Assembly (NCBI GenBank): GCA_021292165.1
Contig: CM037879.1
Span: 158,007,278-158,071,277 of the forward strand
Direction of reading: 5' to 3'
DNA: 64,000 bases
From: Shinisaurus crocodilurus
Lineage: Eukaryota > Chordata > Lepidosauria > Squamata > Shinisauridae
Part shown: positions 1-64,000 of the stretch, piece by piece
Layout of the letters: each line of letters begins with the position of its first letter
Position numbering within the stretch: position 1 is the stretch's first letter
Notes under the pieces: generated by a model
What the model was told of the DNA's origin: nothing
Seen by the model: only the letters and a program-made list of their open reading frames with translations
Database searches by the model: none
Made by a program: the position numbers and the translations under genes

Positions 1-500
1 CATTGACAGCGAGTCAATTTGACCTAATTAGAGAAATCATCCTTAAGTAACATAGAGCAGATGGCAGGCATTCATCCATTGCACTGCCTGCAACATTGTG
101 TAAGAAAGTCATAGATAAAGTTGCAGGTGAGAGAGAGTAGAACTCTGGCTGACCAAAATGCTCTCTAATGCACAGCATATCTTAAAAACAATCCTCTAGA
201 TCTCATGCTGTTGCTTGCATGGCAACAGAGGCATGTCAAGACCCTCTAATTTGCTTTTAGCTATAAATCCCTGATTAACCGTCCGAACAAATCAGAGGGC
301 ATTTAGCTACACCAAAGATCATACTGGTTTAAGGGGCAGCTATCGCTGGACTGGATAATATGGTTGGTTACTCCGAGATAACTCTCTCTTAAGTCACTTC
401 ATTAAATGAACACCCACCCACACCCATTTAATTGGGCATTGCAGTTTGGTGAAATCACTCAAGTGTAATCCAATTAAGTTGTTCCACTGACAGAACTGCT
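1..500. other. Unrecognised unique sequence
   Basis: No repeat family, coding frame or RNA is recognised. The sequence is of ordinary vertebrate composition with frequent stops in all frames. Confidence 0.4.
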
Positions 501-665
501 TTCATCAGCAGAACCAGATGGGGCAATTCCCCTTCCCTTCCCCCCCCCGCAGCCCCCTGCATGCTCTCAAAATGTGCTCTGGATATTTGGGGGGGGCCCT
601 CTGGAGCAGATGTTTGAGGGGTGAGGCTGCAGGGGGGAGCAAGGAGTAGAAGGTCCTATCACTTA
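500..665. repeat. GC-rich palindromic repeat, related to 18.07-18.26 kb
   Basis: A poly-C/poly-G-rich segment whose two halves are inverted relatives: one half has CAGCCCCCTGCATGCTC and the other GAGGCTGCAGGGGGGAGC, with CATCAGCAGAAC at the edge. The same ingredients (CATCAGCAGAACG, CTGCAGCCCTCCATGCTG, TGCTCTGGAGGG) recur in opposite order at 18,070-18,260. This suggests two diverged copies of one palindromic interspersed repeat. The family is not identified. Confidence 0.4.
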
Positions 666-689
666 CACAACCACGATTCTGCCCCAGGA

Positions 690-2560
690 TTCTCTGAAGG
701 ACCAGAGGGTGCCATGTGCAGCACCGTCACCAAATTACAATTCCCAGGATTCTTAGGAGGGGGGAAGCTGACTGCATAAAACTGATGTATGTCTTGTGGT
801 GTGGATGAGTCCAGAGAAGTGACTTGAGAGGGTTTGTTGTTATCTCAGTCCAGAGACAGCTACTGCTGAAGAGGGGATATTTGTCAGGTTAGTTTTATGG
901 TAAAGAAAGAATGAAGGACATTTTCTCTGGAGCAGGACGAAGTGAACAAAAGTTAGTTTCTTCTACACTTACGAGCTCATCACTGTATTTTAGATTAAGG
1001 AGGACAAAACTTCTGAACTGTTAGCAACCACTATAATAAACAATGTCTCATTTGGAAATACACTGTACACTAGTTGAACTAGTATTGAATAAAACAGGAA
1101 GCTATCCAGATTTCATCTTTATGTTCCCACTTTTCTTTTTTATATATAGTTTCATACTGTTTTAGTTAAAGTGTATTTTCAGAATTTGGGCCATCTGTGC
1201 TTACTTGAGAGAGTGAAGGGATAGGAGAAAAGGTGCCTAAAGAAAGCCCTGAGTAAGAGGAGACATTTGGGCTACTTCTTTGGAACACACATATAGAAAG
1301 TAGTTGCAGGCTTTGCCCCCAAGGTACAAGCATTATTGGCAGGTCTGAAATGTGCCTTCCGTATCCACTTGCGCACAAGTAGGCAATGCTCCATGTAACC
1401 AGGAACCACATAGGCACATTGTGGACTCTGTGTGTGCACAAAGAGAGAGGGAGGAAGGGTCACTTCTTGAAAAATATAATCAGCCAGCTCTAAATGGAGA
1501 AGGTGAAGAGTTATGAGCTGCAGAGGGGCTATCAAGGGTTCTTTAAGTATTTGTTGGGCCAAGGTTAAGGTTTTGGCCAGCCAGGCCTAGGAGGACTCAA
1601 CATAATGGATGGAAAGCAGACCAATTAGGGAATATTGATAGACTACACTTTTCACGAGGTTGTGATGGAGTGAAGTTGGTGGGGACCATTCAGATGAAAG
1701 CCTGTGGCTGAGAACTGGGATCTGCAGACTTCGTGAAGGAAGACCTGTAAGTGTGACCAGTGGGGAAGGATGAGCCATTGTTAAGGGAGTGATTGAAACT
1801 GAGTTGCTGTCTAAACGAAGCACCTTTTGAACCAAAGTGTGGCCTAAGATGTTGGGGGATGCCTCTTCTTGAAGTTGCTTCATGCAAGACATTTTTCACT
1901 CAGACATTTTTCTCTCTAAAGAAGAAAATATATTTCATCAGAGGAGCCCATGTATATAAATCATGGATTTTCCATTCCACATACATGTGAGTGGTGACCC
2001 AACCATTACCATTTGTGGTCTATGCGTATTTGATGGAGGATAACTGTGATCTATACAAGCACCCTTTCGAATGGACACAGTATGTACTTGGCAATTCGTT
2101 CCAAAGCACAAGATGCTTGTATGAAGTGATCCCAGGTCTGCCACCAGATACAGCTGTGCTGTCTATTAAGTTTGAAATTCTGTATGATGCACCGTGGCTG
2201 CTGTTCCTCCATTTTAAAGTACAATAGTAAACAACAGAGGTACAGGAAATTGAATAGCAGTCATCATGATATGTGAAGATGAAAGGTCAGCTCTTGCTCC
2301 AGAGAAAATGCATGGGAGAGACGGGGCTGATAATTATCAAGGCTGTAGCAGGTATAGAGGGGGAATGTAACCCTTTCATCCCCTGTGGAGGTCCTCCTGA
2401 GGAAAACCCCTCCTCTGAAGATGGTGTTTACATTGGAAAGAAATCCCCCATTGGTGCCAACAGAAAGTCTTCCAGAGCAGAGATGATACAAACAAAGAGT
2501 GGAAAGCACAATGACAAGCTCACATTTGCTTTCTGTCGTTCTGTATAAATTAAGTCTAAA
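690..2560. other. No recognised gene or repeat
   Basis: Several short open frames (under about 110 codons) occur on both strands. None has a recognisable domain or splice-site context, and they overlap each other as chance frames do. No interspersed repeat is recognised. Confidence 0.4.
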
Positions 2561-3136
2561 GGGAGAAATCCGAGATTAGCAATACAGCCCTAAGCATGTT
2601 TACTAAGAAATAAGGCCCTTTTTGTTCACTGAAGCTTACTGTTGGAGGATATGGAAAGGAGTCAGTCCTATACTGGTTAGTTTTCCCCCTTATGCACAGC
2701 CTGGTTATTGAAACTGGTTATCACCACGTGGGTTGCTGAACCCTGCTAAAAGGCTCTTAAAAGGAAAGGATTGTCCAAAGGTTTACAACCGATAAAGACA
2801 TTTGTTAGTTTTACTTACAATTCATTTATTCATATATGCAGGATGCATATAGGTAGATTAGAGTCTTTGGTGTTAAGAGTCCGCTTCATTGGAGATCACT
2901 GGCAGGAAGCCAACTCGGACTGTGCGTCCATCAGGTTGGAGAGGTAGAGAGGGGGGGGGGAGGGAGAGAGAGAGGCCGGAAGTAGGGAGGAGGGGTTACA
3001 AAACATGCACCCTGGGGATTGTTCAATTAACCCTTTCCTCCCACTGTAACTAGTGGTTACATTAGCTCGTTGATTTAAGCAGGCAATATTACAATTTCCA
3101 TCACTTACTTCCAGGGAACTGTGCATAGCAAAGCAC

Positions 3137-3212
3137 ACTTACTTTGGAATAAGCCCCACTGAACTCAATAGGGCTTACTTCTGATTAAACATGCTTAGGA
3201 TTGCACTGAAGA
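3137..3212. repeat. Palindromic 'AAGTAAG-CCCA-TGAA' repeat copy
   Basis: A short dispersed palindrome with core AATAAGCCCCACTGAA and flank CTTAGGATTGCA. Other copies in this window are at 43,090-43,172, 58,598-58,677, 35,577-35,727 and, degraded, 31,700-31,770. All end in a '-ATAGGATTGCAGCC'-like edge. Probably a non-autonomous DNA element remnant; the superfamily cannot be assigned from this copy. Confidence 0.5.
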
Positions 3213-3219
3213 AGAAAGT

Positions 3220-4630
3220 CTTGGAGTAAGTCATACATCAGATATAGCAGTAATCTGTTAGCCCTCTAATCAGTGTTCCAGTCAGTCCACGGAGAAGCCT
3301 CCTGCAATGTCTCCCCCCCCCCCCATGTACAAGCCTTAAATGTCACAAGCAGAATGGTCTTTCTTTTGATTACTCTCCCCACAGCCCAATAGAATTTTCT
3401 GCCAGCCTGCTACACAGTTTCTATTTGCCTTCTCTTGCTGCTCTGTGTATGTTACCATTTCCCAAGTATTCCCTCACCTCTCTTATATTGGTAGCTATTT
3501 TTACAAGAAAGTTTCATTACTCTTAATCATTTGAGCTGCCTCTCCTTACTGTTTCCTTGTTAAAACAGAGATTTAAATAGGAGCAAGAGTTATTCCAGGG
3601 AAAGAAAAAGAAAGTGGAGGGGGAAGGGGAGGCCCACAGAGCTAGGCCCAAACATGCATACATTACAGAATAGCCTGGAATGTGAAATTCCATATTGGAT
3701 CATAATATTATATATTCTAATCTACAGTGCTGGCATAATAAAAGCTGCTTCACTTTGACTACCATATGTCAAATGTGTTTTTCGGGGCGGTGGGGGGAAA
3801 CAACCCCAGGGCTTTGGAGGAATGCTACCTATTTGTAAGAGATGTTGTTGCATTCCCCCCCCCCCAAAGGATTTATCAATCCATTCTGTGTACGAACTCT
3901 AGGCTGCCATCCTCACGCCTGTGTTTCAATGTGCCCCAGAGTTGTCGACATGATATTTTCGTTTTAAGCAGGAAAAGCTGCTCAGGGGATTGAGGGAAAG
4001 GTTTATTGCCTGAGAGATTGCATGTGTGGATAAGACTGCCACTCATTCATACTCTTTATAGGGATGAAGAGCATCTTACCATGCTTCCCCCCCCCCTCCT
4101 GATGAGATTATCCAGGAAGCAGAAGAAAACAGATGACCACCTCACCAGATGGCTAGACTGTTGGCTACCGCTTGGCAAATGGTCATCTGAATTCACTCAG
4201 TGTGACCCGTTCTTATCCTGTGGTCACAATAACCCTTCCAGGGATAGCCATTCAGCAACCCATGGCCCAGATAAGCAATTTCATCTGGCCTTCAGTGGTG
4301 GTGCTGTCAATTTCAAAATATTGCCCTTGATTATGCATATAAGGAAAACAAAGTTATTTTCAAAACTTGGCAGAGAGCAATCCCCCTCTAGAATGTTCCA
4401 TCTCTCTTTGGGTTTTGTATGTATTACCCTAATACATGTGGCCCACATATTGGGAGATTTTGGCAATTTCTCCCCTTTCAGCTCCTCTTCAGCCCCTTGC
4501 TTCTGGTACCTTCACATCTACCACCATCTCCTTCTCCTACTCCCATCTAGGTACCTTCTGCCATGTCCCTCCCGGGACATGCAACAACTTTCCACCTGAA
4601 CTCCTCAAGGCTCCTCCTCCTCCTTCCTTT
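3220..4630. other. No recognised gene; contains one 197-codon open frame
   Basis: Mostly unrecognised sequence with poly-C tracts near 3,858 and 4,087. The longest frame (4,006-4,599, +) is 197 codons but shows no domain, signal peptide or repeat-protein pattern I recognise, and includes low-complexity Leu/Ser/Pro stretches read from pyrimidine-rich DNA. I treat it as chance. Confidence 0.4.
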
Positions 4631-4634
4631 GGTC

Positions 4635-4797
4635 TCATAGAATCGTAGCATTGGAAGGGGCCTATGAGGCTATCGAGTCCAACCCCCTGCTCAGTGCAGG
4701 AGAACAGATGTGGTCAGCCCAGGCAGTCACCCATCCAAACACTGACCCGGCTCATACCTGCTTAGCTTCAGCACGTGGCCTGCATTATGTGCCGGAG
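4635..4797 (-). mobile_element. 5S rRNA-derived SINE with CR1-like 3' tail (diverged copy)
   Basis: Read on the minus strand, a 5S-rRNA-like head (GAAGCTAAGCAGGT, then TTTGGATGGGTGACTG) is followed by the linker CCTGCACTGAGCAGGGGG and a CR1-like 3' end (GTTGGACTCGATAGCC, then CCTTCCAATGCTACGATTC). The head matches the box A and box C parts of the internal Pol III promoter of 5S rRNA. Related copies lie at 19.4, 51.7 and 55.3 kb. This is the most divergent of the four and hence perhaps the oldest or another subfamily. Confidence 0.7.
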
Positions 4798-5289
4798 ATC
4801 TACTCTCCACACTCCATTTTCTTAAAGCTTCTTAGCTCTCACTGTGGATACTATCCCACTGCCATCCAGCTCTCCCATCCTTGCTATTCACCGTCAATTC
4901 CTCACCTCCTCATCCCTACCTTCCCCCGTAAGCAGGGATGTCGGAGAAATCTGCAAAGGATTCGAAGGAGTTCAGACTTCTATCAATCTGACCAGTGGGT
5001 TCCACAGTGGACTGGCTTTTTCTGAGTCCTGCAGTCAGTCATGCTTCCTTGGCACGAGTGTGCATTACTGCTAATGTGAATTCACATGGGTTGAAAGGAA
5101 TTCCGGTTTTAAAAACCCAGTTCTGTCACTGGTGGCTGACAGAATGAAAGGAGCCGGACAACCCATGAAACACGGATGGAATGGATTTAACAAAATCCGT
5201 ACATTCCTGCCTGTCAGTCACAGATCAGCCTTCTGGGCAGGGGCGACATCATTCTTCTGTTCTGCATCATGTCTGTCTAGCATGTGTTT

Positions 5290-5509
5290 TTTAAAACAGG
5301 TCTAGATCTTATTGAAATTGTTTTAGTTGTTCAAACTGTTTTAAGTTTTGTATAACAGAATTTCTTATGCTGTATTTTATTGTATTTGTATTTTATTATT
5401 ATCTATTCTATTATTTGTACCTGTGTTATGAATTGCTGTGAACTGCCCAGAGAGCTTCGGTTATTGGACAGTATAGACATGAAATAAATAAATAAATAAA
5501 TAAATAAAT
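5290..5509 (+). mobile_element. L2-type LINE 3' end
   Basis: An A/T-rich 3' UTR leads into TGTGAACTGCCCAGAGAGC, TTCGGTTATTGGACAGTAT and a terminal AAAT repeat. The same terminal motif ends the coding L2 copy at 11.5 kb (minus) and fragments at 48.06 and 56.8 kb, so it is a 5'-truncated LINE insertion. No coding portion remains. Confidence 0.7.
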
Positions 5510-5734
5510 CTCTCAGTGATGAGAAAAAGACCCATCCCTATCTAAGGATCAATTCGAGCGAGGCTGCCAGAGTTTGCCTGCCTCATGACTGACTGAGACC
5601 TTGCTTGGGCAATGTGGAGGGAGATGGGGAGTAGAGGCCCCCAAAAACCTCCAACTGAGTCCAGTGCACAGTGTTGCCACTTGACTGGGGGGGGGAGCCC
5701 CCCATGGCCTGGGAAAGCCCCCCAAATGGCCTTG

Positions 5735-5842
5735 GTAGGTTAGGCTGAGAGTCAGCGACTGGCCTAAAGTCACCCAATGAGTTTCATGGCCAAGTGGGGA
5801 CCAGAACCTGGATCTCCCAAGTCCCAGTCCAACACTCTATAG
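5735..5842 (-). mobile_element. Sauria-type SINE, 5' half only
   Basis: The reverse strand matches the tRNA-related head and middle of the full copies at 30.3, 37.7 and 55.0 kb: TGTTGGACTGGGACTTGGG, the B-box-like region, then CATGAAACTCATTGGGTGAC. The Bov-B-like 3' half is missing, and several substitutions indicate an older copy. Confidence 0.75.
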
Positions 5843-5859
5843 ATTTGGGGGCGGGGGCT

Positions 5860-6960
5860 GCAGTACATATATTTGCATACTACTTTCAGGCAGCAGTTAG
5901 TTGCTATATCATAATCCCAGGAATGTAAGAATCCAAGCTAGGCCAAGAAAATGGTTTCAGACAGACAGTCTGTCAGAGATATGTGATTGTTATTTGTACA
6001 TATTTAAGAGGTTTCACCAGGGAGCATCTTTTACTAATTTGTTTGTGTATCTAAATAAATTAGTCTCACTTTTCTAGTTTATCACCGGAGTGTCTCAGGG
6101 CATTCTGCTGTACTGACAACATACAGGTGAGACTTCAGAGGGTGTCTCATGTCTGAATAATGCGAGGACTGAGGTCACATGCTAGAATTGAAAATACATG
6201 TCACGTAAGTTCAGCACCAGCAGTGAGAATTTTCCCTCTGGGAGAAAGAGAGTCATGCTCTTGCCAAAGGGAAACCAGTGGAATAAATGCCATCCGAACG
6301 GTGGGATGAATATAACTGACTAAGCAGTACAGGCTGGTAGACAGGAGTCAGCCTAAAACCACCTATGGTGTCTTGGAAGTAGACGTCTTAGTCACCTACG
6401 CAGTCTGGAAGGCAACCATCTAGTGTGGGCAGGAAGTAGTTAGCTCTTTGAACAAATGTAATTGGTTGCTGACTTGGATGCAAATGGAAACTCTTTGGAA
6501 CACAAGGGCACATCTTCACTTAGGCAACCCTGTGATCTCTTATGCAACCATAACATGGCTTAATTAATACATAGCCTATTTCATTTACTTTTTCCTCTTG
6601 ATTTTTTCTCCCAGCTCAAACGGTATTTAAATTATACCTACTGTGTGGGTGTACCTAGGCTTTCTTCCAAACAGCTTCATAAACCTTAGTTTAGATGTTC
6701 TTTAGTGGAATTCCAAAGATACATAACCTGCAATCTGGCCAAAGTTAAGTACTTTTGAGCCCCATTGCTTTCAATGGGAGAGTTAAACTCATGTGGTATC
6801 ATGTGGGATTTCAAAGTGTTCAACTTTAGCTGGATCATGCCTACTGTATTTATCAATAATGGTCAGCCATTTCCAAAAGTCAGCTTCAATGGCAATTTGA
6901 AAGTCAATTTCAGTGGCATGACTGAAATGAAAAGAATAGGACAGCTGTGGGAATGGACTG
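5860..6960. other. No recognised gene or repeat
   Basis: A+T-rich sequence with only short chance frames. The segment near 6,745-6,790 (CCCATTGCTTTCAATGGG) resembles part of the palindromic repeat at 3,137 but is too short to assign. Confidence 0.4.
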
Positions 6961-6977
6961 ACTTCAAAAAGACACTG

Positions 6978-7110
6978 GGTTGGATCCAAAATAAGTTAAA
7001 TGCACTTGGGTCCCATTGACATCAGTGAAAAGTTAGTCATATTACTAAGTGAAGTCCCATTGATTTCAGTGAGAACTATGATCAGCTAACTTCCATCTGG
7101 ATCCAACCCA
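6978..7110. repeat. Palindromic 'GGATCCAA' repeat
   Basis: Bounded by GGTTGGATCCAAAATAAG and, inverted, CATCTGGATCCAACCC, with internal CCCATTGACATCAGTGAA and CCCATTGATTTCAGTGAG. Related copies are at 30,678-30,762, 40,468-40,988 (interrupted) and 52,349-52,430. The inverted ends suggest a MITE, but no clear target duplication is seen here. Confidence 0.6.
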
Positions 7111-7114
7111 ATAT

Positions 7115-8115
7115 CTATTAGATTTCGATTTACTTAGGGGATTGCTCAAGAGTGCCAAGGACATTATTTCTCAGGTGGTTCCAAATTTGGAAGAAGGAAT
7201 AAAGTTGTACTTGAGCCCAAATTCTGGAAGCAGGGCTGTCAATCAATCAAACATGCACCAGCTGATTTTTATTAATCAGCATTTTAGTCAATTAATCAAT
7301 TACATTTCAATCCATTTCCATAACACTGAATACTTAAGAAGAAATACTTCAGATTTCTGAGAACTTGGAGGAAGTATAAGGTAACTTAGTGAACAAAAGC
7401 TGTCAATCATTGTTAGAAACAAAGACCATCTTTAAGCTTCTGTGTATAACAGAAATACACTAGACTCAAATTGTTATTGTTTGCCTCCAGCACCAGGACT
7501 TCGTTGCTGACTTGGATGCAAATCCAATGACATTGCCTTTAATTTAGCTTGTCATGGCTAATATTCATTGATAGATCTATCTAGGAACTAAACTTCCCCT
7601 TTTAATAAAAAGACAGAAGAATTTGAACCTATAACTCATGGACAAAGACTGAGCAAGCATACCAGCATTAAAACAGTGAGCTCCAATGGCCTGGGCCTAA
7701 ATTTTAACCAATAAGCTTTGTAAAATATTCTATCTATTTTTCATTACTTATTAATGCAGGAATTGTGGCTTCTATGGTTGTTCCTGAATAACATGTGGTG
7801 TATGTTGGCATAATTTGGACTGTATGACACAACCTTAGCGTCAAGCAAAATTCTTGTCTGTGTGTGTGTGTGCTTCATTTTGTTATGAAGATCTTGGTGG
7901 TGTGGGTGAATTTTCATCATCATCATCTTGATTATTTATTTTATTTAAAATATTTATATACAGATATGCCATGTTTTATTTCATCCAGGCAGCCTTTTGT
8001 ATATGGAATGGGAGGGAGTGGGCACCATCTTGTCCTTTACCCTCAGGCAGCAAAATGTCTTGGACTGGCCCTGGGTGTTGCTGAAAAGCTCACATTGTTC
8101 TCATAAGCATATATG
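7115..8115. other. Mostly unrecognised; fragment of a hAT-type repeat at its end
   Basis: No gene is recognised. A short CATCAT run lies near 7,913. Positions 7,985-8,075 contain GCAGCAAAATGTCTTGGACT and GGCCCTG, a partial copy of the hAT-like element that is complete at 34,944-35,205 and 31,828-32,115. Confidence 0.45.
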
Positions 8116-8119
8116 ATAA

Positions 8120-8393
8120 CAGTGAATTGCTGCATTCAGACAACACAATAATCCACACTCGAGGATTGTCGTTGAAATGTGTTGCCTGAATCCAGTTCAC
8201 AACCCAACAACAAACCAGAGTAAGAGTTCTCTTCATGGGTTGTTCATGGTTACCACACCATGGTTTGTTAGCATGGCTGTGTTCAGACGATAACCCACAT
8301 TTCAACAACAACCCATGTTTCAACGACAACCCACACTCAACCCATACCCAACCCTTAAGTGTGGGTTATCGTGTTGTCTGAACTCAGTCATTG
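8120..8393. mobile_element. Four-motif palindromic MITE, copy 1
   Basis: The ends read CAGTGAATTGCTGCATTCAG and, inverted, CAATGACTGAGTTCAGAC. The element contains the motif TTCAGAC(A/G)A(C/T)A in alternating orientation four times, so each half is itself a palindrome. Between them are AACAAACC and CCATGGTTTGTTAGC. Copies 2 and 3 are at 14,565-14,863 and 45,173-45,500. The CAGTG-like termini resemble hAT ends, but I could not find a convincing 8-bp target duplication at any of the three copies, so the superfamily is open. Confidence 0.7.
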
Positions 8394-8399
8394 TGTTGC

Positions 8400-11300
8400 T
8401 CAAATAGGAGACCACTTTGCTTCTATGGTGAGCCCTGACATATGCCAAAATTACTTTGGAATGAATGTGCAATAAACTATTTAAAACACAAGTGAAAAGA
8501 ACAATGGGGTGGTCTAACAAAAGACCAAAAATAAATGTTCCAATGGGTGAAGTAGCATTTTATCTTCACAAGTATGAATTGCAACAAATTTTAACCGTAG
8601 CAATCTTCAGAAGATAGACAGAACCAAGGCTTGCAACTACCGTATGTCAAAAAGCAGAGGCTACACAAACAGTTGCTAGTGAAAGCCATCTAGACTAATG
8701 TATGGAATATAATAGAATGGAACAGAAAAATGCTTTGACATCTTGGTGTACCGGGTGCTCATTCCTGTTCACTAAGAGGACATCTCTTTCCCAGGATCTG
8801 AGTCCTGATACTCAGGAATGATGGACAATGTGGTGACTGAGAATCAAGGTTTCTGAAGTCATGTGCAGCCTTTTGTGGAAAGCGAGCCAAGGCAGCAGAA
8901 ATGTGGCCTTTATTTATTAATTGATAACAACTTGCTATTTTATTGCTCTCCCAGAACGAAGTTATGCTTTTGCTGTTCAAGTTGCTTAATGGAACAGATG
9001 TAAGGAATTAGTTGACCTGAAATTTGTAGTGTAAGGTTGAGCAGGCAACCTACCTCCAACCAACACCATCTTTGTGACCCTCTGTAGGCTTCTTCCAAGT
9101 CCTTTGTGCGCAGCCCAAGATTCCATCAATTATGACTTGCAGCTACTTTGTTATGAATCACACCCACTGTCAGCTGAGAGAGCTCGTGCTTTGATGACAT
9201 CGCGCCATGCACATTTAATGATGCATGCGGTGGAGAATTTAGTGAGGGATGCAGGCTTGCTCAGATGGAAGTTTCATTCACCCTGATCAAGTGAGACTTA
9301 TTTATAAGCACAAAGGGGCTTCCACGTGCAGGCCTGCCTTACAAGACTCCTGTGGGGAAAGAGGGGAGGGGAGAGATGTGTTAATGTGCACTTAGCTACC
9401 TGGGTGGAGCACGTCATGCCTGCAACAGACGACTGACACCACCAGCACAGAGCACTAATGACTGCTTATCAGGGAGAGAAAGGAGGAAATGAACACCAAC
9501 ACTCTCAAGCTGTCCTGTTTCCCCCCCTCCCCTTTCAGGTGGCTAACTCTGTCGGAGCTGATGGCACTGATCACATCTTTGTGATCACAGGAAAGGGAGG
9601 TACCGTACCTATGAGCGTGTTGCCTTCTGCTACATTTCTGGTTTCCTGGATCACTCCAATCCAGATCTATTAAAACAAATGGGAGATTTGTCATTGTTTT
9701 CAATGGGATGTGGATTGTAGAACTGGAAATCAATTCAATTCACTACTGAACAAGCGCACAAGGCATTACAGCCAGGGGAAGCCATCCTCTGCACATAGAT
9801 GAACAGTATGTGTTTTTTTTAAATTGGAATCCACTTTGTGAGAGTTTTTAACCCTGAAAAAACAGGGCTATACATCTATCAAATAAATAAATAAACAATG
9901 TAAGACCCATGTGACTTGCATACGAGGAAAATGGCTTGCAGTCATGATCTGGGTCTGAAGTGTGTGTCACAACCACCCAATGAATTGATGTAAGAATCAA
10001 AGCTTAGCTTCTGTTCTTAAATGTGATGATCTGGGTTAGTGCGGTGGAGAGAGAATATTTTGTTCACCCACTTAGTTCCTTTCTGCCAAAAGGCTGTGGG
10101 TTGATGCCTGGCCGGTGGTAAGAATCCGGATTCAAGTTTCCATTTTCCGTTGTGCCAGGTGATGAATCTGTTTTGCCAGTACAGGCCTTCAAAAGATCCT
10201 GCAGTTGGAGGAGAGGCGCGGAGAAGTCTTGCATCCAGCCTGCCATATGTTGGCAACGGTGATGTTCCTCTGGTGGGAAGAAGATTATGTGGTAGCTTCT
10301 CCAAGTTTAAACAGAAGCTTCCTCATGAGAATGCTTGGGGATTAAAAGAGAACGACAACATCTGTAGCAATCACTGCAGAACGTTAAGGCCAGTTAGCTT
10401 TTACAAGCGTGATCCATTTGTCCATTGAAGTCGGTAGAAATACCCACCTCATTACTGACTCCACTGCACTCTGGCTCAGGCCCAATCAGATGTCAGCTAA
10501 AGGGGGGAAAGCCTGTGGATATATTACTGGCAACAGCTAGTTGCACAAAGATGGAAAGACCCAATAGTTCTCAATGAAAGGGAACAGGACAGAACAGAAA
10601 GATATGGCACATAGTCTATTGATGGAGAGACTATTCCAATAGGCCAGAATGCAGAACTAGAGGCCAAAGTGAGCAACTTTATGAAAGAGTGGTAGTCATT
10701 CATTACCTTTATAGAAACAAGTCACAAAGATTAACAGACATGATGTTTCATGCACACCATTTTCATTTCTAAAAAGACAGGGAATGGAGAACTTATACAG
10801 CATAAATGGGGTGGGGGAAATGTACAATGAACAGAAGATAGAATGGAGTTAGGTTTGTGTACATTTAAAACTCAGCACCGTACAAGTTGTAGCAATTAGG
10901 AATGAAGTAATGTGTTTCTGAATGATTTACCTCGCGGACTGGGCATCGTAGTGCAATGCTCTATTTCTTACTTAAAATTAAAAAATGAAACAGAGAGTTT
11001 AAAATAAGAAAAGAAAAAGCAGTGATAATTTTTATCCACTCCGACTTTGGTGCTTTTGAAATCTGGCACTAAGTACTGAAAGGGGCTGCCTCTGTCTACA
11101 CATGGGGCAACAGAAAAAAAAAATGCCATCCTTTATAATCTTGGTGTAAGTGCCAAGACTTTAATACTGGCAGATGTTAAGGATGCTTCTAGACAAAGCT
11201 GTTATTGTGCAATCTTCCCGCCTCATTCACAGAATTTTTGGGGGCGTGTGTGTGTTTCCAGGAGACATTCTGTTTGTAACCTTTCTGTATTTGATTACTG

Positions 11301-11460
11301 CTTCGTTTAGCTTTTCTTTCTTATCACAGAAAATCTGTTAAGGAGGGAAGGAAGGAATACCTGCACAGTTTCTTTTATTGGGAGTGTTAGGAGCCATCTG
11401 TCTGAAAAGCACCCTTAGAATTAGAAACCTGAGATTACATGAGAAAGGCAAAGGCACACT
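8400..11460. other. No recognised gene; one possible LINE/SINE tail
   Basis: Frames under about 100 codons only. Positions 9,830-9,897 (CACTTTGTGAGAG ... GGGCTATACATCTATCAAAT and an AAAT run) look like a degraded LINE or SINE 3' tail. A perfect short palindrome TGATCACATCTTTGTGATCA sits near 9,568. Nothing else is recognised. Confidence 0.4.
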
Positions 11461-11511
11461 ATATGTCCCCAGATTAAGGTGACCATTTTTTTCAAATTTT
11501 AAACCAGGACA

Positions 11512-13341
11512 TTTATTTATTTATTTATTTATTTTCTATACTGCCCCACAGCCGAAGCTCTCTGGGCGGTTCACAACAGTTTGTACATAAAAACAACAAT
11601 AAAAACATACAAAAAAAGATTAAAAACCAAATAGCAGAGTTTAAAATACAACCCAAAAGTTAATAAAACTAAGTCTACAGGTGACAATTCCCCCCCCCCC
11701 CCGCGCTGGTGCTATTTTGAACTCTTAACTATTGATGCCTTGGCATAGAGGGAAGTCTTAACCTGGCACTGAAAAGATAGTAAGGTTGGAGCCAGGAGGG
11801 TCTCAGTGGGGAGCTTATTCCATAATTGGGGGGCTACCACTGAGAAGGCCCTCCTCCTTGTTGCTACCAACCAAGCCTCTCTTGGAGGTGGCAGTTGGAG
11901 GAGGGCCCCAGATGTTGAGTGTAGTGTCCAGGTAGATTGCGGTTGGGAGAGACGAGACGTTCCGTCAGGTATTGTGGTCCTAAGCTGTGTAGGGCTTTAT
12001 TATATGTTAGAACCAGCACCTTGAATTCAGCTCGGAAGCATATTGGCAGCCAGTGCAACCGGTGTAATGTGCAACCGGTGTAATGTGCTCGGACCTTCTG
12101 GTCCCCGTAATAAGCCTGGCTGCCGCATTTTGCACAAGCTGCAGCTTCCGAACAGTCTTCAAAGGCAGCCCCACGTAGAGTGCATTGCAGTAGTCTAGAG
12201 ATCACCAGAGCGTAGATTACTGAGACCAGGCTATCCCTGTCCAGATAGGGGCATAGCTGGGACACCAGTCGAAGATGGTAGAAGGCACTCCTTGCCACTG
12301 AGGCCACTTGAGCCTCAAGTGACAAAGATGGCTCCAGGAGCACCCCCAAGCTACGAACCTTCTCCTTCAAGGGGAGTGCAACCCCATCCAGAACAGGTTG
12401 AACACTCTCCATCCGGTCAAAGGAACCACCCACTAACAGCATCTCAGTCTTGTATGGATTGAGCCTCAGTTTGTTAGCCCTCATCCAGTCCATTGTCGTA
12501 GCCAGGCAGGCACCGGTTCAGCACATCCACAGCCTCACCTGCTGAAGATGAAAGTGTGCCCTGCTACATGTGTTGGGTCAATGACATGTGTGGACAGTCC
12601 CATGGTTGTCATGGAGTCCATGAATTCTTGAGCCACAGCAGACAAGGTGCCCTCAGCATGGATGTTAACACCCCCCAGGACCAACAGCCTGGGGGACCTC
12701 AGCATCGCCAGCGAGACCACCTCCGTCAGCTCAGTCAGGGAGTCTGTTGAGCAGTGGGGTGGGCGGTACACCAACAGAATCCCTAATCTGTCCCGCTGGC
12801 CCAACAAAAGGTGAAAACACTCCAGACCAGTAGTCAGATGGACAGGGAGCCTGGAGAGAGAGATAGAATTCCTATAGACCATGGCAACCCCCCCCCTCCC
12901 CGGCCCTCAGGTCTACCCTGATGCTGCACCAAGTACCCCGGTGGGCAAAGCTGGGAGAGACTAACTCCTCCCTGTTCTCCCACCCAGGTCTTGGTAATGC
13001 ATGCCAGATCAGCCGCCTCATCCACTATTAAATCGTGGATGAGGGAGGTTTTATTTTGCATCAATCTGGCATTTAGAAGCAGCATCCAGAGACCTGAGGG
13101 CAGGCTGATAGGACAACCACCAAACCTGCGGGTGTGAGGAGGACCGGAACAAGGCACAGCCATTAAGTGTTTGGGCTGTGTTCCCCTTACCTGGCTAGTC
13201 CTCCTCCCAATGCCATATCTCCCTCTACCCATCACTACACTAATTGGGGCCCCCACAGAAGCCCCCACTTGGCCCCATGACTCCCCTCCAAGGCACATGT
13301 TCAGGCCCTAGACAGGGAAAAACAATCCCCCTGTCAAGGTT
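11512..13341 (-). pseudogene. L2 LINE with endonuclease remnant, RT core deleted
   Basis: On the minus strand an AP-endonuclease-like frame (about 13,298-12,540) contains LLNARLMQNKTSLIHDL, ACITKTW and LGGVNIHAEGTL, fragments typical of the L2/CR1 endonuclease. It then jumps directly to MDWMRANKLRLNPYKTEMLL and LGVLLEPSLSLEAQV, which normally follow the RT catalytic YxDD block, so the palm domain is missing. The C-terminal part ([26 protein letters not shown]) is recognisable with frameshifts. The 3' tail GTGAACCGCCCAGAGAGC and TTTA repeat lie at 11,512-11,575. The element sits only 37 bp inside the left end of the hAT-like element, so it inserted after that element did. It cannot encode active RT. 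Confidence 0.85.
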
Positions 13342-13449
13342 CCGCTACTGCAGGGACCCCTCGACCTGCCTTTGGAAGATATCTGCCTCTTCTCAAAGCC
13401 TCTCCCTTTCCAGGAGATCAAATCCTTTGCCTGCTTCCAGTAGCATGGG

Positions 13450-13972
13450 TGTAGGCTTTAGACGTGGTGAATAAGTCACTCCAGACTCTCAGGGTACACA
13501 ACAACACTTTACTTATAATATTAGGGTAATTACTTAATAGAGTGGTTATAATTCAAAAGCAAGTATGATAAAATAAAACAAACAACTAATACAAGGTTCT
13601 CTAGCTTATCTTCAGACTACCTCTCTCCTCTGCAGTCAGTCTCTCTCTGCAGTCAGTCTCTCTCTCCTGTCCCTGTTCTCTCTCCTAGCTGACCACACCC
13701 CACACATATATAGCCCTCCCAGGAGTGGAAGGTTATAATCAGGTGACCTTGATCAGGAGACTAATTCTTAACTTCTATTGGCTACTAAAACTCTCAAACT
13801 CCCCCTCCCATCCTGGAGTGTTTGGGCCTTCAGGCTTCAACTAATCTAGGGAAGTGTTTGGGCCTTCAACAAACTTAAGCCTGTGTAGGCCTCAATCCTT
13901 CACACACACCCACCAAGGGCACTGAGCAGGCTTCAACCTAACTCAAGCCTGGGTAGGCCTCAATCCTTTACA
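13450..13972 (-). mobile_element. Probable solo LTR
   Basis: Read on the minus strand the segment starts TGTAAAGGATTGAGG and ends AGCCTACA, i.e. TG...CA. It has a TATA-like CTATATATG near 13,710 and, about 200 bp further on, an A/T-rich stretch with an AGTAAA polyadenylation-like signal before GTGTTGTTGTGT. It contains two direct copies of a GGCCTCAATCCTT(T/C)ACA unit near its promoter-distal end. No internal retroviral or Gypsy genes are present. I could not find an exact target duplication (GTAG occurs close to both edges), so the boundaries are approximate. Confidence 0.45.
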
Positions 13973-14029
13973 GTAGTCCAACAAGATCTGGAGGGTCATA
14001 GGTTCCCCACACACTTGATCTAGCTCATT

Positions 14030-14172
14030 GTTGCCGACACACTGACTGGCAGTGGCTCTCCAGGGGTTTACACAGGAGTCTTTCCCAGTCTCACCTGGAG
14101 ATACCAGGGATGAAACCCAGGACCTTTTGCACGCAAGATGGGTGCTCTGCCATTGAGCAATGGCCCCTCCCT
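14030..14172 (-). mobile_element. tRNA-derived SINE (second family), partial
   Basis: The minus strand shows an A-box-like region (GCTCAATGGCAGAGCACC), a B-box-like GGGTTTCATCCC and then GGTATCTCCAGGTGAGACTG, as in the longer copy at 33,000-33,217. Truncated at its 3' end. Confidence 0.7.
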
Positions 14173-14564
14173 TCTGATACAGAAGCCATGGTGTAGTGGA
14201 GTGGGAACACTGGGTCCCAGAGCTCTGGCACTTTTTTCAGCTGATCCTAATAAATTAGCTAGTATGCTATGGACTGATTTTCTTTGTGGGTATCTATCTA
14301 TAATGGATCAACACAGCTGCCTGCATTTTGGGTTGTCCTTGGGGTATGGTCATTGGGGCTGTAATGATGAGCGCCTGCACTTCAAAATTTAGTACTGAAC
14401 TACCATTAAGTAGTACTGTACTAATAAGGAGGAAGTTACCACTGGCTACACACACAGCGCCTTTCCCTTGCCACTCTGTAACCCCACAGCTAGGCCTGCA
14501 CACAGCCAGAGTGGATCATGGGGACAATGGCCTAAAGACCATGGTGGGGACTGATGGTTATCCG

Positions 14565-14863
14565 CAATGACTGGGTTCAGGCAACATGATAACCCACACT
14601 CAGGGGTTGACTATGGGTTGATTGTGGGTTGTTGCTGAAACGTGGGTTATCGTGTTGTCTGAACCCACCTGCACTAACAAGCCATGGCTTCTTAACCACA
14701 ACCAACCCACAAAGAGAACCCATGGTTGTTATTGGGCTGCGAACTGTGGGTTGTTCACCATGGTTTCTTATCTCAGCTGGGTTCAGACGACAACCCACGG
14801 TTCAACGACAACCCTTACTCAGCCCTGAGTGTGGGTTATCATGTTGTCTGAACCTAGTCAGTG
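14565..14863. mobile_element. Four-motif palindromic MITE, copy 2
   Basis: The ends CAATGACTGGGTTCAGG and, inverted, CACTGACTAGGTTCAGAC enclose four alternating GTTCAGAC(A/G)ACA motifs, with CACTAACAAGCCATGG in the spacer. Each half is a roughly 100-bp hairpin. It is embedded in the large hAT-like element and is about as diverged as copies 1 and 3. Confidence 0.75.
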
Positions 14864-14973
14864 TATTAATTCAGAAGGAAAGAGCACTCAGTGGCTTGCA
14901 AAGGGATCTGATAGGGGTTTGTACTGGAAAGTGACTCCCACTGGCTTCAATAGGGCTAACTAACTCCTTACTA

Positions 14974-15095
14974 CAGCCTTCTCCAACCTAGTGTCCTCCA
15001 GATCTGTGGGTACAACTCCCAGCATCCCCAGCCAGCTGGCTGGTTGGGGATGCTGGGAGTTGTTGTCCAACACATCCAGAGGTTGAGAACGGCTG
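14974..15095. mobile_element. Palindromic hAT-type MITE ('TCTCCAACCT' family)
   Basis: The left end CAGCCTTCTCCAACCTAG and the right end GGTTGAGAACGGCTG are imperfect inverted repeats around ACAACTCCCAGCATCCCC / GGGGATGCTGGGAGTTG. The outer 8-bp flanks match poorly. Family members with good duplications are at 38,860, 41,926 and 57,760. Confidence 0.65.
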
Positions 15096-15109
15096 CGCTA
15101 GTGACAAGC

Positions 15110-15652
15110 GTGTCTTAGCTTTGCCTGCAGTCCGATGTGCCCTGAGCTCGCCTGCTCATCCGGCCGCCTGCCACACACTGCGCCTCCTCCTTAGTGCGAG
15201 CTGCACGGCTTTGCTCTCCCCGTCCAGTCTTCTTAGTGCTTTAAGAAAAGGCTGATCCTCCTAAGCCCGCCCCTAACTTCCACGGCCCGCCTCCTTCAGG
15301 TCCTGTCCTAATTGGCTGACCAGGGCATGAATATGTATGCCCTGACCTGTGTGAATGAGCCGCTGTCCTCTCCCTCGCCGCCATGCAGAGAGGCTCAGTG
15401 TGCATGTGGGTCTCCTCTCAGCTGCCTCCGCCATCGCCACCACCGGCAGACACCCATCTCGCGTCCTGGCGTGATCCTGCCACAGAGTGTGCAGGGGGTC
15501 TGTGTCCCTGCGGTGCCTGCCTGGGTCTTTATGCTCCCACCCGGCGTGCTGCTGCCCGGCCTGGCCCGTCTCCGCGCTGCCTCTTGCCACCCACCCATGT
15601 GTCAGCTCCGCCATCTCGCCTGCTTGCCCGGGGTTCGGCACCCACCAGAGAA
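15110..15652 (+). promoter_or_regulatory. GC-rich promoter-like leader upstream of the SNED1-like fragment
   Basis: Markedly G+C- and CpG-richer than the surroundings. It has a GC-box-like CCCGCCCC at 15,266-15,273, an inverted CCAAT box (ATTGGCT) at 15,311-15,317, and a continuous frame from 15,383 into the signal-peptide codons. This composition is what the CpG-island promoter and 5' UTR of a housekeeping or matrix gene look like. I infer that it was copied together with the exon fragment. Whether it is transcribed is unknown. Confidence 0.45.
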
Positions 15653-15882
15653 ATGCAGGGCCTGGCTGGCTGGCTGGTGCTGCTGGCGCTCAGCAGCTGG
15701 CTCTGGCTGCGGGCGAAGGGCGCTGTGCCCCTGTCTGATTTCTACCACTTCAGGCTTGCGCAGGGGGATGCTACCCCGCAGCAAGACAAGTTAACAATGG
15801 CTTTGGGCTCTGGCCCATCGCCATGAAGTTCCCTTTCTTCGGTTGGCTCACTCTAGACTACGTCAGTAATCGCCCTGTCTAA
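15653..15882 (+). pseudogene. SNED1-like first-exon fragment, frameshifted, inside a hAT-like element
   Basis: An ATG at 15,653 opens a hydrophobic leader (MQGLAGWLVLLALSSWLW) followed by GAVPLSDFYHFRLAQGDA and TPQQDK. From memory this resembles the mature N terminus of SNED1, a secreted matrix protein whose first domain is a nidogen (NIDO) domain. The frame is broken near 15,790. A frame offset by two bases continues as GLWPIAMKFPFFGWL and LDYVSN, matching the next part of the same protein, then stops at 15,880. Similarity ends at TAC|GTCAGT, which could be an old exon-intron boundary; that would mean the copy came from DNA rather than mRNA. It lacks the rest of the NIDO domain and all Sushi, EGF and fibronectin repeats, so it is not a functional gene. 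Other NIDO proteins (nidogens, alpha-tectorin) fit less well. Confidence 0.65.
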
Positions 15883-16039
15883 GGGCTAATGAGAGCACGG
15901 GAGCAGCTCCACATGGGGCTTGGCTCACCCCCCCTCGAGGTTTCTTAACGCAGAGAGTCTTATGAGAAATAAACAAGCCGCGTTCAGGTTTTTTTTACAA
16001 AAAATTAAAAACTATATATAGTTTACTAAAAATGGGACA

Positions 16040-16130
16040 AAATTGACATTTATATTAAAAAGAAGGGACAGTCAGGAAATATGAAAAAAACGGGATTGTC
16101 CCTTTTAAAACGGTATGTATGGTCAGCCTA
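16040..16130. mobile_element. Orphan hAT-like right end related to the large element
   Basis: The sequence ending at 16,130 reads, inverted, TAGGCTGACCATACATACCG followed by TTTTAAAAGGGACAATCCCG. It resembles the ends of the enclosing element (TAAGGTGACCATATGTACTGG ... GGGACATTGTCC). No matching left end or 8-bp repeat of the flank GTCCTGGC was found upstream. It is either a nested relative that lost its left end, or an internal rearrangement. It lies just downstream of the SNED1-like fragment and may mark the edge of the captured segment. Confidence 0.5.
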
Positions 16131-16680
16131 GTCCTGGCGAAGCAGCGAGGTGCGCCATGAAAACAGCGGAGCGAAAAGCTCGAGTAACCAAGAGAGCGTG
16201 GAGCTCTGACGGCCAGTGTCACGGTCCGAAGATGCCAGATCACTGGTGCCTGTCTTGTGCTGCGGAGGGCCTTTTATAGTCCGAAGCTAACACCAAATTG
16301 GCCGATTTTGGCCGGCTCTGTGTGATGATGTCATCATCGAGTTCCCACAGTCGGGCTGTATGTACTGTGCGGGAGTATTATCGAAGAGTCGCCGCGGCCA
16401 CAATATAGTGAGAGTGCATGTGCTGAATGCCGAGTATTGCCGAGATCCAACGATGAGAACCGTCGTGTAAAATAAAACTAAAACTAGGATAAATTAATAA
16501 AATTGATTTAGGCTGGTTTATCAAGGATTGATTTGATGTACCAATCTTTTGATAAATTAATAATTTTTGATCTTGTAGTCCTAAACTGTACTGGTTACAT
16601 CTCACGACTAACCAGGACAATGTCCCAAAAACCAGTACTGTACTGGTAAAACCAGTACATATGGTCACCTTACCCCAGAT

Positions 16681-17860
16681 AGTCTAAGACCACTAGCATA
16701 ACATTTTCCAGGTGTTTCTTTTCCCAGCACCAGGGAGAAACATTTTATCTCCAAGTCAACAAACCAGTTCTAGCAGGTTTTATCTCTATCAGGAGCGAAT
16801 GGATCTTAATTGCCCGTTCAATACCAAGCCACCCCAAAATATTTTGTATTACAACAGGGATAACTCATAACAGTATATTGTTACTGGGAAATCCCCCCCC
16901 CCCTGCAATACTGTGGGGATTGCAGCTAAACTCAGAGGGAATAAGCCTTATTAAGGAAATCTGGGGGGGCAGATGATGTCATAATCCCTGCGAATCAAAT
17001 ATCCTGGCACTTCAGTCCTGTGAGCCTTGGTTCCACTACACTACTGCTGAGAAAGTTCACTACAAATAGCAGGATCACACTTGGATTTGCATTTTGAGAG
17101 TGATATAGCTGCTCTGAAGCAACTTCAAACTTGGGCGGGCATGAAAAAATAATCTGCTCAGCTCAAATATGAAAATCATGATGGCAAAGCTCAGTAGCAG
17201 ATAGATCTTTTCAATGAGGCCTAAGAAATTAGCTGAGTTCATCCCTATCGATCACGTCCAATGAACTTTGGCGTCGTACAAAACAGTATTCAGTAACTAT
17301 TCCCATTACTAGGCCAGGCTGGGGCAGAAGCAGGATCACACACAAAAATCCCCACCATGCAGTCATGGAATTAATTTTTTTTTTTTTTAAGGCAGTGCAA
17401 TCATGCCCTGTTCAGCTAAGTTATGTGAGCCCAAGTGGCTTCACCCTGGCCTGGTTAATGGGTGTGCATTGTCTGCTTCTCTGTAAGGTTGGAGACAGAC
17501 AATAGTGGGTTTGTGTTTGTTTGTTTTTAGAGCAGTTTGAGAAATGCACAATTTCCCAAGAAGTACACATCTATATCTTTCGTCCCACAGTGGTATCTGG
17601 CCAACTATACAAACACTTGCAAAACCTGTCCACCAAAGGCCATAGTGGAATGAGCAGCATTTCCTCTTTAAAATCATCTCCAATCTCTGGACCCTGCCCC
17701 TCCACACAGTGTATCTACAGCCTAAACTGAAGGAAGCGCCATTGGGAGGATACGCAGGCCCCAAAGATGGATCTCTGTTCCCCAAATGTTGAAAATGCTC
17801 ACCATTGCGCTTCCCATCATCAGTCCTGAAAACAGCTCCCCCCCTTCCACTGCCAACCGC
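16681..17860. other. No recognised gene or repeat
   Basis: Short chance frames only; the longest is 159 codons on the minus strand at 17,441-17,920 and overlaps a MITE. Poly-C and poly-T runs near 16,895 and 17,376. Confidence 0.4.
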
Positions 17861-17866
17861 TTGCAG

Positions 17867-18011
17867 CAGGACTGGGGAATGTTTGGCCTTCCAGATGTTG
17901 CTACATTCAGTACATTGCAACTCCCATCAGCCCTAGCCAGCATAGCCAATGGTGAGGAATGACGGGTGTTAGTCCAACATCATCTGGAGGGCAACACGCT
18001 TCCCATTCCTG
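17867..18011. mobile_element. Palindromic hAT-type MITE ('TCTCCAACCT' relatives)
   Basis: CAGGACTGGGGAATGTTTGG at the left and, inverted, CAGGAATGGGAAGCGTG at the right flank CAACTCCCATCAGCCCTAGC. The internal halves CCAGATGTTGCTACATT and CAACATCATCTGGAGGG are inverted. No matching 8-bp flanks remain. Confidence 0.6.
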
Positions 18012-18069
18012 CCTAAGAATAAATGCTCCTCTCACTGGGTTAAACCCAACACCACCCTAGTGGGAGTCC

Positions 18070-18260
18070 ACTCGTGATGGGATGTTTTTCCTCTCTTCTC
18101 ACCCCTGCAGCCCTCCATGCTGCCCTAAAATCTGCTCTGGAGGGTTTCCCAGTCATCTGGTGGAGAATTTGTGAGGACACCCGGGGGGCTGTGGAGGAAG
18201 TGGGGGAAGGAAGACTCCCCCCCCCATTCTGCTGATAGATCTGCTTCCATCAGCAGAACG
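18070..18260. repeat. GC-rich palindromic repeat, relative of 500-665
   Basis: Contains CTGCAGCCCTCCATGCTG, TGCTCTGGAGGGTTTCCC, GGGGGGCTGTGGAGGAAG and the edge CATCAGCAGAACG that also borders the segment near 500. The two segments appear to be diverged copies of the same unidentified element. Confidence 0.4.
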
Positions 18261-18573
18261 GCAGCTTTGGATCCCACCCATTGGCTCCTCTGATTGAAAC
18301 CAATTTGACTGCTTTTCACAGTCTGGAGAGGGAGCTGCCTTCTAAAAAGTCCTATAATCACCTCAAATTGAAATGAACACGCAGCAAGGCAGCAGTGCAA
18401 ACAAGCCCACAGGAGAAGCAAGCGGTCAGGCGTGCGCAGGGAAAAGCGTTCTCCTGAAAGGCGGCTCCTGTGGATCACGAAGAGCAAAAAGGTCATCTGG
18501 CCTCCCAGTTGAACATACACACCCCTTGCGTGTTCAGACCAAGCACAGAGAAACTGAAAGCATATGGAAGGAT

Positions 18574-18612
18574 CTGTGTGTGTGTGTGTGTGTGTGTGTG
18601 TGCACGCGCGTA
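18574..18612. repeat. (TG)n microsatellite with CG-alternating end
   Basis: About 14 uninterrupted TG dinucleotides followed by GCACGCGCGTACACAC. Alternating purine-pyrimidine sequence of this type can adopt Z-DNA. Confidence 0.9.
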
Positions 18613-19372
18613 CACACTTGCTTTTCCATTTTGAAAGATTGAAAATGCTGATAGGTTACTCGTGAAGGAACAGAATGTTTTCACACCTGTGCCAACGGAG
18701 TACCAGTCCAAGATGTTTCATAATTGTGCTTATTTATGGAATCAGAAACAGGTGCCTAAGTCAGGTGGGAAAATAAGAAGAAGGAGGCTGAGGTCATCGT
18801 AAGCACTACCAGAGGAGGGGAGTAAAAGATGCTCTTGTCAAATCTGGTGGGAAGGGGAGGTTAGGCGGAAATTATAAAAGGAGACTAGAGACTGTAAAGA
18901 GTAACGGGAGTCAGCACAGGGAGAGCTTCAGTTTTTCCCTTCTAAAAGCCAGGGGTAAAGGAAACAAACTATACACCAGAAAAACACAGACCGCACAGCC
19001 TTGCTTGCTTGAAGCGACTCACTCTAGAAATAACTGGGGGGGGGGGGGAAACACAGCCGGCGTTGACCTCCCCAAACATGGATTAGTGCCACAAGAACCT
19101 ATGCAAAAGCAAACACCCACCTGGACGTCAGTGAAATGATGGAGGCGCTGTCTCCGGCTCTCTGGACATATTAAGTGAAACATTGTTTGATGGTGGGCAG
19201 GAGGAAGCACTTAAGAGGTGGCTTGGAACCCGGAGTGTCCTTTACAAGGGGCAAGAAGAAGTCGCATGGGGGGGGGGATAAAAATAAACCAGAGGTCATG
19301 TAAATGCTGAGTAGTAGAGATGCCCTACCACAGCAGCGTTTAATTTCATCCATTCTCTGTAAGGCACCACCA

Positions 19373-19471
19373 TTTCATAGATTTCATAGATCATAGAGTT
19401 GGAAGGAGCCTACAAGGCTATCGAGTCCAAACCCCTGCACAATGCGGGAGACTAGAGGAGGGGTCTCCCAT
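19373..19471 (-). mobile_element. 5S-derived SINE, 3' part
   Basis: On the minus strand TGGGAGACCCCTCCTCTAG begins at the last bases of the 5S box C and continues through GTGCAGGGGTTTGGACTC and the CR1-like tail CCTTCCAACTCTATGATC with repeated TCTATGAAA. Same subfamily as 51.7 and 55.3 kb; truncated within the 5S head. Confidence 0.75.
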
Positions 19472-19479
19472 TTTGTCTC

Positions 19480-19800
19480 TCCAAGGCAACTGTAGGCCCG
19501 GGGCCCAAATCTGGCCCTCTGGGGTTCCCCAGAAGGCCACGCCCATTCTGCTGGTCCCACCTCCTTTCCCCAACCACTACTCATTTGGTGGTTTCCCAGC
19601 TTTTGTGCCATCCCCCCCCCGATTCTAAAACGTCGAAATACCTCCCCTAAGGCTTAGTTTCTGACTGTAAGAGCTTCAAGCTAAAATAGGTTGGTGTTTT
19701 TGGTATTTTGGGCCCACCCTTTTTTTTTTTACTGCCTTTGGCCACTGGAATGCAGCCCCCAGGAGCTTCTTCAAAATGGAATTCCGCCCTCTGCTGAGGA
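19480..19800. repeat. Unidentified repeat 'R', unoccupied copy
   Basis: Paralogous to 36,545-37,275: both contain a GGCCCAAATC segment, CCCCTTTCC-like pyrimidine blocks, GTAAGAGCTT(C/T)AAGCTAA, TTTTTGGTATTTTGG and CTGGAATGCAGCCCCCA(A/G)G. Here the sequence GGCTTAGTTTCTGACTG is continuous, giving the empty target TTA at 19,654-19,656 for the Harbinger-like insertion in the other copy. Superfamily unknown. Confidence 0.6.
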
Positions 19801-20094
19801 AAGAGGTTCTGCACTGCACTGCTGCCCCAAGGCCGCGGCGTTTAGTTTTTGACAGTGCCGCCAGTCTGTGTTCTGTAACGGCTTCTCTAATCCCAGTTCC
19901 TTTTCCTGTCAACCTTGCTAAAGCTAAGCGCGATCTATCAGCTCTCTATTCCTAGCATCACACCTCAAGTATGTAGCTTTCCCTACTTGAGGGTACCAGC
20001 TTTGAAATGGCACAGAGACAATCTGCGACAGCAGATGATCGGTTTTGGTCAAGTGTTTGTTCGTGGCCGATCCCATGAAAGAGAGACCCCCATG

Positions 20095-20170
20095 ATAATA
20101 ACAACGAAGAGTCTTGTGGCATCTTAAAGGCTAACAGATTGATTATGGCATACGCTTTCAAATGGGAGGC
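20095..20170 (+). repeat. Fragment of a dispersed 'CTTGTGGCATCTTAAAG' repeat
   Basis: AGTCTTGTGGCATCTTAAAG, CTAACAGATTGATTATGGC and ATACGCTTTC match a motif series I recognise as recurrent in turtle and lizard genomes (GTGGCACCTTA-AGACTAACA-ATAAGCTTTC). Family name not assigned. Confidence 0.45.
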
Positions 20171-20669
20171 ATGAAGTTAAAGGTATACACACACAAACAT
20201 AGTTGAAGGGCAAGGGGATTGTAAACAGTGAGGGCAGAGAGAAATGAAATGCAGAAAATATAGACAGTGACAATCATGCTATTAACAGTGGCCATTCACA
20301 AAACAGTTGTTGCTGATGACACAAGCATCCTAGCCCAATTCATGCATTCTCCTCATGTGTAAGCGATACACGTGAGGAAGGGTGGGGACAAGCATGCTAG
20401 CTCTGCCCCCTCTCTCACCGTTCTCATCACCCTCTACACACAGAGGGTGACTGTCTTTAGAGGAGAGAGCCAATCGTATCTGGGTAGGTTCTCCATGAGA
20501 TTTCAGAATGCAATATGCAAATTTGGCATGCTCATGCAGAATAAGTGTGCCAAATTTGCATATTATAGTTGCATCATTTCAACTGCAACTACCTTCCATT
20601 GCCCAGCTCTGATATGGTCATAGGGACAAACAGTTGAGATGCAACTTGTATGACTAAAATTGGGAGCAG

Positions 20670-20816
20670 CAGTGCTTTTTTTCTGGAGAAAAAGGTACCG
20701 GAACTCTTGGATTACATTTCCTCGGGAGTAGATGGCGATTAAATTGTAATGCAATTAATAGAAGAAAAGGTGCTGGAACTCAGTTCCGGTGAGTTCCACC
20801 AGAAAAAAAAGCACTG
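20670..20816. mobile_element. hAT-type MITE with exact 8-bp duplication and an empty paralogous site
   Basis: The ends CAGTGCTTTTTTTCTGG and, inverted, CAGTGCTTTTTTTTCTGG are near-perfect terminal repeats. GGGAGCAG occurs exactly on both sides (20,662-20,669 and 20,817-20,824). The paralogous repeat at 47.4 kb has GGGAGCAG once (47,436-47,443) with no insert, so the insertion event is directly visible. 147 bp, no coding capacity. Confidence 0.9.
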
Positions 20817-21059
20817 GGGAGCAGTATAAATGAACCCAGCCACGAACACACCACTCATCACGACCCCATGGAGATATGAAGTGGCCAAGCAAGAACCCCT
20901 ACTGTCTCGCCAGTCCATGGTATGATGCTGCTAACTTACAGTTCAGTTGTGTGGTGCTGTTACAGCTTCAGTCCTAGCTACTGTGCAGAGCCTGCTGGTT
21001 GCTCTCTGGGCACATCTGATATAAAAGTAACCTGTAGATCTGCACTGATGTAGAACCAA

Positions 21060-21106
21060 ACTTCCTCTTCCTCTTCTTCCTCTTCCTATTATTATTATTA
21101 TTATTA

Positions 21107-21141
<35 letters not shown>
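21060..21141. repeat. Compound microsatellite (CTT)n-(ATT)n-(GTT)n
   Basis: CTTCCTCTTC-rich stretch, then seven ATT units, then about eleven GTT units. Lies within repeat D copy 1 and is absent from copy 2. Confidence 0.9.
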
Positions 21142-21250
21142 GTTTGTTTTGGTGTAGATAGAATTTGGATTTTGTTTTGACTGGACGGGAAGCACTGAGT
21201 AGCTTCATGTCTCTCACACACTTGTGATTGCATTGTGAGCTCCTCTTAGA

Positions 21251-22122
21251 ATGCAGAGGTTGGCCAAAGCCCAAGCAGAAATGGACCCCTTCGGTCCATT
21301 TCTGGTGCTTCCTGAGGCGAAGCAGACTTCCCTCCAAAGCCACCAGAACTGAAGCCGGGCCTGGATGAGGCTTTGTTACTGATTCATGCTTGGAGACGCA
21401 GGCATTCTGTCTTCTTTCCAAATGGCTTCTTTTGGTTTCATTTTAAATGCTGAAAAATGGGGGGTGGTCCACCTTCTAATCCTAGGGCACCTTTTACCAG
21501 CAGCTCCAATCACTGTGCTTTGGGAGCAGGCAAGGATGGGACCATGAGATGGCCATTCTTCCAGTGCCACCAGACTTCACTATGAAGAAAGTCTTAAACT
21601 GGTTTTCAGTAATTGTAACTACCTAGCTCCTACACTTATCCTTCTGAAACTTTGCAGGGTTCTTATTTAGGGCCACCTCTAGGCTGTCTGTCACTTTCAG
21701 AACAATGGTACACAAGGAACATAAGAAGATAAGTCTTTTTTCTTTGGGGTACCTGCAAAATATCAAGGCTGCTTTGGGACAAAACTTCCTGCATCTATTC
21801 ATCTGAATCTTGGCAGGCTTGATCTCCTCAGAAGAGGCAACTAACCCTGCAAATTTCATCCAATTCTGCCAAGAAATAAAAAGGTTATTGGCAGTTCTCT
21901 TTAAAATATATATGTAGCACCAAAGGAATGTAGCACCAAAATCCCTCTACCTGTTTTCCTGACATTTGGCAGGCATAATCCCCTCTTATGGGGCTACTAA
22001 TACTATCCATTTCTGACCAAGAGGTAAAAGGTTATATCCATTTTTTGATTTCCCATGATAGTCAATAGGAGGCATGAAGCCTCCGATTTCTGAATCTGGA
22101 CAGGTTTGATACCTGAGGTGTA
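21251..22122. other. No recognised gene or repeat
   Basis: Only short chance frames. Nothing identified. Confidence 0.35.
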
Positions 22123-22130
22123 GTAGACAG

Positions 22131-22565
22131 TAGGGATGTAACCGTGAGTCTCGGGGGGGCTGAAAGCAGGCCAAATCGGCCTGCTCAGCCCCCCCGAGAC
22201 TTGCGTGCCTTACCTCGCCGCCATTTGATCCATTGTTCCATGCCACGCTGGCAGCGCAGGGTCCCGTCGCGTCATTTTCGGCTGCCAGGAAGTGACACGA
22301 CAGGACCCCGCGCTGCATTTTTAGCATAAAAAACAGGGTAACCCAGCTTGAAATGGCCGTGATTTGCTATTCATGGCTGTTTTAAGCTGGGTTGCCCTGG
22401 TTTTTATGCTAAAAACGCAGCACCAGGGAACCGGAAGTGACACGACGAGGAACCCATCGCGTCACTTCCGGTTTTCGGGCATGGCGAGCAGCAAGAGCAG
22501 GCGGGGGGGGGGTGCTCGGGAACACCCCCCGAGCAGGTAAACTCCTCGCTCAATTAACACCACTA
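22131..22565. mobile_element. GC-rich hAT-type element made of nested hairpins, exact 8-bp duplication
   Basis: Flanked by GTAGACAG on both sides (22,123-22,130 and 22,566-22,573). Termini TAGGGATGTAACCG and, inverted, TAGTGGTGTTAATTG. The 435 bp contain a long hairpin at 22,147-22,201 (arms AGTCTCGGGGGGGCTG), a central palindrome near 22,317-22,413 with roughly 40-bp arms (TTTTTAGCATAAAAA...), inverted GTCACTTCCGG / CCGGAAGTGAC segments, and a terminal GCTCGGG / CCCGAGC hairpin. A related element is at 50,229-50,542. No coding capacity. Confidence 0.88.
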
Positions 22566-22775
22566 GTAGACAGCCTCCAAATTGGTCCGAGCAGAATTGG
22601 TCCATTTTCCAAAGCATTGAACTGGGGTCTAAGTTGAATCAGGGGGTTGGTGCATACCTCTAATTTGTACTGATTTTGGTGTACAGCAAAAGAACAACAA
22701 CAATGATAATGATAGTGAAGTTTTGTACAGGATATAGGTAACACACATTTAAAGATTTATCCCTAGGTCGCTGGT

Positions 22776-22897
22776 CTACCCTACCTTACAGCGTTGTTGT
22801 GAGGATAAAATAGAGAGGAGGAGGATTATGTAAGCTGCCTTGGGTTCCTTTCAGGAAAAAAGGTGGGGTATAAATATAATAAATAAATAAATAAAAT
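22776..22897 (+). mobile_element. Sauria-type SINE, 3' half
   Basis: CTTACAGCGTTGTTGTGAGG, AGAGGAGGAGGATTATG, CTGCCTTGGGTTCC and GGTGGGGTATAAATA with an AAAT tail: the Bov-B-like 3' portion without the tRNA head. Confidence 0.8.
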
Positions 22898-23780
22898 ACG
22901 CTCTGAAGAGAAATCGTAGTAGTCAGCATTTTTAACCCAGAGCCCCACGTGTGCTCTCAATGCCTACACAGAGTTCCTACACAAATGGGTTCCCATACCC
23001 ATTGGAATGAGTGGGCAGTTTCACCTTTAATCCCTTTGTGTGTACAGAGCTGCCCATTCCTCGGAAATGAATGGAGAATCCTCAGCTATACATCAGAGGG
23101 GTCCTTTGCTTGCATGAAGAACAGGTCAAGATGGAAAGTATGAATCAATGCAGGCCAACCTGTTTGGCACTATATCTAATGCTTTGGGCATGACCCACAC
23201 CACACTTGCCACAATAGCTGCCCACCATTGGTACTGGTACAGGCAACTCAGCCACCCATGACCTTTCTGGAAGTAGCAGCGGATGGGCTTTTGGCCCATA
23301 TCATAATTTGTGTATGTGAAAGAATAGTCTCACAACCTGACCCTAATTACAGGCACATTGTTCCAGAGTTACCTGCCCCCTCCCCCCACAATACAAATAA
23401 ATGGGTGGTGAGGAGAGGGAGGGTTCTTAATCACAGGGGTTCTTCTTGAGGACATTTGCTCATAGAAGATAACTCCATCAATGGGAGCTAAATGGAGCAT
23501 CCATGTTCAGAGGCAGTGTGTCAGATACTGTGTGTGTGGCAAATCTGTCATCTTTATGACCTGATTGCAAAATTCCACAGGCACTATTGCAGAAAGAATG
23601 CTGGACTAGTTGTGTAGCAGAAAAGGCAAACTTTGTGTCCAGGAGTACACCTGGGTGATATCATCAGGAGGGGACAACCCTGTTTGAGAATTAGTTGGAA
23701 CAAAGTGTGTGTGTGTGGGGGGGGGGATGACCTGGTCTGACCCAGCCAAGCAATCCTTACCATCTTAGTTCTGTTCAAAA
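22898..23780. other. No recognised gene or repeat
   Basis: Short frames only. A GTGTGTGTGTGG run with poly-G lies near 23,710. Confidence 0.35.
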
Positions 23781-23781
23781 C

Positions 23782-25014
23782 CAGGGGCGGATCTACATTA
23801 CACTGGTATATCAAGTTAGCAGAATGGTACTGTTGTTCTCACATTCCACAGTCACTCCTCACAGGGCACACTCTCGTTAAATGTACTGCACTCATCCCGG
23901 TTTGCCACCCCACACCTAATTCTGTAGCGATAGAACTGGACGTTGTCTTGAACAGGGTTGTTTTTTTTAATAAAAAAATTGGCTTTGTCATCTCTGCACG
24001 GACGTGAATGAGCGCAGGAGCGATCTTTAAAAAGAGAAAGGAAAAAGCTCTTCCAGCCCCTCACAAAAAAGAAGGAGAAGGTGGATGCTGCCGCTACTGC
24101 CACCACCACTGCCCTCCCGCAGGGTCGGGGTGAAGCCAGCAGGATCAGCGCACCCCTCCCCTCCAACAACATGTAATTTCCCAAAGCAGTGTTCCTCCCA
24201 TTCTGAGTTTCTCAAGTACAAGGTTACTTCCTGTTAAATCAAGGTGTTTCACTTGGGAGTAAGGGCACTGGAGAGAATGTGATTTACTTCTGAGCAGACG
24301 TGCCTTTTGGGCTAATGTACAGCTCCCTGTTCTTTGGGCAAGGGGGTGAACGCGGCTGTTATAAAAGGGGGGGGAGCCTCCCGCAACTCTCCCCTCTCAA
24401 ACTCCATGGTGGTTATCCTGGGGGTACTGCCTTTCACATGCAGGGCAAACAGCCATTTAGCAAGAAGGGTGGTTCCCCCCCCCCTGGTCTGCCGTGTATG
24501 CGGAAGTGTGCACGTGTGCAGGAGCGAAATTGTGTGGGGTTTTTTAAAAAAAGCACCCAGACACAATTGCCCCAAGCAGCCTGCTTGGAGGTGCGGAGGT
24601 GCGGAGGAACGTTTACAAACAATTTTTTAAAAACAAGCTTCCAGGGAAGAAGGCAAAGCACTGCACAAGAAATGGTGGAGATCTTTCTTCCCCACCAGTT
24701 TGGGAGGCACACATAATGCCGCATTTCCCCCACCCCTCAAAAACGATTGGCTCAGTGACGGCATTTTCGTGGCCACACCTCGGACAGGCAACTGCAGTGC
24801 AAGTTTAGCACACGCTAGCCATGTACTGCAACAGTGAACCGCAATAACTGAAAAAAGTGTTAAACCTTGTCCAGGAAATTCTGGAAGAAACAAAGAACAA
24901 TTATGTAGGACTAGTGCGACTGGCACTGAAAAAAGTGCATGCGTCGTGTGCCCCGCAAGTCACCGCAGCAATACAGTACCACTGCAATAAACCTTAGGTG
25001 TGGACCCGGCCCAG
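23782..25014. mobile_element. Candidate 1.2 kb non-autonomous DNA transposon
   Basis: The left CAGGGGCGGATCTACATTAC and, inverted, the right CTGGGCCGGGTCCACACCTA are similar, with ATTGCAGTGG versus ACACTGG nearby. The interior is G+C-rich and includes purine-rich and poly-A stretches (TTTTTTAAAAAAAGC) and an AGTGTTCCTCCCATTCTG segment. No transposase is recognised and no 8-bp duplication was found. Boundaries and class are uncertain. Confidence 0.35.
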
Positions 25015-26890
25015 GACTTCATCTTTTGGTGGTCACCTCAGCAAGGTTGTTGGACTCAATGCGCTTTTGTCCCTTTCCTATGAAAAGAAACACACTAGCT
25101 CACCTCTTGGACTTGTTCACATGCTTCACTCCAGTGACCTGACTCCGGAATGTACACATTTTATATGTGGGTCCTCAGCTACGTAAGGAAAGGGAGAGCA
25201 AGAGAGCAGAGAAAAATACTTGAAATGTTACTGTGTTTGCTTAGCATTCCTTAACGAATACATGTTGTGTGGACAAAGACTATGTTTTACAAGTTTTCAC
25301 ATGGCATTCTGAAAGAAGTGTTTTCTTTATAATCTATGTGTCTTTACATAGGCTGAAGGCCAGATTAAGCAATGTGGTGCAAAGCCCAGGCAGAGGGCTG
25401 TTGTTCACAAAGGCACACTTATTTCATGGCTATCTGTAAACGTTAAGCTTACTTTTATAGGCAACAAATAATGTAATGTGCCACTGCTGCAGCTGTGCAA
25501 TATCTTCACCACATTAACTAGCACAGTATGGAGGAAAAAGCACATGGGCGAGAAGAGGTCGCATTGAAGAGAAAGAAATGCGGTCCTGCTGTAGCCTTTT
25601 CACATCCACCCCCAGAGGCCAGTAATGCTCCATACATTGCCAGAAAGACTCAGAAAGAGATATGCTATGCAGAAGGGGTAACTATGCTGCCTGCAGGAGG
25701 CTCTAGGAAGTCCATGCCCATCTAGGGGTTGTCCCAGGCCTTCAACTGGGGTCGGCCATTGCCCCTCCTTGTTTCCTCCTGCCCTCTTTCTCCCCCTTGG
25801 GCCTCAGTTTCAGAGGAAATGAGATTGGCTTCCTCCTCCTCCTCCTCTCCTCCTCCCCTCTTAGGGTGGCCAAAAGAGGAAATGCATCACCACACATTTG
25901 CATAAAATTTACACATGCTAATTTATATGTATAGATGCAAATTTAGAAATGATCATTATAATTTAAATAGAAGTACAATACATCTCCGCATAGTGGGGAA
26001 GACTGTGACCAGGTGAGCTGTGTGCCTGCCTGCCCATTGTGCTGTCCAGGTGCTCGCTGTTGATGGGCAACTTCAAGCCCTCTGCTCTCCTTACTTTAGC
26101 TTTAAAACTGGACATCCCCTCAAACAGAGGACACCTTCAACTAGAGACTATCCCTCACAGCCCTTCAAATAGAGGACTGTCCTCTGGAAAGTAGGCCATC
26201 CTGTGAACTCTGCAGTCTATTCTGCAGCCTTTCTGGAGAGCAACAGAAGCGTATGGATAGCATAATTATATAGTTTGGCCACTAGGTGGCACTAGACTTA
26301 GTTGTCACTGGGTGGAATCAGGAGTTTCCTGTGGCTGTTCTGTTCTTGTTTACAAGAGACAATTAAGTTCTCGTCTGGCTTCTTGACTGGCGCACCTTAA
26401 GCCTTCCATGACAGGTGGCTTGCTCCTGAGCCCTGGCCTGATCAGATTTAAATCCTTGCCAACAGGTCTCACTATCCTCTGATTCTGTCTTCCATTGCCC
26501 TCACGAACAAGCTGCGGTTCCTGAGACTGCCAATCTCTCGGCCTACTTCTGTGTATAGATTTTCTTGCTGTATCAGGGCAAAGTATATAATATATAAGCC
26601 ACATATATTAGCTCCATATTGTGTTCCCGTTCCAAAGAGATTGCTATCCTTTCAGGTATTTCCCCTCGTTCATTTAAAAGGTCCTAGGAGCACAGTATAA
26701 TTGTCACATAAAAGTGAGCTAATTCTTTAATATATTTTCTCCACTTTGAATGATTTTTTTTATTTCTATTGATGCAGAGGGAATTCTATGTTTTACCAAG
26801 TTCAGTGTTTGGTCTTCAGGAAGTTACCCTGATAAGTCTTATATATATTCTTATATTTTGTAAAATACGTTGAATATGTATGCCACTAAT
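25015..26890. other. No recognised gene; one CTCF-like site inside
   Basis: Unrecognised sequence with a (CTC)n-rich run near 25,830-25,860. No frame longer than about 85 codons. The CTCF-like site at 26,279 is listed separately. Confidence 0.4.
26279..26293 (+). promoter_or_regulatory. CTCF-like core motif
   Basis: CCACTAGGTGGCACT fits the CTCF core consensus CCASYAGRKGGCRSY at all 15 positions. It is outside any repeat I recognise. Occupancy cannot be judged from sequence. Confidence 0.5.
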
Positions 26891-26899
26891 ACATATTAG

Positions 26900-27120
26900 T
26901 GGGGAGAGTTGGTCCCCATTTTCTGCTTTTAGAAAAGGTGTCAAACACACCTTTTCAATTTGGCCTTTTAATTGTTTTAGTGTTGTTTTTAATGTTTAAT
27001 GAGGGTTTTATTGCTGTTTTAATGCTTATGTTGTTCTTATTGTTTTGATATCTTGTACACTGCCTTGGTGGTCTTTACAGAAAGGTGGTATAAAAATACT
27101 CCCACTTGTACTTCTACTAA
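26900..27120 (+). mobile_element. LINE/SINE 3' end (L2-like)
   Basis: A T-rich 3' UTR-like stretch (GTTTTAATGCTTATGTTG) runs into TGTACACTGCCTTGGTGGTC and AAAGGTGGTATAAAAATA, the usual terminal pattern of L2-type elements and SINEs that share their tail. Followed by an ATA repeat. Confidence 0.5.
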
Positions 27121-27323
27121 TAATAATAATTGTGGATTTATATTTTTGTGGTGTTATCTTTTTAGCAGCACTATCAGCATAAGCAACAAAAGGTTACCAA
27201 GATGTAAGGAAAGGAGAGACCTTTGCCCATCCTTTGGCCATTCACACCTGAGAAGAGATCTTCTGAATTCCTGCTATTTCCAAAATGTAAAGGATTTCAA
27301 AATGTAGGTCCCTTGATCACATG

Positions 27324-27670
27324 AAGCATTTCTACATGAGGCTGTTAATCTGCTGTTAATCTGCTGTATCTACTTTTGGTTTCGTTGCAGAATTGAGAAC
27401 CAAGCCCTACATGAGGAGCATTTTCTTTCCACTACATAACCTCTAGGTGGCACTGTGGTATAGCGGAATAGCACAAATACGCAAGAGGAAATTGCACTTT
27501 CTTTCACTTTCACAGTTAAATGCCACATTTTCCCTGCTTCAAAAAAAAAAAAACCTTGCCAAAAGCATTGGTAAGACACAGAAGTGAAACTGGAAGGTCA
27601 TAAAGAACCCGTAAACAAGTGTGAGTAGGTAATGATGAGCATGCAATAAATGCCTTGTGTAAAAAAGCCC
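27324..27670 (-). mobile_element. Harbinger-like MITE with CTCF-like motif
   Basis: Member of a five-copy family (27.3, 29.5, 34.5, 36.7, 40.6 kb). The ends AAGCATTTCTACATGAGGC and, inverted, GGGCTTTTTTACACAAGGC are flanked by ATG on both sides (27,321-27,323 and 27,671-27,673). A 3-bp duplication and GGGC-type ends point to PIF/Harbinger. Inside is CCTCTAGGTGGCACT (27,440-27,454), one base from the CTCF core consensus. No coding capacity. Confidence 0.75.
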
Positions 27671-27794
27671 ATGACCAAGCCTATGTGCTTATCGTATGTG
27701 TGCCCACAGGATCTGTTCAGATGAACTGAACATGTGTAGGTCTGGGTGGGGACTGCTGTCTAATCCCATTTTCCTGCCAACATGCATTCCTTTA

Positions 27795-27862
27795 TTTATT
27801 TATTAAAATTTTAAATCGCCCATCTGGCCGGTCACCCGGCCACCCTGGGCAATGTACAATCA
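27795..27862 (-). mobile_element. L2 3' tail fragment
   Basis: TTTATTTATTTATTAAAATT then CGCCCATCTGGCCGGTCACC and GGCCACCCTGGGCAATGTAC: the inverted counterpart of the 3' end of the L2 at 45.9-47.3 kb. Confidence 0.7.
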
Positions 27863-27996
27863 ATCCTTGTATACTACTGTATCATCTGAAGGATGCCTGT
27901 GTAAACAACTAAGCTCTGCCCATTGTAGAAAAGCATCAAGTCAAGTGGCTGCTTGACTCTTCAGGTATCATTTCTGGTTTGGTTGTAAAGACATGG

Positions 27997-28617
27997 AGGA
28001 AGAGCTTTAGTTCAGTGGTAGAGCACATGCTTCGCTTGCCAATGTTCCTAGCTTCAACCTCCAGCATCTACCTAGCCAACTGTCTCCCCCTATATACAAC
28101 AAATCAACCCTTGATATTTTCTGAGGAGGCCTTATTGGTCATCCCACACGACCAACAGCATGTCAGCAAGCAATGGCACACAAGTGGGTCTTCTCAGTAG
28201 TGGCACCCACCGTCTGGAACGCTCTCCCAAATGCGGTTTGTGACAGGTGGAAACTGTGGTGAGCTTTAGATGCCTGTTGAAGATGTACCTGTTTACTCAG
28301 GCTTTCCCTGACTTATAATCACACCACTCTGTTTTACTGTTTCTGTAACGTTTTTAATGTATTTATAATTGTTTTTACATTGGGTTTTATATACTATATT
28401 TTATGTGGGGTTTTTTAAATGTAAACTGCTTAGAGATCTTATAATATCAAGTGGAATATAAGCAGTTTAAATAAAATAAATACATAAATAAATAAAAATC
28501 TCCAGGTACGGCTTGGAAAGACTCCTGTCCATAACCCTGGAGAACTGCAGTGTAGCCAATACAGAGCTAGATGGACCAAGGATCTGATATAGACTAAGGC
28601 ATTTTCCTATGTACAGG
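27997..28617 (+). mobile_element. tRNA-derived SINE split by an L2 insertion
   Basis: The head (GAGCTTTAGTTCAGTGGTAG, B-box-like AGCTTCAACCTCCAG) ends at about 28,073. The rest (TCTCCAGGTACGGCTTGG, CTAGATGGACCAAGG, GGCATTTTCCTATG) resumes at about 28,499. Compared with the copy at 33.0 kb the two parts join directly, with ATCT(A)CC repeated at the junction, showing that an L2 3' end inserted into a pre-existing SINE. Confidence 0.75.
28074..28499 (+). mobile_element. 5'-truncated L2 LINE nested in a SINE
   Basis: The coding remnant VVAPTVWNALPNAV (from about 28,185) is the near-C-terminal signature seen also in the L2 at 45.9 kb (MAAPTLWNSLPSDL). It continues through a T-rich 3' UTR to GTAAACTGCTTAGAGATC and an AAAT tail. 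About 425 bp. Confidence 0.75.
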
Positions 28618-28619
28618 GC

Positions 28620-29365
28620 TGTGTGCACATTTAGCATACCTGGCCTGCACAGCTGCCAGTGTGCTCTACACAAGCACATCAATGCAGTAATAAGAACCAA
28701 TGGAAAATACTTGGCATGTAACTAATACATATCCTAGTGCCGTGTTCCAGTCCACCCCTTTAAGAGTTAACAACATATACACAGGAGTTCTGCTAAATGT
28801 CACAGTAGTTAGTATTTTCTAATCCTGATCCCTAACCTACTGTAACTGCTGTAAAATATATAGTAATAATTTCCTGAGTCAGGGTAATGTATAAGGAATG
28901 TCAAGCCAGACTCTGGGAATATTTGCCTTAACTTTGTTTTATTAAAGTGAAACTTTTATTAAGGCATGTGGTGAATTGAGCAATCCGTATGATTCATACA
29001 GTTATAAACCCATTGCTACACTCACTATAAATCAATGAGCCATTGTCCTAAGTTTATTCCCTCAAAGATTTAAAAATTAGAGAGAGGGAATTCAACCTGG
29101 AAATGCTATTTTGGCCAAATGAAAGCATTAACACCCAGTGTTAGAGGTGACTACATATGCCCATAATGTGGTTCAGACAAATCTTTTTCGAGCAACTTCT
29201 TTCATAGCATATAGACAACTTGCTGCTGAGTCATTACACTTAAGCAAATGAATGAACTAATACAATGCAGTAAGTCATTCAATAAAACAAGGGAAGTGGG
29301 ACAGTTGTGTCCATAACCATTTCTCCTCCTACAGAGAAACTGTAGCTGTATTCATATGTACCTCC
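28620..29365. other. No recognised gene or repeat
   Basis: Short chance frames only. Unrecognised. Confidence 0.35.
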
Positions 29366-29372
29366 AAGCGTG

Positions 29373-29486
29373 TAGAGCCTCCCCAAGCTGGTGCTCTCCA
29401 GATGTTTCAGACCACACCTCTGATCATTCCTGACCATAGGCCATGCTGGCTGGGGCTATGGGAATTTTGAGTTTGGGGAAGGCTAG
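29373..29486. mobile_element. Palindromic hAT-type MITE remnant
   Basis: TAGAGCCTCCCCAAGCTGG and, inverted, CTAGCCTTCCCCAAACTC flank CTCCAGATGTTTCAGACC and CATGCTGGCTGGGGC. It directly abuts the Harbinger-like copy at 29,491, which may have inserted at its edge. Confidence 0.55.
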
Positions 29487-29490
29487 TCTA

Positions 29491-29840
29491 GGGCTTTTCT
29501 GCACAAGGCATTTGTCATGTGCTCGTCATTCCCTACTCATGGTTGTTTACAGGTTCTTTAGACAATGTCATCATGATCCTCCAGTTTCACTTCTGTGTCT
29601 AAGCACTTTCAATGAGTTTTTTTAGAGCAGGGAAAATGCAGCATTTAATTGTGAAAGTGAAAGAAAACACAATTTCCTCATGTGTATTTGCGCTATTCCA
29701 CTACACCACAGTGCCACCTAGAGGTTATGTAGCAGAAAAGCAGGAAAGGAAACGTAGTGCTTGGATCTCAATTCTGTGATGAAACTGAAAGTAGATGCAG
29801 CAGATTAACAGTCAATTAACAGCCTTGTGTAGAAAAGCTC
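29491..29840 (+). mobile_element. Harbinger-like MITE with CTCF-like motif
   Basis: The ends GGGCTTTTCTGCACAAGGC and, inverted, GAGCTTTTCTACACAAGGC are flanked by CTA and TTA (one mismatch of a TWA target). The reverse strand carries CCTCTAGGTGGCACT (29,710-29,724). It is inverted relative to the copy at 27.3 kb, with which it shares a 350-bp body including TTTAATTGTGAAAGTGAAAG. Confidence 0.75.
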
Positions 29841-30034
29841 TTACATGTTGTGGGGGAGCAAGAACACATCCCCTGCATCTACCTCACTTGCTTGCCCTGC
29901 CTCTGGGCCTGCCTTGCATCTACATATTGGATTTAAAATTTAAGGGCTCCATACATGTAGGGTCCAACAAATATGGGCCCTGTTTGCCAGTCCTTACTCC
30001 TTAAAAGACCTCTTCACACGTTTCATAAAAGTGA

Positions 30035-30175
30035 AAATACTGAAAATATTTATATACCACACTTCATCCTTTGTCTGGATTCCAGGGCAATGTACAACCA
30101 ATTTAACATGATCCAAAGAAAATAATAAAATGACAGAATATTTTAAATCACACTAAAGACATTTACAGTTTTAAA
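30035..30175 (-). mobile_element. LINE 3' end fragment
   Basis: AAATATTTATATACCACACT, CCAGGGCAATGTACAACC and an A-rich continuation with AATAATAAAATGAC resemble the inverted 3' tail and UTR of L2-type LINEs. Confidence 0.45.
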
Positions 30176-30287
30176 TGCCTGGTATATTCCATGTGAGAAG
30201 ATGCCTATTTTGTCTTGCCCTGGAATATTCAAGTTATATCCAATGTGGGGGACTTGATGCAATCAATCCATTTGGGATGCATCAATC

Positions 30288-30530
30288 CAGGGCCAGTGTG
30301 GTGTAGTGGTGAGAGTGTTGGACTGGAACTCCGGAGATCCAGGTTCTAGTCCCCGCTCAGCCATGAAACTCACTGGGTGACTTTGGGCCAGTCACTGCCT
30401 CTCAGCCTAACCTACCTCACAGGGTTGTTGTGAGGATAAAATGGAGAGGAGGAGGATTATGTAAGCCACCTTGGGTTCCTTGCAGGAACGGGGTATAAAT
30501 ACAATAAATAAATAAATAAATAAATAAATT
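30288..30530 (+). mobile_element. Sauria-type SINE, full length
   Basis: tRNA-like head (GCCAGTGTGGTGTAGTGG, B box GGTTCTAGTCC), middle GAAACTCACTGGGTGAC, then the Bov-B-like 3' end GGTTGTTGTGAGGATAAAAT, CACCTTGGGTTCCTTGC and GGGGTATAAATA, ending in an AAAT repeat. From established knowledge Sauria SINEs are mobilised by Bov-B LINEs in squamates. Few differences from the copies at 37.7 and 55.0 kb. Confidence 0.9.
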
Positions 30531-30677
30531 TCTCCATCGTGCATAGATTCTATCTCTCTAGCTGAAACAGTTTCAGCTAGACACACATTGAAATTTACAT
30601 GAGGTTGAGAGGAAGGAAGGAGGGAAGGAAGGGCTACTTTTACTTTGGCAAAACATGTTGAATTGTCATGACATGAG

Positions 30678-30762
30678 GCTGGATCCAGATTTACTCACAT
30701 TTAGAGTAGATCAAATGAAATCAATGGGTCTACTCTAAGCATGACTAAGTCTGGAGCCAGAC
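30678..30762. repeat. Palindromic 'GGATCCAA' repeat
   Basis: GCTGGATCCAGATTTACTC and, inverted, CTGGCTCCAGACTTAGTC enclose GAAATCAATGGGTCTACTC. Same family as 6,978, 40,468 and 52,349. Confidence 0.55.
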
Positions 30763-30913
30763 CATTGTGTCAAGAATTCATTTTTTGAAATGAATTCTTG
30801 ACACAAAAGGGCTAACAAATGTTTCCTTGGGGCAAACATGATCCTGAGTGCAAGTTGGCCTGTTTTGCCTCAAAAAGAAGGAAGATCAGCAGCATAAGTT
30901 TAAGGAAGTAGAA

Positions 30914-31005
30914 CAGGGGTGGGCAACTTGTGGCCCTTCAATGGTGGGGGATGATGGAAGCTGCAATCCAACCACATCTGGAGGGCCACAAGTTGCCCAA
31001 CCCTG
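30914..31005. mobile_element. hAT-type MITE
   Basis: CAGGGGTGGGCAACTTGTGG and, inverted, CAGGGTTGGGCAACTTGTGG are near-perfect ends. Flanks AAGTAGAA and AACTAGAC match at 6 of 8 positions, consistent with an aged hAT duplication. 92 bp. Confidence 0.7.
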
Positions 31006-31457
31006 AACTAGACACAAAAATTACACCCTGATCAGGCTTAACTCTGACTCTCCAGAAGCAAAGCCCTACCTGCAGTGTGGTTTAGAATTCCTCGACATCT
31101 GTTCTTGAGAGTAATCTCCCAAAGGGGCTCTAACTTGGAAAGAGAAGAAAGAGGTCCCCATCCTCTGCTCTAATTATTCATATCCTACCATCCTAAGTGG
31201 CTGTGCTCAGTGCATGTTTTCTTAGCATAAGGTTTTCCACATTCACAGCCTTTCTGCAATGCACAGTCAACAGGGAATTTCCTCGCTGCACGTGACCTTG
31301 TGTATCCTTCGGCAAGCTCCAACATCCAAATGCAAAATCCAGCAACTGGAGAATTCTATATGGTTTTGTGACTCTCTTCAGGAAACACTGGGTCCATAAA
31401 GCGGTGAACAGATTCCTTCCAGCGAGATACAGAGATTCCCGTCTGTACCTGGTAAAA

Positions 31458-31583
31458 CAGGACTGAGGAGCCTGTGGCACACACTCCAGCTGTTGATGAA
31501 CACCCTACTCCCCTCACCATTGGCGAGGTTGATGGGAACTGGAGTCCAACAACATCTGGAGGACCAGAGGTTCCCCAGCTCTG
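31458..31583. mobile_element. hAT-type MITE
   Basis: CAGGACTGAGGAGCCTGTGG and, inverted, CAGAGCTGGGGAACCTCTGG. Flanks TGGTAAAA and TGCTAGAA match at 6 of 8 positions. Interior contains CCAACAACATCTGGAGG. Confidence 0.65.
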
Positions 31584-31827
31584 TGCTAGAATATGGGCAG
31601 TATCCTTTTTCTGGAAGTAATCCTGTAAACGGTCATGTATGGGAGAAACAAATAAGCAAAAGGAACTGGCTGTGCCTACGTCTTATTGGACCAAAATAGT
31701 TAGCATCTCATTTAAGGCCCATTACATACAATAGGAGTTAAGTATTGCAGCCTTAAGTATGCCTATCATGCTTACTAGGAAGGAAGTCCTTGTGTGCCCT
31801 TTCAATGCTGCAGCAGTGCAGTGAGAG

Positions 31828-32115
31828 CAGGGCTGTCGGAAGACATTTTGCTGCCTGAGGGAAAGATGGCAACCCCACCCACCTCATGTCCACACACAGA
31901 AGCCTACCAGACCAGCAGTTCAATCCTACTTCGACACAGATGAAGGGAAAGGGATGTCCTACAGCACACCTGAGGGCAACAGGCTAGCTTGGGGGTGCAT
32001 GGCAAGCCACGAGACACATAGCTTTCTCCTCCATCACCTTGCCACCAACCCCTGTCCCCAACAGCTGCTGCCTGAGGTGTCTGTCTCACTCTGCCTAATG
32101 GTGGGGCCGGCCCTG
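31828..32115. mobile_element. hAT-type element ('CAGGGCCGGCCC' family), 8-bp duplication
   Basis: The left CAGGGCTGTCGGAAGACATT and, inverted, the right CAGGGCCGGCCCCACCATTA are different but recognisable ends of one family. The element at 34,944 has them in the opposite order. Flanks AGTGAGAG and AGTGGGAG match at 7 of 8. 288 bp, no coding capacity. Confidence 0.78.
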
Positions 32116-32240
32116 AGTGGGAGCTGCTTTTCTGTCGGTTGAGCCCATGGCACTGCTGTGCCACTTTAGAGGCCTGCCACCACATGGGTGAGGTCAATCC
32201 TGGGCCTGGCCAGGGAACTACTACATGGTAAGGACCTGGG

Positions 32241-32934
32241 TGTCCTGTCGCACTAGTTCACTCCAAACAATGTAAATACAAGTAGGTCTTTATTGCCAAA
32301 ATCCATATCAGTAAGTCCAAAAGCCAAACACCAGTACAGAAGGTGTGCCGAAGTCAAGGCAGTCCAAGGTTCATAGGGAAGGAGAGTAAGGTGCCAGAGT
32401 CCAGAGTCACAGTCCAAAGTTGTAGCTGCCAGGAGATCAGATAGAGGGATTCAAGGAGTGCAGAAGCTTTGCCCGGAAACAGAGTCATTGCTTTCTACAC
32501 GGAGCGTAGGACCAGGCCAGAATATAAACCCTAACCCAGCCGCACTGTCAGTCAGATCCCGATCCCGGATCTTGGCACGGGTATCTGGCCAGGAGGCGCT
32601 TGCTACGCCTCCTTCGGTTCACGGGCCTAGCAGCCAGGCGTTTCTCCCGGCGCCTGTGGGAGGGCGGCATCCCTGAAGGGCCCTCCTCCCCCGAGTCCTC
32701 TTGACAGGCCAAGGCCGGCGGCTGCAGCTGGGAATCAGCAAGCGGCCCTCCCTGCTTCTGTTGCTGGGGGGAAGGAGGCCTGTCCAAGGTCGACTGGCCT
32801 GGGCTGGAATCAGCCACAGCTGGGCACCCTTCTCCCTGTACCCGCTCATCTTCGCTGTCAGAGCTGGCTCCGGAGCAAGACCCCACACTGGGAGATTTGC
32901 CCACTCCCATGGCGGTGGGTTTTTAAACATTACA
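32241..32934 (-). mobile_element. Possible LTR with a charged open frame
   Basis: On the minus strand the segment starts TGTAATGTTTAAAAACCC and ends GCGACAGGACA (TG...CA), with GGCAATAAAGACC (polyadenylation signal AATAAA) about 45 bases before the end, as in an LTR. A 120-codon open frame (32,910-32,548) rich in Ser, Arg, Asp and Pro with RREKRLAARP and NRRRRSKRL runs through the G+C-rich part. I do not recognise it as a protein family. No target duplication was found. It could instead be a promoter-bearing fragment of an unknown gene. Confidence 0.35.
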
Positions 32935-32999
32935 GCAGCACCATGGGAGAAACCCATAGAAAAGCAACTCCTATCCCACTGCTGCAAGCTCTATGTAGG

Positions 33000-33217
33000 A
33001 AACCTAGGAAGCTGCCTCATACCACATCAGACTATTTGTCCATCTAGTCCAGTACTGCCTACTCTGACTGGCAGCAGCTCCCTAGGGTCTCAAGCAGAGA
33101 TCTTTCCCATCCGTTACTACCTGAGATCCTTCTTCAACTGGAGATGCCAGGGATTGAACCCGGGATCTTCTGCATACAATGCATGTGCTCTACCACTGAG
33201 CTATGGTCCCTCTTAAA
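33000..33217 (-). mobile_element. tRNA-derived SINE (second family), near full length
   Basis: On the minus strand: A box in CCATAGCTCAGTGGTAGAGC, B box in CCCGGGTTCAATCCC, then GGCATCTCCAGTTGAAG, GAGCTGCTGCCAGTCAG, ACTAGATGGACAAATAGTC and GAGGCAGCTTCCTAGG. A Pol III-type head and a family-specific body. Other copies at 14.03 and 28.0 kb. Confidence 0.85.
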
Positions 33218-33377
33218 AGGGTACCTAAATCCCATTGAGTTCAAAGGAACTTACTTTCCAGTTAGTATATTTAGGATCTTAGCCTTAATTACACCTCACT
33301 ACTTGACCAGCTAAAGTTCCATTCATTTTAATAAAGCTTGGGGCATAACTATGGGCAGAGATGCACACATGCATGTT

Positions 33378-33625
33378 TGTTTATTTATTTATTTATTTTA
33401 TTACATTTATACCCTGCCTTTTTTCCTGCAAGGAACTCAAGGCGGCTTACATAATCCTCCTTCTCCTCTCCATTTTATCCTCACAACAACCCTGTGAGGT
33501 AGGTTAGGCTGAGAGGCAGTGACTGGCCCAAAGTCATCCAGTGAGTTTCATGGCTGAGCGGGGACTCGAACCCAGATCTCCCGAGTCCCAGTCCAACACT
33601 CTAACCACTACGCCACACTGGCTCT
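33378..33625 (-). mobile_element. Sauria-type SINE, full length
   Basis: Mirror of the copies at 30.3, 37.7 and 55.0 kb: TTTA tail, GCAAGGAACTCAAGGCGGC, CAACCCTGTGAGGTAGG, GTTTCATGGCTGAGCGGGG, then GCCACACTGGCTC at the tRNA-like end. Confidence 0.9.
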
Positions 33626-33629
33626 CGAT

Positions 33630-34415
33630 AACCATAGAATGAAGTGGTAACTTGTATGTGAGAATGAGCTTTCACAGATGAAACAGAACTTTCATATCAC
33701 ACCACATGAAACACAATGCTTTTCAATGGAGTCACTTTACACATGATACTGCAACCCACAATCATGTCATAAGAAACCAAGTGATGTAGTTTAATGTGTG
33801 AATCGGCCCTCATTTTCTGCAGATTGTGGCCCTAACAAATCCGTGCATATCATAATGATTTGAGGAAGCCACAACCATAGAGGAGGAGGACCAAGGTGTA
33901 CTTTGCTGAAGAGGTTTAGCAGAACACATACAGCTGGCAGAAGCAAGTGTGAAAAACAAAGTGGTAGCCAGTTTTGGCTGAGCAAAAATGTCCTCCTTGA
34001 CATCATATATGGTAACTAGGTAGAACCAACCATTAATTTAATATTCATCTACCGAATTTCCTTATGAGAAGTATTTTCTTTGGTGAACCAGTGCTAAAGT
34101 GCTGATTTTGTATACCCATCTATGACCAAGACCACCCACATGAATTCCTGACTGAGCAAGAAATTGAGCCAAGCTCCGTAGATGCATCCTCCACCACCAC
34201 CTCCATTCAAACTGACCTTAACTGAAGCACAGGTAATGAACTGAGCCAAAGTAGGCAGATGCAAAGGGATGGGGATTTAGGAGTTGAAGAATGTGGTAAA
34301 TCTTCAACCCCATGGGTTGAAAATGGAAGTAAAATTATGAACTTACACTTTAAAGTTAAGAGAAAGGGTCCTGTTTAGAGGGAGATTTGAAGATGGGAAG
34401 GAAGGACAACTGTGT
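33630..34415. other. No recognised gene or repeat
   Basis: Short chance frames. Unrecognised. Confidence 0.35.
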
Positions 34416-34419
34416 TTGT

Positions 34420-34836
34420 CAGTCTTCCCCAACCTGGTGCCCTGCAGATGTTTTGGACAGCAACTCCCAGCAGCCTCAGCCAGCATGGCCAATGGTCAGG
34501 AATTCTGGGAGTTGTAGAGATTTTCTGCATGAGGCTGTTAGTCGGCTGTTAATCTGCTGTATCTACACAAGGAGAATTTATTTTCCTGCTTTTGTGCTAC
34601 ATAGCCTCTAGGTGGCACTGTGCTATAGCAGAATAGCGGAAATACACATGAGGAAATTGTGTTTTTTTCGCATTCACAATTAAGTGCTGCATTTTCCCTG
34701 CTCTAAAAAAAAACACCTCACCTAAAGTGCTGGTTAGACACAGAAGTGAAACTGAAGCGTCATGACAACTAAAGAATAATGCATAATGCATTATGGCAGT
34801 TGTAGTCCAAAACACCTGGTGAGGTTACGTAAGGCT
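34420..34836. mobile_element. Palindromic hAT-type MITE interrupted by a Harbinger-like MITE
   Basis: The left half (CAGTCTTCCCCAACCTGG ... GGAATTCTGGGAGTTGTA) breaks at 34,516 and the right half (GTTGTAGTCCAAAACACCTGG ending AAGGCTG) resumes at 34,799, with GTTGTA repeated at both junctions. Undisturbed relatives elsewhere read straight through this point, so the insertion order is clear. Confidence 0.7.
34517..34798 (-). mobile_element. Harbinger-like MITE, one end lost, nested in a hAT MITE
   Basis: It starts GAGATTTTCTGCATGAGGC, continues with GCTGTTAATCTGCTGTATC and carries CCTCTAGGTGGCACT at 34,605-34,619. The body matches the copy at 27.3 kb, but the far terminal repeat is replaced by an AATGCATAATGCATTATGG palindrome. 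Flanked by GTTGTA on both sides. Confidence 0.7.
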
Positions 34837-34943
34837 GTCACAGAGCAAAACTGTTTCTGCATTTGTGTGACATTTAGGCAACGCACACATGTACATGTCA
34901 CAAGTTTATAAATCAGAAGCGTGCCTGTATAATCAGGACTGAA

Positions 34944-35205
34944 CAGGGGCCTACCATTAGACAGAGTGAGGCACCCACCTCAGGCAGCAGATTTTGGGTG
35001 TCATAAAAGTGTAGCAAATTGTTAGTTGTTTAATATTATTGTTGAACTTTTACTGCCAGGGATGGGGAGAGATGCTTGTGGGATTTCCTGCCTCGTGCAC
35101 CAAAATAACTTGGCTGACCTTGGATGCTATGCATCTTACTCGGCTGGGTAGGAGGAGCCATTTGATGCTCCGCCTCAGGTGGCAAAATGTCTTGGGCCAG
35201 CCCTG
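34944..35205. mobile_element. hAT-type element ('CAGGGCCGGCCC' family), 8-bp duplication
   Basis: The left end CAGGGGCCTACCATTAGAC and, inverted, the right CAGGGCTGGCCCAAGACATT. Flanks GGACTGAA and GGACTGGA match at 7 of 8. 262 bp with GCACCCACCTCAGGCAGC inside. Opposite orientation to the element at 31,828. Confidence 0.8.
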
Positions 35206-35576
35206 GGACTGGAGGCAAGCGCTGAATGATCTTTGGTGTTAGTAATCACTGTAGTAACCCTGGTGGATTCCATCCATCACACTGACACGTAGTTACAAAC
35301 AAGAGGTGATTTTTGTGGGGTAGGTGAACAAGGAAAGTTTTCAGGCAATTAGATAGTGGCACAGAAAATAACTGGATCCACAGTGTGATAGCTTGTCAGG
35401 TAAACTGGAGGCCCACACAGTATGTTAAGCCTCCCTGCTCTAGGACTTTCCCCCAAGAGTGGGAGAGTCCCATTGGTCCAGACTGTTAAAGAAGGGTATT
35501 CTTCTTCACCCCTGAGTCCCCACTGGTGCTTCACCAGCCCTCCCAGATCAGCTCCCAGGGCTGTAGTCCTTTCAAG

Positions 35577-35727
35577 GTGCCATCCTATGCATGTTTAGAT
35601 GGGGGGGGGGGAGAGAGAGAAAACATCCTACAACTCCCAGCATACCCCAGCCAGCATGGGGCTGGGGCATGCTGGGAGTAGTAGGACATTTTTCTGTCTA
35701 AATGTCCATAGGATTGCATCCTTTCTC
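35577..35727. repeat. 150-bp hairpin repeat
   Basis: GTGCCATCCTATGCATGTTT and, inverted, ATGCAATCCTATGGACATTT flank paired CTACAACTCCCAGCAT / ATGCTGGGAGTAGTAG with centre CCCCAGCCAGCATGGGGCTG. The whole segment can fold into one hairpin interrupted by a G-run and a GAGAGA stretch. The outer edges belong to the 'AGGATTGCA' family seen at 3,137. Confidence 0.6.
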
Positions 35728-35729
35728 TC

Positions 35730-36540
35730 CAAGTGTGTCTTCCACCCCTTACCCTCCTTCCTGACTAGCAGGCAACCCTCCGAGGCACAGTTCACAGCAT
35801 GGGCATTGGGAAATGTAGTTCTAGGACTCCACAGACCCATTACGTATCCCCCCACTCTTCAGATACGTCCCTGGAATGAGTATGATGATGATGTAGTTGT
35901 CTAATATTAAACTGGGCAATAATATAAAAGATAGGGGTCAACAGCTGGGTCAACAGCTGCTAAAGTTCCCAATTCCCCACCCCCACCGACTACACAGGTA
36001 ATTATTAACCTGGATATGTTTTCTTAACTTTTACGTTTATTATTAAAACACACTTTTTTTCTTCTTCTTCAGACAGAGTCAGTGAATTCAGTTTCAAATA
36101 AGCACTTGACCAAGTCCAGTGCCAAAATACCTACACCCCTAATGGGTATATCCCACGATGTAAGTATTAGAAACAGACTGGCTGTGAACCCATTGCGTGG
36201 TGTTGGCCAAATGACTTGGGTTGGGAATGTCTATTTGGAACATACAGGCATCGCACTGCATAACTTAAATAATTTTTCAGCTTTACCCCATTACACATGA
36301 GTTCTGGCAGTATTTTTTTTTATATCAGCCGATGTGAAAAAAGCATGCAAAATCTTTTTTAAAAATTACACCTCACATTTAAGCAAAATGGTAAAGCACA
36401 GAGGTGAGCACATTTCCCAAGAGCTGCATCGTCTGGCATATCTTGGATTGACCAGGATGGGAGACAGGGTTCTTAACAAGATAGACTGGGGCATGAGTGG
36501 ACTTAGGGGTCGGGTGGGAGAGCCTGGCCTAACTAGTTGT
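35730..36540. other. No recognised gene or repeat
   Basis: Unrecognised, with short GATGAT and CTTCTT runs. The 121-codon frame at 36,334-36,699 shows no recognisable domain and runs into repeat R. Confidence 0.35.
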
Positions 36541-36544
36541 TTGA

Positions 36545-37275
36545 AAGCAGGACCTCAGGCTTGGGGGGCCCAAATCCAGCATTCCTGGTGTCCCAATCCA
36601 GCCCTACAGAGTCCCCGATGTGGCAGCCATACTCCCTTCCCCTGGCCCCACCCCCTTTCCCCTGACCACCAATCATTGGTGATTTCCTGGCTCTCGTGAA
36701 GCTTTTCCCCCATTCTAAAAGGTTGAAGTGCTTAGGCTTCAGTCTTCTCTACATGAGGCATTCATTGTGTTCTAGTGATACTTTACTCACAGTAGTTTGC
36801 AGGGGCTTTACACGACATTTTCATCCTCCAGGGCCTCTCCCATGCTTTCCAAGCATTTCCCCGCTATTTTTTTAGCACGAGGATAATCAGTTATTATCTG
36901 GCTATCCTGCTAAAACAAGCATGTGCAATTCAGCAATTGCGCTACACCGCAGCAGCACCTTGTGATTGTGTAATAGAACATGCATATAGGAAGGCAGGGA
37001 AAGAAAAAAAAAAACAGGACGCAAACAACGTGTGATGGGCACGCTTTTACTCCCACAAAGAAAATGGAAGAAGCAGCCTTGCTAAAGCGCCGAGTTAAAA
37101 GGCTCATGTAGAGGAGCCCTTAGTCACTGGCAGTAAGAGCTTTAAGCTAAAATATGCTGGGGTTTGTTTTTGGTATTTTGGTGCTGCCCTCTTTTTCCTT
37201 TGGCCACGCCCACCACTGGAATGCAGCCCCCAAGAGCTTGCCCTTGGGCTGAAAGAGGTTCAACACCCCTGCCTT
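36545..37275. repeat. Unidentified repeat 'R', copy occupied by a Harbinger-like MITE
   Basis: Same repeat as 19,480-19,800. The left part ends TTGAAGTGCTTAGGCTTC and the right part resumes TTAGTCACTGGCAGTAAGAG at 37,120. The other copy joins these directly as GGCTTAGTTTCTGACTGTAA. Confidence 0.6.
36741..37119 (+). mobile_element. Harbinger-like MITE, verified against an empty paralogous site
   Basis: The ends AGTCTTCTCTACATGAGGC and, inverted, GGGCTCCTCTACATGAGCC are flanked by TTC (36,738-36,740) and TTA (37,120-37,122). The empty copy at 19,654 reads TTA, supporting a TWA-type 3-bp target. 379 bp. Same subfamily as 40,585; here the CTCF-like motif is degraded to CACCTTGTGATTG. Confidence 0.85.
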
Positions 37276-37405
37276 TGTTTTACACTAACAGAAAAGAAAA
37301 GTATTTAGAAAATTAAATTTCACTAGTGTACTCCATGTGTAAAATGGGTAAATTTAAGCATTTTACAAATGCTTAATTCCTTGACAATGTGCTTCAACTA
37401 TGTAT

Positions 37406-37452
37406 TCTCTCTCTCTTTCTTTCTCACTCTCAATCTCTCTCTCTCTCTCTCT
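37406..37452. repeat. (CT)n microsatellite
   Basis: Interrupted CT/TTCT tract ending in about twelve CT units. A GGGGTGGGGTGGGGTGG run near 37,585 just downstream is a candidate G-quadruplex. Confidence 0.85.
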
Positions 37453-37717
37453 GATGTGCAGTCTATGGAAGGGATCATGTGCTTGAGTTATTGGCTCTGC
37501 ACACATGTCTAGATCTTGTTTTGTGCTTGTGGCACTTTCTACCAGTCTGGATTATGGCAGATTGAGAGCAGTGACCTCATAATATGGGGTGGGGTGGGGT
37601 GGATGACCTACCTTCTTCTTGAGTTAGAATTCTACCCCTGTACCTAAAAAGGTTTCATACAAAATAAAAGCCTTGAGCACCTTTTTGGGGGAGAAAGGCA
37701 GGCTTTAAATCAATCTG

Positions 37718-37959
37718 AGAGCCAGTGTGGCATAGTGGTGAGAGTGTTGGACTGGGACTCAGGAGATCCGGGTTCTAGTCCCCGCTCGGCCATGAAACTC
37801 ACTGGGTGACTTTGGACCAGTCACTGCCTCTCAGCCTAGCCTACCTCACAGGGTTGTTGTGAGGATAAAATGGAGAGGAGGAGGAGGATTATGTAAGCCG
37901 CCTTGAGTTCCTTGCAGGAAAAAAGGCGGGGTATAAATGTAATAAATAAATAAATAAAT
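37718..37959 (+). mobile_element. Sauria-type SINE, full length
   Basis: Head GAGCCAGTGTGGCATAGTGG, B box GGTTCTAGTCC, middle CATGAAACTCACTGGGTGAC, 3' end GCCGCCTTGAGTTCCTTGC, GGCGGGGTATAAATG and an AAAT tail. AAATCA occurs shortly before the head and at the end of the tail, a plausible target duplication. Confidence 0.92.
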
Positions 37960-38850
37960 CAGCACTCAGCTTCAGCTTGATTCTAATCCATCAGTCCTTT
38001 GCACCTACTTTGCACCTCTATGCATGGTGTCCGCCACTGTCTTCAACATAGGAGGTGGTCTGGAAATGCACAATGAGAGCAATTCCAACACTAACAGTGG
38101 GGAAGTTCTCCAACAAGCGGACGCTTCCTATGCTCCACATGCTGCATAGCCTGTGATATTGCATATACGTATGACCAAAGTCCTACTCCTTTGGTTCTAT
38201 AAACATCTATATTATCAGGGAATAGATGGGACTCTAGAGCTAGTCATACACATTTAGAAACATGGTGTTGGAGAAGTAACATGAAGTACAGAGTGTAATC
38301 TATAGTTCATCTTTCATATTTAATCTTTGTACGCATAATTACTTTCAGAAGCCATTCGTACTGGGTTTCCAACAGCTCATTATGTTTGCTTCAGCAGCTT
38401 GGCTGTTGTGTGCTTCTAAGAATGCAACAAGTTGCAGTCCACCAATAATTTATGAGAACACAAATGTGTAGGCCTAGTGTTCATGACAGAGCCAACGTGG
38501 GGATACTGCATTAAATTGCTCCATGTGGTGAGCCAATCATGTGCGGATTCATCAGAAAGACAATTTTGGCTGTCTAACTGCAGCGCTTTCGAGCAGGAGG
38601 GAAGGAGACTGAGGCACTGCCGGGATTCGTCACATCTTGGTGGCGCTGGTCTCGTCCCCTTCCTGCCCCCCCCCCCAGAATGCCCACCACGCCCCTTCTC
38701 CGAGGTTGCTTTTGCGACCTCAGAGAAGCAGCAGGCATGGTTCTTTCTGCCCTGGCTGGTGCAGGGAGGGCGCTCCAAGGGCAGAGTCCCAGCTCCGACG
38801 TTGGAGCTGTTTTCTGATATTGGAGCTGGGACGCCAAAAAGTCATATGGC
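37960..38850. other. No recognised gene; G+C-rich stretch at 38.57-38.80 kb
   Basis: Overlapping frames on both strands (up to 126 codons, 38,477-38,857) arise in a locally G+C-rich segment. None shows a recognisable motif. Not called as genes. Confidence 0.4.
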
Positions 38851-38859
38851 CCTCTAGAC

Positions 38860-38995
38860 CAGGGCTCTCCAACCTTGGGCCCCCAGGTGTTGCTGGACTA
38901 CAGCTCCCAGAATCCCTTGCCATTAGCCATGCTGGCTGGGTATGCTGGGAGCTGTAGGCCAGCAACATCTGGGGACCCAAGGTTGGAGAGCTCTG
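38860..38995. mobile_element. Palindromic hAT-type MITE with 8-bp duplication
   Basis: CAGGGCTCTCCAACCTTGGG and, inverted, CAGAGCTCTCCAACCTTGGG. The inner arms TACAGCTCCCAG / CTGGGAGCTGTA make the 136 bp almost one hairpin. Flanks CTCTAGAC (38,852-38,859) and CTCTAGAT (38,996-39,003) match at 7 of 8. Youngest-looking member of the 'TCTCCAACCT' family here. Confidence 0.88.
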
Positions 38996-39003
38996 CTCTA
39001 GAT

Positions 39004-40460
39004 GCTCTCTAGGGGCCATAGGATTGTTCTGTAACTTACTAAATAAAGAAGTGTGAATCAGCAAAACTTGAGCTCATTGAGGTTCTCCAATTTCCACCTC
39101 GAAGCTCACATCCATATCAGACCGTGAGCTTGGTTTTCCTTCCCACATGGAAGTTTGTGTGTATTTTTGTGCACATTTCCCCAAATGAACTCATCATTCT
39201 TGCACATTTTTGAAATGTATGCATTTCCCCCGTTGATAAAAACCGTGTTTGTGCACATTTCTCACATGTACACATCTTTTCATGCACATTTTTCAAATGG
39301 ATTTGTTGTTGCTGTTGCACAAACTGCATCACAAGCTCAGAAACATACAGGCTTCAGAGTGCGGATTGCTTTCAGGTCCGCATTTGGGTGCAGCAGGTGC
39401 AGATTGAGTTAATTCTGGTCAAAAACACACTGAAATGGATTTCTCACCTATCCTTCCATCCGAGAGAGTTGTCTTAGGAATACTTTCTGGCTCGAAGCAG
39501 GTTCTTTAGGAGTGCAAAGGCAGCTGCCTGCATTGCTTTTCTTGTACAGGGACAGGTTTCTGCAGTTTAGAGAGCTGTGTGCTCTGTGTTCTTGGCAAGC
39601 AAAATGGCTAGAACCCTTAGGAATGTGTAATTTCTAATTTCAACACAGTGGAACTTGCTTCTAAGCATTAGCAGAGCTTAACTTTATCCACTATCCAAAC
39701 TTAATATTATCCTTTGTTTAATATGCTGATAGGGGAGGGGGGGAAGGGTTGCCTGTATGACTGTATTGCTTTTGTTCACTAAGGCCAAGTTCAGTGCTGA
39801 TATAAGCAGGTACAACTCAACTGAAATGAATAGAATAACAACCACCCGTTGTGACAGCAGCCTGTAGAGATAATAGCTTACAGTGTAATATCAATTACTG
39901 AGCATAAGGTTAACTACCAGTAGGGAGAACACAGTTAAAAAAATAACAGACCACAGATATATGAAATGGCAAACAATAAACTGTCTTCAGACACCTAGGG
40001 TGCTTCCAGATGAGGGCTTTTTTTTTTTTTTTTTTTTTTGGTACAATAGCCCTGCCTCATTCATATGGGGATCCAAATGACGTCTTCTGTATGTAACCCA
40101 CCTGTATTTTTCCACCACTTCTTCCATCTTTTTTCTTACTAAAAAAGAATTCATTAAGGGAGAAAAGACAGAATAGCTGCACAGTTACCTTTGTGTGTTA
40201 GCGGTAGGAGCCCTCTGTCTGGAAGCAACCCAAGGGAATGGAGAGGAGAAAGGAGAGATCTATAGAATTGACCATGAATCTACCTGTTTCCGTCCTTCCC
40301 TGGATACCCTTTGTTGTCTCCTGCACTGTCAGTTTAAATTGTAAGCTCCTCAGGGCAGAGATCTAGCAAGAACAGCAACAACCATAACAATATGACCTGC
40401 CAGATAATTCAAAGGCCTGATTTAAGGTTTTCCCCCCAAATATTGTAATGTAGAGCAAAC
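39004..40460. other. No recognised gene; degenerate tandem segment and poly-T
   Basis: 39,165-39,300 contains four TGCACATTT units with surrounding similarity (CATTTTTGAAATG / CATTTTTCAAATG), a degenerate tandem array. A run of 22 T lies at 40,018-40,039. Otherwise unrecognised. Confidence 0.45.
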
Positions 40461-40467
40461 AAAATGA

Positions 40468-40988
40468 ATTGGATCCAGACTCAGTCATGCGTAGAGTAGA
40501 CCCATCGAAATCAATGGGACTTAAGTTGGTCATGACTAAATTAAGTCTCAATGACTTCAGTGACTCTCCTCTAATAATGACTAAGGGCTTCTCTACACGA
40601 GGCATTTATTGTGTTCTCATGATTCCTCAATCCTCACCCATGGTAGTTTTCTGGGTGCTTTACACAACACTGTCATCCTCCAGGGCCTCTTCCATGTTTT
40701 CTAGCCATTTCTATGGCTTTTTTTAGCATGAGGAAAATAAGCTATTAAAGGGCTATCACGCTATGAAACGCAACAAAATGGTCATGTATTTTTGCAATTC
40801 TGCTATACCGCAGCACCATCTTGTGGTTCTGTTATAGAACATATAGGAAAGCAGAGAAAGAAAATGCCTAGAAAAAAACACATGTAAGGGACCCAATCTT
40901 AATCCTGCATAGTCCGGAAGCAGAAGCCTTGGTAAAGTGGCGGGTTAAAAGCCTAATGTAGAGAAGCCCTAAATCTGGATCCAACCAA
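40468..40988. repeat. Palindromic 'GGATCCAA' repeat, interrupted
   Basis: ATTGGATCCAGACTCAGTC at the left and, inverted, GGTTGGATCCAGATTTAG at the right, with GAAATCAATGGGACTTAAG inside. Interrupted at 40,585-40,969 by a Harbinger-like MITE; without it the arms join as AATGACTAA|ATCTGG. Confidence 0.7.
40585..40969 (+). mobile_element. Harbinger-like MITE with exact TAA duplication and 13-bp terminal repeats
   Basis: GGGCTTCTCTACA at the left is perfectly inverted as TGTAGAGAAGCCC at the right. TAA is present on both sides (40,582-40,584 and 40,970-40,972). A 3-bp TWA duplication is characteristic of PIF/Harbinger. 385 bp, no transposase. Nested in a GGATCCAA repeat. Confidence 0.88.
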
Positions 40989-41139
40989 ATGTGTCTGTTA
41001 TGAAAAGTAAACTGAGATGCAAATAGAAGTTTCTAACACCTTTGATGTTTCCGATATTTCATAGCTAACCCGCTTTTAGCATACTGATCAAATCAATTAT
41101 ATCTTTATAGTAACTCCATACATTTTGCTCATCATGATG

Positions 41140-41250
41140 GCTATTTATGCAGCACCATCAATATACATTGTGCTTTACAGCACCAGAAACACCCACCCCC
41201 AGGTTCCCTGCCCTTAGAAGCTTACAGCCTAAATTTTGACAGAGGGGAGA
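41140..41250. repeat. Possible old CORE-SINE/MIR-like fragment
   Basis: ATTGTGCTTTACAGCACC, GGTTCCCTGCCCTTAGAAG and CTTACAGCCTAAA resemble the conserved middle of MIR-type SINEs (CCCTGCCC...AGCTTACA). Too diverged for a firm call. Confidence 0.3.
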
Positions 41251-41925
41251 GACTAAAAGAAGGAGCATGATGGACACAAGGGATGAATGAGATCAAAGAT
41301 TTTCTTCAAAAATAAATATGCTAGTATTTTAGAGGAGATAAGAGAGCAAACCTAATCTCCAGATCCACTAGGTAGAAGAGGTTATGATGGGACAGACTTT
41401 TCTGGCAGACTACCCCTCCACCAGAAAAGAGGAGCTCCGCCCACAGAGGGGGCGTGTCTGTCCTGGTGGGCCCTGGTATAACTGCTGAAAGCTCAGTAGG
41501 CATAGAACTACTGCCAGCAGTGTTTATGCCAGTGGTAGCCCCCAAAATAGGGCATTCCGGGCATGGGTTGGAGGCAGCCTTGGATCCACTCTGTTCTCCA
41601 TCCCAGGATGGTAATAGGTAATTTCTTTCTATAGGTAATTTCTTTCCCATTGAAACTCATGGGAAGGAATTGGGTTGGGAGGGAACCCAGAACTGCCGGA
41701 GAACTCTACAGGAATCCTACCCTCATCCCCGTGCCAATCCTACTGCCCTGGCTGCCTGACACAAGCTGGCAGGGCTTTGGAGGTGATGGGTTGACTACTA
41801 CTTCATTCCCTACCACTCTTAGGCTTGTTCTGCCCAGTTATCAATGTTATTGTCCCCAAAATCCACATGGTCAATAATATAACCAAACAGAAATGTAATC
41901 TAGCTAAGACTGAATCACAATAGAA

Positions 41926-42013
41926 TAGCCTTCCCCAACCTGCTCCCTTCCAGATGTTTTGGACTTCAACTCCCATCAGCAACTTCTGGAAGGCACCAGG
42001 CTGGAAAGGGCTG
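41926..42013. mobile_element. hAT-type MITE with perfect 8-bp duplication
   Basis: TAGCCTTCCCCAACCTGC and, inverted, CAGCCCTTTCCAGCCTGG bound 88 bp. CAATAGAA occurs exactly on both sides (41,918-41,925 and 42,014-42,021). Short member of the 'TCTCCAACCT' family. Confidence 0.85.
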
Positions 42014-42021
42014 CAATAGAA

Positions 42022-43089
42022 GCATTATGCAGTATAACATAAAATGCTAAGCGAGGTTGTGGCCTACAATAGTGAAGCTTCTGACACCTATAGGATACAT
42101 GATGAGTGGAGAATTTTCTTGAACATTCCATTGACTAAGAAAAGTTGTCAGCAATAAAAGCAGCAACGGTCCAGCTTTGGGAGCTGAAGTGCAAGGTCAA
42201 ATTTGCAGAGGGAGAGGCGGGGAATCATACATGTAACAATTCTAATGACAGGAGGTGCGCTGATATTATGTACATCTCACAAAAAATGGTCCAAGGAGGT
42301 AGGAAACCCAAGAGGGAGGAAGCCAAGAGATTGTGCATGGAGCAAGGGAGCAGGGCTAGCCGTGGACTGAAAAACAGGAAACTGGAGGATGTGTAGGTGG
42401 AAGTGACAAAGACCTGGGAAAAAGAAGGGCAGAGGAGATAGGAAGCTAAGGGAGAAAAGGGTTGTAGAACAATGGTGACTGAAATTATGCACACACCATG
42501 TAGTCATTTGGCTCGACTCCCTAAAGACAAAGTCAATTGTTGAGCTACTGGAAAACTTCTAAGCTTTCGATTTTACTTTCAAAGAGTCAGTCTGTGAAGA
42601 TAATCTTGGACGTTACATCTGAAGTAAGTATCCTGATTAAAATCTCACTGAATGTAGTCTTCTAGTTATAAGCAAGTCAAGTCAGATCTGGCCTGCAACC
42701 ACTATTTAAGGTCAGAATAACTGAGTTAGGAAAATTAGGAGAAATAGAAAAGAAAACAGAAACAGGAAAGGAAGAGCTCAAGGGACATCTTCTGCCAAGC
42801 AGGAACAAAAATGTGGTGAGGGAGTTTATAATTTAGTCATTTACAAGCTTTATTATGGTACTGGATCACCCAAAGTCATCTGTGTAACATTTTCAATAGC
42901 CCAATGACAAGAGAGCCAACAACAGCATCTGTCCATGGGAACCAAGCTAAATATTTAAAGGTGAACTCAAAAACTGAAATGAACATTGAGTTAATCCCAA
43001 AAATATGTACGGAATGGGCACTCACTAACCAGGGACACAGAAGGCAATTCATCACAGATCTACCTTGTAGTGAATACAAATTAACATGG
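42022..43089. other. No recognised gene or repeat
   Basis: Purine-rich in part (42,300-42,470). Frames under 90 codons. Unrecognised. Confidence 0.35.
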
Positions 43090-43172
43090 AATCCTAGACA
43101 TGTCTACTCAGAAGTAAGCCCCATTGACTTCAATGGGACTTATGCTCAGTTGTGCACATAGCACTGCAGCCT
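43090..43172. repeat. Palindromic 'AAGTAAGCCCCATTGA' repeat
   Basis: TCTACTCAGAAGTAAGCCCC, TTGACTTCAATGGGACTTAT and the edge AGCACTGCAGCC. Best-preserved copy of the family also seen at 3,137 and 58,598. Confidence 0.6.
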
Positions 43173-43419
43173 CAAAAAGACTGTGTAGTAAAGTAGCACA
43201 ACATTTCAGAAGAGCCTGGCCCAGCTATGCTTCAAAGGAGGGATGGGAAAGGAAAAGGGCTACAAAAATATGTGACACCTTAGATTATAAAATAAAGTTT
43301 GGGGGCAACGGCCTCTTTTTTGTTATGTTTCTCTGAAAAATGCCATGTACAATTATGGCACAATACTAGTATTTTAATACTAGTAATTTTAGTACGGTAT
43401 GGGTAATTGTTTTTCTTAT

Positions 43420-43534
43420 TTTTAAATTTGTGTTTTAATTTTGCTGTAAGTGGCCTTGAGTCTTTTGTTGAGAAAGGTGTCTAAGAAATGTAAATAATAA
43501 CAACAACAACAGCACCACTACTACTATTACTACA

Positions 43535-43565
<31 letters not shown>
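43420..43565. repeat. LINE-like tail followed by (CAA)n and a (CTA)n/(TAG)n hairpin
   Basis: GCTGTAAGTGGCCTTGAGTC, AGAAAGGTGTCTAAG and AAATAATAAC form a LINE or SINE 3' end. The adjoining CTACTACTATTACTAC and TAGTAGTAG run are complementary and can fold back. Confidence 0.6.
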
Positions 43566-43566
<1 letters not shown>

Positions 43567-43569
43567 ACA

Positions 43570-44575
43570 GGAAATTGATGGATGGATGGTCCTGACTTTG
43601 GACAGCGGGTTGGAATTGCTATATTCAACTTCTTGTTTCTGGAGTATACTTCCCTCTTCCTTCTAGTACAACAATAAGATGAGGTGAGGGACAACTTCCA
43701 GAGTTGAGTAGGGCAGGGGATAGAAGCTTGACAAAAGAAATCACAAACTTGACTAAATCACGGGTGGGCAACATGAGGCCCAAGGGCTGCAGGTGACCCT
43801 CAGCCTAATTTCATGCGGCCCTCAGCCTAATTTCAGAAGTCCTCTGCACATGATCAGTTCAGACCTCTTCCAAGAGTGATGTGTTCCTTCCCTGACAGAC
43901 CATTGGGCAGGAAGGAAGGAAGAGAGTGACTAGAGGGGGTTGCAGAAAGAGAAAGAAAAGGACGTGGCAGAAGGAAAGGCTGACCCACCCACTCTGGCCC
44001 TGCCCACCACATGCAGCCCCTGACAGATTACCTCTACCTGCACAGGAATGCAGCCCTTGACAGAATAAAGGCTGCCACTAGCTCTCCAAATTTCCAGTTA
44101 TCGGAGTTATATCGTACACATCCACAATGTCACTGAAATGCCCCCCTGTGTTCTTTGATCCCTTGGTATCAGAAAGTGACAGTTGGCTTAAATGTTTTGC
44201 ACATCTGCCAGACCATTTTGGTAAATAAACTGTCCCATTTATGCTGCTTTCTGGTTAAAAATATCTCTAAGTGGCTCTTGATTAAGCCAGCATACGTATA
44301 CTGCCATGGCTGGTCATTCCGTTCACAACTTTCTGTGGTATAAACAATGCACTTTACCAGCACCTTTAATCATTCCAGTTGGAACATTTTCCTTTACTTC
44401 TGCAAACTTTGTGGAGGGATTGGCCGTAGCTGAAACACTGACACTTTTATATTGCATACTCACGTTTTCTCTTTTTGCAGTGGCTTCCAGAAAGCCACAC
44501 AGATGAACTGCTTGGGTTAGGGGCAGGCTCAAAGATTCATATTCATTTGGCAGGTTGCATGCTCATTGTGCTATG
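43570..44575. other. No recognised gene; one hAT-MITE-like fragment
   Basis: CACGGGTGGGCAACATGAGG at 43,760 resembles the left end of the MITE at 30,914, but no right end is obvious. Otherwise unrecognised. Confidence 0.4.
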
Positions 44576-44876
44576 GCATGGGTGGGGTGGGATGGAGGGC
44601 AGATGACTCCCCCTCCAGTCCTTGTCCTTCACAGGCTGAATAACATCAGGGCAGGGTTGATGTCGCTTGATGTTGGTGGCCATGGCCATGCCCCCTGACA
44701 TAATTTGGTCCCCAGTCAAAGTGCCAGAGGGTTTCTCCACTCAGCACTTCGGTTGGGGACCAGGGTTCTGTCCTCTTCACTCCTTCTGATGAGCGAAGGG
44801 GAGGGAGCTGGCTTGGTTTTACTCCACCCAGGCAGAGCAAAGCAGTCCCTTTTCCCTGCAGCAAAGTTGCCCAGCT

Positions 44877-44909
44877 GAGGTGCCAGGTGGATGATCCACC
44901 TGGCACCTC
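44877..44909. repeat. 33-bp perfect palindrome
   Basis: Arm GAGGTGCCAGGTGGAT, one central G, then the exact inverse ATCCACCTGGCACCTC. It contains two E-box-type CACCTG/CAGGTG motifs per arm pair. Lies inside the spacer of the foldback block. Confidence 0.9.
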
Positions 44910-45172
44910 GGCCAGGTGGCTTTGGCCGTCCCACGCTTTCCTCCATTAGGGAAGATATCATGGCCTCTGTCAGACTGAGCCAGCTTGGCTTTGTGCACCC
45001 AGGCAGAGCAAAGACTCTGTGGATCGTCCCTCCACCCAGGGCATCAGCCAGAGAAGCAATAAGCATGCCACTCCTCCCAATTGGGAGGGCAAGTGACACA
45101 CTCATTAAGGGGAATCCCCTATGCACCACTCCTCTTCCTATTTTGTGGCAGGGAATGGCACACGGGAATTCT

Positions 45173-45500
45173 CACTGCCTAGGTTCAGACAACACAATAA
45201 CCCACGCACAAAGGTTGAGTATGGGTTGAGTGAGTGTGGGTTGTTGTTGAAATATGACTTATTGTACTGTCTGAATCCAGCTGCGCTAACAAGCCATGGT
45301 TTGTTAACCACAAACAACCCATGAAAAGAACCCATGGTTTGTTGTTGGGTTGTGAACTGTGGGTTGTTCACCATGGTTTGTTATCTTGGCTGGGTGCAGA
45401 CAACATGATGACCCACATTTCTACAACAAACCACGGTTCAACGACAATCCCAGCTCAATCCTTGAGTGTGGGCTATAGTGTTGTCTGAGCGCAGTCACTG
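45173..45500. mobile_element. Four-motif palindromic MITE, copy 3
   Basis: The ends CACTGCCTAGGTTCAGAC and, inverted, CAGTGACTGCGCTCAGAC. Four alternating TCAGACAACA motifs; spacer CTAACAAGCCATGGTTTG. Longest of the three copies and inserted in the foldback spacer. Confidence 0.75.
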
Positions 45501-45938
45501 TTATCTCCAGTCATAGGTTGGAAATAACAGTGGAGATTCCTCACCCCGCCTCCTCTCCATGCCCCTGGAAGCCTCCAGGGAATGGAGCTTGGGGAGGGTG
45601 AGGGGGCGAGGCCTGCAGGACAGCTGGGGAATCTCCTGTTCTTTCTTCACAAATTCATTCATACTCTGTTGCGGCATTGTTAATCCAGCACCTCATCCTG
45701 CTACTCACCCTGCAACTTTCCTAACGGTCCTAAACTCTACATGAACTTGTAACATCAAGTCCAGAATACAGTATGTAAATTCATCCTCAGAGAAACCCTC
45801 TGGCACTTTGACTGGGGACCAAATTATGTTAGGGGGCATGGCCATGGCCACCAACATCAAGCGACATCAACCCCTGATGTTATTCAGCCTGTGAAGGACT
45901 GGAGGGGGAGTCATCTGCCCTCCATCCCACCCCACCCA

Positions 45939-47311
45939 GGCCTGGACATGGGACGGAAACGGCCTTGGTCGCCTTGGTGGATGATATGAGGAGGGCCTTG
46001 GATAGGGGCGAATGCTCCTTCCTAGTCCTCCTCGATCTCTCAGTGGCTTTTGATACCATGGACCACGGTATCCTCCTGGACCGCCTGGAGGGGTTGGGTG
46101 TGGGAGGCACTGTATTGCAGTGGTTCCGGTCCTTCCTCTCTGGAAGATACCAGAGGGTAGTTCTTGGGGAGGAGGCTTCAGACCCTCGACCGCTCACTTG
46201 TGGGGTGCCGCAGGGTTCCATCCTCTCCCCGATGTTATTTAACATCTACCTGAAGCCGCTGGGGGCTATCATCAGGAGGTTTGGGGTGCGGTGTCATCAA
46301 TATGTGGATGACACGCAGCTCTACCTCTCTTTCAAGTCCTCACCAAGGTTGGCCGTTGAGACCCTGTCCAAGTGCCTGGAGGCAGTGGGTGGCTGGATGG
46401 GAAGGAACATGTTGAAACTGAGCCCCGATAAGACCGAGGTACTTCTGGTGGGAGACAAGGGAAGGTTAGGGGATGTTGACCTGGTGCTGAATGGGGTACA
46501 GCACCAGGTCCCCCCCTGAAGGACCAGGTCTGCAGCTTGGGGGTCATTCTAGACTCCCAGCTGTCCATGGAGGCTCAGGTGTCAGCTGTGAGCCAGGCAG
46601 CGCTGTATCAACTCCATCTGATACGGCAGCTGCGCCCCTACCTTCCTAATCATCTGCTCCCATCAGTGGTTCATGCCTTGGTCTCCTCTCGCCTAGACTA
46701 CTGTAATGCGCTCTACATGGGGTTACCCTGGAAGACGGTTCGGAAGCTTCAGCTGGTACAGAACGCGGCGGCTCGCCTGATTAAGGGAAGCCGCCAGCGT
46801 GATCACATCACCCCGGTGCTTAAGGAGCAGCACTGGTTACCAGTTGCTTGCCAAGCCGAATTCAAGGTGTTGGTTTTGACCTTTAAAACCCTACACGGCT
46901 CCGGCCCAGTTTATCTCAAGGAGCGCCTCCAGCAACATCAAGTAGGCCGCTCAACAAGATCTGCCACGGACGGCCTTCTCCTTATCCCATCAGCCAGAGC
47001 AGCCAGGCTGATGGGGACTAGGAAGAGGGCCTTCTCTATGGCAGCTCCGACGTTATGGAACTCCCTCCCTAGTGACCTTCACCATGCCCCCTCCGTGATG
47101 AGCTTCCGCCGTGCATTAAAAACATGGTATTTCAGGCGGGAATATGAGGTGGGTTAGGATTTTAAAAGAATTTTTTATACAGTTTTAATTATCATATTTT
47201 ATTGTATTGTTTTATTGTATTATTTTAATTGTACATCGCCCAGGGTGGCCGAGTGGCCGGGTGGCCGGCCAGATGGGCGATTAATAAATATAAGAAATAA
47301 ATAAATAAATC
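45939..47311 (+). pseudogene. L2 LINE, reverse transcriptase and C-terminal part, one frameshift
   Basis: The frame from 45,965 encodes an RT domain: FLVLLDLSVAFDTMDHGILL (first catalytic Asp region), GVPQGSILSPMLFNIYL, and YVDDTQLYLSF (YxDD box at 46,301-46,312). The frame ends at 46,519 after a C-run, and the C-terminal part continues in another frame from 46,537 (LGVILDSQLSMEAQV, HITPVLKEQHWLPV, APTLWNSLPSDL). The 3' UTR ends CGCCCAGGGTGGCC and GGCCAGATGGGCGATT with an AAAT tail. It is 5'-truncated: endonuclease and N terminus are missing. The catalytic residues are present, but the frameshift and truncation make it inactive. The residue before DD is Val rather than the Ala I expect in this clade. 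Confidence 0.9.
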
Positions 47312-47324
47312 CTGTTGATGCAGA

Positions 47325-47925
47325 ATAAGCACATTTTAATTTGCATAATTTCAACTACAACTGTACCTTCCATTGCCCAACCCCGATATGGTCAGAGGGA
47401 GGAGCAGCTGAGATGCAACTTGGATGTCTAAAACTGGGAGCAGTATAAACGAACCCAGCCACGAACACACCACTCATCACGACCCCATGGAGATACAAAG
47501 TGGCCAAGCAAGAACCCGTGCTGTCACGCACGCCAGTCCATGGTATGATGCTGCTAACTAACAGTTCAGTTGTGACGCTGTTACAGCTTCAGTCCTAGCT
47601 ACTGTGCAGAGCCTGCTGGTTGCTCTCTGGGCACATCTGATATTAAAGTGACCTGTAGATCTGCACTGATGTAGACCCAGATTTGTATTTGTATTTTTTA
47701 AGTATGGAGCATTCTTTTTACATGAACTTTTCTTTTCTTTTGAAATAAAGTTAACAAAATAAAGGCAACAAAAAGAAGAAGAGCAAACATGATAATTTTT
47801 GTCGATGGTGTAGTAGATAGAACGTTGATTCTATCAACGGGGAAGGGGAAGCACATTGAGTCGCTTACTGCCTCTCTCACACAGATTGCATTCTGAGCAC
47901 CTCTGAAAATGTAGCCATTGGGGAT
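47325..47925. repeat. Unknown duplicated repeat 'D', copy 2
   Basis: Paralogue of 20,541-21,250 without the hAT MITE; the empty site GGGAGCAG is at 47,436-47,443. It begins just downstream of the L2 tail, which may have inserted at its left edge. Nature unknown. Confidence 0.7.
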
Positions 47926-48059
47926 GCCTCACTTCCCCCCCCACCCCGGCAGGGTACATTTCCATTTTTTAATAGGGAGGAAATATGTGTAATGCTAGCT
48001 GGATTGTGTATGTGGCAGTTGATCAGTGTGCCTCTGATGTGGACGCTGCTGTTGGCATA

Positions 48060-48117
48060 TTATTTATTTATTTATTTATTTCATTTTTATACCGCCCAAT
48101 AGCCGAAGCTCTCTCTT
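48060..48117 (-). mobile_element. L2 3' tail fragment
   Basis: TTTATTTATTTATTTC, then TTTTTATACCGCCCAATAGC and CGAAGCTCTCT: the inverted terminal motif found also at 5.4 and 11.5 kb. Confidence 0.7.
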
Positions 48118-48119
48118 TT

Positions 48120-48970
48120 ATAATTTAAAAGGGGGAAGATAGGATTATATGGAGCTATGAGCACAAGAATACTGTAAAAAAAAAATTAAGTACTCATAAA
48201 TTCTGGACTCTGTTTCCAGGTACCTACTTCAACTGAACACATCAGTCCAACTTTTCAAACCATTTTAGGTGTAGATTGTTTGTCTATTGACATGGGAATA
48301 CACTGAGAAAATGTGCTCAGTAAAATATCTCCCCCCCCCTTTAAAAAAATACGTTCAGCAGTATATAAATCTATTAAATATATAAAATAAAAAGTCAAAA
48401 GGGTGCCAGGTGTTATACCCTAGCAGTACAGCCAGGGATCCAGTTTGCCAATTAAGTTAAAATTCTGTAGCTTTCTGGCATAGGTCCCATTTGGAAGCAA
48501 GTGGTGATGTGTGCCTACCATTCTGGGCTGGTACTTAACCAGTAAGTGAAACTTTGGCTGGAAAACCAAAGGACAGTGAATCGAAAGGGGAGGATGAAAA
48601 AAGATCATCTGGAGAAATGTTCAAGGGGGGAACACACACACAATGAAAAACAACAACCTGATGCTATAAAGATGGATTCTTCAGGAGAAAGCATCCTAAA
48701 GTTATTCAGAGTGGATATCCTATTAGTTGTAGAATTATCTTCAAAGGGAAACTATTTTCACAAGAGACCGTTAACAAAAGGATATGTTTTCCCCACCCCA
48801 AAGGATTTTCTGCAAGCTGTTGTGCTTTCATGTTCCTCAGTTGCTGCCTATATACAAATAAGATTAGAATGACTGAAGAGTATAGCACAATGGTTTTGGT
48901 TTGACTCAAGGGTTTCCAACAGTTCATACCAAATCACTTTCGCAGATTCTCATCTCATTGGAGGCCCTGC
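48120..48970. other. No recognised gene or repeat
   Basis: Short frames only. Positions 48,975-49,006 (CCTTCTCCAACCTGGTGCTC) are a left-end fragment of a 'TCTCCAACCT' MITE cut off by the CR1. Confidence 0.4.
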
Positions 48971-49243
48971 ACCAATCCTTCTCCAACCTGGTGCTCTCCA
49001 GATGTTTTCATAGAATCACAGAATCATAGAAAAGTAGAGTTGGAAGGGGCCTATAAGGCCATCGAGTCCAACCCCCTGCGCAACACAGGAATCCAAGTCA
49101 AAGCATCCCTGACAGATGGCTGTCCAGCTGCACCCTGAATGCCTCCAGAGTGGGAGAGCCCACCACCTCCCTAGGTAGTTGGTTCCATTGTCTTATTGCT
49201 CTGACAGTCAGGAAATTTTTCCTGATGTTTAGGTGGAATCTGG

Positions 49244-49905
49244 TGTACTGGGAATTGCAGAAGATGGCGAGGAGTACAGGAGTGTTGTACAGAGTTCTGC
49301 CTCTATGCTCTGGGTTTGCTTTAAGAAAGTAGGTTTGCTTTAAGAATCAGCAACCGGCCTTGATTACTTGGCTGCTTGCCAAGCTGATGCAACATGCAAT
49401 CAAGAGCAACTCACCTGCAGCGTGATCTGGCTGCTGGCCAGAGGGATGACACTGCAAACAGCACAGGTGCTAACAATGAAGCACGAGGTCTGCAATCCAA
49501 GAAGCTTGGATTAAGAAGTGCTGTTTAAGAAGAGCAAGTGCAGACTGAGGTGTTGGTTGTTGTTGTTGGTTGTTAGTGGCAGTTGGTCGGTTGCGTGTGG
49601 AGTACTGGAGAACTGGAAGGAGCAGCAGAGGACGCTGTGCAGAGAGCCTTGCAGAAGCCCAATGTGGAAAGCCAATACCCAGGTGGAGAGCTGCTGGACT
49701 TAGCATTCGGGTTGGTTGAACAGTGACTGTGCTGCTAAGGGGTGGGATTTCCACCAGGGAACGGGGAGGAGAGCATTGTTGTACTTCTGGCTCAACTTTA
49801 CAATAAACATGTTTGGCTTTGACTTCCTGGAGGAGTATTTATTATGGTCAGAAAATCATTCAAAGAACCTTTGCCAATCCCTTTTGGGGATGCTGTGGCA
49901 AAACA
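49244..49905 (+). mobile_element. Solo LTR inserted in a CR1
   Basis: It begins TGTACTGGG and ends GGCAAAACA. TCTGG occurs directly on both sides (49,239-49,243 and 49,906-49,910), and the flanking CR1 (GTGGAATCTGG | GTTACTGTAACTTGAG) is continuous without it. An AATAAA signal lies at 49,802-49,807. 662 bp with no internal retroviral genes, so it is the remnant of LTR-LTR recombination. A 5-bp duplication fits Gypsy or some endogenous retrovirus groups; I cannot decide which. Confidence 0.85.
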
Positions 49906-50228
49906 TCTGGGTTACTGTAACTTGAGCCCATTATTCCATGTCCTGCAAACTGGGATGATCGAGAAGAGATCCTGGCCCTCCTCTTTGTGGCAACCCTTCA
50001 AGTACTGGAAGAGTGCTATCATATCTCCCCTCAGTCCTCCTCTTCTGAAGGCTAAACATGCCTAGTTCTTTCAGTCTCTCCTCATAGGGCCTTGTTTCCA
50101 GTCCCTTTATCATTTTTGTTGCCCTCCTCTGAACCCTCTCCAGTTTGTCTACATCCTTCTTAAAGTGTGGTGCCCAGAACTGGACGCAGTACTCAAGATG
50201 AGCCAGTGCTGAGTAAAGGGGAATGATC

Positions 50229-50542
50229 TAGAGGTGCCCCCGCTTGCCTCAAGGCGGGCATAGCAGGCTGAAATTGGCCCCGCTCACACCCGCCAGAGAC
50301 TCGCCGGCCTTACTGGGTCCCAGGGCTCCCTTGGCTCTCTGCGTCGAGCCCGCCGTGCCAGCCCTGTCGCGTCACTTCTGGCCAGCCGGAAGTGACAGGA
50401 CGGGACCAGCGCAGCTGGCGTGGCGGGCTCGAGTGGCGTGGAGAACTGCTCCGTGCCGCTGGGAATATCAAGGCGGGCCCCCCGCCACGGAGAGGCGAGG
50501 CAGGGGTGAGGCGGGCCCCCCTAAGGTTCGTGGACACCACTA
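50229..50542. mobile_element. GC-rich hAT-type MITE inserted in a CR1
   Basis: The ends TAGAGGTGCCCCCG and, inverted, TAGTGGTGTCCACG. The CR1 flanks carry GGAATGATC and GTCATGATC (7 of 9 matched), an aged duplication. The interior includes GTCGCGTCACTTCTGGC and CCGGAAGTGACAGGACGG in inverted arrangement, shared with the element at 22,131. 314 bp, CpG-rich. Confidence 0.8.
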
Positions 50543-51184
50543 GTCATGATCACTTCATGCAATTTGGAAGTTATACTTCTATTAATACAGCCCAAAATAG
50601 CATTTGCCTTTTTTGCAGCCACATCGCATTGCTGGCTCATATTCAGTTTGTGATCTACCACAATTCCAAGATCCTTCTCACTTGTAGTATTGTTGAGCCA
50701 AGTGTCCCCCATTCTGTAACTCTGCATTTGGTTTCCTTTCCCTAGGTGCAGCACTTGGCATTTATCCCTATTAAAGTTCATTCTGTTGTTTTCGGCCCAG
50801 CGCTCCAGCCTATCGAGATCGCTTTGAATTTTGTTTCTGTCTTCCAGAGTATTAGCTGTTCCACCCAACTTTGTGTCATCTGCAAATTTGATAAGCATTC
50901 CCTGCACCTCCTCTTCCAAGTCATTAACAAAAATGTTGAAGAGCACTGGGACATCTCTTCACATTCTACCCAGTACAGTGAGTTGGCTGGGTCAGTAAGA
51001 AAGTCCATAGGAGACACCAAAGAAGCAAAGGATTAAGGGCTGTTATAGTGAAAGCAGCTTCACTAGATGGTGGCAGTGAAGACCACAGGATGGAAAGGAC
51101 AAACATGGGGCTAAGATAGCTGGTTTACTTGCCTCCCCTCCCTCTCATGGAACAGGCCATGATATCTACATTTCATTCACTATA

Positions 51185-51683
51185 TATATTTGCTTTATGC
51201 AAACAGACTGTTTGTATGTTGCACTTTTAAACTACCAAATAAAGTGATGTACAAATAAATTAAAAACATAAAATACAAGATAATAAACCCATGGCAATAA
51301 AACAGCACCAGATAAAAGCAAGATAAAATCAGCAACGGGGATGAAAACTATGCAGGACATAATAAAACCAAAAGTAAAACCAGAAGCAGGAATAAAATAA
51401 GACAAAGGTCTGAAACAATTCCTAAAACACCTGGGAAAATAAAAAGATATTCACCTGGCACTGGAAGGACCACAAGGTGAGCCTCTCTGGAAAGGGCATT
51501 CCACAGCCTGGCCATCAGCACTGGAAAAGTCCTTTCTTGTAGCCACCTGCCTGACCTCATTTGGAGTGGCTTCTGGAGGAGGGCCTGAGATGATGAGAGG
51601 GTCTGGGTAGGTAGATATGAGAGGCAATGCTCCATCAGGTAACCTGACTGTGAGCCATTTATTAAAGCTTAAAACTAGCACAT
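51185..51683 (-). mobile_element. L2-type LINE 3' region
   Basis: A-rich inverted 3' UTR (AAAACATAAAATACAAG), then CACCTGGCACTGGAAGGACC, GGAAAGGGCATTCCACAGCC and GAGGGTCTGGGTAGG. This is the same order as in the L2 copies at 11.7-11.95 and 57.0-57.2 kb. Diverged, no long frame left. Confidence 0.6.
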
Positions 51684-51849
51684 TCATAGATTTCATAGAT
51701 CATAGAGTTGGAAGGAGCCTACAAGGCCATCGAGTCCAACCCCCTGCTCAATGCAGGAAACTAGAGGAGGGGTCTCCCATCCAAGTAATAACCAGGCTTG
51801 ACCCTGCTTAGCTTTCCACGCTCAGACAAACTGAGCCAACGTGAGCCAC
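51684..51849 (-). mobile_element. 5S rRNA-derived SINE with CR1-like tail
   Basis: On the minus strand: 5S head GGAAAGCTAAGCAGGGTC, AAGCCTGGTTATTACTTGG, ATGGGAGACC, linker TCCTCTAGTTTCCTGCATTG, and the CR1-like end GTTGGACTCGATGGCC, CCTTCCAACTCTATGATC. Nearly the same as the copy at 55.3 kb. It follows the L2 3' region immediately. Confidence 0.85.
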
Positions 51850-52257
51850 AGGCCTGTATATACGGTACACTTATTTATTTAGGGCTTCTGTACATGAGGT
51901 GTTTATCCTGCAGCTTGACCCTGAGCGCACAGTTCAAGTAAACCATGTTAACATTAGACTGCATGGCAAATGAAGCAATCTGGCTGATTTGTCTTATGGC
52001 TCAATCAATTTTTAGTGCACGGCAAGGATTGTCATTGTTTGCTATACACTTTCATCATCTGCTAAAAACTGAAACTGGCCTCAAGACAAGACAAGACAAG
52101 ACAGAGCAGTCACATGAAAAGTTCATGGCAGAGTCTACATTAACACACTTTGTTATTCACACTTACCTAGGGGACAACTTGGGAGTCAATCAGCTCTAAT
52201 GAAGTGAAATGAGACAAAAATTCCCAGAGTTCATATCCCTGTTATACCAATCATTAA

Positions 52258-52260
<3 letters not shown>

Positions 52261-52311
<51 letters not shown>

Positions 52312-52335
52312 TCCTCCTCCTCCTCCTCCTCCTCT
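52261..52335. repeat. (ATC)n-(CTC)n compound microsatellite
   Basis: About 17 ATC units directly followed by seven CTC units. A short (AAGAC)n run lies at 52,083-52,103. Confidence 0.95.
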
Positions 52336-52348
52336 AGGGAACATTGAA

Positions 52349-52430
52349 GGTTGTATCCAATGTTACTCCTACTTAGAGTAGACCAATTAAAATGAATGGG
52401 ACTTAAGTTAGAGTAACATTGGATACAACC
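52349..52430. repeat. Palindromic 'GGATCCAA' repeat, best-preserved arms
   Basis: GGTTGTATCCAATGTTACTC is exactly inverted as GAGTAACATTGGATACAACC, enclosing CTACTTAGAGTAGACC and ATGAATGGGACTTAAG. 82 bp; youngest-looking member of the family. Confidence 0.7.
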
Positions 52431-52439
52431 CAGTGGATA

Positions 52440-53360
52440 TAACTCAGACATACAAAGATTTGCCTGACTGTTGAGTTACCTCTGACTTACTCTCTTGCAG
52501 CTATAGCTCTAACTGCGGTCTACATTACTTAAATGCTTCTCGTAATGTTACAGTTATACTTGGAAGCAGCTTATCCCAAGCTTAGATGATTATTGTGTAA
52601 TCACTCCCTGCTTCTTCCTCTAGATGTCTGTTTCCTCTTGAACAATCTTTTGTGCCTAAGGTAATAGGAAACAGAGAAGGATATAATACCACTCCTTCCC
52701 AGGATGGGTTCCTGGGATTTTAGGCAGGGGATGAGCTTCAGAGGAATTGTCTTGTATTTCTGGATTCCTGAAATACGAGTCTAATTGAGTGCTGGAAGAA
52801 ATCCATTAAAGCTGTCTGTAAAAATAATTTCCCCCTGAATGATTATCCATATAGTATCATTGCTTACACAGTTGTAAAAAACATTTAGCACTTTATAATC
52901 CAATCTTTGCTCCTATGCAGGACTGGGAACACATTCTACGTACAAAATTCTGAAATGCCTAGAAGGGTAACAACTTTTACAAAGTGTTCCTCATGGAAAT
53001 CACTTGGAACGTTTCCAGGATGGCATTCCAAATGTTATAGTTTTAGCAGTCATGACCATCCACTGCATTGTATTTCCAGATTCTATATACAGACTATGTT
53101 GATTTTTTATATGGAGGAAGGCCTTTCACCTTAAACTGAGAACAACATTAATGAATTACTCCATTACCATGCTTTAAACATGTAGACTGGGAATATCAAT
53201 CAGGAGAGCAAGAGATCTTGAACATGGGTCTCTTTCTCTCTCTCTGTTCTGGTTGATATGATTGTTACACGAGTGGGAAGGAGGATGGAAACACCAGAAA
53301 TTGGGGTATTTCAAAGGCCACTAACAATCTGAATGAATTCACACCAGTGGGACCTGAAAA
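52440..53360. other. No recognised gene or repeat
   Basis: Short frames only. Unrecognised. Confidence 0.35.
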
Positions 53361-53365
53361 AGGGC

Positions 53366-53590
53366 TATACGATATTTTACGATATTACGATATTACGATA
53401 TTTTACGACATTACGATATTTTAATGATGTTTTAATGATGTTTTAATGATGTTGTTTATGATGTTTTTAATATGTTTTAAGATGTTTTAATAGTATGTAT
53501 TGTGTATTTTATATTTTTGTTGTTCCCCGCCTCGATCTAGACGGAGAGGCGGGTAAGAAATAAAATTTATTATTATTATTATTATATGTT
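53366..53590. repeat. (TTTACGATATTACGATA) minisatellite running into a LINE-like tail
   Basis: Repeated TTACGATAT units shift to TTTTAATGATG units (53,420-53,470), followed by TGTTCCCCGCCTCGATC, GACGGAGAGGCGGGTAAG and AAATAAA with a TTA run, a LINE or SINE 3' end. The array appears to have grown in a T-rich 3' UTR. Confidence 0.65.
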
Positions 53591-53749
53591 GATTAGCTTG
53601 GCAAATCTCTTGGCAAAGTTCAACTAAGGATGGTTGGATCTGTCTATTTCCAGTCTGCGTCAGCTTCACATGTGTTTATTCATAAGTTTGTTTCATCCTG
53701 TTTCTGTATCAATCTGTGGAGTGTTTTTTTCAAAGCTGCATCAAACTGT

Positions 53750-54235
53750 GCATTAAAAAAAAAGAGTCCCCCCTAACCACCATGAAATTGTTGGAGTATG
53801 TGATGAGAAGATATAAACTCTGCAGGGAGGGTTTTTTAAGTTGACTGCCCAGTAAAGGGTTAAGGTAGACTGTTATAGTCTAGTTAAAGAGCGAAGTCAG
53901 AAACTAAACTTCTCTGAGAAGTCAGGGAGCAAACCACTTAGTGGTATCAGGGGAGGGAATTCTGGACATTGCCTAGCAACAAGTTAGACATTTCATTCTC
54001 ACTCTCTCTGACAGTTAGGACATTCTACAGTTAACAGACTTAACTGATGCTTGCTAGAGTTTAGTGAAGGAGGCATGTTCTGTGGTTTTCCTTACCTCAC
54101 ATTATGAGGAACAATTAAGAAACTGCACTTACAAAATCTGTAACCATCAAGCTTATAGTACTTAAGAAATCTTATGTTACTGTTATTTATTTTAATAAAG
54201 CATCTGCTTTAGAAACAAGCCTCTGTGTGCATGTG
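53750..54235 (+). mobile_element. Possible LTR fragment
   Basis: The segment has LTR-like spacing: an A/T-poor body followed by TTTATTTTAATAAAGCATC (AATAAA) and a GTGTGCATGTG-type end 30 bases later. No clear TG...CA borders or duplication. Could equally be an old terminal exon or unrelated. Confidence 0.25.
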
Positions 54236-54239
54236 TTTG

Positions 54240-55005
54240 TTGGGTGAACTCTGCTGCTGCTGTTGTGCTCTGCCATCAGAAATATGGACTTTTATACACA
54301 TTTTGGTACTTTCTTGCACTGAAAATTGTATCAAAATATTCAGAGAACTGTGAAAACCAAAAAAGAGTGGCATTCCAGTCTGCATAATAGTCAGAGAAAT
54401 GAAAAATCAGGTCAGTTCACTTAAAACTGCAGTCTGAAAGAAAACCTTATGCATCCCTAATTCATGATTCAAGCGATCATACTGGGAACTGGCATGGTGG
54501 GTTTTTTTGGCCAGTATGCCACAAGGAGAATTGTGCCCAATGTTCACCCTCAAAGAATTTAAAGACAAAAAGTGTACTTTTAATGGGTGCAAGAAGAACC
54601 CTGGAAAAACACTTAATGTGCAGTGATTTCCCTGATTGGCTGCTGCTTTGGCACATTTTAAGAAACTTTAATAAAGCTTCTTCTCTTTCTCTTCACTATG
54701 AGATCTCAGACAATCTGGGATCACATAGGAAACATGATAGCATCACAGTGCCAATCAGATCTGGCTACTTGTTGACATAAGTGAAGACAAACAAAGCCAC
54801 ACAGCCCTCACTCTGTCAGCACTAGTCATGCCAGAATGCACATTAGAATGCACATTTGCATATATATCCAGGCCAATGCCCCTTGTTTTGCAGTGGTTCA
54901 TCGTTGCAGTACAGCAAATCAGGGAGTGTTGGCCCAAATGTACATCAGAATAAGCACCCGAGTGCAAATACTGTCTACTGGAATTGCAATTGAATAAATA
55001 TTGTG
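54240..55005. other. No recognised gene or repeat
   Basis: Short frames only. Unrecognised. Confidence 0.35.
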
Positions 55006-55009
55006 AAAG

Positions 55010-55257
55010 CGTAGCCAGTGTGGTGCAGTGGTTAGGGTGTTGGACTGGGACTCGGGAGATCCGGGTTCTAGTCCCCGCTCAGCCATGAAACTCACTGGGT
55101 GACTTTGGGCCAGTCACTGACTCTCAGCCTAACCTACCTCACAGGGTTGTTGTGAGGATAAAATGGAGAGGAGGAGGAGGAGGATTATGTAAGCCGCCTT
55201 GAGTTCCTTGCAGGAAAAAAGGCGGGGTATAAATGTAATAAATAAATAAATATATAA
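55010..55257 (+). mobile_element. Sauria-type SINE, full length
   Basis: Head AGCCAGTGTGGTGCAGTGG, B box GGTTCTAGTCC, CATGAAACTCACTGGGTGAC, TGTTGTGAGGATAAAATGG, GCCGCCTTGAGTTCCTTGC, GGCGGGGTATAAATG and an AAAT tail. AAAGC occurs before the head and after the tail, a plausible short target duplication. Confidence 0.92.
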
Positions 55258-55316
55258 AGCAGCCTTTCTCCCCTGCAAATGCAATGCCCCTTCAATCTCT
55301 CCACCACCATCATGCT

Positions 55317-55491
55317 GGCTCAGCTTGTCTGAGCGTGGAAAGCTAAGCAGGGTCAGGCCTGGTTATTACTTGGATGGGAGACCCCTCCTCTAGTTTCCTG
55401 CATTGAGCAGGGGGTTGGACTCGATAGCCTTGTAGTTGTAGTAGGCCCCTTCCAAGTCTATGATTCTATGATATTCTATGATATTCTACGA
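55317..55491 (+). mobile_element. 5S rRNA-derived SINE with CR1-like tail, best copy
   Basis: GTCTGAGCGTGGAAAGC, TAAGCAGGGTCAGGCCTGG and TTATTACTTGGATGGGAGAC match the central and 3' part of 5S rRNA, including the internal Pol III promoter (boxes A, IE and C), at nearly every base. It continues through CCTCCTCTAGTTTCCTGC and a CR1-like 3' end (GGTTGGACTCGATAGCC, CCTTCCAAGTCTATGATTC) with repeated ATTCTATGAT units, as at CR1 termini. The tail suggests CR1 reverse transcriptase mobilises it. The 5' third of 5S rRNA is missing or replaced. Confidence 0.9.
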
Positions 55492-55499
55492 TCCCTAGT

Positions 55500-56555
55500 C
55501 ACCGAAAATGGATACACTTTTGGAGGAGTGAAAAAATGTTCACAACACTTAGCCCTCAAGTTTGGCTCAGCTCTAACCCCAAGTCAAATCCAAACAGTGC
55601 CACTCTAGTGCACACTGGATATCCAGTTCCCTTGCACTTGGGGTGGTTTTGCCTCAAGTTTACTGAGACAAGGAACAGGAAATTGGAGCACAACACTAGC
55701 AGAGGTTGACAGCAGTAAAGGCCCAACTCTAAACCACAGATAGACCCACATGTTCAAGTGTGCCACAAATTCCCACTGCTTGTGCTACCCCACCACATGT
55801 TGATTACCCATGGTATAAGAACACTGGAGAAATGCAAATACAGTGTCTATTAAAACACGCTGGGAATTGCAGACGTGTTACTCCAAGGCTATTAGAAGAA
55901 AGATTAGGATAGTGTGAAGAACTGCCAACCGGTCCTTTCTTCAAGACAGATCAAAGGTGCAAAACTGCCAGCCAGATTCTCTCAGGGCCTTGCCCTTACA
56001 CTGGATAAATACACCTCTATACACCACAGAGGAACCACACACACTGTGTGGGGTAAAACCAGGAAAGTTTATTTAAGGTAAACAGATTACAATAAAAGGT
56101 GGGGGATGAGGGAAGGGAAAAAGGTGGGGAGACACTTTGGTATACACAAGTAGAGCTACAAAACAACAAAACTAGTCCCTTACTATATAAATACCCAGGC
56201 ACTTACTCCTTGCCTGGGGGTTGGTCTTCTTTAGGGCTTGCCTCAGCAAAAAGCCCTACTCCACGCTCCTTCGCATCTAGACAACAACAACACAAACCAG
56301 AAGCCACAGCTGACAGTATAGATTCCCCCCAACCCCTCCTTTCAGCAGCCCAGCTGTCTTTGGCCAATCAGGATGAACTTCATCTGGGCTAGGCAGGGGA
56401 GAGGTGGCTCCTGGATTATGACTAGAGTGCTTGGGCCGCATTTGCATGTGAATACTTGGGCACAGGGACATCAAAGGGAAGCTATGCACATTTGGCAAGA
56501 GACTCTGACGCCTAGTACATTTGCATCATGAGGCCCCCTAGCCTCTAGCTGGGAT
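55500..56555. other. No recognised gene or repeat
   Basis: Frames under 100 codons. Unrecognised. Confidence 0.35.
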
Positions 56556-56560
56556 TACCT

Positions 56561-56607
56561 GTGTGTGTGTGTGTGTGTGTGTGCGCGCGCACGCGCATGC
56601 GTGTGTG
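56561..56607. repeat. (TG)n-(CG)n alternating tract
   Basis: Eleven TG units followed by CGCGCGCACGCGCATGCG and GTGTGTGG: strong Z-DNA-forming potential. Confidence 0.9.
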
Positions 56608-56789
56608 GTGCAGGAAATTCTGACGCTTTTCTTCACAAAAATAACTTTTAGAAAAACTATTCATGTGCAGGTGCCTTTTCTGGTCCTGGTGCCCCTTGAT
56701 ATACTACATTTTCCCCCAGTAGCATGAAACCCAGTATCATTGTAGGCTACATTAAATAAATCATTGTTTTCTAGACTGGGGGAGTAGTA

Positions 56790-57660
56790 TTGTATTTTAT
56801 TCATTTATTTACTACATTATACCCAATACCTGAAGCTCTCTGAGCGGTTCACAACAATTAAAACCATAAAATACATAGGTAATGATAAAACATAATATAA
56901 AACTTTAAAAGTTTAAAACTACAGTATAAAACCAAAATGAAAAACCAGCAGCAGTGTAAAGATTTAAAATACAGTTAACAGATTTAAGAATAACAGAAAC
57001 TGAAAGACTCAAATGACTGGGAAAATAAGGTCTTCACCTGGTGCCAAAAAACCTACAATGTAGGCATCAGGGCCAGGCGAGCATCTGCGGGGGAGGTCAT
57101 TCCAGAACCAGGGTGCCACAATGGAAAAGGCCCTCTCCTTAGTAGCCACCCACCTCACTTCATTTGGCAGGGGCACCCAGAGGGGCCGCCAAAGACAATC
57201 TTAGGGTCTGGGCAGGTATATATGGGAAGAGGTAACCTGGCCCCAAGATGTTTAGAGCTTTGAAAGTTAATATCAGCAGTTTGAATTGCACTGAAATGGA
57301 CAGGAATGGACTGACGGCCAGAGCAGATGGGAAAGTATTGGCATAATATGATCACATTGGCCAGTTCCCATTAACAATCTTGCTGCCTCATTTTGGATGA
57401 GCCCCATGTACATATAATGCATTGTAGTAATCCAGATGAGAGGTTACCAGAGCATGGATAAATGTAGCTAGGCTATCTCTGTCCAAATCAGGATGTAGTT
57501 GGTATATCAGCCTAAGTTGATAAAAGGTGTTCCGTCCCACCTGTGCCTCTAGTGATAATGCTGGATCCAAGAGCACCCCTAAACTACAAACCTGATCATT
57601 TAGGGGGAATGCAACAGGTTGAACATCACTTAGCCGGGCAGTAGTTCTACTCCTGTCTTG
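56790..57660 (-). pseudogene. Old L2 LINE 3' part
   Basis: The minus-strand frame (57,735-57,388) contains VCSLGVLLDPALSLEAQVG, FYQLRLIYQLHPDLDRDSL and FIHALVTSHLDYYNALYVHG, the segment after the RT catalytic box, followed by a degraded region with LLILTF-like remnants and the L2 tail (ACCGCTCAGAGAGCTTCAGG). Several stops and gaps make it older than the copies at 11.5 and 45.9 kb. Confidence 0.8.
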
Positions 57661-57759
57661 TTTCAACCTCTTTGTCCTTGCAAAGCTCCCTCCCTCCCTG
57701 TATATAATGTGGGCTCCTCTGGTCGCCTGGCTCATCTCTCAAATTCAATTGGCCTAGGA

Positions 57760-57842
57760 CAGTGTTCTCCAGCCTTGGGTCCCCAGATGTTTTTGGCCTA
57801 CAACTCCCAGCATGCCCCACCCAGCGCGGTTGGAGATCACTG
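57760..57842. mobile_element. Short hAT-type MITE with 8-bp duplication
   Basis: CAGTGTTCTCCAGCCTTGGG and, inverted, CAGTGATCTCCAACCGCG. Flanks GCCTAGGA and GCCTAGGG match at 7 of 8. 83 bp: an internally shortened member of the 'TCTCCAACCT' family. Confidence 0.82.
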
Positions 57843-58089
57843 GCCTAGGGAGATGTGCATGTTTTGCCTACTCCACACTGTTGCAGGGGCTGGGGTTTGT
57901 GCACACTCCTTGCATATGTTGATTCAATTCGGTCACATAACATTTGGCCTGTAGGCAGGTAAGTGCGGGTTAGGGAACTGATAGGGTTCGGTGAACATCC
58001 CTGGCACCATTTGGGTGACAGGCAAATTCCAGAGGCCTCACATGGATGGGTCATTAGACTCGGTCTGCTGGGGATCAGGATCGCCTATT

Positions 58090-58345
58090 CCTCGCCAAGC
58101 TTGTTGTCTTGAGACTACAAGAGGAGGCGTCGCAACAAAGGTGTCCCAACACTGTAAAGTGTAAAATGGGGTGGTGGCGCGACAAGCAGTGCCACCTTCC
58201 AATTTGGGATGCTTCGCCCATTGTGCAGTGTTACCGGCCAGAGTGGCCGGATTAGGATAACCTGCACTCCATCCCTTTGCAGGTCATTGATTGTAAATAA
58301 AATGTGGCCCAGTTAAGCCCCAACAACTTGTCTCGACTCTTTATT
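58090..58345 (+). other. Possible retroelement 3' end
   Basis: A palindromic CCGGCCAGAGTGGCCGG and TGTAAATAAAATGTGGCCC (AATAAA) followed by AACTTGTCTCGACTC resemble an LTR R/U5 arrangement, but no borders or duplication are visible. Confidence 0.25.
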
Positions 58346-58597
58346 TCCTCCTATGTTTGCAACATGCTCTTATTGACTGAGTAATGCTCCGCTTACTCTT
58401 CAGACTTCACTGGGATTACTGTGTTCAGTTCTGGCTACCATAGTTGATGGTGGACATTAAGTTGACGTGGATGGGAAAGAGTTCAAAGTAGATATAGGAA
58501 GAGATAAAAGAACCTTGAAGGCGAATACTTTCAGAATAGGCTGAAGTAAATGGGTATATCTAACCAAGGGGAAAACAGTAGTAAAAGGTTGCCATCC

Positions 58598-58677
58598 TCT
58601 ATAAACCTACCTAGGAGGAAGTGTTACTGAACTCAGTGGGACTTACTTCTGAGTAAAGTTACCTAGTGTCTTTACAT
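58598..58677. repeat. Palindromic 'AAGTAAG' repeat
   Basis: CTAGGAGGAAGTGTTACTGA and CTCAGTGGGACTTACTTCTG: diverged member of the family at 3,137 and 43,090. Confidence 0.5.
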
Positions 58678-58689
58678 GTGGCTAGATAG

Positions 58690-61600
58690 GAGATCGCTTA
58701 AGAAACTTAACCAAGAGGGAATAGTGAAAACATCATAACTGGAGAGCGAAATGTACATTGGACCGTGTCATGCAACCTGTTTCAATTTGGATCTCACTAT
58801 GAAGTGATTCCAGAAATGTTTACATAGGGGGATATTTGAGTAGTTGAAATCTCTCTTTTTGTCACACAAACGCACACACAAGTCCTGGACAAATGTATTT
58901 GCCTTTTGTCATGTGGAAATTGTATGGTGGTACTCAGGAAAGTACCGGTATCTAATACCACAGTTACTGGCTTGCGCTGGTAACACACACATGAAAGAGC
59001 CTTTAACAAAACTCTGTTTCAAAACATTGTGCCATGTTGAAAGTTGAGGGAGGGAGAGCTGGGTTTCAGCTTTGCTATTGGCAGGGTTTCTGTCAGCCTA
59101 CGCAAATGACAAAAAAAAGTAAAGAAAACAAAGGTAAAGAAAGAGAAGGAAACACGTTTCCAAGTTACACTGGCTGGGTTTACACACTAGCTCTTGTAAC
59201 TTCACTGGGTCATGAGAAAAAAAAGAGAGAAGAAGCTCACTCACATTTAATTTGCCCATTCTGAAGTATTTTCTCCTAGTAATGCCAAATACCATAAAGC
59301 TCTCTGTCAGTGAATTGAAATTATTGTATGAGCTGCATATCGGGTACACTATTGTTAATGAAATACACACAAGATGATAAACAACTTCCTTTTCCTGCTG
59401 AAGCCCAGCTGCAAGCAGGCCCTGTATCCTTGATGCTGTAAATCAAGCCTTTGTACTCCAGGAGGATTCAATCAGCTGCAGGTGTGGGCTCTCCAAAGCC
59501 CGCCTGGGATTAGGTAGCAGCATTTGATATGAGATCCCCAACAGCACCAGCAATCTACACACCACATGCGGCCAGCCTTTGGAGAAAGCAGAGGAAAAAC
59601 GCTGATGAAATGTGGCACAGGACCATGGAATGCAGTTTCAAACTTCCACATCTGCAGGAAAGGGAGAAAAAGAAAGTTCCTAATTTTACAGCGGTGATGT
59701 CACGGGGAACACATGACAGCGAAAGTGAGGGGTTAAAGGTTAAAATTTAACCACTTAAGATGCTATTCACCAACACAAGCATCACGGGAAGCACCATATT
59801 GTCCTAAATGCACTACATTTTCGGGGGGGGGGCGTGACACATGGACGTTGTCACTGTTCACAAAAGGACACACACCACACAAATGAATTCAAATCTGATT
59901 GCATCTTCTGTACCTGTTTACACATTGTTTACTTACAAAGAGAGAATCCCCCCCCTCCCCCCTTCCCCCCCCCACACCCGTAGAAATAAAAAAGGAACAG
60001 TTCTACCCAGTGTTGTCATGTTACTCCCAAGTTTAATGAGCCATTCATAATCTGGGGGGGGGGGGTTCTTTTTGCTCTTTCTCAACCATGGTTGCGCACA
60101 TGAAGAAGCATTCTAAACAGGTCTGATTTTGTTGTTACTATAAAGAAAAAATATAGACAAAAATAGCAGATCCTTGATATAGAGATATAGATATGAATCT
60201 GTTTTCCATCAGGTTATCTTGATAGCTGAAGTTAAGCATTACTTTTGACCATATATGATTTAGCTATTATGTCATTAATTCATGTACGATTCATGTACAA
60301 TCCATCTGAATAATGATTGTGGTTTTCTGCTTTACAAATTCACCTACTTCACCAGAAACCAAGAGAGTCAAATTCCACACAGCATCTGGTTTCCATTTTA
60401 TGTAATTGCTATTTTCAGGAGTTATAATCATGTGTTATTGTAAGGACCATGGTGTCAATCACTCCACTAATGGGGAAAATTCAATGCCTAAATAATACCT
60501 AGGAGAACAAGAAACTGACTTAAACAGGTGCATTTAGACACTTCGTTTTAAGTGTAATGCTAGTCTACCAATTTAAATAAATCATTTTAAGAGGAACTTA
60601 TATTCTTTCCATACCATTTTAAAAGGTTTAATGAAAGGATACTGAATTATAGAACTGGGCCTCTACCTTGGATCAAATAGGATGAGAATGGCGGCTCACA
60701 GAGCAAAATGGGACCTCAAGGATCATCTAGTCAATCTTCCAGGAATAGGACCCATAAGACTGTGATGCAAAACTTTGCAAATGCCAGTGTGACATCATAA
60801 GAGTAACTGATGGTTGGTACTGGTGCTGCTTCTGATCAGTTTGTCTGGGTAGAGTCTTGCAGATGGTAGCCTGCTGATGTGCATGAGAAGTTTTGATAAA
60901 TGCATGGGACATAGGGCTTGAATGTAGGTGCGCTGGCTTCCTGGGCACTTATCTTGCTTCCACGGCAATTCAGAAACAATATGGGCACAATCTCTGCAAA
61001 TGTTAATTTGACAAAGGCTGGATCTACAGATGCAGGAGAATGTGGTGGTAGAGTCCCAAACTGACTGTACCATTTAAGACTGCAGGTGGAGGACCACATT
61101 TTTGAATGCTCTTCTACATGAAATAACTCCCTGCAGGTAAAAGGCAAGCAGCGCAGCAGTGAAAGGGAGTAGATGCTTTCTTCCCGGAAGTACTAATTTC
61201 GTATTGCAGAGAGGTTTGCAGTTTTTAAAAGTGAGGCATCACTGGGGGGAAAAACATATTCCCAACAGGCAAAGGGGGTACATACAGAATGTATGTGTAT
61301 GGTGGGGATAAACTCCGCTCTACATTCATGTACCGTACACTACAATAAGAATCTATTTAAAAGGACACAGGAGAACAAAAGGGAAACCTGCCCAATTCAT
61401 AGTAGCAGAATCAAATGGTAAAGCTTTTCCTGGACTATACCACCTCCCACTGGGGGTGGGAATTACCGTAATGTTTGAATATCTTGCCAGCAAAAACAAT
61501 GGCAAACACCCCCAAATGCATCCTGCATCAGCAAGTCAGGGAGAAGGGTTCACCCCAACATTCTTCCAGACACACTATTTAATTTCTATGTGCAGGGAAC

Positions 61601-62230
61601 TTTGATTTTCCAAAACACATTAACAACAACACCCCCATGTGCACACACCATCACCACAGGCCTGCAGTCTGATGTGCTATAGCCTAGCAAGAATGTGATT
61701 CTGCTGATTGTATAAACTGGCTTTCTGTTTTTAGAAGAAAAGAACAAAACATTGAATTTCTAACTATTTACTTGACCTAAGATATTACATTAGGCACGCA
61801 TTAGGAATCTTACATAGTTTCTGCAGTTGTAAAGAGAAACTTATTTCCAAACCAGCATTGACTTCATCTAGCCAGAGAAAGCAGCCCTCTGGCTCATCAT
61901 GAGGAACAGAAAACACGGACAGTCCTCAGGGCATGAAGTCAGCTTAGCAAGGAGCAGGTACACAAAGGAGCAGGAACAAGGAGAGACATTACTTAGGAGT
62001 GGTGGAATTGTACCTGCAAGAGCCAGCCTCTTTTGGAGTAACAATTATCAGGTAGCTGTGGCATGCATGATATCACATCCCATGTGGTTTTCAGACCAAT
62101 TAGGGGCTGATATGCAGGCATAGCTTGTACAAAACCCTCCTCGGGTCTCAACTCAACACTATCCATAAGTAACGGCAAGCAGTGACGGAGCTACAGATGG
62201 CAATACATGGTTCTCGCAATAGGGGGTTGT
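58690..62230. other. Longest stretch with no recognised gene or repeat
   Basis: Frames are all under about 105 codons and overlap on both strands without splice-site or domain support. G-runs occur at 59,823 and 60,054, and C-runs near 59,948. The low density of recognisable young repeats contrasts with the rest of the window. Confidence 0.4.
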
Positions 62231-62235
62231 CTTTC

Positions 62236-62300
62236 TTATTTATTTATTTATTATATTTATATCCCACCTTGTTTCTTATTTATTATATTTATATCCCACC
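62236..62300 (-). mobile_element. Duplicated LINE/SINE tail fragment
   Basis: TTATTTATATTTATATCCC-like segment occurs twice in tandem (TATATCCCACCTTGTTTC and TATATCCCACCTTGTTGG), an inverted 3' tail with an internal duplication, directly preceding the L2. Confidence 0.5.
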
Positions 62301-64000
62301 TTGTTGGGGCCCCTTTCCTGAGAGAAGCTCCACTGCCAGCAGGAGGAGGGCGACTCCCCCAGGCCTGCCTGATTAGGACGCCTGCCACCTGGGCTTGCTT
62401 GACGCTCCGCAGGCCTTTATCTGCCGGCCCGGAGCACGGCAGCGATCGCCCCGAAGGGGGACAACCCCAAAAGGGGATGGCCACTTTGGGGGGAGCCACT
62501 TTGGGGGGAGCCACAAGGGCAAGGGCCACCCCCTAACTCTGCTATTTGTTGCTCGGTGCCCTTGGTGGAGGGGGGATTGTTTTTTCCCTGTCTAGGGCCT
62601 GATCATGTGCCTTGGAGGGGAGTCATGGGGCCAAGTGGGGGGTTCTGTGCGGGCCCCAATTAGTGTAGTGACGGGTAGAGAGAGATATGGCATTGGGAGG
62701 AGGACTAGCAAGGTAAGGGGAACACGGCCCAGACACTTAATGGCTGTGCCGTGTTCTGGTCCTCCTCGCACCCGCAGGTTTGGTGGTTGCCCTATCAGCC
62801 TGCCCTCGGGTCTCTGGATGCTGCTTCTAAATGCCAGATTGGTCCAAAATAAAACCTCCCTCATCCACGATTTAATAGTGGATGAGGCGGCTGATCTGGC
62901 ATGTATTACCGAGACCTGGGTGGGATAATAGGGAGGAGTCTGTTTCTCCCAGCTTTGCCCACCAGGGTACTTGGTGCAGCATCAGGGTAGACCTGAGGGC
63001 CGGGGAGGGGGGATTGCCATGGTCTATAGGAATTCTATCTTTCTCTCCAGGCTCCCCGTCCGTCTGACTACTGGTCTGAGTGTTTGCACCTTGTGTTGGG
63101 CCAGCGGGACAGATTAGGGATTCTGTTGGTGTACCGCCCACTCCACTGCTCAACAGACTCCCTGACTGAGCTGACGGAGGTGGTCTCGCTGGCGATGCTG
63201 AGGTCCCCTAGGCTGTTGGTCTTTGGGGATGTTAACATCCATGCTGAGGGCACCTTGTCTGGTGTGGCTCAGGAATTCATGGACTCCATGACAACCATGG
63301 GACTGTCCCAACATGTCATCGGCCCAACACATGTAGCAGGGCACACGCTAGACCTGGTTTTTTCAGCCGAGCATGGAGATGGTGATCTGAAGGTGGGGGA
63401 CTTTGAATCGGTCCCCTTGTCATGGTCAGATCACTACCTGCTGAGATTTAGGCTAACGGCAGCTTTCCCCCTCTGCAAGGGTGGTCCGCCCCCGGAGGCT
63501 GATGGATCCGGATGGTTTCCAGAGGGGCCTTGGGGGGTTTCCGGCTGATATGGCTGATATAAGGTTCGTAGCTTGGGGGTGCTCCTGGAGGGAGCCATCT
63601 TTGTCACTTGAGGCTCAAGTGGTCTCAGTGGCAAGGAGTGCCTTCTACCAGCTTCGGCTGGTGGCCCAGCTACACCCCTATCTGGACAGGGATAGCCTGA
63701 TCTAGGTAATCTACACTCTAGTAATCTCTAAACTAGACTGCTGCAATGCACTCTACGTGGGGCTGCCTTTGAAGACTGTTCGGAAGCTGCAGCTTGTGCA
63801 AAATGCGGCAGCCAGGCTTATTGTGGGGACCGGAAGGTCCGAGCACATTACACCGGTTCTGGCCCGTTTGCACTGGCTGCCAATATGCTTCCGAGCCAAA
63901 TTCAAGGTGCTGGTTCTAACCTATAAAGCCCTACACGGCTTAGGACCACAATACCTGATGGAACGTCTCTCCCAACCGCAATCTACCCGGACACTACGCT
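62301..64000 (+). pseudogene. L2 LINE with endonuclease, RT core deleted, truncated by window end
   Basis: A G+C-rich leader (62,301-62,600) with tandem CACTTTGGGGGGAGC units precedes an AP-endonuclease region: LLNARLVQNKTSLIHDLIV, LACITETWVG, then frameshifts, LLVYRPLHCSTDSLTEL, VFGDVNIHAEGTL and SWSDHYLLRF. At about 63,560 it jumps to the post-catalytic segment (LEAQVVSVARSAFYQLRL), so the RT palm with YxDD is absent. The C-terminal part continues past 64,000. The deletion differs from that in the copy at 11.5-13.3 kb, so the two arose separately. Inactive. Confidence 0.88.

Follow-up and report, generated by a model that had tools for sequence, protein, structure and literature searches.

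A probable hAT-like Pack-TIR family that carries the promoter and first exon of SNED1 in the genome of Shinisaurus crocodilurus

Main finding

In this study, which was based on a stretch of 64,000 nucleotides of the Shinisaurus crocodilurus genome (C4:158007278-158071277, referred to below as the window) and on searches of 2.19 Gb of sequence in 1490 contigs, we found that the element at positions 11475-16672 very probably belongs to a large Pack-TIR family, non-autonomous and hAT-like, that carries DNA of the host gene SNED1. Among captures of gene fragments by cut-and-paste elements in animals, this family is an unusually large example. Because many young copies, an identifiable source and readable junctions come together here, it can be used to study how such captures form and why this one spread, and it allows us to ask whether dispersed promoters alter gene expression.

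Boundaries, copies and superfamily

The ends of the element proved to be exactly as the preliminary description had given them. Perfect 12-bp terminal inverted repeats, TAAGGTGACCAT at 11475-11486 on the plus strand and its inverted form at 16661-16672 on the minus strand, are bracketed by an exact 8-bp target-site duplication, CCCCAGAT, at 11467-11474 and 16673-16680. These two ends were the sole exact matches to TAAGGTGACCAT within the window, where the number of matches with up to two mismatches was not above chance. The word CCCCAGAT alone is not rare, since it occurs five further times in the window, and the joined flanks of the window copy gave no empty site in the sequence searched. Genome-wide, TAAGGTGACCAT was found 457 times in the forward and 469 times in the reverse orientation, compared with 125 and 131 times for a reversed-pattern control, and among 100 places listed, 52 formed 26 inward-facing pairs that were 1.4-10.4 kb apart (hand count).

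Further copies with the same ends and the same gene fragment, which the preliminary description had proposed to look for, were present in large numbers. A query with 15090-16131 returned 485 candidate places; all 40 that were scored (41 rows, one place being split) matched at 90% identity or more, the window included, and the 39 others lay at 90-93%. With the consensus peptide as the query, there were 323 candidates, and each of the 150 scored matched at 84% or more. From the candidate counts and the excess of ends, we estimate the copy number at 300-500, a figure that is limited by the number of places scored. The complete copies that were read besides the one in the window differ in length (L061-L063, 6.2-6.8 kb; L065-L068, 4.4-4.8 kb; L064, 1.4 kb), and L064-L068 have the same structure with internal deletions. 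The copies of 4.4-4.8 kb had been considered as a possible autonomous class, which was rejected as the four that were read turned out to be the same composite with internal parts deleted.

Exact 8-bp duplications flank eight of the nine complete copies read, i.e., the window copy and L061-L068, the exception being L064, whose flanks have no matching duplication. In the case of L062, the joined flanks with a single 8-mer aligned across the junction with uninterrupted LINE sequence. The alignments extend to as much as 132 bp, with identities of 70-77%; ten of the 12 have no gap and the other two have one each. This shows a paralogous empty site and precise insertion. The LINE matches to this empty site lie mostly inside copies of the same family; the one at 62783-62914 of the window does not. 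A few contigs resemble duplicate haplotypes (e.g., C319/C3 and C1058/C10), as would be expected if segmental duplication, or a host repeat, and not transposition had given rise to the copies, but the duplications differ from copy to copy and L062 has its empty site, which leaves this explanation with a negligible probability and led us to reject it for the copies examined.

Elements of the hAT superfamily are defined by short terminal inverted repeats and 8-bp duplications, and the earlier assignment to this superfamily is probable, judging from the duplications and the 12-bp ends, although a transposase was not found among the scanned reading frames. L061 contains 21 open reading frames of at least 90 aa, ten of which were scanned with Pfam; none matched a transposase, two matched reverse transcriptase (one below the cut-off) and eight matched nothing. 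Left ends that lacked the usual LINE tail were located at six places, and the four that were read were ordinary LINE-carrying copies and not an autonomous partner. The failure to find a transposase, together with the fact that P elements also give 8-bp duplications, would favour a superfamily other than hAT. We consider this quite improbable, as short ends in combination with 8-bp duplications fit hAT and a similar end lies inside the element.

Architecture of the window copy

The left end of the element comprises about 37 bp (11475-11511, plus strand) before a LINE tail begins, and the same junction was seen in L061-L068 and L072-L075. A fragment of a non-LTR retrotransposon follows at 11512-13331 on the minus strand with its 3' tail at the left; RVT_1 was detected in it in the copies L067 and L061. 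About 1.47 kb that is present in L061 is missing from the window copy at 12553. The same LINE family also occurs at approximately 62.6-64 kb of the window. The next 595 bp or so (13332-13926) could not be aligned with L061-L063, which are full copies; in L061, this place is taken by about 220 bp of different sequence, and 13331-13649 aligned with a single locus, L025, at 84%. This sequence, the deletion at 12553 and a broken exon 1 frame are the changes private to the window copy.

To the right of the captured block, which lies at 13974-15955, the interval 15956-16130 (minus strand) consists of about 30 bp of filler and then a sequence (TAGGCTGACCAT when read on the minus strand) that we infer, because it resembles the outer ends, to be one end of a second hAT-like element. 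A complete nested insertion of this second element was rejected, since its left end was not found in L061. The right end of the family element takes up the remaining 540 bp or so (16131-16672, minus strand), with a TATA-like box at 16271-16279 and an ATG at 16158 in the window copy. In the right-end consensus, the minus strand carries TGACGTCA, a CRE-like motif, the TATA-like box and the ATG ahead of the second element's end, which suggests that this region is probably a remnant of the promoter and start of a lost transposase gene. An Rfam scan of 9000-19000 at the gathering threshold and a tRNA scan of 11000-17000 returned nothing.

The captured SNED1 block and its source

The preliminary description had proposed that a promoter and a first exon were captured at the DNA level, and the comparison with the host's own SNED1 locus confirmed this. 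The block at 13974-15955 (plus strand) is colinear with C3:54296498-54298723 and contains, in order, upstream DNA with resident repeats, a CpG-rich promoter, exon 1, the splice donor and the first 95 bp or so of intron 1. Similarity to SNED1 had been expected for 15.1-15.9 kb, where it was indeed found, but those limits were too narrow, as about 1.1 kb with resident repeats lies upstream of the promoter inside the block and is in host order too. One of these repeats, an inverted-repeat element at 14565-14863, resides upstream of the host SNED1 and was captured with it. Relatives of this inverted-repeat element occur elsewhere in the window. With host position 1 set at C3:54293400, positions 3585-4297 of L061 aligned with host positions 3098-3788 at 91% and 4292-5594 with 4030-5323 at 84%, the host locus having about 240 bp extra inside the colinear interval. 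From the promoter to intron 1, a family consensus built from 23 copies equals the host in 741 of 890 columns, with 56 gap columns.

The CpG-rich leader that had been described as promoter-like corresponds to the host SNED1 promoter (GC 0.62 and CpG observed/expected 0.57 over 15090-15950), and its proximal part at 15239-15378 on the plus strand has motifs that we take to be GC-box and inverted CCAAT motifs. The coding part of exon 1 (15653-15861, plus strand) starts with the ATG at 15653 and ends at about 15861, at the boundary with intron 1. A comparison with the host showed an altered donor, GTCAGT in place of GTGAGT, which with the start of intron 1 occupies 15862-15955 on the plus strand. 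A signal peptide and the start of a NIDO domain had been claimed for 15.65-15.88 kb. The coding start holds, and the call of a signal peptide comes from visual inspection, but the NIDO part does not hold, as the coding sequence ends before the Pfam NIDO domain; the consensus of the captured exon had no Pfam match, and it is the next host SNED1 exon that matches NIDO (E 6e-30).

A Pfam profile search gave 29 NIDO exons genome-wide (all 33 candidates scored), and the one at C3:54327830 presumably belongs to SNED1, judging from its likeness to the human protein. The host exon 1 was absent from the first 9.4 kb upstream of SNED1 exon 2 and was found 29 kb upstream of the NIDO exon, at C3:54298492 on the same strand. 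Other NIDO genes, one on C9 and two of the four on C10, were rejected as the source because their exon 1 proteins were only 33-43% identical and there was no significant DNA match; for the remaining two C10 genes, a first exon was not identified. The capture is at the DNA level because the upstream flank, promoter, exon 1 and intron 1 are colinear with the host SNED1. A processed SNED1 retrocopy trapped between transposon ends, for which the retrotransposon sequence inside the element could be cited, was therefore rejected: some 1.1 kb of upstream DNA and post-donor intron 1 in genomic order make its probability vanishingly small.

One capture and its later spread

All of the compared copies (30 over the captured block) descend from one capture. 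A 5-bp insertion (GACTA) at the end of exon 1, which creates a TAG stop, was present in all 29 copies that cover the place, and this is why we place one capture before the spread. The donor is GTCAGT in 27 of 29 copies, ATCAGT in one and deleted in one, with the host GTGAGT in none, while the start ATG is kept in 26 of 28. Outside CpG, the copies differ from their consensus at 1.5% of sites (590/38496) and the host differs from it at 7.5% (126/1675). A tree of 20 copies and the host was near star-like: its inner branches were short, two pairs of copies were well supported and the host sat on a long branch.

The larger gap between host and consensus requires either time or another donor. The second possibility would mean that the capture took place in another species and was followed by horizontal transfer, which makes the SNED1 block foreign; horizontal transfer between vertebrates is known for hAT elements, and a divergence from the host of 7.5%, well above the 1.5% among copies, would suit it. 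However, time between the capture and the spread explains the gap as well, the proximal promoter differs from the host at a single column of 139 and the resident repeats match in place, so that a foreign origin appears improbable. If rates were equal, the age of the capture would be about three times that of the spread. At a substitution rate near 1e-9 per site per year, this would place the capture at about 45 and the spread at about 15 million years ago, values that indicate the order of magnitude only.

The single difference between consensus and host in the 139 columns of the proximal promoter (1/127 at non-CpG sites) is best interpreted, in our view, as constraint that acted on the host gene. 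Among the copies, the promoter was not more conserved than its surroundings (50/3158, 1.6%). This speaks against a kept function, and no selection on the promoter was seen in the copies.

Proposed mechanism and possible consequences

The filler DNA and the second hAT-like end at the right junction suggest that the SNED1 DNA would have been gained through template switching or gap repair within a copy of the transposon. A hAT transposase encoded at another place could then have moved the composite in trans, for which the terminal regions would suffice. A useful protein is most likely not produced from the cargo, since the founder already had a stop at the end of exon 1, and its donor was altered. 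What the family scatters is the SNED1 proximal promoter in an almost intact form, and at some sites transcription may begin from it. It is conceivable, though unlikely, that the family is a hAT counterpart of HelibatN3, with hundreds of working copies of the one host promoter, some of which drive neighbouring genes or non-coding transcripts, and that the founder's stop and weak donor made the gene trap harmless enough to spread.

Comparison with known systems

Plants offer well-known examples of gene-fragment capture by cut-and-paste transposons. Plant Pack-MULE and Pack-TYPE elements resemble the SNED1 family in that they are non-autonomous and carry gene fragments, but their hosts are different and Pack-MULEs belong to another superfamily. 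According to the accessible part of Tan et al. 2021 (PMC8277862), such plant elements favour GC-rich parts. The same part of that paper reports 370 Pack-TIRs in 100 animal genomes, of which 208 are hAT, and describes the captures as nearly always single-copy, with four multicopy cases and, from population data, the fly Ssk-FB4 family. These multicopy Pack-TIRs, for which template switching or gap repair was proposed, are, as far as that text describes them (PMC8277862), like the SNED1 family in having transposon ends, a 5' piece of a host gene and distinct duplications for each copy, and Ssk-FB4 shares with it the filler inserted at a junction. The frog hAT-N8_XT carries a 291-bp piece of the CAPSL 5' UTR on three chromosomes (PMC8277862); the SNED1 family, unlike it as described there, holds a block of about 2 kb that includes promoter, exon 1 and donor, and it has many more copies. 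No report of a SNED1-carrying transposon was found in the accessible text of the open-access literature.

The bat element HelibatN3 is, unlike the element of the SNED1 family, a rolling-circle Helitron. Helitrons have neither terminal inverted repeats nor target-site duplications. As given in the portion of Grabundzija et al. 2016 (PMC4778049) that was available, HelibatN3 likewise captured a promoter, a short coding start and a donor, here from NUBPL, and was amplified in a vertebrate. Chimeric transcripts were shown for it, whereas the SNED1 family has an altered donor, with a stop before it. The dispersal of promoters in a vertebrate is thus already known, although from another class of element, as the promoters of 15 genes were spread into 4,690 copies by Helitrons in M. 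lucifugus according to the part of the record available. Compared with these partly accessible accounts, the SNED1 family is of the Pack-TIR kind, but its copy number is nearer to that of the M. lucifugus Helitron promoters.

In the right end of the hAT-like transposon (window 16131-16672), a TATA-like box and an ATG were found on the minus strand, both of which are directed inwards, towards the promoter that was captured from the host SNED1 locus. Because they lie opposite the captured promoter, a full copy carries two convergent promoter-like regions. Further inside the element, a stretch of approximately 595 bp (window 13332-13926) did not align to any of the full copies of the family that were read; 68-bp direct repeats, located at 13848-13983, were noted for this stretch. 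The transposon shares its LINE family and its inverted-repeat element with other parts of the window, where additional copies were observed at 62.6-64.0 kb and 45.2-45.5 kb.

As assembled, exon 1 of the host SNED1 gene (neighbourhood C3:54296400-54300300) has no single reading frame that spans the distance from the ATG to the donor, and a one-base frame shift was located after DFYPF. This shift is perhaps a homopolymer sequencing error, or perhaps it is genuine; despite it, the donor and the later exons appear to be intact. The same genome also contains a cluster of additional NIDO genes (C10:14775408-15248173) and one more NIDO gene at C9:6281115, and in both the C10 group and the C9 gene, an exon starts at the same position as the NIDO exon of SNED1.
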